Source: Prillingera fragicola
Taxonomy: Eukaryota > Basidiomycota > Tremellomycetes > Trichosporonales > Trichosporonaceae
Direction: 5' to 3'
Assembly: GCA_002335605.1 (NCBI GenBank)
Contig: BEDY01000006.1
Coordinates: forward strand, 1,364,001-1,428,000
Length of the DNA stretch: 64,000 nt
Shown one piece after another: positions 1 to 64,000 of this stretch. Numbering within the stretch: the stretch's first letter is position 1; each line of letters begins with the position of its first letter. Made by a program: the position numbers and the translations under genes. Under the pieces are notes generated by a model that saw only the letters and a program-made list of their open reading frames with translations, was not told the DNA's origin and searched no databases.

Positions 1-1674
1 GCTCCCGTGTCGTCGTTGGCGGTGGCAACTCGACCGGCTGGGTCGTTTGCTGGGTTGCCGTCCACCTCCTAGGCGCGGTCCCCGTGCTCCTCAACTCGAC
101 GTTGCAGGACGAGATGCAGCTCCACTGCATCGGTCTCACAGGCGCCGAGCTGGTGCTAGTCGACGTCGAGCTGGCTACCACTTTTGGCCCAGTGCGCAAG
201 CAGCTGAACGACCTCAAGATCGGTCCTGTCTACTGCTGGAGCAGCGTGCAGCATCTCCCGCAGCGCGTCCGCGCCGGCGTACACGAGATCGGGAACCCGA
301 ACCCTTCGGCCGGTGCGATCCTGGACGTAGAGAATGGCAAGGGCACAGAATCCCTCAACCCGGAGAGCGACGGCATGATCCTCTACACGTCCGGCACAAC
401 GAGCCACCCCAAAGCCGTGCTCACGAGCCAGCGCGCGGCACTGAGCCATACCATCTCGTCGCACATGGCTGGTGCCCGTGCTGCGCTCCGCGATGGCGCT
501 GACCTCAAGACAGCACTGAGCAGGCACGAGCCTTCTGCTGTTCAAAACGTCTTGCTCGTCCCCGTCCCCCTCTTCCACGTCACGGGCTGCATGTCTTGGA
601 TGGTCAAGGCGATCACCGGCGGCGGCAAGCTGGTATTTATGCGTCGGTGGGACGTGGACGAGGCTATTCGAATCATGGTCGAAGAGGGTGTCAACATTAT
701 TGGTGGCGTCCCGGCCATTGCGACTTCGTTGTTGCAGTCGCCCAATTTCCCAAAGGTCTACAAGATGGCGGGCGTCAACTACGGTGGTGCGCCGCCGCCT
801 GCACGCTTGGCAGTCGATATTGCCGCCCGGTGGCCTGGGGCTTCGATGTGAGTTGTCCTGCCGCTTTCACCGCCCGCTGACAAGCAGTACCAATGGCTAC
901 GGCATGACCGAGATGAGCGGCGGCATCACCAGTATCTCGGGCCAGGACTATGTCGAGAACGTATGTTCTTTAACACCATCGCATTCTAACAGCCCCAGCC
1001 CACGTCCGTCGGCACCCCTGTGCCCTTGACAGAAATCCGCATCGTAGACCCCGAGACAGAACAAGACGTACCAAGGGGCGAGATGGGCCTGATCCTCGCC
1101 CGCGGCAGTAACTGCATGACATGCTACGTCGGTGACGCGGCTGCGACTGCAAAGGCAATTGACAAGGACGGCTGGTTTGACACTGGCGACTTGGCGAGCA
1201 TGAATGAGAACGGGTGGATCACTATCCGGGACCGTGCAAAGGACATGATTATCCGTGGTGGAGAAAACGTACGTCGGCGTTGAGTGCACAGAGCTGACGA
1301 ACAGATTGCCTCGGGAGAGGTCGAGCACGCCATGGTCCTGGACGAGCGTGTCGAGCACGCCGCCGCCGTGCCCGTGCCCGATGAAGTCTTGGGCGAGCGC
1401 GTGGGTGTGGCCGTCACACTCGCGCCGGGAGCCAAGGCGACGCCGCACAGTATCATCCAGGCGGCCAACCCTCGGTTGCGCCGTCCCGCGCGACCTGTCT
1501 GTGTCGTGATTCTCGACGAGCTTCGTGAGTGCCCAGTACTAGCGTGAGGAGCAGCACCTGACGCACACAGCCCGTAACGCCAACGGCAAGGTGCTCAAGA
1601 ACGAGCTTCGCAAGATTGTAGGCGAGGCGTGGGCCAAGCAGGGTGGTATGGCTGGCGTCAAGGCAAAGCTGTAG
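1..1674 (+). CDS. Acyl-CoA synthetase (AMP-forming), peroxisomal, 5' end missing
   Basis: ANL-superfamily adenylating enzyme that activates a carboxylic acid to its acyl-CoA with ATP. The window opens inside the gene; codons run from base 3, so start and N-terminus lie outside. Visible in order: the ATP-binding loop YTSGTTSHPK (near base 384), where the usual Gly after TT is Ser; YGGAPPP before the adenine-binding region; YGMTEMSGG (about 898); WFDTGDLASMNENGW (about 1170), with the conserved aspartate; and IRDRAKDMIIRGGEN (about 1225). Four short introns are evident (about 849-890, 961-995, 1270-1306, 1526-1569), each with GT-AG ends. The protein ends GVKAKL, a peroxisomal PTS1 tripeptide. 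The substrate (fatty, aromatic or dicarboxylic acid) cannot be told from these motifs. It converges on an AhpD-like gene 97 bases downstream that also ends AKL. Confidence 0.9.
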
Positions 1675-1771
1675 TGCGCAACTGTCGTAGCATTTTGGTC
1701 ATTCCGCATGGTCTAGATGGATCAGTGTCCCGTATCCGTCAGCAGTCCGGTCATACTGCTGCATACTTTCT

Positions 1772-2759
1772 CTAAAGCTTGGCCTTGAGCGGCGCCTCGT
1801 CCCCGCGCACAACCTTGCTCATGTCATCAACACTCTCAAGGACCCACTTGACGCCCTCGTCGCTCGTCAACCACTCCTGACCCGCAACGCTCAGCCCATC
1901 CCCGCCTCCGCCAGGCAGGAGCGCCTTCTTGAGCCCAAACACATGACTCGTCACCTGGGGCCCGACGCCAGTTTGGGCCCGCAGCGCAGCGACCGCAATC
2001 ATGGAAGTCAGCACGCGGCCGAGGCGGAAGGCTCCCGGGGGTGGTGTCGTGGGCGGATCAGCGAGGAGGGGGCCGTAGTGCGAGTTGATAATGTGGACGG
2101 GGAGGTCGGGGTGCGAGTCGCCCAGCTTGGCCACGAGTTTGGTGGCGTGCGGCTCGTAGATGCCGTCCCACAGACCGCGGCCGCGCTTGTACAGGTCGGC
2201 AATGTCCTTGGGGGCGCTGGGGTGTTAGTTCTTGTTGTGGGCGGTTCGGGGTGTGTTGCTCAAGCTGCGTGGACCTACCGGGTAACCTCAGTGTGGAGCT
2301 TGTCAGTCACATCCGTGCCAAGGTGGTCGCGCAGCGCGCCGAGGTTGTTGATAGCCCTCGGAACCTGGTCGTCAGTCGTCGTCCCACACCTCGCGGCAAC
2401 TCACTCCGCCAAAGGTAATACACTTGAGACCCGTCTCGCGCATAATCTGCTCCGTCAGAGTCTCCCCCTACGCCAGGGCTTACCTCTGCCGCCTCGGCGC
2501 CCTTGTCCGCCTTTCCCTCGGCAGCATAGTCGTAGAGCGCGCAAAGAGTCGCAGGCGAGTTGAGGGTGACTAGCGTCGCGGCTCCAAGCGACAGCCACGC
2601 GTCCTTGGTGACACCACCCCGCTCGCCGGCGGTGCGGATGCGGTCAAAGAGAGCCTTGAGCGTTGCGGCTGCCGGGGCGGGGATGGGCGCGCCTTTCGCT
2701 GAAGGCAACGCGATGAGGGCTTTGAGCGCTGGGGAGAGCTTGAGGGAGGCGGCGGACAT
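1772..2759 (-). CDS. AhpD/carboxymuconolactone decarboxylase-like protein with PTS1
   Basis: Four exons (2759-2484, 2446-2405, 2364-2279, 2216-1772) splice to 282 residues. The middle exons encode RETGLKCITFGG followed by VPRAINNLGALRDHLG, resembling the helical AhpD-like family. Members of that superfamily include alkylhydroperoxidase-like and carboxymuconolactone decarboxylase-like proteins, but I see no CxxC redox pair here, so peroxidase activity should not be assumed. The C-terminus APLKAKL is a peroxisomal targeting signal. The start is the first ATG, giving an Ala/Pro-rich N-terminus. It converges with the acyl-CoA synthetase, and the shared AKL ending suggests both act in the same organelle. 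The reaction is unknown. Confidence 0.75.
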
Positions 2760-3294
2760 GGTGCTGCGGAGGGAGAGAAAGGGGAGGGGACAGAGGCCGG
2801 GCTTTTAGGTGTTTGACGAGCTACGACAGCGGTGAGAGAAATGCCAGATGAACTGTTCAAAATGCCAGATGCACTGTCCAAAATGCCAGATGAACAGTCG
2901 ATGAGGGATGCCAGATTGCGGCTCAGGATTAGCCGGCGAGATTACCCCCAGCCTGCGGCGTCAAGGCGGGCTTGGATTTCGGAATCGCACGGCCAAACCC
3001 GAGGGTTTTCGGTGGGCTGGCGTGTGTTGGTAGTGTTGGCTTCAGTGTCCACGAGCAGCTGAACTAGAGTCGAGCATCTTGCAAGCCAAGTGGTCTGACG
3101 TGAGCCGGTCAGCGTCGCACATGCGCACCTTTTCCCTTCGACGGCGATCAGTGTGGGATCAGCAGTGATCGGCGTCTTGCTTGCAACAGGGCTGACGTGA
3201 GACTGACAGCAACTCGTCCTCCTGACGCTTCGACTGCCTCTTCTGCACGTATGACATGCCCAAAATCCTATGAACTCGAGCTAATCAGCTGTGA
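2760..3294. other. Intergenic interval with a short tandem repeat
   Basis: It separates the 5' end of the AhpD-like gene from the 3' end of the monooxygenase gene, so it is promoter for the former and terminator for the latter. It holds the 21-bp tandem repeat at 2841-2903 and a CCGAGG (CCTCGG on the minus strand) at 2999-3004. No coding region is supported. Confidence 0.5.
2841..2903. repeat. Three tandem copies of a 21-bp unit
   Basis: Units begin ATGCCAGATG at 2841, 2862 and 2883. The first two copies are nearly identical and the third diverges in its second half. The array is about 80 bases upstream of the AhpD-like start codon, in its promoter or 5' UTR. The unit length is a multiple of three, but the reading frame across it is not part of a recognisable gene. 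Confidence 0.85.
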
Positions 3295-5248
3295 TTAGGC
3301 CCCGTTGGCGTGCTGCTTGGCCATAGTGTATCGCTCCCCAAAGTTCCCCTCGCGCTGCGCGAGCACAGTGAGAATGATACTGCGACTGAACCCACGCGAA
3401 CTACTGAGATTGCCCACATTGAACATGACGTTGGGAATCCCACAGTCGCGGCCAATACCCATAACCTCACCCTCGGCATCGAGGCCAAACACGGTATGAA
3501 GCTTCTGAGCCCACTTGTCACCAAGTGTAGCAGCCACCTGCTGCGCGTAGCCGTTGCCCGTGTAGCCTGTGGAGAAGATTACCAGGTCGTACTGGCCCTT
3601 GTTTCCGTCGGCAAAGGTTACCGTCTTGCCGGGGCCAAAGGAGGCGATCTCGCCTTGCTGGACCTTGATAGTGCCGTCGACGATGTAGGGGGAGCATCCA
3701 GTGTCAAAGTAATAGCCTCCAGCCTTCTTGGCAGCCACTGCGGGTGTAAGCGTTTGTCGCAACTTGGGAGGACTCACAAAACATGGCACCAGTACCCTCG
3801 ATACCGCTCGACGTCTTGAATCCCGCCTTCTCAAGCCCCTCGAGCAAGTCCTTGTCCATCGAAGCCAGCCACGCTGTAGACCGCTGTGCAAACAGCTTGG
3901 CAACTGGGCGCGGCACGCTGCCGGCAATGGCATCCGCAACCTCGACGCTGATCATGTTCTCGTCAAAGATGCCGCCCTGGATCGCAATCTTGCCATGCTC
4001 GATACTCATGATGTATGTCGGGGAGCGCTGGAGCATGGTGACTGTGGCGCCATTCTTCACCAAGTCGAGGGAGACGTCGTGGGCCGACGTGCATGCCCCG
4101 ACGACTAACGTGCGCACGCCCTTGCAGCCTGCCGCTCCGCCGTGCTCAGACGAGTGAACGATGCGGCCCTCGAATGTGTCCTGGCCCGGTTTGGCCGGGG
4201 GGATGAAGGGTGCGCCGCCTGCGAGGCCGGTGGCAAGGACAATGTGGGAGACGCTCATAGGCCGCTCGGTGACTGTCCCGTCGGCTTCGGTACGCACGAC
4301 GACGACGTCCCAGCGCTTCTTGTCCTCGTTCCAGACAGACTTGCTCGGGTCGAGCGTGGACTTGACCCAGACATCGAGCTCGAGGGTGTCGACGTAGTTC
4401 TCGAGCCAGTTGGCTAGCTTGCCCGCTGGCGTGAACGTCGGCCACGTCTTGGGGAACGACATGAACGGAAGGTGGTTGGTGTGCACGGGGTCGTGAAGCG
4501 ACAGGCTCGCGTACCGGAGACGCCAGTTGTCTCCGACCCGCGCTTCCTTGTCGAGCACCAGCGCCTTGAGTCCCCGAACACGCGCCTGGGCAGCGACGGT
4601 CAAGCCGTTGTGTCCCGCACCAATGACGAGGATATCCGGGTCGCCGTCCGGGTAGCTCGCGGTCAGCACGCGCTTGGCGTCATACGGCAATGTGTCGTTC
4701 TGCTCCCCTGCCGGGCGGTCCGTGCCGATCATGGGCGGGTGGGAGTGCACGTTCGTGAGTGTCGTGGCAAACGTCCAGGCTACCCAGCCATTGGCTGAGG
4801 GAACGAGGCGAGCTACGGCCTCGCCTGTGCCGAGAGGCGTCGTGAAGGTGAGGTGGACGCGGATGAAGGCTAGGTCCGGGAACGGTTTCTCGAGCACCGG
4901 CGCGGGGACCGACGCAATGGCAAAGTTGGTGGCTTGGTTCAGCGGAAAGGTGTGCTTTACTCGTCAACAATGGTCTACTTTGGGGTCTCATACCTTGGCA
5001 GCCTGAAGGAGATCATCTCCGGTGACGCAGCGGTAATCGTTGGTGAAGGCTAGGACATCACGCCAGAAGCCACCAGGGGTGAAGAGGGCAGCGAAAGCCT
5101 CGGCGTCGTTGGATGTCACCGCATCGGACAGCGCAGTTGTAAAGGTCTTGGCCACGGACAGGACATCAACATGCTCTGGGATGGGTGGGAAGCCGTTGGC
5201 TTCGGTAGGTAGTGTTGCAGGCGCAAGGCCGAGAGTAGCAAAGGTCAT
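3295..5248 (-). CDS. Flavin-containing monooxygenase with N-terminal NTF2-like domain
   Basis: Class B flavoprotein monooxygenase of the FMO/YUCCA-like group, oxidising with FAD, NADPH and O2. Exons 5248-4994, 4954-3778 and 3737-3295 give 624 residues with in-frame 39- and 40-base introns. The first ~150 residues resemble an NTF2/SnoaL-like fold (AFAALFTPGGFWRDVLAFT), a fusion seen in many fungal FMOs. The FAD-binding loop is ILVIGAGHNGLTVAAQ, followed by GDNWRLRYASLSLHDP. The FMO fingerprint FxGxxxH is FEGRIVHS. The second nucleotide-binding loop, TLVVGACTSAHD, has Ala and Cys where glycines are common. The start at 5248 is chosen because the frame upstream runs through AT-rich promoter-like DNA. 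No signal peptide or PTS1. The substrate is unknown. Confidence 0.85.
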
Positions 5249-5731
5249 GGCTGAGGAGAGATCGATGTGTGAAGGTGGCTGAGCTGAGCAGCCGAGCGCG
5301 ATCTCTTTAATAATGAAACGAGGAGACACTGTGGGTATGCACAAGCCTAGCGATGTGTCGTTCAGTGCTTCGACGGCCGCCGAGTGGCCAAGAGCAAGCC
5401 ATAGGTGGGCGCGGCCATGTCCGTTGCACATGATCACACTCGTCTCGGTAGGATATCGGCGAGGCTTATCTTAATAGCCGATTAACAGGTCACACCTTCG
5501 AGCATTGTCCGGCCGCCGTCTGTCGTTCCACGCAGTGAGATGCATCTGGGAAGATGGACCGAGGAAAAGCCAACTCCGTTCGAACAGACAGACCAGTGCA
5601 TCTGGCGCGAAGCAAGTTGGGTGGGCGGGCAAAGGCATTGCCCTGTGCGACCGATAAAATAATAATTGATTATTGTTTGCATTCATTGTACGGTCATCTC
5701 CTCTCTTCAGATCCGGTAGTAGCTCGACCCA
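5249..5731. other. Intergenic interval upstream of the monooxygenase
   Basis: Promoter side of the FMO gene and 3' flank of the GH20 gene. An AT-rich stretch at about 5304-5316 (ATTATTAAAG on the minus strand) is a possible TATA element roughly 60 bases before the FMO start. No other feature is seen. Confidence 0.45.
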
Positions 5732-7975
5732 CTATGGCAAAGCATTGGCATAGCTATTAGCCAAAAAGGCCAGTTCACCAGCAACGCTGGCCCGATCAAG
5801 CACAAACACTCCATCCACCAACCCCGTCACCGAGTTGCCGTTTGCACTGCCAATAGTAGCCAATGGCGCGGTAAGGACCATTGTCTCGTTGCGGTTACTG
5901 TCCCAACGCGAGTTGTACCAGTTGATGCTCGCGCGGCGGACCATGTTGTGGAACACAAACGTGGATCGGCCATCAGCAACAATCGCGAGATGGCTCCACA
6001 CATCGGGTGGGAGAATGACACTGGTAGTGTACTGGAAATTGTCGTTTTCAAACGTCACTGTTGGGCTAGTAGCGTTGCTGATCAGGAGGCGGCCATCGTC
6101 GCCCTCTAGAATGACTGCCTCGGCAGACTGGTTGCCAGAGGGCTTGATCCACATCCCCACCGAGTAAGGGTAGGCGATACCGTCCAGTGGTGTAGCAATG
6201 TGCGAGTCGGCGGTGAGACGCGCGACCTTGCCGTGACCTTCGGCAGAGGCATCCTCGATGGTGGCACCGTGCAGAGTACCCGTGTAGCCGTTTTCGGACG
6301 AGTCGGCAGCCGCACCGTCCTCAAAGTCGTAGGAGAGCACAAATTGACCCTTTGAAGCCGGGCGACGCGTGAGGGTGATGCTGGGGATAGCCTTGAGCAG
6401 TTTGTCAAGTTTGGGCTTCCAGTCCTCGTAGGCTACCTTGTCAGAGTTGCGCGACCCCGTCCATAGCTTTTCAGCAAACGCTCCCATGCCCTTGGAGATC
6501 CGGTCGTAGAGCTCGACGCGAGTAACCGACTCGCCAAGAAAGTCGTTCCAGTTTGCCAGGCCGCCTCCCACTAGCAGTGGCTCGTCAGGCGAGAGGTTGC
6601 GGGAGGTGTTGGTCTTATCAAAGATGTCAAACACCCAGGGCTCCCAAAGCTCGTAAATGTGCTGGTCAGCAATATAATCCCAGTAGGCGGCCGTCCGGGG
6701 GACGAGGTACGCGTCTGGTGCGTTGAGGTTGGAGATTGTGTGGCCACGCTTGACTAGATCGACCGGATTTGAAAACGTCCAGTCCCAGTGGTCGGTGTGA
6801 ATGTCCGAGTCAATAGCCGTGGTGCCAGGCAGACGCACGTCCGACCCCCACATGCGGATTGTGCGGTTGAATCGGGTCCCAAAGTAGTCGTGAAAGTGGT
6901 TGACGTATTGCCGGACCAACTCGCCCTTGTCCGGGTTGTACTCGTCGGCGCCAATCGAGAGCTCTCGCGAGTCAAAGTACGAGACGAACTCTGTCCACAG
7001 GTCTTCAATGAAGCGCCAGACGTCTTGATTCTCCAGATCCAGCCAGTCGCCCCGGACCGTCTCGTTCTGGATGCTCCACTCTGGGTGGAACTTTGTGATG
7101 AAGAGGGAGTGGGCCGGGGTGTCAATCTCGGGGATGAGATCGAGGCCGCGGGCCTTGATAAAGTCTTGGAACTCGCGGAGGTCTTGCTTGGTGTAGCTCG
7201 TGTCGTTGCTGGCGTACATGGAGTATGGCTCGTTGGGTGACCGAAGACGGAACCCAGTGTACTTTTCTTGCCAGTCGGGCATGAGCGCCTTGGTGCGCAC
7301 AGCGGGGTTGTCGCTGTAATGATGGTGCAGGGTGTTCATCTTGAAAAAGCTAGCCAGAGTGGCATACTCGCGCAGGTCTGTCATTGGAATTGGCTTGCGC
7401 GCAATGTCTTGGAAAAACTTGCGCTCGCGGTAGTTCGGCCAGTCGCGAGCCTGGCCCTGTGGCAGCGCGTAGCCGTCATCGTCGGCGAGGATCAGCATCT
7501 GGAGAACAGTGCGTGTTCCCCAGAAGGTGCCGCGTGGACTGGCGCCTGCAATGACGATGCCCTTGCCAATGTCGAGAACGTATCCCTCGTTGTTGAGAGT
7601 GTCGTCGGAGCCTAGGGTGAGGTAGATGTCGTCCTTGCCGTGCTTGTTGGAGAAGGCAATCTCAATTGACCGACCAGTGGCTGCCTCAAGGTCGGCCTGG
7701 AAGCTCGCGGCAAAGTCTTTGAGGCAAGATGGGTTGGCCATAAAGGTGTACTTCTCGTCCGTGGCCGTCTCGGCATACTTTGGGTCAACGACAATACGAG
7801 TCTTGTCGCACAGCGTCCATGTCCCGTGTGTCCCTTTCCAGTCTTGCAGGGATGGAATGACAAATGGCGTGTTCTCAGCGTCGGCAGCCGTGAAAGTCAG
7901 GCTGGGAACCGGTGTGGCCGTGGCGCCCAGGAGGCCAACCACGGCTATGAGGGCAGCGTGGGCCGACAGTCGCAT
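5732..7975 (-). CDS. Secreted GH20 beta-N-acetylhexosaminidase with C-terminal LamG-like domain
   Basis: Single-exon gene, 747 residues. A signal peptide is clear (residues 1-20, LIAVVGLLGATATP), so the enzyme is secreted or enters the cell wall. A GH20b-type N-terminal domain is followed by the catalytic barrel: RKFFQDIARKPIPMTDL, NTLHHHYSDN, IPEIDTPAHS and the catalytic Asp-Glu pair in SIGADEY (D344-E345). GADE replaces the commoner GGDE. From about residue 560 a beta-sandwich of the concanavalin/LamG type follows (FVLSYDFEDG, YPYSVGMWIKPSG), probably for carbohydrate binding. The family removes terminal N-acetylhexosamine from chitin fragments or glycans by substrate-assisted catalysis. 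No GPI signal or membrane anchor at the C-terminus. A TATA box lies 52 bases before the ATG. Confidence 0.9.
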   Translation of the reverse strand: MRLSAHAALIAVVGLLGATATPVPSLTFTAADAENTPFVIPSLQDWKGTHGTWTLCDKTRIVVDPKYAETATDEKYTFMANPSCLKDFAASFQADLEAATGRSIEIAFSNKHGKDDIYLTLGSDDTLNNEGYVLDIGKGIVIAGASPRGTFWGTRTVLQMLILADDDGYALPQGQARDWPNYRERKFFQDIARKPIPMTDLREYATLASFFKMNTLHHHYSDNPAVRTKALMPDWQEKYTGFRLRSPNEPYSMYASNDTSYTKQDLREFQDFIKARGLDLIPEIDTPAHSLFITKFHPEWSIQNETVRGDWLDLENQDVWRFIEDLWTEFVSYFDSRELSIGADEYNPDKGELVRQYVNHFHDYFGTRFNRTIRMWGSDVRLPGTTAIDSDIHTDHWDWTFSNPVDLVKRGHTISNLNAPDAYLVPRTAAYWDYIADQHIYELWEPWVFDIFDKTNTSRNLSPDEPLLVGGGLANWNDFLGESVTRVELYDRISKGMGAFAEKLWTGSRNSDKVAYEDWKPKLDKLLKAIPSITLTRRPASKGQFVLSYDFEDGAAADSSENGYTGTLHGATIEDASAEGHGKVARLTADSHIATPLDGIAYPYSVGMWIKPSGNQSAEAVILEGDDGRLLISNATSPTVTFENDNFQYTTSVILPPDVWSHLAIVADGRSTFVFHNMVRRASINWYNSRWDSNRNETMVLTAPLATIGSANGNSVTGLVDGVFVLDRASVAGELAFLANSYANALP

Positions 7976-8824
7976 GTCTGATTGTCAAGTGTTGGTTCAT
8001 GAGAGACTGTCACCTGTTGACGAGCTCTTATAAGCCGTCCGGTGGAGGGATTCCACACCAGGAGATAGGTAGCCGCAGCCCACCGCTTCCCCGATGAACG
8101 GCGAGGTCGCCGCATGTCCGTGAGACTATGCAAGGCAACAAGGTTTCAATGACGCTAGAGTGCTGAGAGAACAGCATGAACTGGACGAGACAAGCAAGTG
8201 ACCACACGATAAGCGCACGGTTAACTCGGCCAATTCACCGAGCAGACAATCAGCATACCAACCAGCCATCACCAGTAGTTACGTTGCTGACGTCGTCCAA
8301 CGCACCGGACATGACCGCCAGGCGCTAGTGGTGAATAGGTGGGCGACGCCGGTCAAAGACCCGATGCTCGAGGGTATGCATGGCTTGGAAGATGCCGGTA
8401 GGACGAGGGCAGTGCTGGGCGAGGGGTGGGAATGAATGTACAGTACTGTACTGTTTTCGGGTCATCACCGAGCGAAGTCCCGGCGCGCCGCGTTGTTGCT
8501 GACACAGAATCGCCTGTACCGCACTGCCGAAATGCTTGTGAGTGGGCAATTTGCATGAACCAGAACAAGCTGGAACGAGTCATGTGTTAGCCATAGGCGC
8601 ACACATTCTCCATGGTGTATTGTCTACGAACTCCGTATTGGCGAGTGATGCCGAGGCAGGCATCATCGGTTGGTCGGCAGTGAACAGTACCGCTCGAAGT
8701 CGCTTGAGACTTGCCATGGCCCAGGCGGAATTGCTCATCTAGTCACACGTATTTTATCTACTTCTCTTCCTCCTCTGCCGCATCACTGCCCCCAGGCGAG
8801 CACGCAATGGTGCACAGCAAGTAC
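7976..8824. other. Gene-free interval between GH20 and HIT genes
   Basis: About 850 bases holding the GH20 promoter and the HIT gene's 3' flank. Open frames here lack family resemblance, signal peptides or splice structure. Apart from the TATA box nothing is seen. Confidence 0.4.
8027..8034 (-). promoter_or_regulatory. TATA box of the GH20 gene
   Basis: CTTATAAG lies 52 bases before the GH20 ATG. The spacing matches TATA elements seen before other genes in this window. Confidence 0.6.
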
Positions 8825-9593
8825 CTACAACCTGGACTTGAACTCGGCGTACGTCTCCTTGAGCGTACTCCTCAGCTCCTCCATGTGCGCCATGCGTGCC
8901 GCCCGGATACTAATGTACGTCTCGCTGTCTGGCATTATCAGCACCACATCTATGCAGGTGTCACTCACCGGAAGGACGCAGCACCAGCCCACTCCCCGAT
9001 CCAGGCTGGTGCTTCGGGATGATGTGCACGTGTACGTGGTCCACTACCTGCGCCGCCGCTCGGCCATTGTTCTGGACGTCAGTATGTGTCCTCTGCAAAC
9101 TCCAGACTCCCCATAACATAGGCATGGGTCTTACCTGCAGCACGTTAAAGTCCTCTGCTCCACACGCCGCGGCGAGCCGCTTGACCGTCGGCAGGATCTC
9201 GCGCATGTGCTCTTCTGGCAGATCTGTGATCTTTGGTGCGTGGTCTGCAACGTCAGCGTCAACGTCAAAGAGGCGCGCGGCCGCAACACAAGTGGAGGCT
9301 CAAGCAAAAGCCGCCAATCCCAAGGGCGCTGATCCTGGCGCCGATCTCCACAGACCCCGAACTGACACTTTGTGATGACGAGACAGTGCCCGCTTGCGAC
9401 GGGGTTGATGTCCATGATGGCGATGAGGGTGTCGGTCTCGAGCAGCTTCATTGCTGGCACCTCGCCTGTGATCCTCTGTTAGTGGAGATGCCGAATTGCG
9501 TTGATTGCAGTGGACTTGCCCTTGATGATCTTGCAGAAGAGGCAGCTTTCGTTAGTGAGCAGTGGACGGGGGGACGTACTTGTCGTCGATCAT
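8825..9593 (-). CDS. HIT-family nucleotide hydrolase/transferase ending SRL
   Basis: The histidine-triad motif HVHVHIIPK is present, with the upstream CLFCKIIKGK and LVITKYHAPKITDLPEEH typical of the Hint/HNT group. These enzymes hydrolyse AMP-lysine, adenosine phosphoramidates or dinucleotide polyphosphates. The gene is cut into about six exons. The first has only 14 coding bases (9593-9580, ATGATCGACGACAA), and a large intron interrupts the KYHAPK motif. The last exon encodes IRAARMAHMEELRSTL and ends FKSRL. SRL is an accepted variant of the peroxisomal PTS1, though weaker evidence than AKL or SKL. The start is the only ATG that splices into the CLFC exon. Confidence 0.8.
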
Positions 9594-9813
9594 GGCTAAT
9601 GGTACAACAGGTGAGTGTGTTCGACAATGCAGAGTGTAGGAAAAGGAGAGATGGATGAAGATAAGTGACGGGCTTGCCGGGTAGCATGAAACCGGTGGTG
9701 CCCCGCTCTTTCCCCACCAAAGATGTGGCCAGCGCACACCACTATTCCCAGTCTCCCATGCCCCTTGTGTCCTGCACAGCGTACATACATCTCTTCTGAC
9801 TAACCCAAACAAC

Positions 9814-11082
9814 CTAGTTGCACACCTCGGGCTCACGCTCCTTGATAACGTCAAACTCTCCCTGCACACTAAAGAATCCGCCCATAGGGCTCTGAATCGC
9901 GGCGGCGGTGAACGCGGCGTCCTCGTCGTCAATGATCACCTTCTTGATCCCATTGGCAGCAGCAGCCTCCTGTAGGAGCTGGACGTGGCACTGCTTGTCG
10001 AGCGCGGCAAAGAGGTAGGCGCACTCGTCGACGGTTGCGCCGAGGGTGAGCAGACCGTGGTTCTGCAGGATGGCACACTTGTTGGTAGGCCCCAGGGCGG
10101 CGGCGATGCGCGCCCCCTCGTCGGCGGCGAGGACGATGCCGCCGAACGACTGGTAGACTGCCTGGTTCTTGTAGAACATGCACGAGTCCTGGTTGGTGAT
10201 GTCGACGGGGCGGCCGAATGCCGACCACGCCTTGCCGTGGAGCGAGTGGCAGTGGCCGATCGACTCGACTTCGGGGCGCGCCTTGTGGATCGCGCTGTGG
10301 ATGTAGAAGCCTGCAGCGTTGATGGGGAGCTGCGCGCCAATGGTCGGGTGCACGTAGCCCTCGTGGGTGACGAGAACAAGCCTGGATGGTCAATGGCAGT
10401 TCAGAATACGGTGGGGTGGAGGTCCGGATATAGCTCGGAAAACACATCGGCCAGCTCTGGAGTGCTTCCTCGCCACCACAACCACTCCACTCATCATCAA
10501 CGGCATCCTGCTCGCTACTTACTTCGACTTGGTCATCAATTTGAAGTGGACACCGAATGGGTTCATCCAGTAGTGGTCGCCTGAGGCACATTAGCTAGGC
10601 TGCAGAGCGATGCACGAGCACGAGGAGTTCTCGCGCGTGAAGCACTCACGAAGGATGGGGTCGCGGACGGTAATGTGGCCGCTGTTTGGTCAGCTTCGGT
10701 CTCCACTATTCACAGCCTAATAGTGCCAAAGACGGCGCGCATAGCGATAGCTCTAACGTACCCGTACACGCTTAGCAGCGCGATACAGGCCGCTGAACTC
10801 GCACAACAATACTCACGCCGCACCCTCGTTGAATCCGAGGTTACCCCAGTACCTGAACGCAATGGCAAGGTGCTCCTTGACCCACTCGCGCTTCTGGAGC
10901 AGACTAGCCTCGTCGGTCTTGAACACAAAGTCGGGAACGACGTTGAGCTCCATCGTGCCCTCCTTGTTGCCGCGCCACGTGCGGTTGAGGTTTCCGCCCA
11001 TGGTGAGCCCGGCGGCGTTGTGGGTCACGGCCATGGGCTGCTTGGTCTCGGCAGCGGCGTTTTCGGTAGCGACAGGCGACAT
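9814..11082 (-). CDS. Class II aldolase/adducin-family protein
   Basis: Zinc-dependent class II aldolase fold, about 300 residues over five or so exons. Exon 1 (from 11082) encodes an Ala-rich start, then FRYWGNLGFNEGAA. Small exons encode GHITVRDPIL and DHYWMNPFGVHF. The last, long exon begins in VTHEGYVHPTIGAQ. Zinc-ligand positions are visible as GHCHSLHGKAW (His-x-His) and QNHGLLTLG. In fungi such proteins are usually unassigned relatives of L-fuculose-phosphate aldolase. The first intron is unusually long for this window (about 120 bases). A TATA box lies 65 bases before the ATG. Substrate unknown; ends EVCN, no targeting signal. Confidence 0.85.
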
Positions 11083-13838
11083 TTTTGTGTAACGAGCAAG
11101 TGTGGATGTGTAGTGGGAAAACGCGGCTGTTAGCGTGCAAGCGTGTTATATATCGAGAGAACAACGAGTGGCGTGTGCCGGGTAGTGGGTTTGCGGGGGC
11201 CTTGGGGTAAGGAGACCGAGGGGAGTGGGGGAGCAGTGGTGGTGGGCAGGTTGGGCCATACGGACGAGCCCGATTACGCTGGGCCGGTAATCCTACCCGG
11301 CCGCAGCACCCCTTCCGTTGCCCACAGGCTGCGAGTCCAGGCGCAATGCTTTGGCGGCGTGCGGGCAAGCACAGGCAGATGCATTGCATGCATGTTCCGT
11401 GCGGGGTGAACTGGGGGTGTGCCTAGCACCGTGTTGATATGCTGGCAAGGTCCTGTAGGTTTGGAAAATCCAGCTTACGACTACTACTGCAGCCTTCGTT
11501 ACGAAGACTGTAAAGAAATTACAACGTGTCGCTTTCTTCATCTCACTACTACTAATCGCCGTTACATGCTTGCCCCCGCTACAGACGACTATGGGAACTA
11601 ATATCAAGTGACAACCACAACAAGTGTCAGCTGCGCTATTCCACGGCATGCAGCGGCATCACCACTTAGGTCCAAGAGCCCGGGCCGGCGACCCGGCATA
11701 CTCCGAGAATCTGGCCTCTGGCTTACTACATAGTCGACCAACGCCTCGATGTTGTTGTTCCCAAATGCCTCTCAACGGTTTCTGGAGAGCCGCAGACATG
11801 GCCATGACAAACGGAGAGGTGATCCGAGCTAAGACTTCAGATGCCGTATGGGGGACCGGCTGAGCTGCAGCACAGGCAGTCCTGGGACCCGCTTGACAGT
11901 CCTCATGCTCAACGGTTGGCGGGTTGGCATGTCCTGTTCTTCCACTGGATCCATGGCCTCCGGTCACGATAGACTGCTGACCTTGAGGCTTACCCTGTCT
12001 ACACTCATCTTTGACCTTCCAGCGGCTATTTTTCAACCAGGCGACGAGGTAAGTCCCAACGGCACACTGTGTGTGCGAATCCATGATACAACTGCAAACA
12101 CCCACCAGGGACACCGCCAACAAGCATGCACAAGAGAGATGACGTAGAGCTATTTTAAGCCGACTCCAAGTAGCAGCACGAGCACCACTGGGCACAACAG
12201 CAGTGGCGCCGATTCACCGAGCCACTCATTGGCCGCCGATGGCGCCATCTCGCCCACCATCACGAAGCCGCCCACCTACGCTATCACGCAGTCAACGTAC
12301 CGTCACGAACAAGCCAAAACGTTATCACGCACTCGTTACGATGCCGATACTGTTCATCTAGGGGCGTAGCACTCCATCTAGGAACTCGCAAAGGACGCTA
12401 AGATTGACACAAGATGGATTCCAGTAACTGTACGAGAAGATGGAACGCTCGTTTGCAGGGAAGAGCGAGTGCGGGGCCACAGCGACCGTTGAAGTGCCCT
12501 GCGTCAGCGATGGCGCCGCTGACGAGGTTACGCGACCTCCTGGGCGGGGTCGTGTCCCCAGGCAAGGGTGGTCGTTGGGTGCTGTGGGGATGGACGTGTG
12601 GCCGGGAACGACGTTGTGAGTTATTGTTACACGTCGTCGATTCTCGTCACCGGCTTTGACGTCCAGTGCAGTCCTGCATCGAGTCCAGAATTATGCAATC
12701 ACCACCCAGCTCGACATGCACCTTGCACCTAGTGAAGCGAATCGCAAGTTGCCGCGCTATGATCCTCGATGACAAGCACGCCAACAGATCGCCCGTTCGC
12801 ACCGCTCCACCCACGCCTCCTGATACTTTGGGTATCAACACCGAGGCAAACAATTTCAACCAACGTGCTCGATACGCGGGGCGAGAAGCGGCCCCGATGG
12901 TGTGATGCACTCACCCCCACACGTCTTTGGCCATAAGGCTGCGCGGTCCGAACATTCAGGCATGCGTTGTTGGCCACTCCTGGCGATTCCTGTGCGAGCC
13001 GGCAGGGAAATGAGCAGAAAATGCAATAGTAAGGCCAGGTGTCCGGCCACACCGGACAGCACGCGTCGACCGACTAGTCGGGCCCGCCTTGGGACAGGTC
13101 TTTCAGTGGAGAAATTATCGCTGCCAAGCTCGCGTCGCGGTCCCAAGGCGGCACGGACCGCTGAACGAGCGGCTGTACCTCGCAGGGCCACCTCCGTCGT
13201 CCCCATCGTTTGCAGGAGCTCTAGGGGAGGCCGAGTCGTTTGCTGCGGTTAGTGGCTCGAGTCGAGGAGTGGCTGAGGTGAGCAGAGAAATATTTTCCAT
13301 TTTCCCTGGGCGATGTTCCTGGTGCCTGAGTCGGTCGTCTGATACAGATTTTTCAAGACATGTGTCCAAGGTCCGACCCGCATGCCTACACTAAAGGCTA
13401 GAGCATGCAGCATCCCGTGTGCATGCATGAAACTGGGAATGGCGACTGATGGCGAGCATGGCATACGGCTGTGCGAGTTTGGTGACCAACCATTGCAGCA
13501 GAGGACCTGGAATCGGCAGTTGCAAGGCATGCGCACGCGACTAATCTGCCGCCGGGAGGATTCGGTGGCGCGCCTGGCTCGTGGCCCTGACGGCGAGGCC
13601 GCCGAGGCTGTTGGTAAAGCAAAAATCGCTGTCCGGCAAGGCCTTCTGGCCTCTGGGGCACTCTGCCCTTGCACGTTGGCCTGATCGATGGTGCCATCGC
13701 GCAAGAATGTGCTATCTGCGCTGACGTGCCTGCGTGATGACATGGCCAACGGCGGCACGACGAAAAGATACAAAAGTTGAGAGCCTCCACAGCCGATCTT
13801 CCACTACCAACTCCAACTCACTCACTGCAACACCAAAA
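11083..13838. other. 2.75-kb interval without a recognisable gene
   Basis: The longest gene-free stretch of the window, between the aldolase and amino acid transporter genes. The aldolase promoter occupies its left end. Several open frames of 60-180 codons exist on both strands (for example 11659-12195 minus, 13249-13773 minus), but they lack domain-like sequence or consistent splice structure. It may hold a long upstream control region of the transporter, a non-coding RNA or decayed DNA. I cannot decide between these. Confidence 0.4.
11147..11153 (-). promoter_or_regulatory. TATA box of the class II aldolase gene
   Basis: TATATAT lies 65 bases before the aldolase start codon, in the position seen for other genes here. 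Confidence 0.5.
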
Positions 13839-15322
13839 ATGTCCAAGTGGCTCAACGAGAAGCGCCGCGCGCGCAACGGCGATGGAGCCAGCACACCACC
13901 CCTGAAGAAGGAGGGCGAGGAGGACGGCCGCTTCCACGACGCCGTCTTTGGCGAGATCGACCTCGAGGGCAACGGCCCCAACTTTCGTGGTGTCGGTGTC
14001 GGCGGCGCCTTTGTGCTCATGACCAAGGCCAACCTCGGTCTCGGCATCCTTGCCATTCCCACCGTCTTCTCCATTCTTGGCATTGTCCCTGGAATTCTCC
14101 TCATCCTCGGCATCGAGCTCATGCTCGGTTACTGCGCATCCTTCCTCGGCCCGTTCAAGACTCTCCACCCCGAGGTCTACGGTCTCGCTGATGCCGGATT
14201 CGTCTTTGGCGGCCGCATCGGCAAGGAGATTCTCTACACCATCTTCTCGATTTGTGAGTAGCACCTACGTCAGCCAAAAACAGCTACTAACTCTTCTTAG
14301 TCATGGTCTTCTGCACGGCCTCTGCCATTGTCGGTGTCTCGACCTCGCTCAACGCCATGTCGTCTCACGGCGCCTGCACTGCCATCTTCACCTTTGTCGC
14401 CGCCATCATGGGCTTCCTCTTCTCGTCGATCCGCACTCTTTCCAAAGTCTCATGGGTCGGATGGGTCGGAATCGCCTCGATCGTCATCGCCGTCGTCACC
14501 CTGACCGTCTCGGTCGGCGTCCAGGACCGCCCCTCGGCCGCCCCTCAGCACACTGACTGGGACAAGGGATTCGTTGTCGTTGCCAAGCCCACTTTCGTCC
14601 AGGCCATGGGCTGCATCAACACCATTCTCTTCTCGTCCTCGGCCACGCCCATGTACTTTGGTGTTGTTTCCGAGATGCGCAACCCCAAGCAGTACAAGTA
14701 CGCGCTCGGCTGCTCGCTGTCCTTCATCACCCTGATCTACCTCGTCCTCGGATCGATCGTGTACCACTTCTGCGGTATCTACGTCTCGTCGCCTGCTCTT
14801 GGCTCGGCAGGCTTCCTCATGAAGAAGATCTGCTACGGCCTTGCCTTCCCCGGCCTCCTCGCCTCGCTCACCATCTTCAACCACATCAGCGCCAAGCACA
14901 TCTTTGTCCGCGTCCTCGCCGGCAGCCACCACCTCTCGCACAACACCTTTGTGCACTGGGCCACCTGGCTCGGCTGCACCTTTGGCTCGATCGTCGCCGC
15001 CTACATTATTGGCTCGGCCATCCCCATCTTTGGCTCCCTCATCGGCCTGATCGGCGCCCTCATGTGCCCCGCCGTCGCCATCATCCCCGAGATCTGCATG
15101 TGGTACCACGACAACTGGAGCTGGGCACAGTGGCGTACCCCCGCCGCTCTCGGCAAGATCAAGATGACCATGGCCATGCTCAACATCTTCTTGCTGCTCG
15201 TGGCCGCCCTCTTCACTGTCGGCGGCACCTACGCTGCCGTCATTGACCTCATCAACACCAGCGTCGACGGCGGACCCTGGACCTGCAACAACAACTCGGG
15301 TCCTTGGGAGGCTGCCGACTAA
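13839..15322 (+). CDS. Amino acid/auxin permease (AAAP) family transporter
   Basis: Multi-spanning plasma-membrane or vacuolar amino acid transporter. Exons 13839-14253 and 14301-15322 give 478 residues; the intron (GTGAGT to CTTAG, branch CTAAC) splits an Ile-Phe junction in frame. After a short basic, Lys/Glu-rich cytosolic N-terminus comes FVLMTKANLGLGILAIPTVF, which matches the first-helix signature of the SLC32/36/38-like family. About eleven hydrophobic segments follow. The C-terminus is short. Fungal relatives (Mtr-type) take up neutral and aromatic amino acids with protons. The substrate cannot be read from the sequence. The start ATG follows an A-rich context (CCAAAAATG). Confidence 0.88.
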
Positions 15323-15951
15323 GGCGTGTGCTTTGTATAGAGCTTTTCCATCAACTGGATATTATGTGTGTATCATAGATTACTAGATTAGAACATTATT
15401 GCATGGGTTAATCATTTCCACCAAACGTTGCACGCGTGCTATGCCTGTTACGCGGGGTACTGATACGAGGCGATGCCCATCTACATGACGATCATCGCCT
15501 GATGATGACTGGACGGGACCAGCCAAGGAACTCAAGCCAGCCCAGACTTGGCGTCGACCCCGCCTTTGGATCATCCAGCGATACAGGCCACAGCAATGGC
15601 ACAAGTGGATTGTGCATGAATTACCTCTTTGGGTACCGGAGACTTGGCTCATGTTTCATAAAGCCTCTACCGCAGTGTTCAAGTCTCCGTCTCCATCAAA
15701 TAGCTTGACCGCCCAACTGCCCGCTCTCAAGCAGGCGGTGTGCTGATGCGCGGGAAGGAGATATGAGGCCGAGATCATGATCGCTTCGCCATGTGGTTCT
15801 GCGTTGAGGTGCTGTCCAGCGTCTCGGCGAGTTTGCTTTGCTGGTACAGTGGTACTTAAACGACGCGATGAACGTTTATTGACTCACCACACTCGGTACC
15901 CGACCTCGACTGTGCAAATACTCTTTGCACTTGCCAACTCATCGTCGCATC
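15323..15951. other. Intergenic interval
   Basis: 3' flank of the amino acid transporter and promoter of the first seven-helix gene. A TTAAAC at about 15855 is a possible weak TATA element. No gene or repeat is seen. Confidence 0.4.
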
Positions 15952-16915
15952 ATGGCGACAGTTCATTCTTCCTCTTCTGGCTTTTATGGCGGAGAAGGCA
16001 GCAGCACCCCCTACAGCAGCGACGATGTGGAAAAGACCGCGAAGACGGTCTACGTCATGACTCTGGGCATCACCATCGGATTCACTGTTCTCTATGCCGG
16101 GTTCTTTGTTGGCCTCATCATTCGCAGGGTGCGATCCGTAAAGAGGGTGACAATCTACAACTATTTGATTGCCGGAGCATTTTGTGAGTCGCCGACGCGC
16201 AGAGTCGTGACTGAACTTTGCAGTCCGTTTTGCCTCCTACGCCCTCTCGATTATCGTCATGACGATCCCTCTCTCCAAAGTAAGCATTGTGCTGGTTGCA
16301 TGTTCCACCTTCTTCTACTATGTCACGACCTTTTGCGTCGCCGAGGCCGCGGTCGAGACAATCTTCAACTGGAACGACTCGGCACCCAACCCCGCGTCGG
16401 TGGCTCACGGCTACCGCCACTCCAAGAGTCGCCGCGCGGCCAACATTGCTCGCCACATCTGTTTCAGTCTCGCTCTCCTCTTTGGCTTGGTCAGTGTGTT
16501 CTTCGGCCTCGCCGCCATCCCCGCCGTTTTCATCTTCATCGTCACCGGCATTACCGTGATCATCAGCGCCCTTGTCGTCCTTCGCCGTCGCCGTGAGGGC
16601 TGGGCAGTCGAGGGTGGAATTGCCATGACGATCCTTCTCGTCGTCTACGGCCTCTGGCTCATGGGCGTCGGATCATACCATGCCATTCACATGTTCAAAG
16701 GCACAAGATCAATACTTGGAATCAGGGCCATCTTTGCCTATATTCTCCTTGGGCAGGACTTGGTCCTCTTCCTGTTCACCATCCTCATGCGTATTGAGAA
16801 CATGGACAACCCTAGGCTCATTGGCCGCAAGCGTAGTGCCCACGAGAAGCAGCAGGACCTCCAGAGGGCCGCACTCATTGGTACCTACCACGCGGAAGTT
16901 CCTTACAACAGGTAG
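15952..16915 (+). CDS. Seven-helix membrane protein of unknown function, copy 1
   Basis: Exons 15952-16183 and 16224-16915 give 307 residues. Seven hydrophobic segments can be counted: YVMTLGITIGFTVLYAGFF, FASYALSIIVMTI, IVLVACSTFFYYVTTF, ICFSLALLFGLVSVFF, AVFIFIVTGITVIISAL, ILLVVYGLWLMGVG and FAYILLGQDLVLFLFTIL. The only intron falls inside IYNYLIAGAF, exactly where it does in the neighbour at 17820. Other shared features are NWNDSAPNPAS and ENMDNPRLI. The topology recalls fungal seven-helix families such as RTA1-like or DUF7702-like proteins, but I cannot assign it. The ATG at 15952 is chosen as the first ATG of the frame. Confidence 0.75.
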
Positions 16916-17819
16916 ACGTAGATGCGTAGAAAAGAAGACGGTAGCCAAAATCCATCTTGTACAGTACCAGCAAGCTACACATGTATCCGTTCTTTCATGC
17001 ACCAAACATTCGGTCTCGGTGGCAGTGGCAGTCGACGTCGACTGCCTCGTGGCCGACCCGAGATACTCCGCCCACTGGGCGTGACGCGTGTGTGCACCGG
17101 TCTGGACGGCTTACCGTGTACATGACTGGTGTTAACGATGGAAGACTACTGTCTTGAGGCAGAGGACGCCACGACGCGGAGCCATTCTAACTCGAGCCCT
17201 CCCTATGCCATGTCCCACACCTTCACTCGACCAGTTGATTTCTTGTCACTCCATCTGTCAACCTGAGACAGACGCCTTGGAGCCATTGACACCTCTCACC
17301 AGGACTCCTTAGAGACTGTACACGGTGCTTGCAGCCCGACGACAGGGTTCCCACAGTCTTTCACCTCTATCTCACCACTCGCAGGGACAGGGCCATCGGC
17401 CTACAGAACCATGTCCTTGCCATACAGACAACCCAGACATACACCGTGACCTCTGGCTGCCAGCACGCATTGTTTCCTCGTTCTCCAACTTGGACTACTG
17501 AGGGGCGGCCAACGCCACCGTCCGCCACCAGAGCACGGTGCTACAATGCTTGTCCCTCCTTGGCCGTCAAGGCTGGCCCGTGCTCTAGCACTGCAATATG
17601 CTGAAGAGGCAGATGGCTGTGCTTTGCTTGTGTTACTGTTGACAGCTCACAATACCCCACACTCGTTTGATATCGGCCTCCGGCCACAACTGTCTAGGCC
17701 TTGGCGGCTTCACCCTCTACGTCCTCCCCAACAGAGTCCCTTTATCTTCTCGTAATACCTATACATCCCTTCGTACTTCTGGTTCACCTTCTTCTGGCAG
17801 CCAACACGATAAGCGTACC
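16916..17819. other. Gene-free interval between the tandem seven-helix genes
   Basis: About 900 bases, presumed promoter of copy 2. No remnant of a third copy was recognised by eye, and no repeat of note. Confidence 0.35.
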
Positions 17820-18802
17820 ATGGAGGTGTATCCGCCTGAAGCGCAAAACTTCCACAGAGGCCTCGCCGATGGCCAGCTCAGCCGAGGATGGAGCATTGCA
17901 CTCACAGTGATATACTGTCTCTTCTTTATCGCCCTCATCTTTCGTCGCGTCTACGCCACCGAACGCGTCAAGATTTACAACTATCTTATAGCAGGAGCCT
18001 TCTGTAGGCCTTAACCCAAGACCGAGCTAACCTCACAGTCCGTGGCTTCTGCTTTGCCTGCCGCCTAGCAACATCCTACATCAACTACACCTGGATAACA
18101 ATCTTCTTCACGATCGCCTACATCTTCTTCCCCGTCACCTCCTTTCTCATCGCCCAAGCGGGCCTTGAAATCTGTTATGACTGGCACGACTCGGTCCCAC
18201 ACCCCGCCTCGGCACCAGACTACAAGAGACCGCCCATGCGCATCCTTGGCAGTATCGTGCGGCACATTGTGCTCAGCATTGCCATGCTGGTCGGCATGGC
18301 GAATGTCGGGACTAGGGCCTACGTGCCCATCGGGTGGTACACGGTCGTCGTGTGGGCGCTCACGGGTGTGATCATCGCTGTAGCCGGCATCATGCTCCGC
18401 CGCATGCGCATGGGTATCGCGGACGGCGTGACGGTGCAGCTCGGCATGGTCGTTGTGTGTATTCTCTACGCGGTGTGCCTGGCCATGCACGCGCTCTTCA
18501 ACGCATTTCTCGCCCTCGGCAGGCGTCAGAGCAGGGACTACTGGAACTCGACGCCACTACTCGAGTGGGGCGTGCTCGTCATGCTCGTCCTTCCCGACTT
18601 GCTCGTCTTTCTGCCAATGCTGGTGCTCAACTTTGAGAACATGGACAGGCCACGCTTGATCACTTCCAAGGACAAGCCGGAGCCGGAGCCGGAGCCTGAG
18701 GCTGAGGCTGAGGCTCCGCCTGCAGACCTGGGTGACGCTCCGTCTGCTGAGCATGGCCGTTTCATCTCCTTCTTTGGCAAGCGCGCTACTAGTGCCGTGT
18801 GA
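17820..18802 (+). CDS. Seven-helix membrane protein of unknown function, copy 2
   Basis: Exons 17820-18003 and 18039-18802 give 315 residues. It is a diverged tandem paralogue of the gene at 15952. It shares IYNYLIAGAF with the intron at the same codon and phase, DWHDSVPHPAS and ENMDRPRLI, and has the same number of hydrophobic segments. Copy 2 lacks the Ser-rich N-terminal tail of copy 1. Instead it has a cytosolic C-terminal tail with an acidic run of Glu-Pro and Glu-Ala pairs (about residues 285-300) and FISFFGKRATSAV at the end. The tails may therefore interact with different partners. Function unknown; receptor-like topology is an inference from helix count only. Confidence 0.75.
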
Positions 18803-19175
18803 GCATGGGTTTCAGCAGTACATACCTTGGTTTATAGTTACATTCATTCTGTTTCACGGGTGTTCAGTATAATCTTGTAAAGAGTTGCGGGGTTAATGGG
18901 GATCAGCGGGGGCGCAGTGTATGATCTGCACCATGCTGGGTCAACTGGCAAATGGCTCATGTGAGAGAGGTGGTCAACAATCATGGCTGCAGCCCGGGTT
19001 AGGACCCATGCGCAACACGATAAACGTTGCAAGAGAGAGTGGACATCGTGAACAAGTGGCAGTTGGCTGAACATGGTTCCCTTGGCAGGCACGGCGGCCA
19101 TGTCATCCCGTTCCGTCGATCACCCAGGCTGCTCATCATCATCATCGCCTTCCATCTGTACTCTTCCTCACCACC
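18803..19175. other. Short intergenic interval
   Basis: 3' flank of seven-helix copy 2 and promoter of the repeat protein. No feature recognised. Confidence 0.35.
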
Positions 19176-20423
19176 ATGGGACTGTTCCATCGACACAGCA
19201 ATGACCACCACTCGACCAAGGACGGAGCGAAGCACGGCGCACATGATGCCGCGCCAGCACCAGACTCGGCTCACCCTCCGACGACCGGATTGCAACGCGG
19301 CCCACCCCACCCCATCGACCCGCCCTCCGGCGTCAACATCGGGCACGGCGCACCTGTCATAGGCACACCAGGCAGCAGCGCAGCTCCTCACCCTGCGGCC
19401 AAGAAAGCCTCCTCAGAGCACTCCTCTGACGCACACTCCACAACCTCCACGTCACCGACCACAGCTCCCTCAGTCGCATCCACCACCAACCGCGGACCCA
19501 TCCGCGTAGGCGTCCCGGGAGGCATCACCGGCCACAAACCCCAGCCCATCATGCCATATGGCGACAAGCAGATTGGCTTTGGCGCGCCGCGGATCGGCGT
19601 GCCAGGCAGCAGCACGGGTGTGACGCCGCATGTCGTTGGCGCGACACCTGCCGGGGAGAAGGGGAGCATCCAGCGCGGTGCGCCGGTGCCTATCGAGCTG
19701 CCTGCGCGTGTGAGGAGTGATGCGCCGCTCATCAACGACCCGGGGAGTGGTGAGGGTATCACGCCGCATGCTGCTGCTGCCACTGCGAAGCCCAGGGAGA
19801 AGAAGGCCAACATTATGCGCGGCAAGCCCCAACCTATCCACCTTCCTGAAGGTGATGGCCATGCGTCATTGATTGGCGAGCAGAGTGACGGCGCCAACCC
19901 GCATGTAGCTGGCGAACACTCTGGGTCAAAGCCCGCGGGGGACAAGACAGGCATCCAGCGCGGCGCACCAGTCGAGATCGAGCTGCCTGCCCGAGTCCGC
20001 AGCAACGCACCGCTCATCGGCGTGCCCGGAGCCAGCCACAGTATCAAGCCGACAGAGGCAGGCACGTCTGAGCCTTCCCCCGCCGCCAGCTCACATAGTG
20101 GGATCCAGCGTGGCGCCCCGGTCGAGATCGAGCCTCCACACGGCAAGATGAGTGGCGGACCGCTCATCGACGCCCCAGCAGGCGTCACACCACTGGTCGC
20201 CAAAGACTCTGCTACGACGGGCACAGCGGCGCCGGCAGCCAACCTGCAGCGCGGCCCTCCTATCCCCATTGACGGGCCTGTGCGCGCGTCTGCGGCCGGA
20301 GCACCTCTTATCGGTGAGCCGGGGAGCGCGGGCTCGGTGGTACCAGTAGTGAGCGGGGGTGGGGCGGCTCAGAATGTACCATTGCGCGGTGGTGGGACCG
20401 GAGCGGCCGGCAGCGAGCTGTAG
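19176..20423 (+). CDS. Disordered protein of about seven 47-residue repeats
   Basis: Single exon, 415 residues, starting at an ATG in good context (CACCACCATGG). The sequence is rich in Gly, Pro, Ala and Ser, with no hydrophobic core, signal peptide or membrane segment. It contains a repeat with two conserved parts: a first half like IQRGAPVPIELP and, about 18 residues later, a second half like APLIGVPGSS. First halves begin at residues 39, 119, 165, 213, 260, 310 and 357, so the period is about 46-50 residues except for the first gap of 80. The N-terminus is His-rich (MGLFHRHSNDHH). I recognise no family; it may be a Trichosporonales-specific structural, cell-wall or stress protein. Its independence from the adjacent seven-helix genes is unknown. 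Confidence 0.7.
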   Translation: MGLFHRHSNDHHSTKDGAKHGAHDAAPAPDSAHPPTTGLQRGPPHPIDPPSGVNIGHGAPVIGTPGSSAAPHPAAKKASSEHSSDAHSTTSTSPTTAPSVASTTNRGPIRVGVPGGITGHKPQPIMPYGDKQIGFGAPRIGVPGSSTGVTPHVVGATPAGEKGSIQRGAPVPIELPARVRSDAPLINDPGSGEGITPHAAAATAKPREKKANIMRGKPQPIHLPEGDGHASLIGEQSDGANPHVAGEHSGSKPAGDKTGIQRGAPVEIELPARVRSNAPLIGVPGASHSIKPTEAGTSEPSPAASSHSGIQRGAPVEIEPPHGKMSGGPLIDAPAGVTPLVAKDSATTGTAAPAANLQRGPPIPIDGPVRASAAGAPLIGEPGSAGSVVPVVSGGGAAQNVPLRGGGTGAAGSEL

Positions 20424-20831
20424 AGAGACCCCATTGTTGGTAGACAAGAAGGACATACATGCAGGAGCGTACATTGTATTGTGGTTTGGGTGCATGCTTA
20501 CACGCGCATGTGTCCTTGCATTGCGGCGAACGCTGGCAGGAGGGCAGCACCGCCAGGGTGTTAAGTACCACCAGCAGCAGCAGATGCAGATCAACCTCAC
20601 TGCCATGAAAGGCAGCGGTCTCCCGTGCCCGATCTGCATGCATGCGATGGGCGGATGTGACTACTACAGTGCGTGCGGTGGTGCATGACCGCCATCGACG
20701 TGCCTGGTTGACGCGTCTCGTGCATGGCTCGGTCCGCAATGTTCGTGTCCTGAGACTCTTGGCATTGGGCTTCGACATGGGTACATCTACATGGACGTCT
20801 GTAACGTCCTCTTGCATCTGTACAACTCACA
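20424..20831. other. Short intergenic interval
   Basis: 3' flank of the repeat protein and promoter of the AAA+ ATPase. It contains a TGCATGCATG run at about 20636. No gene seen. Confidence 0.35.
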
Positions 20832-22862
20832 ATGGTCACCCAGAATGCCCCCACGTCCACTCCCAACTCGCCCACCGAGAGCGAGGCTCCCATCGCGCCA
20901 GTGGCATACCGGCACCTCTTCATAACCCACCGCCAGAGCGAGACCCCGGACGCGCCCACGACAGTCTTCTACGAGATCAAGGACGAGGGCCTCCGGGAGG
21001 TCCTCCGCCCGACCTGGCCGTACCAGGAGGGCTGGAAGAAGACCCCGCGGGGCGTGCGTGTCGCTGACTTGAGCCTTTGCTGACGAGAGACAGATTGCCG
21101 CGCACCTCGTCTGGCCGCATCTCGATGAGATCGAGGGCATGGCTGCCGACGAGTCGGAACAGACCGAAGAAGCCGTCAAGACGTTTGTCAAGGTCGCGCG
21201 CCGTGACTTTTCAGACGAGTGAGTGCAGCTGCGCATATGCATGCTGACACGGACCAGGACGGCAAAGATTAAAGATGCAAAGCTCGACGGCTACCTCCCT
21301 CACAACCTCCTGTGGTCAGAGTTTGCGATCGGCAACGACGTGCAAGTCAAGGACGAGCATGGCGCCGACGTGGCGTTCCGGGTCACGTCCTGGACCTATC
21401 TCCCGCGCCGCGACCGGCCCATCACCGAGGTACTCCTCCTCAAGGGATACAGCTACCAATGGGTCGGTGGCAGCGACTATGAGCGCGTCCCCGTGGAACA
21501 CTCTATCAAGAAGTACACTGGCTCGTTGCCGCTTCTGCAGCTCGACGCGCTGAGGGTCGACAGCAAGTTGCGTGCTGCCCTCCAGAGCCGCGCAGACGAG
21601 TACGTCGCGGCTGTCGAGCAGCAGGTCGCCGATGGGCAGATTGCGTATGGCGCCAAGGAGGGGTTTTATCCCCGGTGTGTCGACGAGTTGGTGCTGGGCT
21701 GTACTGAGCCGTTTGGGGACAATGTACGCGCTCCGCGGGGTGGATTTGCGGTGCTCGACCCGGCTGGGTTTGCCGCCGCGCAGCCCGAGGAGGACGAGGA
21801 CAAGCCCCAGGCTGCGTAAGTCTGAGCCGCGACGACGCTGACAGACAGGCCCGCAGGCAAGGTTCCCTTGCCCGACGATGCAACCCACCTCCTCCCGGCC
21901 CGCATCCCCGGCTACTCGCTGACTGCCCGCGTGAGTCCGCTCTTGCTGCCTAGCTGACGGCCCAGTGCTGGGCAGAGTTTCCCGTCGCAGGCCTCACGGA
22001 CGTCGACTACCCGCTGCGGCCGCTCCAGGAGCTCGCCGTCTCCAAACGCCAGTGTGAGGTCATGGAGGCGCTGGTTAACAAGCAAAAGAGGGACCAGGGG
22101 TCGCTCGTCGTCGGGCTCGTTGGGCGGAGCGGGACAGGAAAGGTGCGCCTGCTCAGCTTGGACTTGGGAAGACGCTGACGCCTCAGACCCGAATGGCAGT
22201 TGCTACGGCGCACACCCGCAAGATGCCGCTGTATGCCATCAGCGCCGCTGACCTGGGCGCTACTGCTCAGGAGCTGCGTACCGCAATCAAGACTGTCCTC
22301 GCGGTAAGTCCACCGGCGCAGCTATTACTAACGTCCAGCGCGTGCGCAAGTGGAATGCGGTCCTGCTAATCGACGACATTGACCATGTTCTCTGCCGCGA
22401 CAGGGGAATGCGCCGCGACCGTGTCCCCGTCGAGTCTGCCCGCCGCGCCGAAGCACTCCTACAGCGTACGCGTCTACACCCACCCAAGAGCTGACCGCAG
22501 TCCTCGAGATGCACACCGGCATCGTACTCCTGTCCTCCAGCTTCAACGAGGGCATCGACGCGCCCCTCGCCGCCCGCCTCACCGTGGCACTCCACCTAGC
22601 GTATCCGGACGAGTACATGCGCTGCACCCTGTGGCGCAACGCCATCAAGAAAGTGCTCCCGGCTGGCGGGGCCGGTAAGAGGTCCCTCCTGCCGACCGTG
22701 GATGCCGAGCACTTTGCGCGCCGGCCCATGACCGCGCGCGAGATTGAGCAGGCGCTCGCGGCCGCGGTGGCTGTCGGGGAGGAGGAGAACGTCAAGGTCG
22801 ATACAGAGTTGGTGCAGAAGGTTGTTAGTGCTTTAGGGGAGGTGGACCCGAGGCAGAGGTAG
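20832..22862 (+). CDS. AAA+ ATPase with DUF7025-like N-terminal domain
   Basis: Multi-exon gene. The N-terminal half (FYEIKDEGLREVLRPTWP, then HNLLWSEFAIGNDVQV and TEVLLLKGYSYQWVG) resembles the DUF7025 region found before the ATPase module in a large fungal AAA+ family. The ATPase module has a Walker A GLVGRSGTGKT, split by an intron right after GTGK. The Walker B is AVLLIDDIDHVL, in which the catalytic Glu of the usual DE is Asp. There is a sensor-like GIVLLSSSFNEGID and, near the end, ARRPMTAREIEQAL in the small helical domain. At least seven introns are visible. The role of this family is unknown; relatives are thought to be remodelling ATPases. The start at 20832 is the first ATG with a CACAATGG context. 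Confidence 0.8.
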
Positions 22863-22899
22863 TATGGGTTGGGCCATGGGATGTAGCTGGGAAGGTCAT

Positions 22900-22925
22900 G
22901 CAAGGCTGCCACGCAAGGCTGCCAC
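22900..22925. repeat. Perfect 13-bp tandem duplication
   Basis: GCAAGGCTGCCAC occurs twice without spacing, 37 bases after the stop codon of the AAA+ ATPase gene, in its 3' flank. Confidence 0.9.
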
Positions 22926-23420
22926 GCCCCTCCAGGAATTTAACGGGCTGCGTGTGGTTGCGGTTAGTTGCCCCGGACTGTTGGCAAGATGACAGCGGTC
23001 ATGTCGCTGTAGAGTGGGTGGAGCAATACTAGCTAATGGCAACAGTCAAGAACACGCAGATGAAAGAGGTATGTATCGACAGGACAGGCGTGGAGCAGGT
23101 ACTGCTTGGGATGTCGGGGATAGTCCGGATTAGGTGTAGGGTTTAGCAGGCCAGCGCACGATTACATGCGCATGCGGTGCGACACCTCACAAGCCTCGTT
23201 TAGTCGACAGCTTCATTGCGAAAGAACGGCATTTCACAGGGTAGGACGTAGCGGATGGGCTCGTATCGTGTCTGACCTATCGAGACCCAACGGTCGTCAG
23301 CGCACGTCAGTACTCGCCCTCGCGACGGCGGAGCAGTCGGTTGGGCGATATTAAGAGCCAAGGGCATGCTCAGCTCACACGCAGGGCATGGGGGCTGACA
23401 CTAGTCATAAACGTTGACAG

Positions 23421-23707
23421 GAGGGCAGCGAGGCGGGGGGTGGCGTGGCTGAGATCCTGATCCACGGGGTGGACACGGCGACGGCGCAGTTGGTTACGTT
23501 CCACACGGGGCGGTCGCATTTGGAGAAGATTCTGCGCGACGACGTCGGCGCGAGCTCGTATGATGGTGCCGGGGTCGGGGTGGCTTGCTGCGGGCCGACG
23601 AGTTTGCAGCTCGATACGCGCCGGGCCGTTGCAAGGTCAATACTGGGGGCAAGGTTGCAAGGGGGCAGACGCCTGTGCAGTTTTACTCGGGCAACTTTGG
23701 TTTCTAG
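23421..23707 (+). pseudogene. 3' end remnant of a ferric reductase-like gene
   Basis: After an intron-acceptor-like CGTTGACAG (ending 23420) the frame encodes TAQLVTFHTGRSHLEKIL and then GVGVACCGPTSLQLDTRRAV. This matches the C-terminal NAD-binding end of ferric reductase/NADPH oxidase-type proteins (CGP followed by an Arg-rich helix). At about 23634 the reading must shift by one base to continue to the ending FYSGNFGF and the stop at 23705-23707, so one base appears lost. No upstream transmembrane, FAD-binding or first NAD-binding part can be found in the preceding 550 bases. I therefore read it as a 5'-truncated, frameshifted pseudogene. The family call rests on short motifs. Confidence 0.5.
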
Positions 23708-23943
23708 TGTCCAAGGCGTGGGCGGCAAGAGTCGAAGGTGTTGTCCGCCGCGACGACCAGTGGCACATGGTCAGAAAGTACAATGTCGATGCATCAGCGT
23801 TAAGTACCAGTCGCCACAGTCTCCAGGGATGAGCGCACAGCCGTGGCCAATCGCACACTGCTCCACACGCGTCGGCATCACGTACAACAGTCGCATCTCG
23901 CCACTCCACACCGTCACACCCTCTGACACTGCGTCGTTGCCGG

Positions 23944-24447
23944 CTACTTGTCGACACATAGACTCAATGGCTCCGCCGGCATGACCCAGACCGAGCTACA
24001 GTTTTGCGGCGTCGGCCGTCCCGCACAGTCGTCGACACAAGCCTGGGCCATTTTCCTGTTCTCCTCCTCGTCGATTTTCCGATCCCTCCCGGGCCAGTGC
24101 ACACAGATTTTGTGTCCCCCAAGGTCGCTGCAGACGAGTGTCTCTCCCTCTGCCGAGTTGATCATGCCGGCCACAGCCGCGGGCGGGTAGTATGGCTTGT
24201 GCTTGTGGGCGTGGTGCTGCTCCTTTTCGGCCGCAGCCGAGGCGGCAGCAGCGGCCGCGGCAGTGGATCCGCTGTGGTAGGTCATGACGGCATAGGTGAG
24301 GGCGGCGCCGAGGCCGAGAATGGCGCACAGAATGGCGATTAGGATGCCGATGCGGGCTGGTTTTGAGCGCCGCAGAGAGGCGAGTTCCGGGTCCGCGGGC
24401 AGGAGCGGCGCGAGGTCTTCGTCATCTTCGTGTTTGGTTGGTTGCAT
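23944..24447 (-). CDS. Small single-pass membrane protein, unknown function
   Basis: Single exon, 167 residues. An acidic N-terminal tail (KHEDDEDLAPLLP) with a dileucine-like LLP is followed by an Arg/Lys-rich stop-transfer patch and one membrane helix (IGILIAILCAILGLGAAL, about residues 33-55). An Ala-rich linker, a His/Lys-rich patch (HHAHKHKPYYPP) and a Cys-containing lumenal or outside domain follow (CSDLGGHKICVHWPG, then ACVDDCAG and NCSSVW). Type II orientation is inferred from the charges. Even numbers of cysteines suggest disulfides. I recognise no family. It lies between two gene remnants on the opposite strand, which makes its status less certain, but the architecture is coherent. 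Confidence 0.6.
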   Translation of the reverse strand: MQPTKHEDDEDLAPLLPADPELASLRRSKPARIGILIAILCAILGLGAALTYAVMTYHSGSTAAAAAAASAAAEKEQHHAHKHKPYYPPAAVAGMINSAEGETLVCSDLGGHKICVHWPGRDRKIDEEENRKMAQACVDDCAGRPTPQNCSSVWVMPAEPLSLCVDK

Positions 24448-25006
24448 TGTTGGGTGGGTTTAGCGGTGGGAGATGATGCCTGATGGGGGGTGGAAGGGGT
24501 AGATTTGTGGATGAGAGACTGGAGGGTGATGATGAAGAGAGAGTGAGAGAGAAATATGAGAATGAGAAGAAATGGAAAGAGTTGTCGGCCGACGTTTGCT
24601 CCGACGAAACACATCTGTGACCCTGGCCCGATATATGGCAGCAACACTACTGTTCACCTGGGTGGCTACAGCGACAGTCAGACATTTCTGTAGCATATTT
24701 TACAGCCACCACTCTACGGCACAGTGAGCAGCATGCAGTGTGCGGTACAGGACGCAGTGCCCAACAGTCTAGTCAAGAACAAGACGGCTGTTTCGAAAAT
24801 CCTAAACCAGAAAATATACTTCCGCTAATCGGCCGGAATAGTACTGTTTATCTGATCTGATTGAATGATAGTCGTGTTCCCCCCATTTTGTGCATACGAA
24901 TGAGCACCTAGCCAACTGCGAACGGGAGACAGATATTCACTAGTCTTTAGAGACTGTTCAGTAGTCAGCGTAATAGGTTGTTGCATGCACATGGTCGCCG
25001 ACTGCA

Positions 25007-25228
25007 GGGAACCACGGTGTGTGCGCCGCCCGAGATCTCGGGCGGCTTCGTGGCGGGGACTAAGCACGAGATGTGGTGGGTGAACCCCCCGGGGAGAAGG
25101 GGACAGCGGCCGGGGAGGTGGAGCGGGTCATGGCTGGGCTGAGGATTGTGGGGATCGACGAGTATAGGAGTGGGATTGGGGAGAGGGAGTTTGAGCTCGA
25201 GACGAATCCCGGGTTTGTCAGGTCGTGA
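25007..25228 (+). pseudogene. 3' end remnant of an unidentified gene
   Basis: Following an acceptor-like CGACTGCAG (ending 25006), one frame encodes PPEISGGFVAGTKHEMWWVN. At a C6-G4 run (25085-25094) the sensible frame changes by one base and continues AGEVERVMAGLRIVGIDEY to ELETNPGFVRS and a stop at 25226-25228. Codon use and amino-acid composition look genuinely coding in both parts, which argues against chance. No upstream exons can be found. I do not recognise the parent family. Loss of one C in the homopolymer would explain the frame change. Confidence 0.45.
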
Positions 25229-26212
25229 CAAGTGTCATTGAGCTTTTTGTGTTTTAGTATAGACTACTGTAGCGCTTGTGAGGTATCCATTTCCTTTCTG
25301 CGAGACTAAGCTTCCTGTTACCACCTGGAGAGCGCAGATGACGGACAACCGAAACGGCGAAGCAAGTGGTGGACAAGATCGTCTTGCTACTTAATCAAGA
25401 CACATGTGGCCAGCGGCAGCCGTCCAGTTGCGTCTCACGGGAACTTGCGTCCCAGCATGCATAGAAACATCTACCAAGGCCATATATCTCTTTTCTGAAA
25501 GACTCAGTCTCCAGTGATCAGCTGCAAAGGGCATATATAGCAGGATTGGCCACATATGTGGACAAAAGTTGCGATATTAATTCAAGTCACGCTCACCACC
25601 TGCTCAGCTTGGGACTCATCCAAAGCATCTCTCGGGACCTCGCACCCCCACATGAACAGTCCGTATATCATCTATACAGACGCAATGGGAGATCATGGTC
25701 GGCTTGTCTGTGTCAGCCTCGGGCTCAACCTTTTAATTAAATAATAATTTTGAATCAGTCCCCATTGCCACGGCTCATATCTTCTGGTCCTCTTCCCGCC
25801 AGGACGTGGTAACGACGAACCGCGTCGTGTACAAGGGATAGGGCTACCGATAAATCACACCCGCGCCAGTGTTCTCGAACCAACGACCCAGCGACAGTCA
25901 CCACGATCAGCGAAGTGGCAGTGGCACGGAATAACTGCAAACCTCGGGCGGAATATCCCCCCGCACAAACCGGGGCAAGCTCGGTTTCTCGCACGGCAAC
26001 TTGTACCCGATTGCCCACTCTTCTTGGCTTGGGGCAGAGTCTTGTGCCAGCACAGCTGCGATCACGCTGAGACGCATCCTCCAGACCCAAGCGCTCTGAT
26101 CGAGCCTGCACGCTGCATGGACGAGGTGCGGCCATCAGAATGAACATGTACACTGCTGCATCGATCCGCCTGCTCTACATACCCGCACTCTACAACGCTG
26201 CCTTTGGCGAGC
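25229..26212. other. AT-richer gene-free interval
   Basis: About 980 bases between the second gene remnant and the 3' end of the SDR gene. Base composition is visibly more AT-rich than the genes around it (for example 25720-25760). Open frames here show no recognisable protein. Confidence 0.4.
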
Positions 26213-27079
26213 TCAGAGCTTGGCCGAGAACTGAATACTCTGCCCGCCATCGACGACGATACCGGTACCCGTGCAGTGGGCACCTGCGCGGGAGGCAAAG
26301 AAGAGGGCGAGACCGCCGATATCCTCTGGCGAGCCGACACGGCCGGTCGGCTGGGTGCCCTCGAGGACGTCGCGCGAGGTCTCGAGGCCGTACGCGGTCA
26401 TGCGGCTTGGGAAGACGCCTGGGCAGATTGCGTTGACCATGATCTTCTTCTTTGCGAGGCTGCTTGCGAGCACGCGCGTGAGGTGCAGCGACGCGGCCTT
26501 GGACGGCTGGTAGCTGTAGGTGCCGTTTCCGGGGGCGGAGAGGGATCCCTCTGCGTTGGGGGAGATTGCGGCCGTCGAGGCAATGTTGATGACGGTGCCG
26601 TGGGCCGTGTTGGTCTTTCCGTGCTCGAGAATCGGGAGGAGGGCGACGGTGAGGTAGAACTGGGACTTTACGTTGAGGGCAAACACCTTGTCCCAGCCTG
26701 CTGCCTCTGGGAAGTCGGTCATGGGGGCGCCCCACGTGAGGCCGCTGTTGTTGACGAGAATGTCGAGGTGCGACTCGCGGTCCATGACCTGCTTGGCGAG
26801 CGCGTCGCAGCCGGCCTTGCTGCCGACGTCGGCCTGGAGCGCGATGCACGACCCGCCAGTCGTCTTGCCGAGCGGGTTGAGCGTCGCTGCTACGCGCTCC
26901 AGGTCGGCCAGCTTGCGGCTCGCAATGTACACCTTGCACCCGTTGCGCACGTAGGCGGCCGAGATCATCTTGCCGATGCCAGTCGCGCCGCCAGTCACGA
27001 GAGCGACCTTGCCCTTGAGCGAAAAGAGCGTGTCAATGCCCAGCTCGGGCATGATCTCGGGGGCGGCGTCCTTGGGCAT
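26213..27079 (-). CDS. Short-chain dehydrogenase/reductase with PTS1 (AKL)
   Basis: Single exon, 288 residues, classical SDR. The NAD(P)-binding loop is TGGATGIGKM, the structural motif is NNSG, the catalytic serine lies in NIASTAAIS, and the active-site Tyr and Lys are in YSYQPSKAA. ICPGVFPSRMT follows. The Arg two residues after the KVYIAS strand (ASRK) suggests NADP(H) preference. The C-terminus IQFSAKL is a peroxisomal targeting signal. The closest family feel is the RhlG/3-oxoacyl reductase or peroxisomal dienoyl-CoA reductase side of the SDRs, but the substrate cannot be fixed. A TATA box (27151-27160) lies 72 bases before the ATG, and a CCTCGG element occurs on the coding strand at 27276-27281. 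Confidence 0.88.
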   Translation of the reverse strand: MPKDAAPEIMPELGIDTLFSLKGKVALVTGGATGIGKMISAAYVRNGCKVYIASRKLADLERVAATLNPLGKTTGGSCIALQADVGSKAGCDALAKQVMDRESHLDILVNNSGLTWGAPMTDFPEAAGWDKVFALNVKSQFYLTVALLPILEHGKTNTAHGTVINIASTAAISPNAEGSLSAPGNGTYSYQPSKAASLHLTRVLASSLAKKKIMVNAICPGVFPSRMTAYGLETSRDVLEGTQPTGRVGSPEDIGGLALFFASRAGAHCTGTGIVVDGGQSIQFSAKL

Positions 27080-27725
27080 GGTGTAGTTTTGGGTGGTGAG
27101 TAGGTAGGTGTGAGTGGGGAGTGTGAATGCTAGAGGTAGAGCAGGTGTGGGCTTATAAAGCGACCGAGAGTGTGGGGAGGTCGGTCATAACCGTAGTAGC
27201 GACGATGGACGTTTCCGGCTACCACCGGCTCTGTGCTGATCTCGGGGGCTGTTGCCGTGCACGGTCACTGTACGGCCGAGGAATAGCTTCCGAAGTCCGA
27301 GAATGAGAGACACGTGGATAACATGCGATATTACGTATTATCCAAGTGAATGTCATTGACCGTGTTTACGTCAGGTCCCAGCGGCGATTAGGCATGCAAA
27401 GGGAGAGAACAATAGGCATGCCAAAAACACGCCTATCCACAAGCCTAACAGCTGTCACTGCCAAGGTGTCTGTGTTCCCTGAATCAGGGCGCAGGTTGGT
27501 GTGTTTCGTTTGTGTCTTCCCTGCCTTCCCTCTGCTGCGCCCCTCCGGCTGACCTTCCCTGTGCCATCCCACAGCCACATCCTTCCCTCTTTCTGCTTTC
27601 TTACTCTCGCTGTCGTCGTCGTCGTCGTCCTGCTGCAGTGCTGTAGGCAACTTGGCTTGCTTGCACTTTCACTCTCTCTCACTCTCTCACTCCCTCTTGT
27701 CAATACCATACACACCCTCGACACC
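27080..27725. other. Divergent promoter region between SDR and SH3 genes
   Basis: About 645 bases shared by the two divergent genes. The right part, before the SH3 gene, is pyrimidine-rich with a CGT repeat (about 27610-27630) and CACTCTCT repeats (27665-27695), typical of a fungal 5' UTR. Confidence 0.45.
27151..27160 (-). promoter_or_regulatory. TATA box of the PTS1-type SDR gene
   Basis: CTTTATAAGC lies 72 bases before the start codon of the SDR gene. Confidence 0.55.
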
Positions 27726-30525
27726 ATGCTGCACACAGCCGCAGGAGCACTCCTCGCAGCAGCAGCAGCAGTGACGACACTGGCGCCTACTGTTCTCGCC
27801 CAGACTCCAGGTCAAGATGGCTGTCTCTCGCTCGCCGGATCCACAGTCTGCGCAGGATGTATGTTACTCTCGACACCCGTCACGCGCACAACAACAACTG
27901 ACACCCATGCAGTCCAAGACTCCTACATCTCAACATGGGACCTCGGACCCCAGTACCCATTCATGAACCAGGTAGACGACGTTTCCGACTTTGACAACCT
28001 CGGCACTTCCTTCTTCACCGCGACAACATCAGACTCGTTCCGCCGCAGCAAAATGGTCCAGCAGCTCGGCTGCAACCAGGGCTCGACCGCCAACACTGCC
28101 ATCCGCTGGGAACGCACCGTCTACTGTGCCCTCTGGACCCAGCTCGCCGGGTCTCGCACTTGCACCAGGAGGCATGGTGAGTAGAGTTCAAGGGTTGTGC
28201 GACTTTTTAGCCTTGGCGCCGCCGAGCGTGCCTTTGTCTTCGTCGTCCCATTGTAGGAGTCCCTCTTGCTAACAATGACCAGTCGGCGCCGAAGGCCAGC
28301 GCCAAATCTGCCCCGACACTTGCACTCAGTTTGGCGCCGCCGAGACTGCGCTTACCAGCAACACTACCTTTTGCCCAGCCCGTGACCGCTCGGGAACCCG
28401 CGCTTCGACTCTGACCACGGACCTCCAGGCATGCAACAATGCCGCTGCCGCCGCCGGTGGACCCACCTGCATCTCGGGCGAGATGAACGAGGGCAACTGC
28501 GGCTTTGGAAACTGGACCGCCGGGCTGTGTATGGCGTGCGGCGTCGCCAACCCAGACCAGTGCTGCTACTCTGGTCCGTAGTCTACGTCACCCAAGCCCA
28601 CTTTAATGCTAACGCCTTCTGCAGCCGGCGTCACTCAGGACCAGTGTGGCTACATTCTCGCCGCTTCGACGTACACTACCACCGGCGCCGATGGCAAGCC
28701 CACCAGCGGCGGTGCATCAAGCGGCAGCTCGTCCAAGAAGCTCAGCGGCGGTGCGATTGCCGGAATCGTCGTCGGTGTCGTCGGCGGTCTCTTGATCGTG
28801 AGTATCCTGTTCACAGCCCACAAGCACAGCCACAGAGCACTAATGACGTAGCTCGGTGGTCTTGCCTTCTGGTTCTGCTGCCGTCGCCGCAAGAACAACC
28901 GCACGACTAACACAAAGGGCGGCCACGTTCTCATGAACCAGTACGAAAAGGAGGACGCCACGCGCACGCACGACACCCACACTGGCCTTGTTGGCAACGC
29001 CGCGCCAGCTGCCGCCAACTCGACCACTGCCTCGCCCCCTCAAACCGGTACCTCCCGCATGGCTAATGCTGCCGGCACCCAGGCCCTCGGCGACCGCGGC
29101 GTGGCCGCTACGGGTGTTCCGGCTGCTGGTGTCACTGGCGGCCATGCCACTGGTGTCACTGGTGCTCCCGCTACCGGAATCACTGGCGGCCATGCCTCTG
29201 GTGTCACTGGTGCTCCCGCTACCGGTGTCACGGGCGGCCATGCCACTGGCAGCCACAAGGGTGCTGTCGCCGCTGGAGCAGGTGCCGCTGGCCTCGCTGC
29301 CGGTGCCGCCGCCATGCACCACCACAACAAGCAGCAGCCTGCCGTCCCCTCGGGCACCATCAAGCCCGCTACGGCTTCGTCGCCACCTCGTCCTCTGCCT
29401 ACCGCTCCCAAGGCTAGCTCGCCTACTGCTGCTCGTACTGTCGGTGCCCCCGCCTCGCCCACCACTGCCCGTAACATGACTGCTGGTGCTCCCAACGTCG
29501 CTTCCAACGTCCCTGTCGGTGCTACCTCTGGCGTTGCCACTGGTCACGGTGTCAACGCTCCCGGTGTCAACGCCCACCACTCTGGACCTGGTGCCGGCAC
29601 TGTCGCCAGCGCTGCCGCCATCCCCGCTGCTGTCGCCGTCGCTTCTGCCGCTGTTGCCCACAACAAGTCGTCGCACTACGGCCCTGGCCCCGTCCCTGCT
29701 GGCGCCGCTCGTGCTCAGAGCCCCAACGCACCCGGCCACCCCATTGCACAAAACTATGCCCAGCCCCAGCAGAACTCTGCTCAGCCCCAGCAGACGTATG
29801 CCCAACCCCAGCAGAACGTCCAGCCACCCCAGGCCCCCTACGGTAACATGCCCGCCGGTGTCCCCCAGCCTGGCGCTCCCCAGGCTCCTTACGCCGCTGG
29901 CCGCCCCGCCAACCCTTCGCAGCAATCGTTCACTTCCGCCCAGTCACACCAGTCCTACAACACTGCCCCCGGCACCCCCGGCAACGTCACTCCCCAGGGC
30001 ATGCCTCCCACCTCTGGCTCTTCACACGGCCACGGCCCCGCTGTCGGAGCCGGCATCGCTGGTGCCGCCGTCGGCGCAGGCGCAGCTGCCATGGCCGCCA
30101 AGCGCCATCAGCAGCCAACGCAGGCCCGTGGTCCCGTCCCCTTTGCTCCTCCCGGTCCAGCTGTCCCTGCCGCGCACGCCGCTCCTGGCACAGCTCCGAC
30201 GTTGGCAGCGCCCGACCAGCCGCAGCTCGCCCAGGCGGCTCCGGCTGCTGTCGCCGGCGTGCCGGACAATGGCGGTGTCCCGCCCTCCCAGGTGCCCAAG
30301 GTCCAGGACGCAAACGGCGTGTGGATCAACCGCGCGTCAGAAGTGGTTGCCGTGCACCCTTACACGCAGTCTCGCGGGGACGAGCTGACGCTCACTCCCG
30401 GGCTGCGTTTGCGTGTGCGCGAGCTCTTTGACGACGGATGGGCCACTGCGACCGTCTGCGCTGGGCAGGGACCAGCAACGGGCAAGCGTGGCCTGTTCCC
30501 GCTCGTGTGTGTCGAGGCGGCATAA
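27726..30525 (+). CDS. Fus1-like membrane protein with cytosolic SH3 domain
   Basis: Five exons (27726-27858, 27913-28176, 28283-28573, 28625-28797, 28852-30525) give 844 residues. A signal peptide (residues 1-25) precedes a Cys-rich, probably glycosylated ectodomain of about 220 residues. One transmembrane helix follows (GAIAGIVVGVVGGLLI plus LGGLAFWF, interrupted by an intron), then CCRRRK. The long cytosolic part is Ala/Pro/Gly-rich and holds the 24-bp repeat at 29128-29247 and Gln/Pro repeats near 29755-29830. The last 60 residues form an SH3 domain: VVAVHPYTQSRGDELTLTPG, then FDDGWATA and GLFPLVCVE. The order of parts resembles yeast Fus1, a cell-fusion scaffold. Orthology is not shown; a polarity or signalling scaffold is the reasonable inference. 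Confidence 0.82.
29128..29247 (+). repeat. Five tandem 24-bp units inside the SH3 protein gene
   Basis: Units begin at 29128, 29152, 29176, 29200 and 29224 and encode GVTGGHAT, GVTGAPAT, GITGGHAS, GVTGAPAT and GVTGGHAT. The alternation of two unit types gives a 48-bp higher-order period. Being a multiple of three, copy-number change would keep the frame. Confidence 0.9.
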
Positions 30526-31322
30526 GACATTGGCCGGGCGAGACACTTGCTTCTATTTTCATTTACACATTGTCTGCGCGTTTAATAGCAGGCTGCACGC
30601 TCCCTTCCCGGGAGCCCAACTAGAGGCGTCTGACGACGAGAAGAGGACACGACCACACGCGACACCACACATACACGACAATGTGAGGGATGGACTTTGG
30701 AGGCTGCTTTTGTATTTGTTTTAATTTTGTCAATCGCATGGATTTGACATTAAGCTGGCGAACTGGTGTGCGAAAGTTGCAGCGAGGAGGCGAGCGCGCA
30801 AGTGTCCACGATGATTCGAGGGTGAGGTCTGGATCGGAGATGAGTAGCATACCGCCGGAAGCACTGCCAAAGCCCTGGTCGGCAGCCAAGGGTTCTGCCC
30901 GCCCTGTGGGATGGAGGCGAATCAGCTATGAGTATCCCAAGCAAGGCAAGGGGTTATGGGCGCCACTGGCTGGGGCTTGGCGATGGAGGAGGGTGGGTTC
31001 CGCGCTGCTGGTCGGAACGATGTCCTTGCACCAGCTTTCCACTCTGTTTGGGGGTTGCTGTGGGCGTGCTCGCGACTGTTTTTTCGGGTGATGAGGTCTG
31101 TCAACAATGCCGACCCCCGAAATGTGAATCTGCTCAGCAGACAAGATAAAGCATCTATATCTGCAAACCATCTTTGACCCATGCAGCGATGCAGGAAAGC
31201 GGCGCTCTCCCGTACATGAATTGACCCAGCAACGTGACGTAAACGGCAACGTTCCGCCCTCTTAGAGTTTGTCCACCTTGACGCATTCTCATGCATCACT
31301 CCATCTCTCTTGACAGCACAAA
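30526..31322. other. Gene-free interval
   Basis: About 800 bases between the SH3 gene and the second SDR gene. Small open frames on both strands show no recognisable protein. No repeat seen. Confidence 0.35.
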
Positions 31323-32194
31323 ATGAGCAACCTGACATCGCTCGAGGGCAAGATCTGCGTCATCACTGGCGGAGGCGGGGGGATGGGTACTGCCATGGCC
31401 AAGGTAGGTGTGCGAGCGACCTCGACCGTCCGTGTCCACGTCGGCTGAAGTGTAGATGTTCCTCGAAGCCGGCGCCGAGGGCATAACCCTAGTCGACGAA
31501 CGCGAGGACGCACTTGCGACGGCGGTAGCCTCGCTGCCGGCCGAGCACGTCGCGCGGGTCCTGACGATCACGGGCGACGTGACGCAGGAGACGACCCATG
31601 CAAACTACATCAAGACCACGGTCGAGAAATGGGGGCGCATCGACATCAGCGTCCAGACAGCCGGCACCTGTCCTCCCCCGCGGTCCATCCTCGACACGAG
31701 CGTCGCCGACTGGGACACGACGTTTGCCGTGAACGGCCGCGGGGTCTTTCTCGGCCTCCGCGAGAGTATGAGGGCGATGCTGGCGTCCCCGAGCGGGGGC
31801 AAGGACTGCGCCATCGTCCTCATCGCGAGCCAGTTTGGCCTCGAGGGCCTGCCCGGGTTTGGCGCCTACAGCGCCAGCAAGTTTGCCGTTCGTGGGCTGA
31901 TGCAGGTCGCGTCCCAGGAAGTCGCCGCGCAGGGGATCAGGATCAATGCCATCTGTCCCGGTCGTGAGTGTTGGGGCGCTGGAGGGAGCTGACAGAGTGT
32001 AAGCGATCGACACGCGCATGATCCGTATCAACACGGACGACCAGATCAAGGCCATTGTGGGCGGTGTGCCGCTCGGTCGGTTGGGGCAGGCAGAGGAGAT
32101 TGCCAGTGCGGCGCTGTTCTTGTGTTCCAAGGCTGGTGGATACTGTTCGGGAACGGCAATGAAGGTTGACGGTGGCATGGCGAGGTTTGCATAG
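31323..32194 (+). CDS. Short-chain dehydrogenase/reductase, cytosolic
   Basis: Exons 31323-31403, 31456-31963 and 32004-32194 give 259 residues. Classical SDR marks: ITGGGGGMGTAMAK at the dinucleotide loop, with an intron right after it; acidic GITLVDERED at the end of the second strand, which suggests NAD(H) rather than NADP(H); VLIASQFGLEG; catalytic YSASKFAVRG; INAICPGPIDT; and the C-terminal GGYCSGTAMKVDGG. It ends MARFA, so unlike the SDR at 26213 it has no peroxisomal signal. Substrate unknown. It converges with an alpha/beta hydrolase. Confidence 0.87.
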
Positions 32195-32427
32195 GTGATG
32201 CAAAGTAGACAAGGGTATGCAAGGTGGCATGAGCTGGGGAGCGAGACAGCAAGCAAGTGGTGTCCGCCACGTACGCCACGTAGGACACCTCCTTGCTGAC
32301 TCCACTGACTCTCCCATTACCTCTGCACACACCTATTCACCTTGGCGTCAGAGCGCCAAATGGAGATGGGTTGATATTGTCATGACCTTCATACAACTCT
32401 ATCGTGTTCCGATGCACGCCGGCACGC

Positions 32428-33464
32428 TCAAGCCGCCTCACTGAGTCCCCATCTCCAGCACCACTCTGCGGTCCGCCTGACCATGTTCGGCGAGCACTTG
32501 TGCCCATACCCCTCCTCCAACTCGTACTCTACATCCCCGGGCGTCACAGCGTCCGCGACCATCTTCTCCAGCACAGGCAAGCCGCGCTTTGGTGGCAAGG
32601 CCCAGTCGATGGCACCATGCAGCGAGAGAATCTTCTTGTTTGCGTACACGTTCCCCGGCTCTGTCTTTGCGAGGTAGCTCCGCGTCCCTGCTGGATAATA
32701 GAACGGGTCGACCTTGTATTCAATCCCCCTTCCCTCAAAGTGTGCGCTGAGCGTCTCGGACGGGATAGTAACAATGGGCACACCGATCCTGATCCGCGGG
32801 TCCTCGCGCAGCATCCGCCAGACAGTGTGGCCGCCCATGCTGATCCCGGCAGGCATCCACTCGACAATCTCGCGCTCGTCGTGCGGGAAGAGGTAGGAGG
32901 CGAGAAACTGCATGATCAGGTTGTGGTCTTGCTGCACGCCGTAGATTGTCGCAATCATGTCGATCAGGTGCACGGGGTTGATGTCAAAGGAGAGGTTGCG
33001 GTTGCGGTCCTTTGTGCGGGTGCCGTGGTTGCGAGCGTCCTGCGCCGTCAGCTCTGTGGGCACAGGGGGCAGAGGAACTCACAGTGCAGACGACGAGGAC
33101 GTCGCGGGTCTTGCGCCGGCCGCTAGACTGCTCGTACCGCTTAATCTCGCCGAGGAGTCCCGAGGCCATGGGCTCCATGTTCTGGGCGTTGTTGCAGCGA
33201 CCATGGGAGAGGAGCTGCAGTTGTTAGCCATGTCCGTACAGCAGCATGCTCGAGACTTGTCGTTGCCAAGGAGCATGGACTCACGATGACACCGATAGGC
33301 AAGTTGCTATCCTTGATCTCCTCGAGACCGTATACGTGAACGTCGAGGTCTACGAGCACAATGGTTTTCTTGGACCATGACTTGTGATCGAGAATGAGCG
33401 AGGGGAAGTCAAACTTGTGGGCTGGGCCCGAGGGCATGCCGTGTGTTGGGGCTACTGCAGGCAT
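32428..33464 (-). CDS. Alpha/beta hydrolase
   Basis: About 300 residues in three exons. The nucleophile elbow is AGISMGGHTVWR (Ser nucleophile), and the likely catalytic His is in EEGYGHKCSP near the C-terminus. The long first exon gives FDFPSLILDHKSWSKKTIVL, then SHGRCNNAQ, resembling the first strands and oxyanion HG of peptidase S9/dienelactone-type hydrolases. The second exon ends VLVVCTVS before an intron of about 50 bases, and the third begins DARNHGTR. No signal peptide or PTS1. The substrate is unknown; a prolyl oligopeptidase-like esterase is a fair guess. The start at 33464 is the first ATG of the frame. Confidence 0.78.
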
Positions 33465-33915
33465 GGCGCTGGATGGTGGTGAGACTGGTTCCGGGCGAGA
33501 GATGGGCAGCGTTAAGAAAGTCTATGTATTCTAGTCAGAGTCAATGAGGACAAGCAGTGACTACTGTCGAGGACGGAGTAGATGTGGAAACGGACATCGC
33601 TCGGCCGGCGCGGTGGATTGCCGGATGCCGGCCATGACCGACGAGACGCGTCCGAGTATCGAGGAGTATCCTCGACGGTTGTCACCGGTTCGCGAACGGT
33701 ACGATTATGCGCTGAGCAACCAAGGCTGGATCAGCAAGCCAGGTGGGACTCACTGATAGCTCGACGCTGTCGAGAATGCCATGCATGCTCTGATGCGCGT
33801 TCGCCGCCATCTAGCTTCTGCCTCACCTCGGCGTGCCCCATCTCCACCCCAGTCTGCCGTATTCCAAGTCCATGCATCTACCTTCCTACATTTACAACCT
33901 CCTCCGGTACCGCTT
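33465..33915. other. Intergenic interval
   Basis: Promoter of the alpha/beta hydrolase gene and 3' flank of the thioesterase gene. Nothing else is seen. Confidence 0.35.
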
Positions 33916-34805
33916 CTACAACTTGGCCTTGGCCCCTTCCTCCAGCCTTGGGTCGCCGATAGGCAACATCAGCTCTCCGTCGGGCGTAAACTTATGCGTC
34001 GCCTCGACGGGGAACATCGCCATGGTGTGCGAGCCGAACCCGCACTGCTTGCCGTTGACGCTGAAGTTTACGCGGGTGAAGGCCAGGCGTTTGCCTGTGC
34101 TGTCAGCGAGTGAACAATACCATAGAGGCAGCGAGAAGCGAGCAAGGGTGTAGCTGGAGACAACATAGCCTTGCAGCTTTGCACACTGCAACGCCCCAAC
34201 CACGCCGACGATCTACCAATCACTCATGACTCACCTTGATTAACCGCATACCCCTCAATGATCAGGTCATCACCTAGTTGGCCGCAGGGACGCACAAACT
34301 CCTGGCTCATGTTGGTGCTAACCGTGTGCGACCAGGGGTAGCCCAGAGTGGTGAGGGCGAGCCAGGCGACTTCGTCGAGCAGCTGCGCGCAGTGTGAGCC
34401 CGGATCAGATCCACGCGACGACCAGTATGGTCTGCAAGCTTACAGTCATGACACATCCGCCATGGGTGTGCTGCTCGTCAGCTCCGTGCTCTGCAGCAAC
34501 AAATAGCCACTCACGCCATTGCCGTTCAAGTGCTTCTCCTTCAGAGTGAGCTTCGTCTTGACCCACCCCGGCTTAGCCTCAAGGATCTCGAGCTGTGCTA
34601 CCGTCAGAACCAAGTCCAGGCCAAAACTCAGAACACGCACAGTTTCCATGACATTTGTGCCGTGGCCTGCTGGTCAGTATCTCTGATTCGGTCAAGAGGC
34701 GCGACACTTACCACCCATTTTCATGCCAACCTCAAAAGCCTGTCATTAGCAGCCGCCCCCCCCCCAATGGTGACTCACTTCACGCGCGTTCTTGACACAA
34801 GCCAT
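33916..34805 (-). CDS. PaaI/4HBT-type acyl-CoA thioesterase with PTS1 (AKL)
   Basis: Six exons (34805-34779, 34739-34712, 34666-34515, 34470-34444, 34382-34235, 34094-33916) give 186 residues. The hot-dog-fold thioesterase signature is HTHGGCVMTLLDEVAWLAL: the HGG motif comes from a 27-base micro-exon and the LLDE helix from the next exon. Other family marks are ILEAKPGWVKTKL, NMSQEFVRPC and GKRLAFTRVNF. The C-terminus EGAKAKL is a peroxisomal targeting signal, so the enzyme should hydrolyse acyl-CoA in the peroxisome. Exons 1, 2 and 4 are only 27-28 bases long. Intron 1 carries a run of ten C on the plus strand (about 34756-34765). The call depends on correct splicing, which is in frame throughout. 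Confidence 0.82.
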
Positions 34806-35089
34806 CTTTGCGTTGTATAAACTGAGAAATAAGCAACAGCGAAATGTCAACAAATGCTCTAGTTTTCATATAAAGAGTTCGCGGGCACGGGTGTCGGGCA
34901 GTGCCGATGGTAACCGACATAACCGGCTTTTCCGCATTTCTTCCAGCGGCAACGACAGACGGGACGGAGACGAGCGCCTTGGCGGCCGTTGTGTTGGTGT
35001 GCAGCGAGTGCGGCGGTGTGTCATGACCGTGTTGCAGTTGCTTCCTCTCTGTTCTCTACTTCTTTGCATTCGGATCGTACAAGCAAACA

Positions 35090-36332
35090 CTACGGTTCAC
35101 CAGGCCAGATCTCGTCGGCAATAGCCCTAACCAGCTTGAGCTTTGCTACCATGTCGTCCCAGACAATGGCGTTTCCTTCCTCATTACTCGCAAATCCGCA
35201 CTGTGGACTGACACTGATGCGCTTGAGGGCCTGCTCTGGGGTAGTACCCGCGCCCTTGGCAATGAACTCGGCGGCGGCATGCACGCGCGCGACCATCTCG
35301 GCCTTGTCCTCCAGCTTGGGGAACTTGCTACTGATAACACCAAGCACGACCTTTTTCTCCTTGGGCAGCTGCTCGAGACACTCGAAGCCACCGGCACGCT
35401 CCGTGTCGTATTCGAGATAGTAGGTGTGGACGTTGCACTCGTTGAACAGCTTTGTGGCAATGCGGTCGTAGGAGCCCTCGGCAAAGTGACGTGATCCCTT
35501 AAAGTTGCCGCGACACAGGTGCAGCCCAAAGTGCATCTTGCCGGTGTGCTCGCGAATGCAGTCGTTGTACACTGCAATGTACTTGTCAAAGAGTTCGTCG
35601 AGGGTGCAAGTGTTCTCAGGGTCGGCGGCCCAGCCGGTGATCATCTTCTTGTCGCAGAAGTCTACGCATCAGCGGCCATCGCTAGGCATGGACTCACAAG
35701 CCAGGTTTGGGTCGTCGATCTGGACGTCGCGCACGCCCGCCGCGTAAAGGATGTCCAGCTCGGCGCGGAACGCAGCCGCGACGTCGGCAAAGTATGCGTC
35801 GTCGTCGGCATACACTTCAGCCGGGTAAGCTTTGCCCTGGCGATATCGCATGTGGCATGTGGTACCACACTGGCGAGATCATTGTGAGCTTTGCAGTGAC
35901 GCCGGCCTTGGCTGCAGCGTCGCGCGTGTACTCCCACTCGGGGATCGCAGCCGACGTGCCCGTGTGCGAAATCTTGCCTGTGCAGACACACGTCTTGCCC
36001 CAGCCGCCTGATTCGTGAAAGACCATGATATCGGGGACATAGTCGCGGAAGAGCGACACATGCGCATTGTCCACTTCCTCCATACCGTTGAGGGTTTGGA
36101 AGAATTCGCCCCAGAACATGCCCCGGCGGTATTCGCTGTCGGTTATCGTGTGCAGGCCGCAGTCGACTTGCATGGCGATGGCAGTGTCGACCGCCTTGTC
36201 CGTTTCGGCCTTGAGTTGGGCTTTGGTCAGCTCGCCTGCGTCGGTCTCTTTGCGTGCGGCGAGCAGCTCGCGGGGGCGGAGCAGCGAGCCGACGTGCTCG
36301 GCGCGGCGGGGGATGGTGGTAGTAGCGGCCAT
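35090..36332 (-). CDS. MetE-family methyltransferase-like protein, with an apparent frameshift
   Basis: Resembles the short fungal relatives of cobalamin-independent methionine synthase (C-terminal, UROD/MetE-like fold, YxjG type). Visible: RAEHVGSLLRP at the N-terminus, SEYRRGMFWGEFF, RDVQIDDPNLAYFCD (the DDPNLAYF joined across a 36-base intron), GLHLCRGNFKGSRHF, TYYLEYDTERAG, VLGVISSKFPKLED, and RISVSPQCGFAS with the zinc-binding Cys. The frame breaks at 35849-35862, where CCACATG is tandemly duplicated (minus strand). With one copy the frame reads WYHMRYRQGKAYPAEVY, as expected for the family. With both copies it is shifted, unless an atypical 34-base intron removes the segment. So the gene may be inactive, polymorphic or misassembled here. 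A TATA box lies 44 bases before the ATG. Confidence 0.8.
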
Positions 36333-36375
36333 TGCGGGGGATGAGAGAGGGAAGGAAAGGGGATGCCTGGGACCG

Positions 36376-36383
36376 TATTTATA
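36376..36383 (-). promoter_or_regulatory. TATA box of the MetE-like gene
   Basis: TATAAATA on the minus strand, 44 bases before the start codon of the MetE-like gene. Confidence 0.6.
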
Positions 36384-36613
36384 CATGCGTACGACTGCGG
36401 CGACTAGACTGACTACGCAAGCCAAGGTGGGCCGCTCGACGTGTGGGGGTGGGTCGGCATCCTAGACTGGTTGCCCCGGAGCCGTGGTCGCCGACTGACG
36501 TGAACGTTCCTGGCACGGGTGTACAGGAAATACGGCAGTCTAGTTCGTCAACCACATCTGCTTGTACAGGATTGCAAGGCTCTACATACAAAGGAGAGAC
36601 ACAAAGGAGAGTG

Positions 36614-39222
36614 TTACTGCACTAGATAATCTTCCCAGTTGAACGGCAGCGTAGTAGCCAGCGAGGTCCAGTATGCCTCGTCAAAGGCCGAGAAACCAGG
36701 TGTGGCATTCAACAGCTCGTTGTCCAAAAAGCTCGACTGGCCGTCAGCCTACAAACCCGCACAGCACTCACCAAGTCGCTCAAAACGTTTTCATCCACAG
36801 GGTTGAGTACTGGAAGATCCAAGTCTGCCGTTATAATAGACTTGGTTGTCAAGTCGGCCGTTGGATCGTCCAGCCGCATCTCCGGGGGACTGGGGGATGG
36901 CTGCCGACTCATTGCCACTGATGCAGTGTTGAGGCTCCTGAGGAGCTTTTCGTAAAACCTGGCAATGAACGCGGTGGGGACGTCGGTCTCCTCGTCACTG
37001 GCTGTACGGCAGATATCGTAGACCTCGGAGAGGAGGGAGATTGCCAGCCGGCGCTGAGGATTGGAGAACCGCCAATACAGCTGGGGCCGTCAGATTGGGT
37101 GCGTCTTGCCCACTCACGCTTTGCATGGAAGAGCCAAAGACGGCCAGGCGCACTGACAGCGCATCCTGGATGAAGCGCAACGTATGACTGATAATTCGCA
37201 GCTCCCCGAGAAACATGACAGCCAGCTCGAGGCATTCGTCAAGAATAGGACCAATCTCATGCTGTTGAACATAGTTCAACATGTAGACGCGAATGGCGAG
37301 GGTAGCGCTGAAAATGACCATTCGCAGCGCAGCGTCCTTTTCCGCGCCGACTCCGTTTTGCCCTCGTGGCTGGGAGAACCACTTGTTCGTGACTGCTAGA
37401 GCTTGGTTGTAGCGCTGTTCCAGCTTCATGAGAGTGAGGCTACGATCGATCGAGTGACCGGGATCGGGGAGACACCCAGTGTCGGTGTATGGGAGATGAC
37501 TGACATTAGCATGGTTGTCACAGACAGGCTACGCACTCGAGTGAACATGCCAGCCCCAGGTCTCGTGTTCCGCATGCAAGCTCAGCATGACTTCGCGCCC
37601 AGTTCTCGCACTCGCACAAGTCAGCGCAGTTCAACACCAGCAACCTTACATCGGCCACTTCGTAAGAGCGAATAGTAGCTGGCAACCCAAATAGGGGAGC
37701 GTACGTCTTGTCAAAGGCTGTTGTCAGCGGCTTCCACCTCTTGCCACCAACCAGTCAGGCAAAACCACGTCCTCTCACGGTTCTGACTTGTCAGCCAGGA
37801 GCTACCAAACACCACGTCATGCCACACACCAGTCGCTCCCTGTCGACTGAAGGAGCCATATCCTTGCTCTGGGTATGCAGACCCAGCTGATACCCTTGCC
37901 GAATAGCGATACCAATCTTCATCCATGCCGATTGGTCGGTTGGCTGCTTGTCTGTTCCGCTTCAGCGCCATATCACCACCAATGAGCGACTCACAGTAGA
38001 CCAAAATCAAGGCAGCCTGGAGAATTCCAATATGGCATGCACCAACCTCTAGCGAAGCACTGAGGAGCCGCTGAGCTCGTCCAAGGAACATGGGGTATGA
38101 GTCTTTTCGGAAGAACTTTGCCGACGCTGCAAGGACTGCGGAGAAGAGCACCGTGCTCGAGCCGCGCACGTATTCGTATGTGTGCACTGTACGAGTCAGT
38201 ACCATGTTGCATGAGAGAACTCACAGTCGGGGTCGAATAAATTGAGCTGCGTGGTGAGGTTCTTGTGAAATCTGGCGTGAGCTCCACTCTTCACAGGGTG
38301 ACTCACAAGTAGACAAGCCGACGGGCTTCCTCGTTGGTAATACACCCAGCACTGACAGGGTCGTCGCTGGCGCCATCCTGCGACTCCAGCCCGTGGCTCT
38401 GCGGCGAAGTGTTCCAAGTGTCTGGAAGGCTGAGGTCGTCGTCTCCTGGGTCGAGGTGACGGCAGACGTCCGTCTGCGCGACAGCGCGGAACGCAGAAGT
38501 CGATATAGGTGCGTTCGACATTCCAGAGGATAGGAACGGGCCTGACGGTGAGGCTAGCCTTGCACGCTTCGGTGGTCTGTTCCACGCGCTCAGGATTGCG
38601 TCGGATGCCAGCTGTGTCTGTGCCGGTTGTTGGCTTATTGTGGCTGTAGGTGCTTCGAGGGAGGTTCTCAATGATGCCACATAGCGAGCGGCCAGACTTG
38701 GAATCGATGCGACTGATGGTACTGCCGTCGAGGCGTAGCTCGCTGGCGTGGGGAGCTGCGGGGGCGATGATGACCCCGTGAGAGGTGGTGCGACGACGAC
38801 ATCGGCTGTGGCTGGCTGTGGGACAGCGGAAGAGGCTCTGGACACAAGGTTAGACGCAAAGGCGTGGGCAGATAGACCTCCTCACTGTGCGAGAGCTTTC
38901 AAGTTTCGTCGTTTCCTAGAGTATGCGCAGGGCAGGTTCATGCGAGCTGGTTGTCAGTCTGGTGCTTGGCACGAAGGGGTCGACTGACCGCAGCGCTGGC
39001 AAGAGTTTCTGTAGTCTGCATTATTGACACACACGACCTAGAACAGTGAGCAGTGATCTAGACCATGACCAACTGGCCACGAACCTTGACTCCTCGACAG
39101 AGAATGCATCTGCCAACGTCAGCGGCCTAGTATCAAACGGCCCCACATCTGTTCCAAGCCCCATGACACCCTCGCCCAAGAGTAGGAGCGATCAGTACTC
39201 ACGCCCTGGTAGGTTCGACCAT
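36614..39222 (-). CDS. Zn2Cys6 transcription factor A
   Basis: Fungal binuclear zinc-cluster regulator of roughly 650 residues in about nine exons. Exon 1 encodes MVEPTRA. Joined small exons give CILCRGVKVVC, then nine residues, CQRC, six residues and C (C-x2-C-x6-C-x9-C-x2-C-x6-C), followed by basic YSRKRR. A Ser/Pro-rich linker carries a second basic patch (PPKRARLAS). The middle homology region has STVLFSAVLAASAKFFRKDSY, the IGIAIRQGYQLGLH helix and NRERTWF. It ends NWEDYLVQ. Every one of these blocks, and the intron positions, recurs in the gene at 49468, so the two are paralogues. It is divergent with the Gfo/Idh gene at 39517, the common arrangement of a pathway regulator and its target. 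Exon limits in the middle are approximate. Confidence 0.85.
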
Positions 39223-39350
39223 TCTGCCCTGCTTTTGCTTTCGGATCTAGCAGATGATTGATTGTGAGATGTCCAACGAGATGGATGAGATTGCGCTGTG
39301 GAAAGCAAATGAGCCGAGAGATGACAGTAGCGGAGAAACATCACTTCATA

Positions 39351-39370
39351 TCGGATAAACCCTCGGATAA
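39351..39370. promoter_or_regulatory. Two direct TCGGATAA motifs in the divergent promoter of module A
   Basis: TCGGATAA at 39351-39358 and again at 39363-39370, twelve bases from start to start, within the 294-bp promoter shared by regulator A and the Gfo/Idh gene. CGG is the usual core half-site of Zn2Cys6 regulators. The same octamer occurs before regulator B and twice in the divergent promoter of module B. The second copy overlaps CCTCGG, a hexamer linked to fatty-acid regulation in other fungi. Confidence 0.6.
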
Positions 39371-39516
39371 GTCATACCCCCATCCATTCAGAACGATGCA
39401 TGGGGGCATCCTACATGTGGGGGGAGCCATCTGTGGGCAGTGAGCAGCTTGCCCACGTCGTTTAAAGCAGGCCTTTTCATGACTTGCATCTCTCAACATC
39501 TCGTCCCAACTCCAAC

Positions 39517-40909
39517 ATGACAGCCTCACACTCTAGCTCTGACGCGCCCTACGTGGTCAAGTGGGGGTACGTTGACCATCTCCATCTCGAGCTGACGTCA
39601 GAATCATCGGCGCAGGATGGATCTCGGACATGTTCTGTAAAGATGTCAGCTTTGATCGCGAGGAGGTAACCGACGTCAGCCACGCCATCGTCGCCGTCGG
39701 ATCGCGGGACAAGAGCAAGGCAGCCGAGTTTATCGCCAAGACGATTCCCAAGGGCTCGCGTGCCCAGGTGCAGGGACATTATGACAAGCTGCCAGAGGCG
39801 TGTGGATCTTACGAGGAGGTGTACGCCCATCCTGTGAGTCACCGGTGTAGCCTTGGGGCGCTTCCGGGAATGACAGCTGACACCCACAGGATGTGCAGAT
39901 TGTGTACATCGGCACCCCTCACCCGCAGCACTTCGCCGAGACCAAGGCTGCTCTCGAAGCCGGCAAGCACGTTCTGGTCGAGAAGCCCGCCTGCCTCAAC
40001 GCGGCCGAGTGGGCTGTGCTCAGTGTTCTTGCAAAGGAGAAGAACCTGTTCCTGATGGAGGGACTCTGGACGCGCTTCCAGCCGCTCATTGTCAAGCTGC
40101 AAAAGGCTCTGCACGAGGACAAGGTCATTGGCGACATTCGCTATGTGAGGTCCGACTTCTCCATGGCGTTCTACGACTGTGAGTGTCCTTGGGTTGCGCT
40201 TTGCCTGACATGCAGTCAACCCGGATACCCACCGCACCATTGCGCTTGAATCAGCCGGGGGAGCCCTGTACGACCTGGGCGGCTACGCTCTGCTCCCAGC
40301 AATGCTCGCGCTGTACGAGGCGCCGGCCAACGAGCTCTCCCCGCCCGAGAACCTGCACGCGTCCATGGTCATGACGCGCACGGGCACGGATCTGAGCACG
40401 AGTGTGACGATGGACTTCCCCAAGATCCTGGGTAAAGCCGTGTGCACGACCAGCTTTGCGTACAACTCGCCCAAGGACGAGCCCGGGGTGATTGTCGGCA
40501 CCAGGGGGGAGATTGTGCTGCACGGGGCCGTGTCGCGGCCGACCAGCCTGACTATCAAGACCATCAAGGGTGATCCCGCCCCCGCGCCGTTTATCAAGGA
40601 GTGGAACGAGCCTATCGAGGTCGACGCAGAGTTGGGCCCGGGGTTTGGGCTGTACTTTGAGGCCGACGCTGTCGGAAGGTCTCTTCGCGGTGAGTGTGGT
40701 GTGATAAGGGAGGAGTGGTGCTGATAACGTTTAGACGGGGACATTGAGAACGCTGCCCAGCCGCATAGTCGGACTGCCATGGGTCTGGAGGTGAGTTCGA
40801 GTCTTGCGACCGCGGCGCTAACAGGAAGATGTTTGACAAGATTCGCAAGCTTGGTGGTTATGAGCTTCCTCCTGGCCTGGAGCAGGTCACGAGCTCTTCA
40901 AAGCTTTGA
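39517..40909 (+). CDS. Gfo/Idh/MocA oxidoreductase with SKL peroxisomal signal (module A)
   Basis: NAD(P)-dependent oxidoreductase of about 390 residues in six exons. The Rossmann loop is built across the first intron (VVKWG joined to IIGAGWISDMF). YIGTPHPQH and the family's catalytic Lys in GKHVLVEKPA follow, then FLMEGLWTRFQP and GDIRYVRSDFS. These resemble dihydrodiol dehydrogenase and D-xylose 1-dehydrogenase (NADP) relatives. The last exon, after two introns near 40690 and 40790, ends TSSSKL, a canonical PTS1, so the protein should be imported into peroxisomes. That is unusual for this family as I know it. The start at 39517 is the first ATG. It is divergent with regulator A and convergent with the Dal5-type permease. 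Confidence 0.85.
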
Positions 40910-41032
40910 TCTAGCATAGTAGCTCCAAAGCACGATGCAAGGCCGCTCGGCAACAATCACATGGGTTGGTGTGCATCATTGTACCACTCAACAGCTTACA
41001 AACGACTAACTCGCACGTCTCATTGACTCCTC

Positions 41033-42919
41033 CTAGATCATGTACCTGAAGTGACGGTTCTCAATGTCGGTCAAGTCGTTCTCACCAGCGACACGACTCT
41101 GGTGCTCGCGCTCCTCGGGCGTGAGACCCTCTGCGAGGGCCGCGGCGTCGCGCTTCTTGTTCTGGCGGTAGTAGTGCCACCACCAGAGGGCCGTGTTGAT
41201 GCATCCCGCAATCAAGATGATGGCGCACGCAGTGAGACCCTTGAGGTACTTTGGCGCGTCCGAGGGGACAAAGATCTGCGAGCCAATAATGTTACCGACG
41301 CAGTAGACGAGGAGCGAGGAGGCGCCAAAGAACGACTTTTTGGTGCGGCCTGCGACGTTGATGGAGATCATTGGCCACGCGGTGACAAACGACGCGATAG
41401 AGTAGACGAGCGAGAGCATCCAGACCCCCCACTTGGCCCACTTGGACACTTCGGCGAGACCTGCAAACAGCAAGACGACGCAGCATACGGCCTGGACGAA
41501 GATACCGATGGGGAAGCGCATGCGGGGGAAGTAGCGGACCGTGACGGACGCGACAATCACGCAGCAGCAGGTGACGGCGTACATGGGCAGCGAGTAGATG
41601 ATGGACTCGAGGGGTGTGAAGCCGAATCCGCGGTAGATGAGCGTCTGGAAGGTCGTGAGAGCGCCGTTGGGAATGTTGCCGAGCAGGTTGAACATGAGCG
41701 CATAGTAGTACTGGGGGTCGCGGAAACACTCTTTGACCTGGTCCCAGCGCCACTTTTGCACACCACCGTCACCGGTAGAGTTCTCGGACACGCGGGCCTT
41801 GGCCATGCGCTTCTCGCGCTTGGAGAGCCACCAGACCTCGTCCGGGGTGCCGCCAAAGATGAAGAAGATGATGCCCATGCCGACAGTGACGCCGCCGAGG
41901 AACAGGTTGATGACCCGCCATGCAGCGAGGCCGCCACGCTGCTGCGCGTTGAGCGCAATGTAGTAGATGCCCACGCCAAAGACCATGGCAAAGAACGAGT
42001 CTGGCCGTCAGCTAGCACGCCGCGCCACACGCAGCGCCACTCACTCATCGAGCAGTAGAGACCCTGGCGCAGCGTCTGCTCCTTGCGTAGCCACCACGAC
42101 GCCGTAAAGATGGCAAAGCCTGTCACACTCGTCAGCAGCGGCCCGCTCTTCGTCGAGCTCGCCTGCACTCACCGGGGGTGACGACCGACTCGAACCAACC
42201 GAGCAAAACACGCACGGCGGCCAGCTGGGCATAGTTGTTGCACGCTCCGAGGAACATGACCATGGCGCCCCACAGGATGGTGCATACTGCCAAGGCGCGT
42301 CCGAGGGGGAAGCGCTGCAGGACCCACGCCATGGGGTACTGGGCGACAGCGTACGACATGTCTGGTGGAGCGTGTCAGCGGTTGGTCGGAAAATGCGCGG
42401 AACGGTAAAGTGGGGCTGGCAAAAGGGACTGAAATGAAAGCAAGCACGTACAGAAGAAGGAGGTAAGGTTGCCAAACTCGTTCTTAGCCATGTTGAGGTT
42501 GGTGTCCTCCTTGAGACCAAAGACGACACCGGACGAGAGCGACGTCTTGTCAGAGTACTGCAGGCCATAGACTGGAGCTGTCAGTGCTGATAAAGTGGCC
42601 GAGAAAACAAAACGTACTGATCATGAGCATGGGCATGAGGATGCTATCAGGTCAGCACCACTCCACCCGCAGACACTCACAAGTCGACTTTGAGCATGAG
42701 ACGCTTGTACTCCTGGGGACTGCCCGTCAGCACTGAGGCTTTACAAAAAGACACTCACGTAAACTCGTCGTGGGCGCGCACGAGATCCTCGGCGGCGTCA
42801 ATGGGCTTTTCGTCGCTGCTGAGCCGCCCACCCTCGTCGTAGGTGCCGCCATGCTCTGCAAAGGCGTCGGGCCGCTTCTTGTCCGATACGAGCTCGGGGA
42901 CTGTCCCGTGGTTGGCCAT
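41033..42919 (-). CDS. MFS transporter, Dal5/allantoate permease (ACS) family (module A)
   Basis: Major facilitator of the anion:cation symporter family, about 500 residues in six or so exons. A hydrophilic, acidic N-terminal tail (VSDKKRPDAFAEHGG) precedes EYKRLMLKVD and YSDKTSLSSGVVFGL, which is typical of Dal5-like permeases. FESVVTPGFAIFTASWWLRKEQ lies in the loop after helix 4. The largest exon (41986-41033) covers helices 5-12, with GNIIGSQIF and a C-terminal tail ending HFRYMI. Dal5 relatives take up allantoate, ureidosuccinate, nicotinate or other organic anions; the substrate is not determinable here. It converges with the SKL-tailed oxidoreductase 123 bases away. Its own promoter lacks the TCGGATAA motif. 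Confidence 0.85.
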
Positions 42920-44635
42920 TGTTGATAGAATTGTGATGCAGGAAGACACACAGGCGGGGTACTCCTGCCCTTGTTCTTAAACTCTCTGCTGCAGTAGTGT
43001 GCCGCTTTCTGCCGCGATCACGCCCACCCCCGTGATGTGCACGAGCGGCCAATGGATCTCTCGCCTCTCTCTCACATGATACGGGACCTGTCGTATAAAG
43101 TAGATAGGTGGGCTCGCGACGGCCCGAAAGACTAAAGTTGGAAAACAACGCCAGGGGGGATGTGGTGCCTGCGCTGCTGTCATGGTTGGAGCATCTTCGA
43201 ATCGCGATAGGCGACACCCGAATAGTCCCTGAGGGGATAGGGGCACGCCGAGGAGAACCGAACCGTTCCGCTCTGCGCCAGAGGCGCGGCGGCGGAGGTG
43301 GCCTTGGAGCGGGGTTGCCAAGATGTTGCCGAGGGTGGGTGGTGCGGGCCAGTCGGTGCTGGTCGCTGGCCCTGACCGAGTTAGGCCCCACTGCCTCTGT
43401 TTTGTTGACGATAGGTGTATAGGTGAAATGGTAGTGCCGGCCGGTGAGCACGGCAGAGATGATTGGGTTGTATGCGATGCTTACAGGTGATAGGAGGACT
43501 GGGCAGCTGGTGTTGATCCTTGCTTCACCTTGCACCTTGCAGTGTATGTAAGCCTGCACCAGCTTTGATGTGCACCCCGACATGCTACCACGGTCGACGG
43601 CCATCGCAAAGGAAAGCGAGTATGCAGCTGTTGCCGTGACTCGTCTCGAGATAGCGCCACACAGCCGCGGGTTTTCTAACAAATCAGTATCACATTCCTT
43701 ACAAGATCACAATCTCAACAAATCCAAGATCGAAGGGACGTGTGCGCTGCGGTCATAGGCTCCTCCTGCTCTGCACCCGCTGTTGCAAGGCTGCTTCCAG
43801 TCGCTAGGGTGGCTTCATTCGGGCTCTGCCTGGGACCTGTGCCGATTACTGTCCATCATGCCAGCCTCGAGTGGATTGGCACACTGTGGTTGCCGGATGT
43901 ACCAGCATGATTGCCGGTGCATGACGCGTTTGCCGTACTACAAGCCCGTGGGGATGACGGCAGCGAGCGGTCGATGCAGCCAACACCTTTCGCTTCGAGG
44001 CGAGACTCGCACAACCCAGCAGTGACATGAGCCACTGCGCCGTTGGGGCCATTACGGCCCCACCCCGCCCATTTTCCGCGTTCGTCACCTTGGAGCTCTG
44101 TCACTTTGGAGCATTTGCCCTCTTGCATCGCTGCCTGACCTTCTGGCGACGAGTCTTGCTCTGTCTTCATTGGGTCGGGCTGTTGCATTCGTTCAGCAGC
44201 AGAGCCACGGCGATCACCACTTAGGAACTGCAACGAGATGATTCCCATCGAGCAGAGGCACCATCCACCCCATAGGCACAATCTCGCCAAGCCATTCCAG
44301 CTGGTATCAACCACCGACAGATGACCGAGGCAGGAGCGACGCATGGCTGTGGCCAGTGGTTTAGCATAGAGGGCAGACCTGTGCCATGCTATAGATGTGC
44401 ATATGCACATACCCTCTGAACAAGGATGGGACAGGATGCCAAGAGCTCGGCTTTTCGTACCCGGGTTGTGGTAACTGCGGTGGAGGTCGATCACTCTCTC
44501 ATTACTGCTCACATGACATCCACATCGCTTCATTGTTCGTGGCTTGTCCCATCATAAAGTCATCTCTTATTGTCTTAACACCCCATCCCCCAGCACATCC
44601 ATCCACCACCTCCTCACCCTCCTAGCAGCGTCAAC
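42920..44635. other. 1.7-kb gene-free interval
   Basis: Divergent promoter space of the Dal5-type permease and the MpaB-like gene. The part before 44636 is CT-rich (about 44575-44630), typical of a 5' UTR. Two long open frames on the minus strand (42798-43682 and 43856-44533) have no recognisable domain and skewed composition, and I do not call them genes. Confidence 0.4.
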
Positions 44636-46117
44636 ATGCTGCACCCCAATCTCGCCTACGCGGCACTCGCAGCGGGCATGGCAGCCCTAGCCATCCGCAT
44701 GGTCCGTGTCAGACGCGTCCGCTACAACCGCGTCAAGGAGATGAATGCAACGTATGCCCACCTTCTCAACGACCTCGACGGCATGACGTACCAGGAGGCT
44801 GAGAAGATTATGAAGGTTTCACAGAGCTTTGTGCGTCGCGTTTCGCAGTGTAGCCAAGCGCTGACGAACTAGGACATGCCGTGGCTCATTGCGCTGTCGC
44901 TCAGTTTCGCCCTCTTCAAGACCTATGCCATCCCCACCATCTCGTCCGTGCTGTGCAAGTCCAACGAGCTCGGCAAGAAGGAGAACGCGGGGCGGCGCGC
45001 AGAGGACACGGCTGTCGTCATCGGTGCGTGTCGGACAAGGCTGTTACTGACGACCAGGCGAGTTTCTATACGGCGGTGGCCTGGACAGCGAGCGCGGCAC
45101 GACTGCCTTGGCGAGGATGAACTTTCTGCACTCGCGCTATGGCAAGCTCATCACGCGCGAGGACAAGCTGTTTACCCTCTGCTTGTTCATCTTTGAGCCG
45201 GCCAGCTTTGCGGACGCGTACGAATGGCGCGGCCTCGAGGATATCGAGAAGCAGGCGAGGTAAGTGGCTAGGACGCGAGGCGGCGTGTGTGACGAATCGG
45301 CCGCCGTGTGGCTTCTGCTTCGAGTAACCGAAGTGAGCGGTGGGAGGTGGGAGGCTACCGCATTCCTCGGAACGCCTCTTTGGCGCACTTGTACTCAAGT
45401 CGAGGTCGATCACATGATGGTTCTGTTGACGGCTTTCGGTTCCTCACCACCCACCTAGGCACACCCACCTACCCCACTACCTTCGTACTGACAAGCAGGT
45501 ACGTCTTCTGGCGCGAGATTGGCGCGCGCATGGGCATCGACAACATTCCACCCACCCGCCAAGGCCTGTGGGACTGGAAAGAGTCCTACGCCAGCAAACA
45601 CTTTGTGTACGCGCCGACAAACAAGCAAGTGGGCGACGCGACGTTTGACGTCTTTCTCCGCCCGTTCCCCGAGTTTATGAAACCGTTTGGCCTCACTGCC
45701 TCCCTCGTCTTTCTGGACGACCAGACGCGCGAGGCATTCGGCTACCCCCGCCCCCCTGCGTATCTCTACACCCTCGTCCCAGCCCTGGTCCGCTTCAAGG
45801 GCCTCGTGGTGAAATATCTCCACTACCCGCGCGAGACGCTGCCGACGTTTTTGGACAGCTTTGAATACACCGACTCGGCGGGGCAGAAACGCGTCAAGCG
45901 CAAGGGGTTCCTCTTTGAGCCGTGGTATGTCGACGACTCGGCGTCGGCGTTGGGTCTGTTTGCGTTCCTAAAGCCGGGGAAACAGTGGCACGACGAGGGG
46001 TTTGCGGGTCACGAGCTCGGGCCCGAGAGGCTCAAGGCCGTCGGCACGGAGACTGTGCTCAAGGAGGGAGAGAGGTTGAGGGAGGGGGCCATGGCTTGCC
46101 CGTTCTTCCACTCGTAG
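44636..46117 (+). CDS. MpaB/rubber-oxygenase-like (DUF2236-type) oxygenase, membrane anchored
   Basis: About 390 residues in four exons. An N-terminal hydrophobic anchor (LAYAALAAGMAALAIRM) is followed by the conserved GTTALARMNFLHSRYGKL and TLCLFIFEPASFADAYEW, which match the MpaB / latex-clearing-protein group of haem-dependent oxygenases. The predicted haem and active-site region lies around this RxNxxH stretch. Exon 4 adds WREIGARMGIDNIPPT and FGYPRPPAYLYTL. MpaB-type enzymes cleave isoprenoid side chains oxidatively at the ER. Here the substrate is unknown. The third intron is about 240 bases (45260-45498), the longest intron of the window. The first intron has a weak donor (GTTTCA). Confidence 0.78.
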
Positions 46118-46397
46118 GTTGGCTTGGGGTCTGGCTGTGTCTCATGGGAAGAGCTGGGGAGTGGGTATGTATGTCATTATCACGGCTCATCGCTTCCCCC
46201 CACGGACGCCGCAGGCTGAACCCGCAATTCACTGCTTGTTACTGATCGTTAGGTGTCGTTACATGCCAATGTCCAAATCTATGAACAACAACCCAAAGTC
46301 CAAACTATCTCTGAGCGTCCTCGATATTGACCTCCTCCTTTACTGTCTCCACAGCCCCACCCTCACCATCCAGTTCACCATCAGCAGGTGCAGCAGT

Positions 46398-48332
46398 CTA
46401 AATACCCCCCTCAACATGCCCTCCAACCGCCGCCGCCACCACACCAGACCCGCCCGCCGCCTCCCGCTCACTCACATACTCCCCGCCCCAACTCTCATCA
46501 TACCTCGGGGGCACAGTATCCGCGCGCCCAGCATCAAGCTCCTGCATCCCCATCTCCAACCCGGCATTCCTCCTCGCAGCGCCCGCAGCCTTTTCCCTCG
46601 CCACAGCCGCCTGCGCAGCGTACGCCCCCACCACATCCCCCCGCCCAGTCCCGAGCCCCGCCAAACCGGCCGTGGTGGCGGAAGCCACGCTGGGGACGTA
46701 GGCCGCCGCGACGCTGCCGTCGGGGTTGACGAGGCTAAAGTTGCGGAGCGCCCTGAGGGCCGGCTCGGGGGTGGGCGCGTGCAGCGAGGTGGTGGAGTCG
46801 GAGCGGAACATGGAGCTAAAGTCTAGGCGCGGGGAGGACGTCGAGGTCTCTGAGGCGGCGCTGTCGGTGCCTTCTGTTAGTTCTGTGCAGGGTAGGACTC
46901 ACGGAGGGGTCTGGGGCGGATGAGGGCTGGGGGGAGAGGCTGGGACATGTAGGGCGTTGTGGGGAGGTCGTCGACTACGAACTCGTCGTTGGGCATCGAG
47001 CGGCGCTTTAATGTGTCCTTGCTGCGGGTTAGCTTGGACGTGGGTGGACGTACTCCTTGAGCTTGCGGCCGATGAACCAGGCTCCGAGGGCTACGAGGAC
47101 TAGGAGGGCCACGCCGCCAATGACACCGCCTGCGATGGCGCCGACGGGTACTTTGTGGCTGGAGCTGGTACCGGGATTGGACGGGGGCTCGCTGCTAGGA
47201 GAGTCAGGTGATGTGGCTGACTCGGTGGTGTTTTGTGCACTGCTTATCAGTGTCAGACAACGGGTTTGCCACTTACAGCAACGAAGAGTAGAAGGTTGCG
47301 GAGTACACGCCAATGGCATCGGTAAGCACCCCTGCCACCCGGAAGCTGAGATTGTACTGCATGGTTGGATCCAGAGGGGCCATGAAATACAGTACTGGTG
47401 CCGAATAGCCCTGGTTGGCGTCCCACTGCTGCTGCGTGAATGCGTTCGGTGGGCTGGGAGTGAGCACAACCTCGTACACTGACGGGGACGGCTGGGTCGT
47501 GCCGTTGATGGTCATGTATGAGGTGTTCTGTGGAATCTGGGCAGTGAAAGAGGAGCGTTGTGAGAGACCGCTGATGATGGACAGTGATATGGACGCGGTG
47601 TCACCTGGTATAAGCTACGAGAGGAGTTGGACGCACCGTCACCGCCAATCTGCTGGCGCACACCCCACTCGCCGCTGAGATTGAAAAAGGTATTCGTAGT
47701 GCCGTCGGGGTTGACGAGCAACTCTTCGCGCAGAGGCACTTTGTCAAATGAGGTACTATAGGCAGTCAGCGCCCTGTTCATTATTTGCAGCCCTTGTTGC
47801 GACGTTGACACACGACGTACCCCTCAGTCTCCACCCTGGTGGTCACGTTGACACCCTCGAGCACCATCTGCCCCAAGATCAAGCTCAGCACGGCCGTATG
47901 CTCCCCATAGTCTCCATTGACCTTCCACGCGAGGGTATCTGTGGTCCCATTCTTTGCCGTGGGCGTAAAATCCGCATTCTCACCGTCCACAGTCAACCTA
48001 TACGTGCTGCCCGACACAATGGGGCCAAAGAAATAGACGGCCGAGCCTGTGTAGGAATACGTGACGGTCGCACCACCCAGAAGCGTCCTGTGCGACGCAG
48101 ACCCGCGGCCCGCGACGCTCCCCCCTGCTTCTCCTGGGGGGTCAGAGTCGGCGAACACGGAGAGCCAGCCGTTGGCTGGGTCGACTGTTGCGGACGGCGC
48201 GGGCGAGTATTGGAGGGGGGCGTCCATGGAGGACAATGTCCAGTTGACTGTCAGCTGGGCCAAGGCTGAAGTGAGCTGTGCGAGAAGCAGGACTGCTAGA
48301 GTGCTGAGCGCGGCTAAGTGGGGTGGCCGCAT
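46398..48332 (-). CDS. Single-pass membrane glycoprotein A (SKG6-like layout, PPxY tail)
   Basis: About 500 residues in six or more exons. A signal peptide (LAALSTLAVLLLAQLTSALA) is followed by two beta-sandwich-like ectodomain segments: TYSYTGSAVYFFGPI with YRLTVDG, then a second with YEVVLTP and YNLSFRVAGV. A Ser/Thr/Pro linker, one membrane helix (AIAGGVIGGVALLVLVALGAW) and a basic stop precede a cytosolic tail rich in Ala and Gly. The tail carries PPRYDESWGG, a PPxY motif. Layout and motifs recur in the gene at 62039. N-glycosylation sites (NWT, NGT, NVT) are frequent outside. Such proteins in fungi are poorly characterised; a cell-surface or polarity role is an inference. The ATG at 48332 is chosen because it opens the signal peptide. 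Confidence 0.75.
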
Positions 48333-49467
48333 GTTGGACAAGGAACGACAGTGAGGTTGGCTGCAGGGTGACTGAAGTGACTGATTGAGTGAGAGGGAGA
48401 TTGAACAGATGAGGAGCGAGAGAGCGTGAGAATGAAAGAGGAGGGAGATGACTGTGAGAATGAGAAGAGAAGAATAAGAATGCAAAGATTGCTGCATCGT
48501 GTCGCTGCACAGACCAGTTCTGTGCGAAGGTGGTGGGGGCAGTGCACAGATGGACGCGACTGATTTTGGCGCAGATTGAAAACACATGCAGCCATACACC
48601 CCACTCACTGGACACCCCAAGCACTTTGACATTGACAGCATAAAGCTCAGTGCTCCAGAGTCGGGCAGGGTCATACCTCAACTCTGTTGGTCCCCGTAGC
48701 AAGTGCACGTCATGGATAACACAGGTGCTCCATTGTTCAAAGTGGCTACGGCTAAATAAAAAGTGCCCCCTAAACTCGATCAACCGTACAACATGAATGT
48801 CGACTCGACTAGTCGCCTCTCTTGCCGCATGCATCTTTCCATGCCTTGACAAAAAGGAAATGACACTCCTCTGGAGCCAGAGGGAGTGCATAGCTGCTCG
48901 CACGCTGATTCGAACAGCGGTCTGATCGGCTTTGTACTATCACAACGACCCGGTTTAACCTCTAACCCTATACAAACAATTGATACCTGTAGAGCCCGAG
49001 AACTTGTGAAAACAGCGCTCCCGCTAGTGCCTGCAAAGCCTGAAGCGCTCTGTACTGGTTATATGCCCTGCATAGTCATGTATTGTTGCCACAGCGGACC
49101 ACGTTTACAAAATGCGCCGAGGGGAATGCCTCGGCCAACACTCTCACTTGCCTGTGCCCAGCGCTCAGGCTTGACTTCTTGGTGGGTTGCCTGGTAGTGT
49201 CCAGCTCGGCAACCCATGTAGATACCAGGCCTGGCAATGTCTTTCATCTGACTGCCATACGTTGCCTGAGCCTGAGGGAGCAACAGCGCATCGATCGACA
49301 TTCAGAGTGGTGCCACACTGCTAAACCACCAGCACGTTTTGCCGAGAGTTTATCCGACCAACAGATGACCCAATCTCCATTGCTCGGCATCACCTGTTCT
49401 CATCTGTACATTCATCCTATCAACACTGGCCACAGCATATCCGAGACTGCAAGCTCAAGGAGAAACC
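48333..49467. other. Intergenic interval with purine-rich leader and regulator B promoter
   Basis: Divergent promoter of glycoprotein A and regulator B. Next to the glycoprotein start, 48360-48480 is a GA-rich stretch (CT-rich on the sense strand). At 48903-48919 there is a perfect 5-bp hairpin with loop ATTCGAA, like a tRNA T-arm, but no complete tRNA. One TTATCCGA lies at 49350-49357. Confidence 0.45.
49350..49357 (-). promoter_or_regulatory. TCGGATAA motif upstream of regulator B
   Basis: TTATCCGA on the plus strand (TCGGATAA on the minus strand), 111 bases before the start codon of regulator B. A one-mismatch copy (ATATCCGA) is at 49437-49444. This suggests autoregulation if the octamer is the regulator's site. 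Confidence 0.5.
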
Positions 49468-52055
49468 ATGGCCGAAGAACCAAAGGCGTGAGTGCCAGTT
49501 GGATCATCAGACCTGGGTCATCAGTGACCCTCGACCGGGAACTGCTCTAACAACGCAGCTGCATACTTTGCCGAGGAGTCAAGGTTTGTTGCGAGTCTCG
49601 AGCCAAAGCACTGAATGTATCAGGTCAAGTGCCTGAACAATGGGGTCTATGACAAGCCATGTCCGCGCTGTAGTCAGTATGCCGGCAAACGTGCAGCACG
49701 CGCCGCCCACTGACCAGCAGCTCGGCTCAACCTGCCATGTGCCTACTCAAAGAAGCGGGCCAGCCGTAAAGCATCCCGGACTGGTGGCCCCGTCCCCATA
49801 GCTCCGGCCCCACCACCAGCGGTGGCCTCCACCTCCAAGAAGCCGTCACCGGTCAATGAGACGTGTCCTACCAGCCTCCCACCTGCAGCTGACCCGACCC
49901 CTCAACGATCCGGCTCCACCAGCGCCGCCAGAGACGTTCCCTGGCCCTCGCTCTCTACCCCACAAACAGCTCCCACCCCATCTCCCCCCAATCCCGCCTG
50001 GAGCAGGCCGACACGCAAGCGCCTTAGGACTGCATCTCCCGCAGGACCCTTTCTGCCCTCTGCCACTGCTCCTCGCGTAGCGGCGCGGACAGACGTTTCT
50101 CGTCATTTGGATCCAGGGCATGTTGGCACCGACGACTCGGACTACAGCTGGCATATTTCTCCACACGAGCGCGAGTCTGTCGTGGGAACACATGCCAGGG
50201 CCAGTGATGATCCCGTCAGTGCTGGGTATGTGACGCAGGAGGAGGCCGGGCGGTTGGTCCAGCAGTGCGTGTCGTGTGGCAATTGCTTGCAGCGTACTGA
50301 CCTCAGGTTCCACGAGTTTCTTAATCCACAGATCGCTCTCCTAGATCCCGAGTGTAAGGGTTGACACCATTACTAGAGACTGACCCGCCAGTGCATACGT
50401 TTGAGTACCTCCGCCGGACCAGTACAGTGCTCTTCTCTGCGGTCCTGGCGGCATCCTGCAAGTTCTTCCGCAAAGAGTCCTATCCTCTCTTTCTTCGGCA
50501 TGCGCAGCGTGTAGTCGGCTCTGCCTTGGAGTGCGGCGACTGCCACTTGGGTCTCGTGCAAGCGTCTTTAATCTTGGTCTACTGTAAGTCTTACCAAGAC
50601 CACGTTTCGCGCGGTCCGTTGACACTGCGGGCAGGGAAGCAGCCAGCAGATCAGTCGGCGTGGATCAAGATTGGTATAGCGATTCGCCTGGGGTATCAGC
50701 TCGGATTGCATCAGGCACAGCCCGAGTCTCTGTATAAACGCGGCCAAAGCGACCGGGAAGCACTTGTAAGCAGCGTCGTCGCAAGTCTTGTGTACTGACA
50801 AGTAGAACGGGGAGCGTACTTGGTTTTGTATGTGTTGTCGCTGGCGCCCGATATTTGCTAACCGCAATTTCTCCTCGTGCAGGTCTCGTTGGTACGTGAT
50901 TCTCTGGTTAACGATGGTCTGATCTTTAGCATTTGACAGAACATATGCTGGGCTCTTTGGTCTCCCAGCCACTATACGGACTCACGAATTGGGTGACGTA
51001 AGGAGCAGTGGTGATGACCGCTGACATTGCAGTGTGAGATGTGGGCCCACTCGCACGAGCACCTTGACATTGTGGACATTGATCTCCGACTTGCGTGCTC
51101 TCTAGAGTGAGTAAAAGGACGTGCAATTCTGACGCGACCAAGACATATCAGCCTCACGCAGGTGATTGATTTCCAGTCTGCATCCAGCTCCTCAGGGCAG
51201 CCGCACGACTTCAACCTGCTGTTCATGGAGCTTGAACGGCGATACTATCGAGCCGTTGCCGTGTCCAAAAAGTGGTGTGGTACCGGCGTCGAGCGTCCTC
51301 CTGGGCTGGGAGATCATCAACAGGCATTCCTCCGAATGGTCACGACTAGCGCAAAGCTTGCTATCCGCGTGCAAATGCTGGGCTGTGCTTTGCCTCGTGA
51401 TGTGGATAGTCTGCCGAGCGAATGCTTGGATCTAGCTGTGCTTTTTGTGGACCAGCTCCGCGTGATTGAGGGCACGTTGCAATATCTGCAGGATGTGCTT
51501 TCTGTGCGCCTCGCAGGCCTTGGCACAGCCCTTCAAAGCGTGAGTCTCATTCTGGAATGAAGTAAACGCTGACGTGCCCAGCTCTACTGGAGGTTATCCA
51601 ATCCACAACGCCGACTGGCAATATCCCTTTTAGCTACGGTCCACGACATCTGCCGCGCCTCGAGCGGCGACGAGACGGACGTGGCGACTGCCTTTGTTGC
51701 GAGATTTTTGGAACGGCTTCTGAGAACGATGAACACGGCCTCCAAGGCTGTCAGCCGAATGCCCACTCCCAGCCCCACTGCTGAGCATGAGGGTCTCGAG
51801 CCGCCCGCAGATACATTTACTGGCGCCGAGATAATGCTCGACTCTCAGCTTCCATGGCTCAATCCTGTGGATGACAATGTCCTCAATGACTTGGTGAGTG
51901 CCTGTTTCACGTTGATGCTGACGTCCAAGTCGACTTTTCTTGACAACGACCTTCTCACCACTGCACCGGCATTTTCTGCGTTTGATAAGCAATATTGGAC
52001 TTCATTGGCTACGACACTGCCATTCAATTGGGAAGAGTATCTTATCCCACAGTAG
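49468..52055 (+). CDS. Zn2Cys6 transcription factor B
   Basis: Paralogue of the gene at 36614-39222. Exon 1 encodes MAEEPKA, and the zinc cluster is assembled from small exons: CILCRGVKVKC, nine residues, CPRC, TRLNLPC, then basic YSKKR. All six Cys have canonical spacing. The Pro/Ser-rich linker contains RPTRKRLRTAS and the shared SRHLDPG and ASDDPVSAGYVT blocks. The middle homology region has VLFSAVLAASCKFFRKESY, ADQSAWIKIGIAIRLGYQL and GERTWF. The tail is LPWLNPVDDNVLNDL and ends NWEEYLIPQ. About nine introns occur at the same places as in copy A. It converges with the sugar transporter gene (115 bases between stops). The start is an ATG in AAACCATGG context. Confidence 0.87.
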
Positions 52056-52170
52056 CTCCATACATGTTGCATGTCTTCCCGTACATCCCCAAGCGTCCCC
52101 ACCGCCTCCCGTGCATAGACTCTGCTTACAATCCAAGTCTCCATCTGTTCGCTGTGCCCACGAGCATGAT

Positions 52171-53822
52171 CTACTTGGCGAGATGGCTCACGTTGTGGGC
52201 GTTCTCGACCATGACCGTCGTGTCGTGTTCCTTGACGCTGCCCGACTCGGCATCTTGGTTGATCTGAGTCGAAAGCACGCCCTCGCCGTCAAAGACCTCG
52301 GCGTTCTCCTCGAGAGTGCGGCCGCGAGTCTCAGGGTAGAAGAAGTAGATGACGACAATGAGGTAGACGAGCAACACGACGTAGACGAGGTAGTACTTCC
52401 ACTGGATGGCAGCGAGGGCCACGGGGTTGACCCAAGTGTTGATGCAGAGAGTGACGTACGTCGTACCCTGCCACAAGGCAAGGCCCTTGGCGCGAATGGT
52501 AAACGGCAGAATCTCAACAGTGTAGGCAATGTTGAGAGGAGACCATGCAAGGTCGTATCCGGCGTAGAAGAGGAAGAGGAAGGCGATAGTGGCGCCGCCA
52601 ATCGCGGCTGTGGGGGTGTGAACAAAGGTTGCGCTGAGGGCAGCAACAATGATGAGGGTGACGAGCATGACACCGGTGGATGCGAGCCAGAGGCATCGGC
52701 GACCGAGACGCTCTACGGCCATGGCGGCGGCAATCGCAAAAAACAGGTTGGATATGGCCATTCCACCCGAGATGAGCGACTGCTGCAGGTAGGAGGTGAT
52801 GCCGACGGATTTGAGAACGGGGACGAGGTAGTAGCTGACAATGCCGATGCCGTTGAGCTGAGCACCGGCGGCTGTGTTGACGACGATGAATGTGCGCCAG
52901 CGGTTGCCCTTGGTTGCCCAGAGCGCGCTCCAGCCAGTCGAGTGTTCGCGCTCAGCGGCAAGAGCGGCACGGACTTCCTCCATCTCAAAGTTGACGAGAG
53001 CGTCGTTTTCATCACCGTTTGCGTGGACCTTGGCAAACACCCGGCGAGCCTCTGCCTCACGACCCTTGGCGAGGTACCAGCGAGGCGACTCGGGAATGAA
53101 GACGAGGAAAGCGAGCATGATCGCAGGGAAGGCGGCCTGGAAGAGAACAGGCGTCCTCCACGACCAGTGAGAGTCGGGCATGTTCTGGAGGGTGCCGTAG
53201 GTAATCCACGACGACAGGATAGAGCCGACATAGTAGACGGTAATCTGCATAGACGTGGCCTTGGCGCGGAAACGAGGGCTGCAGTGTCAGCAATGATTAC
53301 CACAAATTGCCACAAGGCATGTACGTACTGGCAGAGTTCGGCACAGAGTGAGATGGCTCCGACACCACCAATAGAGGCCCCGATGCCCATGACAACACGA
53401 CCAGCCATGAGCTGCCCAATGGCTTTGGCAGTAGTTTGGATGACTGCGCCAGCCACAATCACAGCCACACCAATGAGCATGGGAATCTTGCGACCAATCT
53501 TGTCGGTGAGCCAGGCAGCAATGAATGGCACAATAAGGCCGGGCAAGAAGAGAAGAGCGCTGGTCACGCCGAGAATGTTCGAGTCCTTGAGGGAGGGAAA
53601 CTGTTCGTAAAGCAGAGGCACGGCTTGGAGCGCGTTCATTAGGGAGCCATCGTAGCCCGAGACCACTTGAGTGAGGGCAGTGACGGACACCCAGAGGACA
53701 TTGCGTCGAAGGGAAGGATCCTTCCACCAGCTGATTGATGATTAGCGCGCTGTTTTTCTGAGCGGCGACACAACTCACCAAGGGTCGGTATTGTTGGGAA
53801 TACCGTTGTAGACTGAAGGCAT
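52171..53822 (-). CDS. MFS sugar transporter (module B)
   Basis: Sugar porter family, about 510 residues in three exons (first from 53822, MPSVYNGIPNN). Family marks: GYDGSLMNALQ at helix 1; DKIGRKIPM after helix 2 (loop 2-3); PESPRWYLAKGR before the central loop; the GAQLNGIGIVSYY helix-7 region; RLGRR after helix 8; and PETRGRTLEE after helix 12. The closest feel is the lactose/galacturonate-type fungal porters (Lac12-like) rather than high-affinity hexose carriers. Substrate is not determined. The promoter (490 bases) is shared with the Gfo/Idh gene at 54313 and contains two TCGGATAA motifs. It ends NVSHLAK. Confidence 0.9.
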
Positions 53823-54030
53823 GGCTTGTTGGTTGCTATCGTTGAAGCTAGCCAGAAGAATGTGCTTGTGGAGACCTCTGAGGGCACCATGGGGTAGCTG
53901 TTATATGTTATCGAGCCATCGCTCCCGATAGAGTATTGATGACAGTCGTCAACTGTTGCGGCGTCTGTAGATCGGTGGCCGGCGTCCCGGAAATCATCAG
54001 ATCAAGTGGAGTGTAGCTTTCAAGTTGTGT

Positions 54031-54088
54031 TCGGATAAATCTCCAGCATGCTCATTGGACATCAGCACCGACGAGGACAATTATCCGA
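54031..54088. promoter_or_regulatory. Inverted pair of TCGGATAA motifs in the module B promoter
   Basis: TCGGATAA at 54031-54038 on the plus strand and TTATCCGA at 54081-54088, its reverse complement, 42 bases apart. Both lie between the divergent sugar transporter and Gfo/Idh genes. A looser TATCCGT is at 54163-54169. Confidence 0.6.
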
Positions 54089-54253
54089 CCAAGCAGGAGT
54101 ATCAACAAACCGCACCGGTGTTGTGGTGGCCGATGGTTGAAAGGTGCACTTCGCAATAATCCTATCCGTAGCCATGGCAGATTCTCCGCTTCCAGTTAGT
54201 GCTCCTGTCGGATCTCTGTGGGGCCAATGGAGAGGTGTGGAGCCGCGATGACT

Positions 54254-54262
54254 GTTTAAATA
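54254..54262 (+). promoter_or_regulatory. TATA-like element of the module B oxidoreductase
   Basis: TTTAAATAC, about 51 bases before the ATG at 54313. It matches the TATA spacing seen for other genes in the window. A comparable GTTTAAAG lies before the module A oxidoreductase (about 39460). Confidence 0.4.
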
Positions 54263-54312
54263 CACGGGAAGCGTGGACGAGACTTCATGCACACTACCCA
54301 CTCAAGTCCATC

Positions 54313-55608
54313 ATGACCGTCTCAACTGCAACCCTCCCAGCCCAGCCCAGCCATGTTGTCAAGGTGGCAGTGAGTAAACACAAGTGCCAACTCTAGGCTT
54401 TCTGACACACTGCAGATCATTGGATGTGGCGAAATCGCCATGAACACACACCTCCCGACGCTTGGCCTCTGTTCGCACATCTTCAAGACTGAGGCCCTCG
54501 TCGACATCTCGGAACAGGCGCTCGCCCACTGCAGCGCCAAGTTCAATGTTCCAAAGACATTCACTAGCGTCGACGACATGCTCGCTGCCTGTCCCGAGAT
54601 CGAGCTCGTCATGATCATGAACGCCAACGAGTACCACGCCATCCACGCCGTCGCTGCTCTCAACGCCGGCAAGAATGTCTTTATCGAGAAGCCCATGGCC
54701 ATCACCTTGGAGAGCGCCGCCGACATTGAGGCCGCACGCGCTGCCAACAACAAGGTCGTGTTCGTAGGCTACATGCGGCGGTACGCCCCGGCCTTCCTGC
54801 GCATGAAGGAGCGTCTCGCAAAAGTCGCCGAGGGGGACATCAGCTTCATTCGCGTCAGGGACATTATCGGACAGGTGAGTGGTCTGCAGAGGCCGTAGCT
54901 GACGACACAGAACGAGTTCTTCGTGGACCAATCTGGCACGTTCCCTATCAAGTTTACCGACTTTCCAGTGGCAGCAGGTGCCGAGCGCGCCAAGTTGTCT
55001 GCTCTCCAGCACGCCCAGGCTCTCGGACCCAAGGCTGAGAACCGCCTGGATCAGCTCACGTGGATGCTGCTGAATGGTCTTGCGTCGCATGACCTGAGCG
55101 CACTGCGTGAGCTCGTCGGCATGCCGCAGCGGATTCTGAGCGCGACCCGAACCCCAGACGGTCGGTTTGTCACTGTCGTCATGCAGTAGTAGGTTTACCG
55201 AAAACTCTGACGAAAGGTCACTGACGCGTCGCAGCCCTGGATTTGTGGCCTTTTACGAGATGGGCATCGACGGCGTGCGCAAGTTTGACGCCCATATCGA
55301 GGTGCACGCCAAGGACACTCGCTTCAAGGTTTCCTACGACACGTGAGTCTCCGTTGATCCGCAGCAGCTGACAAAATCAGACCATACGTCAAGGGTCTCC
55401 CCATTACCTATTCTGTGCTCCGCTCTGACGAGAACGGCGACCACGTCGAGGAGGTCGTGCGTCCCACGTACGAGGACGCCTTTACCGCCGAGTACCGCGC
55501 GCTCCACGCGGCCATCACCGAGGGCGCCGAGGTCAAGACCAGCGCACTGGACGCGACCGAGGATCTGAAGCTGTTTGGAATGATCATGGATGCCATGGTC
55601 ACTTTGTA
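54313..55608 (+). CDS. Gfo/Idh/MocA oxidoreductase (module B)
   Basis: About 375 residues in five exons. The Rossmann loop is made across intron 1 (VVKVA joined to IIGCGEIAMNTHLP). IMNANEYHA and GKNVFIEKPMA, with the catalytic Lys, follow. VVFVGYMRRYAPAF then LNGLASHDLSALRELVG give the myo-inositol dehydrogenase-like active-site region with His-Asp. The exon junction MQ/YPGFVAFYEMG is in frame. It is only distantly related to the oxidoreductase at 39517, and ends DAMVTL without a PTS1. Its setting next to a sugar porter and a regulator points to oxidation of a sugar, polyol or sugar acid, but the substrate is unknown. It converges with the orphan gene at 55643. Confidence 0.87.
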
Positions 55609-55642
55609 GTGTGTCTAATGTATGTTGTGTCTGTCACGGCGC

Positions 55643-56734
55643 TTATGCCTGCGCATCGAGGCTGGGAGTGGCCTTTTCAGGCGTCTTGACGGCTGGAAAC
55701 CCAGCCGTACTCCCCATATGCCCGCCAGCGATGAACGCCCGGCTGATCTCGTCGCTATACTCTAGACTCGCAATAGCGACAGCCACGCCCTGCCCACGCA
55801 GAATGGCCCACCGCTGGGCCGCAATAGCCATGGCGTGTCCCTCACCATTCTCCTCTGGCGCATTGAACAATGCGCACGCCTCGGCGTAGTTGTGGAACAC
55901 GGGTATGCCGTCCGGTACAGTGTAGATCTCGCGGGGACGGTTCATTCTGCCGTGGATAAAGTATTCCCAGTCGAGGTCAGCACGCCAGTTGATGTGCCCA
56001 AACTCGCCATCCCGTGGTGGTCCGCCAGCAACCTCGCACGAGGTGTTGGTCTCTGGGTCGGCAGTGGGATCAACCCCAAATGCTGTCGGCGCAATGTCGG
56101 TCGAAGCGAGGTGGTAGCCAGCGTCGTAGCATCCTTGGCACGTTGCATACAGCTGGCGCACGATGATGTCCCCGCCTTCACCCTCCTGCCGTTCCCTGGG
56201 CGTATACTCGTGCGTGGCATTTACCGCTTCGTCAGGGACAGTGTTCCCACACCCGCGATACTTGATCTGCAACGCATTGTACGGCGGACAGAGCGCTGCG
56301 ACGAGCTCGGACTGATCAGGCGCGCGCGTGTTGCATCTTATCCCGTCAATATAGGTCGTAAACGTTGGTCCAAGGTGGCGGGCGAGTTTGTTGGTTCTTG
56401 ATGCCCATTCGTCGTTGTCGTGGAAGACTGTCGTGTTGGCTGCCAGGGTGGGTGGAGGGCGGTGACGGCTGCCGGCGTAGATGTGGGCCCAAGAGGGTAT
56501 TGTGGGATGTGGTTTGGCGTCGGTTGATGTCATGAGGTGTGAGATTGAGATGTCAGTAGAGACCCGGAGGTTGATGTCGAGCTCCAAAATGTCAGCGACG
56601 TGGAGCCTATCAAGCGTGGATTCCAATGGAGTGGACCGCGAGAGCGAGAGCAAGGAGGAGAGAGAGGTCACAGTCTCGGCGATTGAAGGGGAAGATGGAC
56701 CTTTTGGTGCCTGAGTGGTCATTATCAAAGCCAC
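55643..56734 (-). CDS. Conserved-looking protein of unknown function
   Basis: Single exon, up to 363 residues. Two ATGs lie close together (56734 and 56722) and I cannot choose between them. No signal peptide or membrane helix. The middle contains CPPYNALQIKYRGCG and YATCQGCYDAGYH, four to five Cys in short spacing that could bind a metal. Around them lie NWRADLDWEYFIHGRMNRP and YTVPDGIPVFHNYAEACALF. The N-terminal 60 residues are Ser/Thr/Leu-rich. I recognise no family. Composition and codon use look coding, unlike the shadow frames around it. Confidence 0.6.
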   Translation of the reverse strand: MALIMTTQAPKGPSSPSIAETVTSLSSLLSLSRSTPLESTLDRLHVADILELDINLRVSTDISISHLMTSTDAKPHPTIPSWAHIYAGSRHRPPPTLAANTTVFHDNDEWASRTNKLARHLGPTFTTYIDGIRCNTRAPDQSELVAALCPPYNALQIKYRGCGNTVPDEAVNATHEYTPRERQEGEGGDIIVRQLYATCQGCYDAGYHLASTDIAPTAFGVDPTADPETNTSCEVAGGPPRDGEFGHINWRADLDWEYFIHGRMNRPREIYTVPDGIPVFHNYAEACALFNAPEENGEGHAMAIAAQRWAILRGQGVAVAIASLEYSDEISRAFIAGGHMGSTAGFPAVKTPEKATPSLDAQA

Positions 56735-56962
56735 ACCGCTCGGTCGGTCAGCAGCGACAGGCCAGGTTTGTGCCTCCGTCGTCGCCTCGGTCGCAGTGCG
56801 TGGTCAGCTCTCGCCACCCACCTCCGCGCACGTTGGCGCACATCGGCGACCTCGGAACCGGGACAGATCAAGACTGCATTTCAGAAACCTAGAGAACGAG
56901 AAGAAAAACTGCCTATCAAACCCTTCCTAACCCTTTACCGAACCCCGGCGGAATCCGCGAGG

Positions 56963-58865
56963 TTAGATGATGCCGCGCTGCACAAACTGCTCGGGCAGGT
57001 CGACGTACTTGGAGCGGAGGTACTCTGCGACCGACTTTGCGAGGTTGTCGAGCCTGGCGGTGGATGACACACCCTTGCCGAGGTAGTCATGGATGACAAA
57101 GTGGACGGCCTTCATGCCGGGGAACTCTACGCGCTCGATACGGTTGTTGGTAAACTCGTCCTCGAGCATGGAGATGATCTGCTTCTTGGACAGCAGCGAG
57201 CGGAGCCACGTGTACTCGTCGGCGGAACGGGCAAAGAAGCCGACGTTGGCGTTGCCGCCCTTGTCGCCGGAACGCGCGTGCACGACGTGGCCGATGGGGC
57301 CGCGCTTGGTGGGTCCCCACTGCGCGGCGTCAAAGGCCGGGGCATCGTAGTCGCTCTGCTTAACGACAGGGGCCGCCTCGTCGCCCACAGCGCTGATCGT
57401 GCGCGACTCGCCACCGACCATGGTGACCTTGAGCGGGAGGTGCTTCTGGCGCACGGTCGCGGGCCAGTACTCGATGTAAGGGGTGGGGACGGCGGCGCGG
57501 CGCTCAAAGTGCCAGCAGCAGCCGGGGAAGTGGCCGAGGCCGTCGGGGTTGGTGAGGATGGCGAGGTTCTGGTGGGGGCCAAACGCCGCCTTGTCTGGTG
57601 ACTGGGCAAAGATGCGCATCATGGCGGTCGCCTGGGCCTCGGACTTGGGGTTCTCGGCGGGCACACCGTACTGGGTCATGTCAAAGGTGGTGAAGCGCGC
57701 GAGGTCCTTGCCGAGCGCAATCTTGGTCTGCATGCGGTAGGTGTCAAACTTTTCGGTAACGTCCAGGCCAGTGGCAAAGATCATGGTCTCGGCCTGCCAG
57801 CCGGCAATGGCGCAGATGGCGAGCTTGGTAGTCTCAGGGGGAGCGACACCAGTGACACCGGTGACGCGGACGCGGTCGTGGCCAATCTCGGTGACGACAA
57901 TGTCGTCGATAAGCGCCTGGACGTCGGGGTTGAGGTAAACGTTGCCCTGGATCTCGTACAGGATCTGCGAGCGGACAGTCACGTCGTTGACGACACCGTT
58001 GAAGCCGTTCGAGTTGGGCTCTGGATTTGTCAGCAGGGGCTACAAGACGTCTCTGGACTTACGCTTGGTGACGACAAAGGTACCGTCGCGCGAAATCTCG
58101 GCAATACCCATGGCAAAGTTGTAGAAAGTGTCCTTGTACGCCTTGAAGCCACTCGAGTTGCCGCCGGTAACGTACGCTCCGCACTCGATGCAGTGGCCGG
58201 CAAGGAGGGCACCAGCAAGAGCGTCAAAGTTGTTCCAGTCCCAGTTGTGGTACCATGCGGCAGCGCCAATGACGGGCGAGGCGTCGGTGCAACGACCCGA
58301 GATGACAATGTCGGCGCCAGCCTCGAGGGCGGCACGGATACCGCGCGCGCCGACGTAGGCGTTGGCGGCCATGGGCTTGAGGTTCCAGCCGGACAGGGGG
58401 CGGTCGCCGCCCTCGAGGTGGTTGAACGTCTCTCCCTTCTCGGCCAGCTCCTCGAGGCGGCCCAGCACGCTGTCGCCCTCGACGTATGCGACCTTGAGGT
58501 CGAGGCCCATCTCGGCCAGCTTCTTTGATGCAATCTCGGCAAGACCCTTGGGGTTCATTGCGCCGGCGTCGGTGACGACTTTTTGCTTGCGCTCGGCAAT
58601 CGAGGACGCGGCAACAAGCAGGTGCTCGAGGAAAAACTTGTCGTAGCCGGCATTAGGGTCCTTGTTGAGCTCGAGAGTGTGCCAGGCGAGGTTGAGCTCG
58701 GCGAGGTAGTCGCCAAAGAGTACTGAGCAGCCCGAAGTCTGGGACTGGCGGAGGAGGGCGTCACTGTCGTGGTTAGCTGGAACAACAGAAAAAAGCTGAG
58801 ACTTACGACCTGTCGGCGGACATGCCACTGAAGGCTGCGATGCGGAAAACGTCGTCTTGAGTCAT
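56963..58865 (-). CDS. AtuA-like protein (DUF1446 with C-terminal AtuA-like domain)
   Basis: About 605 residues in three exons (introns near 58020-58060 and 58760-58805). The N-terminal DUF1446 part has VVTDAGAMNPKGLAE, VAYVEGDSVLG, ADIVISGRCTDASPVIGAAA and GHCIECGAYVTGGN. The middle gives VTGVTGVAPPETTKLAIC. The C-terminal AtuA-like domain has GHVVHARSGDKGGNANVGFF. AtuA was named from acyclic terpene utilisation in Pseudomonas; the activity of the family is unknown, and fungi have homologues without assigned roles. Ends RGII, no targeting signal. The start at 58865 joins MTQDDVFRIAAFSGMSADR to the second exon in frame. It is divergent with the TPR gene. Confidence 0.85.
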
Positions 58866-59439
58866 GTTGGAAAGTGGAGCTGGAGAGAAGTGGAGTGGCG
58901 TGAGGAAGTGAGGAGAGCATGTTCATGGATCGCGAGCTTATATGTAGCCTTGCGAGCTACCGAGTACATGGCCCAGGCTAGTAGAGTGAGTGCAGGCTGG
59001 ATGGTTGTTGGAGTAGGTCGGGGCTCGCCGTTTGACCGAGGTCTTTGTAAGAGAACGGTCAACTTGCCGAATACCCCGTGGAGCGCCGGACCGTCTCCCA
59101 TAGGAGGTACGGGGCCGAGCACGCGCGCGGGTTATCGTGGACTAGCTCGGGATCGCGCGACGCCGAGCAGTGGTAGTAAGTGATTACTCCTATGTCAGTA
59201 GTTGTGACATGGATTGTGAACATGAGTGAAAGAAGAGGACCGAGATTGTTTGTGTCCCCACCAGGAAATCACATTTACACTCGGTCAACACACTCGTAGT
59301 GATGACGTAATCATACACTCGTTGATGCCCATTCTATTGTTCACGCGTCGCATTGTCACTCTCTCTCTCTTGTTCACTCTCTCTCGTACTCTCTTCCACA
59401 CTATTCAACTGCACTGCCCGAGCACCACGCCCTCCCACA
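58866..59439. other. Divergent promoter region of AtuA-like and TPR genes
   Basis: About 570 bases. The right end is rich in CTCTCT (59355-59395), typical of the 5' leader of the TPR gene. Apart from the TATA-like element nothing else is recognised. Confidence 0.4.
58937..58942 (-). promoter_or_regulatory. TATA-like element of the AtuA-like gene
   Basis: CATATAAGC on the minus strand, with its TATAAG core 72 bases before the start codon. Confidence 0.45.
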
Positions 59440-61200
59440 ATGACAGCAACAACCTACCCCCCGCCACCGCCAGTCGACAGCTACCCCTACGACCTCGGCA
59501 CCTACTCTTTCCCAATCTCCACGACCTCGTCCTCGGCACAGACATGGTTTGACCGAGGTCTTATCTGGTCCCACGCCTTCCACCACATTGCCTCGGTCCA
59601 GTGCTTCAAGCATGCAGCAGCCACCGACCCCCAAGCAGCAATGCCATACTGGGGCATCGCATACGCTCGGGGAGTAAACTACAACCTGCCCGGCGAAAAC
59701 TTGGACTCGTCCGAGCTCGTCGCCGTTCTCGCAGAGTGTCACGCCGCGGCGGCACAGGCTGTCAGCCTTGCGCGGGATCCGGTAGAGAAAGCCCTCGCCG
59801 AGGCCATTCTCGCTCGGTACCCGGAGCCAACGTACGGTGCGGCGTCGGCCGACACTGCAAAGCACACGGCGCTGGAAGAGTGGAACAAGGCCTATGTGAC
59901 AGGCATGGAGAGGGCGTACGAGGCGTTTCCCGATAACATGGACGTGGCGTGCATCTATGCCGACGCGCTCATGAGTCTCGCGCCGTGGAAGCTGTGGGAC
60001 ATTGCCACGGGCAAGCCGAGCGAGGTCAGCCGGACGGCGGAGATCCAAGAGGTGCTCGAGCGCCAGCTGGGCAGCCCCTCCGCGCCGAGCGAGGCGGCCA
60101 AGCGCCACCCGGGTGTGTTGCACTTTTACATTCATCTCATGGAGCTGTCTCCCTGGCCCGAGCGCGCGCTTCCTGCCGCCGACGCGCTGCGGCAGCTCGT
60201 CCCTGATGGAGGGCATTTGCGACACATGCCCTCGCATATTGACATTCTCACTGGCGACTACCGCCGCGCGATTTCTGCCAACCTCGACGCGTTTGCCGCC
60301 GATGAAAAGTATCTCAAGCACGGATCTGCGGCTGATTTCTACGCGTTTTACTGGTCCCACGACCTGTCGTTTGTCACGTACGCGTCCATGTTCAACGGGC
60401 AGTATGCGACGGCGATCAGCAGCGTGGAGCGCCTCGAGAGTCTGTTGACGGACGACTTTTTGCGCATCGAGAGCCCACCCATGATGGACTGGATGGAGGG
60501 GTTCTTGACGTTTAGGGTGCACGTGCTCGTGCGCTTTGGCAAGTGGGACGAGATTCTCGCGACGCCGTTCCCGCAGGACAAGGCGTTTTACTGCGTCACG
60601 ACGGCATTCCTGCACTATGGCCGTGCGCTCGCTCTCACCCTGACGGACAGGGTCGAGGAAGGCAAGGCCGAGAGGGAGCTCTTCCGCGAGTCGCGCAAGC
60701 AGGTGCTGCCGTCGCGCCAGGCGTTCCCAAACGAGTGGAGCGACATTCTCGACATTGCCGAGGAGATGCTCTCGGGCGAGCTCGCGTACCGCCAGGGCGA
60801 CGTCGAGGCCGCGTTCGAGCACCTCCGGAAGAGTATCAAACTCAGCGATAATCTCGTGTACGCCGAGCCGTGGGGGTGGATGCAGCCTCCGCGGCACGCG
60901 TACGCTGCCCTGCAGCTGGAGCAGGGCAACGTCGACGAGGCCGCGAGGGTGTATGCCGAGGACCTTGGGTTTTCTACCGCGCTGCCGCGGGCTGTGCGGC
61001 ATCCGAACAATATCTGGGCGCTGGTGGGGTACCACGACTGTCTTGTGCGGCTCGGACGTACGGCCGAGGCGGACATGCTCGAGCCGCAGCTTGCGATTGC
61101 GCGGGCTGTGGCTGATGTGGATGTGAGGGTTAGTTGCTACTGTGCCAAGGTGCCTCGCGAGGTGCAGGGCGGTGAGGAGGGCAAGGTGTGCTGCAAGTAG
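59440..61200 (+). CDS. TPR-like repeat protein
   Basis: Single exon, 586 residues, no signal peptide. The N-terminus is Pro-rich, then QTWFDRGLIWSHAFHH. HAAATDPQAAMPYWGIAYARG recalls bacterial and fungal tetratricopeptide proteins of unknown role that share the (F/Y)WGIAxA helix. Helical repeat pairs continue to the end (ELAYRQGDVEAAFEHL, YAALQLEQGNVDEAARVYAE). HFYIHLMELS and GHLRHMPSHIDILTGDY are conserved-looking, His-containing blocks. It ends GKVCCK, with two adjacent Cys close to the C-terminus. Long stretches of the opposite strand are also open, which I treat as a composition shadow. The start ATG has a good context (CCACAATGA). Confidence 0.82.
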   Translation: MTATTYPPPPPVDSYPYDLGTYSFPISTTSSSAQTWFDRGLIWSHAFHHIASVQCFKHAAATDPQAAMPYWGIAYARGVNYNLPGENLDSSELVAVLAECHAAAAQAVSLARDPVEKALAEAILARYPEPTYGAASADTAKHTALEEWNKAYVTGMERAYEAFPDNMDVACIYADALMSLAPWKLWDIATGKPSEVSRTAEIQEVLERQLGSPSAPSEAAKRHPGVLHFYIHLMELSPWPERALPAADALRQLVPDGGHLRHMPSHIDILTGDYRRAISANLDAFAADEKYLKHGSAADFYAFYWSHDLSFVTYASMFNGQYATAISSVERLESLLTDDFLRIESPPMMDWMEGFLTFRVHVLVRFGKWDEILATPFPQDKAFYCVTTAFLHYGRALALTLTDRVEEGKAERELFRESRKQVLPSRQAFPNEWSDILDIAEEMLSGELAYRQGDVEAAFEHLRKSIKLSDNLVYAEPWGWMQPPRHAYAALQLEQGNVDEAARVYAEDLGFSTALPRAVRHPNNIWALVGYHDCLVRLGRTAEADMLEPQLAIARAVADVDVRVSCYCAKVPREVQGGEEGKVCCK

Positions 61201-62038
61201 AGGGATAGATGCATAGATTATGAAGGCACCGAGTAGGAGGCTGTATGGTTTGTGTCTGCTGTTGTAGATGAGCTCGATTGTTATCAGTGTATATTTGCTT
61301 CCGTGGTCGTACTGTGCATGTGACCACTGGGATCTCGGACTCGTGTTCGGACTTGTCATTCTTACTACTCTCTGCCCGCCGGTCTCGTCTCCCTGGAATG
61401 CAGGGAACATCCAACAGCCGCAACATGCAGCAGAAGCAGAAGAAGCAGCAGCCGAGGCAGCAGCACACCACCCGGGTCATGTACGCTCGAGGGCGGGGGA
61501 CGCCGGAGCAGGGTGACGAGGAGGCGTTTCTTTTGACACTGAATCCGACTTACACCGCCCCTGTAATGGGCATTTCAGCATATCACCCAAGATCTTACTC
61601 TCTTTGTCGCCTTGTCTGATCTACAGCAGCAGGAGCAGGAAGGACAGTGCACTCTCGTCTTTGTTGCAGCGCTCTGCCGACCGCGATCCAGGCCCTCATC
61701 CTGTCCTCAACACCCACCCACCCACCCAGCGTAGGGACGACGAGACCACCGGGCACACGGCGGGTAGCATGAACGCAGATGCAGATCTTGGCTCTCCTGC
61801 TCTCTCTCTCTCTGCTGTACTCCGCTCTGCTGTACTCGCAGATCTCTGCACTATATCTGTCCGTGTACTCGCCGTCTGCAGGACGCAAAGGAGGGTCAAG
61901 AGCGTGAGCGTCCTTGTGACACCGCCCCCCATCACCATGGCGCATACATCTAACCTGCACTGATCTCAATCTCTCATCTCTTTCTCTTCTTCTCTTCCCC
62001 CGAACCCTCACCCCTTACACACACACTCACACAGCGAC
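61201..62038. other. Gene-free interval
   Basis: About 840 bases. It contains a poly-Gln-like CAGCAGAAGCAG run (61428-61465), a CACC repeat (61712-61728) and a CT-rich leader before the glycoprotein gene. No gene is supported. Confidence 0.4.
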
Positions 62039-63750
62039 ATGCTCCTCCCCACCCTGTGGTGGCTCCTCGCCACCCCTCTCCTAGCCCTAGGGCAGCAATA
62101 CACGCTCCGCCCCATCAACATTACCACCTCGGCCGTCGACCCGATCCTGCGCTACCAGCCCGTCGGGCCACGCACCGGCGACACTCTGGGCGGGTACGAC
62201 ACGTCCAACGCGCCCACAGGCGCCACGTCGGGAGCGAGCGACTCGACGTGGGAGATTTCCTACACCGGCACGCCCAACCCCAACGTCACATTTTACACTA
62301 TTCCCGTCGGCGAGTCGCGGCGCACGACGTCGCTCGCCGGCGCCTCGATCAGTGTCAAGTTTATGGGCACCGGGATCTGGTTCTACGGCACGACGACCAA
62401 TGCAGGCGACGGCCTCGAGGTGCGCGTCGACGGCAACCCCACGGCATGGACGGGTGCCACCGACGTCCTCGGCGGGATCGTCGACCTGCCCTACCGCCAG
62501 CACACGGCCGTGCTCACCGTCAAGAGCGGCACGGTCGTCGTCTACGGCACCAACATTGCAGCGGCCATGGAGTTTCAGGGGTGAGTCTGAGCAGTGCCGC
62601 GGGCGGTGGCAAGCTACGAGATCTGGGCGTGCTGACACATCAGTGCGGACGCGTCGACTGCCAACGTGACAGAGTACCAAACGACTGCAGGGGCCGACAA
62701 GAACATTTCCCCCTGGTTCACGGGCTCGACCAACGCGACTGGCGGGGCGGTGTGGAACGGCCGCTGGGACTGGGCTGGCACTGGTGCGTATTCCAATACA
62801 CAACACCGCTAACGACGCAGTGTGGGACCACATTGGCGCCGAGGTCAAGGACGCGACGCTCAACTTTTCCGTGCCGGCCAACACGTCGTACCTTGCGCTG
62901 TTTGGCGGGACGTCCGGCTGGAGCGGCGACTATGCCGTGTCGTTTTCGCCCGCGCTCGAGACGGATGGCACCGGCGCGCAGGCGAGCCAGTACAGTATCT
63001 GGCGCGGGAGCGATGTGCTCATGTGGGCCGGCCCGCTTGATCCGAGTATCAAGTATGAGATGACGCTCAAGACGCTGCTGAGCGCGTGGTGGATCGACGT
63101 CAGCAAGGTGCGCGTCTGGAGTGGGCTCAAGGAGGGCGCGAGTGACGGCGGCGGGAGCGGGGACGGCAAGACTGTGCAGACCGGGAGCAGCAAGAAGAGC
63201 ACGCCGATTGGCGCGATCGTCGGCGGCGTCGTCGGCGGTGTCGCCGCCATTGTCCTCGTCGGCCTCGCCGTGTGGTGGTTCCGCCGCCGCCGCGTACAGA
63301 AGAGGTAAGCCCTTTCCCTCTGTCAAGCTGACAAGCAGTACCTCCCCGCTGGACATTCTCGACCGCGACGAGCCCGACCCGTACCACCCTTCGATGGTGC
63401 AGACGGAGCACAAGCCGCACACGGCCGCCTACGAGAACCAGCACCTGCTCAACACGTCGGGCCACGCCCGCAACCAGTCAGGCATGCAGAGCCCCATGTC
63501 CGAGGGCAGCATGGAGCCGTTCCCCTTCTCCGAGACGTCGAGCTCCTCGGGCGCGCTCACCGGCGCGCAGTCGGGGAGTGGCAAGGCGGGATTCACATCG
63601 CGCAGGGAGGTGCATCAGCAGGAGATGGATGCGGGGACGCTCGTGACCCTCGTGCCGCCTAGTTATGATCCGAGCTGGAGTGGGGGTGGGAGTGGGAGTG
63701 GGAGTGGGTCGTACCCTACCATCCCAGATGGGGCTGGTCACTCTAGGTGA
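62039..63750 (+). CDS. Single-pass membrane glycoprotein B (SKG6-like layout, PPxY tail)
   Basis: About 530 residues in four exons. A signal peptide (LWWLLATPLLALGQ) is followed by two beta-sandwich-like ectodomain segments with several NxT/S sites: SISVKFMGTGIWFYG with LEVRVDG, and a second with YLALFGGTSGW and YEMTLKTLL. One membrane helix (AIVGGVVGGVAAIVLVGLAV) and RRRR follow. The cytosolic tail contains DPYHPSMVQTEHKPH and near its end LVPPSYDPSWSGG, a PPxY motif. Domain order, helix sequence and the PPxYDxSW block agree with the gene at 46398-48332, so they are family members. The extreme C-terminus has a Gly-Ser repeat. Surface sensor or cell-wall-linked function is only inferred. Confidence 0.8.
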
Positions 63751-64000
63751 TTGAAGGAGCGGAGGAACGAGATGTGAGACGAAGAGGGAGCTTTGTGAGA
63801 ACCATTATATAGCAACCATTCTATAGCGCATGATAGTTGTGACTTGTGCGTTCTGCGCCATGAGAGGTGATTGGGGCTGGAACTGTTGGCAGGTGCAGCC
63901 ACGAGGATGGCGTTGTGGACATCACGGAGCTCGGCCGGGGTGGCAAATCTCATGCATCGTCTCACCATGAAGCGAAGTAGGGTTGTCGGCAAGAGCTGTC
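63751..64000. other. Right end of the window, no gene seen
   Basis: 3' flank of glycoprotein B. It contains TTATATAG and CTATAG (63802-63828). An 84-codon open frame on the minus strand shows no recognisable protein. Confidence 0.3.

What the first reader, a model, noticed from the sequence alone, without database searches (positions are those of the whole stretch)
39351..54088. One octamer, TCGGATAA, marks the promoters of two regulator-transporter-oxidoreductase modules
TCGGATAA or its complement occurs at 39351 and 39363 (shared promoter of regulator A and Gfo/Idh A), at 49350 (before regulator B), and at 54031 and 54081 (shared promoter of the sugar transporter and Gfo/Idh B). I found no other exact copy by eye in the 64 kb. 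About two are expected by chance, spread at random, in both strands. The two regulators are paralogues, and CGG is the normal half-site of their class. The simplest reading is a common binding site, autoregulation and cross-talk between the modules. GATAA could also be read as a GATA-factor site, a real alternative.
Basis: partly seen in the sequence, partly recalled or inferred. Interest (0 to 1): 0.82.

Follow-up and report, generated by a model that had tools for sequence, protein, structure and literature searches.

The report
Shared promoter element of sugar-oxidation genes
A short DNA word sits in the control regions of two sister regulator genes and of neighbouring sugar-handling genes in a basidiomycete yeast; it is probably the docking site of those regulators, which would be a new example of an ordinary kind of gene switch.

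Summary
TCGGATAA occurs five times in the window, at the stated places, all within 300 bp upstream of genes of the two modules; only one other of 6018 repeated octamers is fully promoter-confined, with four copies. Genome-wide it is neither unique nor over-represented: 133 copies in 20.25 Mb against 209 for its reversal, many inside genes. The kept unit is longer. RegA and RegB, 52% identical Zn2Cys6 paralogues with synonymous sites near saturation, share TCGGATAA-N4-TCGG in their promoters: 15 of 16 bases, same orientation, 128 and 110 bp from ATG. The genome holds three exact TCGGATAA-N4-TCGG: these two and one upstream of an aldo-keto reductase near a sugar-acid dehydratase. Four of five sites fit CGGNTAAW, the reported XlnR site; none fits the GATA consensus HGATAR. 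Best reading: a binding site of RegA/RegB or a regulator of like specificity, giving autoregulation and co-control of sugar-oxidation genes. Binding is untested, promoters of related yeasts could not be read, and module A's transporter lacks the site. New member of a known kind; modest interest.

The parts
36614..39222 (-). RegA, Zn2Cys6 / Fungal_trans regulator, 677 aa, 14 exons
   Evidence: hand-spliced, 13 GT-AG introns; Pfam Fungal_trans E 2.1e-11, Zn_clus 20.2 bits, just under the 21-bit cut-off
39351..39370 (+). composite element TCGGATAA-ACCC-TCGGATAA (two octamers, 12-bp period) in the 294-bp promoter shared by RegA and GfoA
39517..40909 (+). GfoA, D-xylose 1-dehydrogenase / dihydrodiol dehydrogenase-type Gfo/Idh protein, 393 aa, 6 exons
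   Evidence: spliced; Pfam; 59% identity to a Saitozyma podzolica protein that UniRef names D-xylose 1-dehydrogenase; best PDB 2o48
41033..42919 (-). MFS transporter A, no octamer in its promoter
   Evidence: gene model; Pfam MFS_1; octamer list
49342..49357 (-). composite element TCGGATAA-ACTC-TCGG, 110 bp before the RegB ATG
49468..52055 (+). RegB, Zn2Cys6 / Fungal_trans regulator, 668 aa, 14 exons, paralogue of RegA
   Evidence: hand-spliced, one exon corrected to 50930-50997; Pfam Zn_clus 25.2 bits, Fungal_trans E 8.1e-8; 52% identity to RegA over 707 aligned columns
52171..53822 (-). sugar transporter B
   Evidence: gene model; Pfam Sugar_tr E 2e-82
54031..54038 (+). octamer, 208 bp from the transporter B ATG and 274 bp from the GfoB ATG
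   Evidence: gene models
54068..54088 (-). octamer at 54081-54088 with a TCGG after 9 bases; shares TTATCCGACCAA with the RegB promoter
54313..55609 (+). GfoB, Gfo/Idh sugar oxidoreductase of another subfamily, 374 aa predicted
   Evidence: gene model; Pfam; best PDB matches DgpA1 and glucose-fructose oxidoreductase

Best explanation
TCGGATAA is the strong half of a Zn2Cys6-type regulatory element whose fullest form is a direct repeat, TCGGATAA-N4-TCGG. RegA and RegB, or another regulator with the same specificity, bind it through their zinc clusters, probably as dimers on CGG half-sites. They thereby control their own genes and the neighbouring sugar uptake and oxidation genes (GfoA, transporter B, GfoB), and probably a dispersed set, such as an ADH and an aldo-keto reductase around an IlvD/Edd sugar-acid dehydratase on contig C2. 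Shown: position, confinement to promoters in the window, conservation between the two regulator promoters. Inferred: who binds, dimer geometry, activation or repression, and the inducer (a pentose or its aldonic acid is a guess from the enzymes).
For: All 5 copies within 300 bp upstream of genes of the two modules. The best alignment of the RegA and RegB promoters, and the best of 20 promoter pairs compared by shuffle P, is CCGAGGGTTTATCCGA / CCGAGAGTTTATCCGA, same orientation, 128 and 110 bp from ATG (10 of 3000 dinucleotide shuffles reach it on one strand). With the element masked the best score falls from 27 to 19, at non-collinear places. Four-fold synonymous sites agree in 62 of 194, 32% against 26% at saturation. 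TCGGATAA-N4-TCGG occurs 3 times in the genome: RegA/GfoA, RegB, and 153 bp before an aldo-keto reductase. With spacers of 3-6 bases there are 7 sites, all upstream of an oxidoreductase or of RegA/RegB (GfoA/RegA, RegB, ADH, AKR, two aldehyde dehydrogenases, a P450); with spacers of 7-12 there are 7, of which one is (GfoB/transporter B), two are in exons, one is between convergent genes and three are unclear. Octamer within 600 bp upstream in 3 of 19 AKR and 2 of 11 scored aldehyde dehydrogenase genes. Four of five window sites match CGGNTAAW, reported for XlnR in A. oryzae (PMC6486530, passages read).
Against: No binding or expression data. The word is not over-represented genome-wide (133 against 209 for its reversal), nor is the composite with spacers 2-12 (14 against 13 for the reversed pattern), nor the looser TCGGNNAA repeat (15 against 17). 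In 76 held sites a following TCGG shows no sharp spacing peak (three at 12, two each at 14, 16, 17, 28). The AKR and aldehyde dehydrogenase families were tested after examples had been seen, and the spacer division at 3-6 was made after looking; for five of the wide-spaced sites only 500 bp of flank was read, against 900 or more for the narrow ones. Zinc-cluster genes have the octamer within 600 bp upstream in 1 of 61 cases, 3 of 61 within 1 kb; ADH 1 of 36; none of 12 other Gfo/Idh genes. The kinase control was 1 of 52, typed from the first 52 of 144 listed matches and measured from the domain start, so it is weak. Module A's transporter lacks the site. Part of the RegA/RegB similarity may be descent from one promoter. 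RegA's zinc cluster scores just below the Pfam cut-off.
Confidence: 0.58

Rival explanations
1. The site is real but belongs to a third regulator, for example a broad pentose regulator of XlnR/AraR or Pnt1 type; RegA and RegB are merely two of its targets.
For: The octamer followed by A or T matches CGGNTAAW / CGGDTAAW of XlnR and AraR. Sites also lie upstream of dispersed catabolic genes. Pnt1 shows that one Zn2Cys6 protein can govern pentose use in a basidiomycete yeast (PMC10398944, introduction and passages read).
Against: The two best composites sit at the two paralogous regulators, as autoregulation predicts. No protein named XlnR or AraR was among the 3 and 5 relatives listed for RegA/RegB (candidate lists capped), but such a gene elsewhere in the genome was not sought.
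Confidence: 0.27
2. GATA-factor site: GATAA is the recognised core and the sites reflect nitrogen, iron or light control.
For: All copies contain GATAA. The transporter B/GfoB promoter also holds three HGATAR sites, two of them 18 bp apart, and the RegB promoter one.
Against: All five octamers have G before GATA, whereas AreA prefers HGATAR (PMC4246892, passages read). The second half of the composite keeps TCGG and not GATAA at RegB, AKR and P450. The RegA/GfoA promoter has no HGATAR.
Confidence: 0.05
3. Chance: an octamer picked out by eye among tens of thousands.
For: Its window count ranks only about 58th; five in 64 kb somewhere in the genome is expected in 9.9% of random placements; no genome-wide over-representation against the reversed word.
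Against: Promoter confinement is the best of 6018 repeated octamers; the RegA/RegB conservation extends beyond the octamer.
Confidence: 0.08

Closest known systems
XlnR / AraR binding sites of Aspergillus (CGGNTAAW / CGGDTAAW)
   Same: CGGATAAA and CGGATAAT fit both; sugar-catabolic promoters; Zn2Cys6 context
   Different: Fixed T before CGG and an N4-spaced second TCGG; the listed relatives of RegA/RegB include no protein named XlnR or AraR
Pnt1, pentose regulator of Rhodosporidium toruloides
   Same: Zn2Cys6 regulator of sugar use in a basidiomycete yeast
   Different: The words motif and binding site do not occur in the main text (supplements not seen), so its site cannot be compared; orthology with RegA/RegB not tested; here there are two linked paralogues
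CGG direct-repeat sites of Zn2Cys6 dimers (Hap1, AmyR; recalled)
   Same: Direct repeat of CGG
   Different: Repeat period of 12 bp with an extended GATAA half
QutA / qa-1F site GGRTAARYRYTTATCC (recalled)
   Same: GGATAA half-site
   Different: That site is an inverted repeat; here the repeat is direct

Membership tests
Zn2Cys6 (Gal4-type) transcription factor, RegA and RegB | six-cysteine cluster C-X2-C-X6-C-Xn-C-X2-C-X6-C | tested here: met
   CILCRGVKVVC...CQRCARMNLPC and CILCRGVKVKC...CPRCTRLNLPC; Pfam Zn_clus above cut-off for RegB (25.2 bits), just below for RegA (20.2 against 21)
Zn2Cys6 (Gal4-type) transcription factor, RegA and RegB | Fungal_trans middle domain | tested here: met
   RegA E 2.1e-11; corrected RegB E 8.1e-8; the first RegB model, with a wrong exon, did not match
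XlnR/AraR-type binding site | CGGNTAAW | tested here: met
   4 of 5 window sites; 39363 is CGGATAAG and fails
XlnR/AraR orthologue | closest relationship to XlnR or AraR | tested here: inconclusive
   homology searches listed 3 and 5 proteins, all from basidiomycetes, none so named; candidate lists were capped; no tree with XlnR/AraR was built
GATA-factor (AreA) site | HGATAR at the octamer | tested here: not met
   all five octamers read GGATAA
GATA-factor (AreA) site | two HGATAR within 30 bp in the same promoters | tested here: inconclusive
   absent at RegA/GfoA and RegB, present once (18 bp apart, away from the octamers) at transporter B/GfoB
D-xylose 1-dehydrogenase / dihydrodiol dehydrogenase, GfoA | Gfo/Idh N and C domains and closest relatives of that name | tested here: met
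   activity not testable
Operational regulon | direct binding and co-expression | not testable with these tools
   needs EMSA, ChIP, RNA

The most novel reading that the evidence does not exclude
A so far undescribed regulon for oxidative, non-phosphorylative sugar-acid catabolism in a tremellomycete-like yeast: a duplicated Zn2Cys6 pair reads a TCGGATAA-N4-TCGG direct repeat at its own genes, at a D-xylose-dehydrogenase-type gene, and (with N4 or N6 spacing) at a distant cluster with an L-arabinonate-dehydratase-like enzyme, an ADH and an aldo-keto reductase.
Probability: 0.3. Interest if true: 0.55.

Novelty: new member of a known kind. Interest (0 to 1): 0.38.

Why it matters
A 2023 paper states that little is known about the regulation of pentose catabolism in any basidiomycete yeast (PMC10398944, introduction read). 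A defined element plus two candidate regulators gives a direct, cheap test of one such circuit and a short list of candidate target genes.

Tried and rejected
A self-trained gene finder with re-estimated intron scores collapsed into absurd models; fixed intron scores worked but missed both regulators, which were spliced by hand (a first attempt, stopped on a wrong tag). GfoA coordinates were off by one and corrected. Confidence in the best explanation was lowered from 0.60 to 0.58 because the reversed-pattern controls, first left out, are now counted. The idea that the following base (A/T against G/C) separates promoter sites from others found no support: on contig 1, 4 of 10 against 4 of 11 held sites lie within 600 bp upstream of a predicted start. 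A sugar-transporter enrichment test was not possible because only 9 of 234 candidates were scored. Gfo/Idh genes as a class are not marked. Orthologous promoters in related yeasts could not be read: G000 has no relatives in the genome search, and the other collections offered are prokaryotic, viral or capped at zero. Literature: the whole word TCGGATAA is in 0 papers of the library; CGGATAAA and its relatives in one statistics paper, seen as a listing only; CGGATAA inside longer words in at least two listed papers (PMC4409711, PMC7652724), not read.
Full report
What is there. The octamer TCGGATAA is present at 39351+, 39363+, 49350-, 54031+ and 54081-, with no sixth exact copy in the window. 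Shuffles give 0.76 copies; the genome average gives 0.42 (133 copies in 20,248,525 bases). The window is contig C6:1364001-1428000 of a 17-contig genome with many short introns. The best named GfoA relatives are Saitozyma and Kwoniella proteins, so a basidiomycete yeast of the tremellomycete class is likely.

Gene models. RegA (36614-39222, minus, 677 aa) and RegB (49468-52055, plus, 668 aa) were spliced by hand, each with 14 exons and 13 GT-AG introns. They are 52% identical over 707 aligned columns. Both match Zn_clus (RegA just below the cut-off) and Fungal_trans. GfoA (39517-40909) has relatives that UniRef names D-xylose 1-dehydrogenase (NADP+) (best 59% identity, Saitozyma podzolica; 1234 matches, 120 listed), and its best solved relative is dimeric dihydrodiol dehydrogenase. 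Transporter B is a Sugar_tr protein, transporter A an MFS_1 protein, GfoB a Gfo/Idh protein of another subfamily. Between the modules lie a gene with an mpaB-type domain (44636-46117) and a weakly predicted membrane protein gene.

Is it more than chance? By number in the window the octamer is about 58th, and genome-wide its reversal is commoner (209 against 133). By place it is remarkable: all 5 copies lie within 300 bp upstream of a modelled start, in 10% of the window. Of 6018 octamers with at least four copies only one other, AAAGCAAA, is fully confined, with 4 of 4; the expected number of TCGGATAA in that promoter DNA is 0.10. The five copies lie in three promoters that serve five genes of the two modules; the transporter of module A is not among them. 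At least five points in 14.7 kb arose in 0.02% of 5000 uniform placements, and the list of near neighbours shows no other stretch of that length with more than three. The word was chosen after looking.

The unit is longer than the octamer. The best alignment between the RegA and RegB promoters is CCGAGGGTTTATCCGA against CCGAGAGTTTATCCGA, in the same orientation relative to the gene and 128 and 110 bp from the ATG; no other of 20 promoter pairs had as low a shuffle P. One-strand dinucleotide shuffles reach that score in 10 of 3000 trials. With the element masked the best score drops from 27 to 19, at places that are not collinear. Four-fold synonymous sites of the two genes agree in 62 of 194 (32%; 26% expected at saturation), so unconstrained DNA should hardly be alignable. 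Read on the other strand this is TCGGATAA-N4-TCGG, a direct repeat of 12 bp. The genome has three exact copies of that form: RegA/GfoA, RegB, and C2:2575326, 153 bp before an aldo-keto reductase gene.

Elsewhere in the genome. All seven sites with a second TCGG after 3 to 6 bases lie upstream of an oxidoreductase gene or of RegA/RegB: GfoA/RegA; RegB; a zinc alcohol dehydrogenase at C2:2568463 beside an IlvD/Edd dehydratase whose best PDB matches include L-arabinonate dehydratase; the aldo-keto reductase at C2:2575326; aldehyde dehydrogenases at C2:135175 and C1:2134013; and a P450 at C9:462745, start codon not settled. Of the seven with spacers of 7 to 12, one is the GfoB/transporter B promoter, two are in exons (one on a weak model), one is between convergent genes, three are unclear with only 500 bp of flank read. 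The spacer limit was set after looking. As a class, composites with spacers 2-12 are not in excess (14 against 13 for the reversed pattern), nor is the looser repeat TCGGNNAA-N3-8-TCGGNNAA (15 against 17), and 76 held sites show no sharp spacing peak. In a family test an octamer lies within 600 bp upstream of 3 of 19 aldo-keto reductase genes and 2 of 11 scored aldehyde dehydrogenase genes (43 candidates existed), 1 of 36 ADH, 1 of 61 zinc-cluster and 0 of 12 Gfo/Idh genes outside the window; the kinase control, the first 52 of 144 listed matches, gave 1. Two of the three aldo-keto reductases and both aldehyde dehydrogenases had been seen before the families were chosen, so those numbers are a lead, not proof.

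Against a universal promoter role: of the first 20 sites on contig 1, seven fall in predicted exons or introns, seven within 600 bp upstream of a predicted start, six elsewhere. Flanks of 77 of the 133 sites were held in all (and the window); 56 were not read.

Who binds? Four of the five window sites match CGGNTAAW and CGGDTAAW, reported for XlnR and AraR of A. oryzae (PMC6486530, passages read). The GATA consensus HGATAR (PMC4246892, passages read) is not met at any of the five; HGATAR sites away from the octamers exist at RegB (1) and transporter B/GfoB (3, two of them 18 bp apart), none at RegA/GfoA. RegA and RegB are zinc-cluster proteins beside their candidate sites, and the two best composites of the window are in their own promoters, so autoregulation plus control of neighbours is the most economical model. 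A third regulator with the same specificity is the main rival.

Kind and novelty. Zinc-cluster proteins bound to CGG repeats at catabolic promoters are well known (recalled); this is a new candidate pair in a poorly studied group. Few homologues of RegA/RegB came up: 3 proteins with the single sequence and 5 others with the profile, all from basidiomycetes, in searches that scored a capped candidate list and used the older RegB model. In Leucosporidium creatinivorum the GfoA relative P0019 and the RegA/RegB relative P0124 both list a longest contig of 877200 bases, which suggests, but does not show, that regulator and dehydrogenase are linked there too. A transcriptome paper on Saitozyma podzolica reports higher expression of a dihydrodiol / D-xylose 1-dehydrogenase gene on xylose (EHS25_002701, not one of the two best GfoA matches of that species) and cites xylonic acid accumulation (PMC8466774, passages read), which fits the proposed role of GfoA only in a general way.

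Noticed in passing
L029:1-9001 and L030:1-6000 (C2:2564500-2579500): An IlvD/Edd sugar-acid dehydratase gene, a zinc ADH, a transhydrogenase-like gene and an AMP-binding-like gene (both named by eye), and an aldo-keto reductase lie together with three octamers; looks like part of a sugar-acid pathway.
   Followed up: partly
L031:453-5207 (C2:131952-136706): A 4-hydroxybenzoate-hydroxylase-like gene and an SDR gene (named by eye) and an aldehyde dehydrogenase gene (Pfam) form a possible aromatic catabolic cluster with two octamers.
   Followed up: no
L009:3328-6148 (C1): Maleylacetoacetate-isomerase-like and homogentisate-dioxygenase-like genes (named by eye; the first matches Pfam GST_N) are neighbours; the octamer lies 237 bp upstream of the first.
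   Followed up: no
44636-46117: Gene with an mpaB/rubber-oxygenase-type domain (Pfam 26.5 bits, cut-off 23) between the two modules.
   Followed up: partly
   Followed up: no
53908 and 53926: Two HGATAR sites 18 bp apart in the transporter B/GfoB promoter, a possible separate GATA-factor site.
   Followed up: partly
36614-39222 and 49468-52055: RegA and RegB each have 13 short introns for genes of 2.6 kb; most exon lengths correspond, but RegA has one extra junction near the N terminus and RegB one extra in the middle, by hand-made models.
   Followed up: partly
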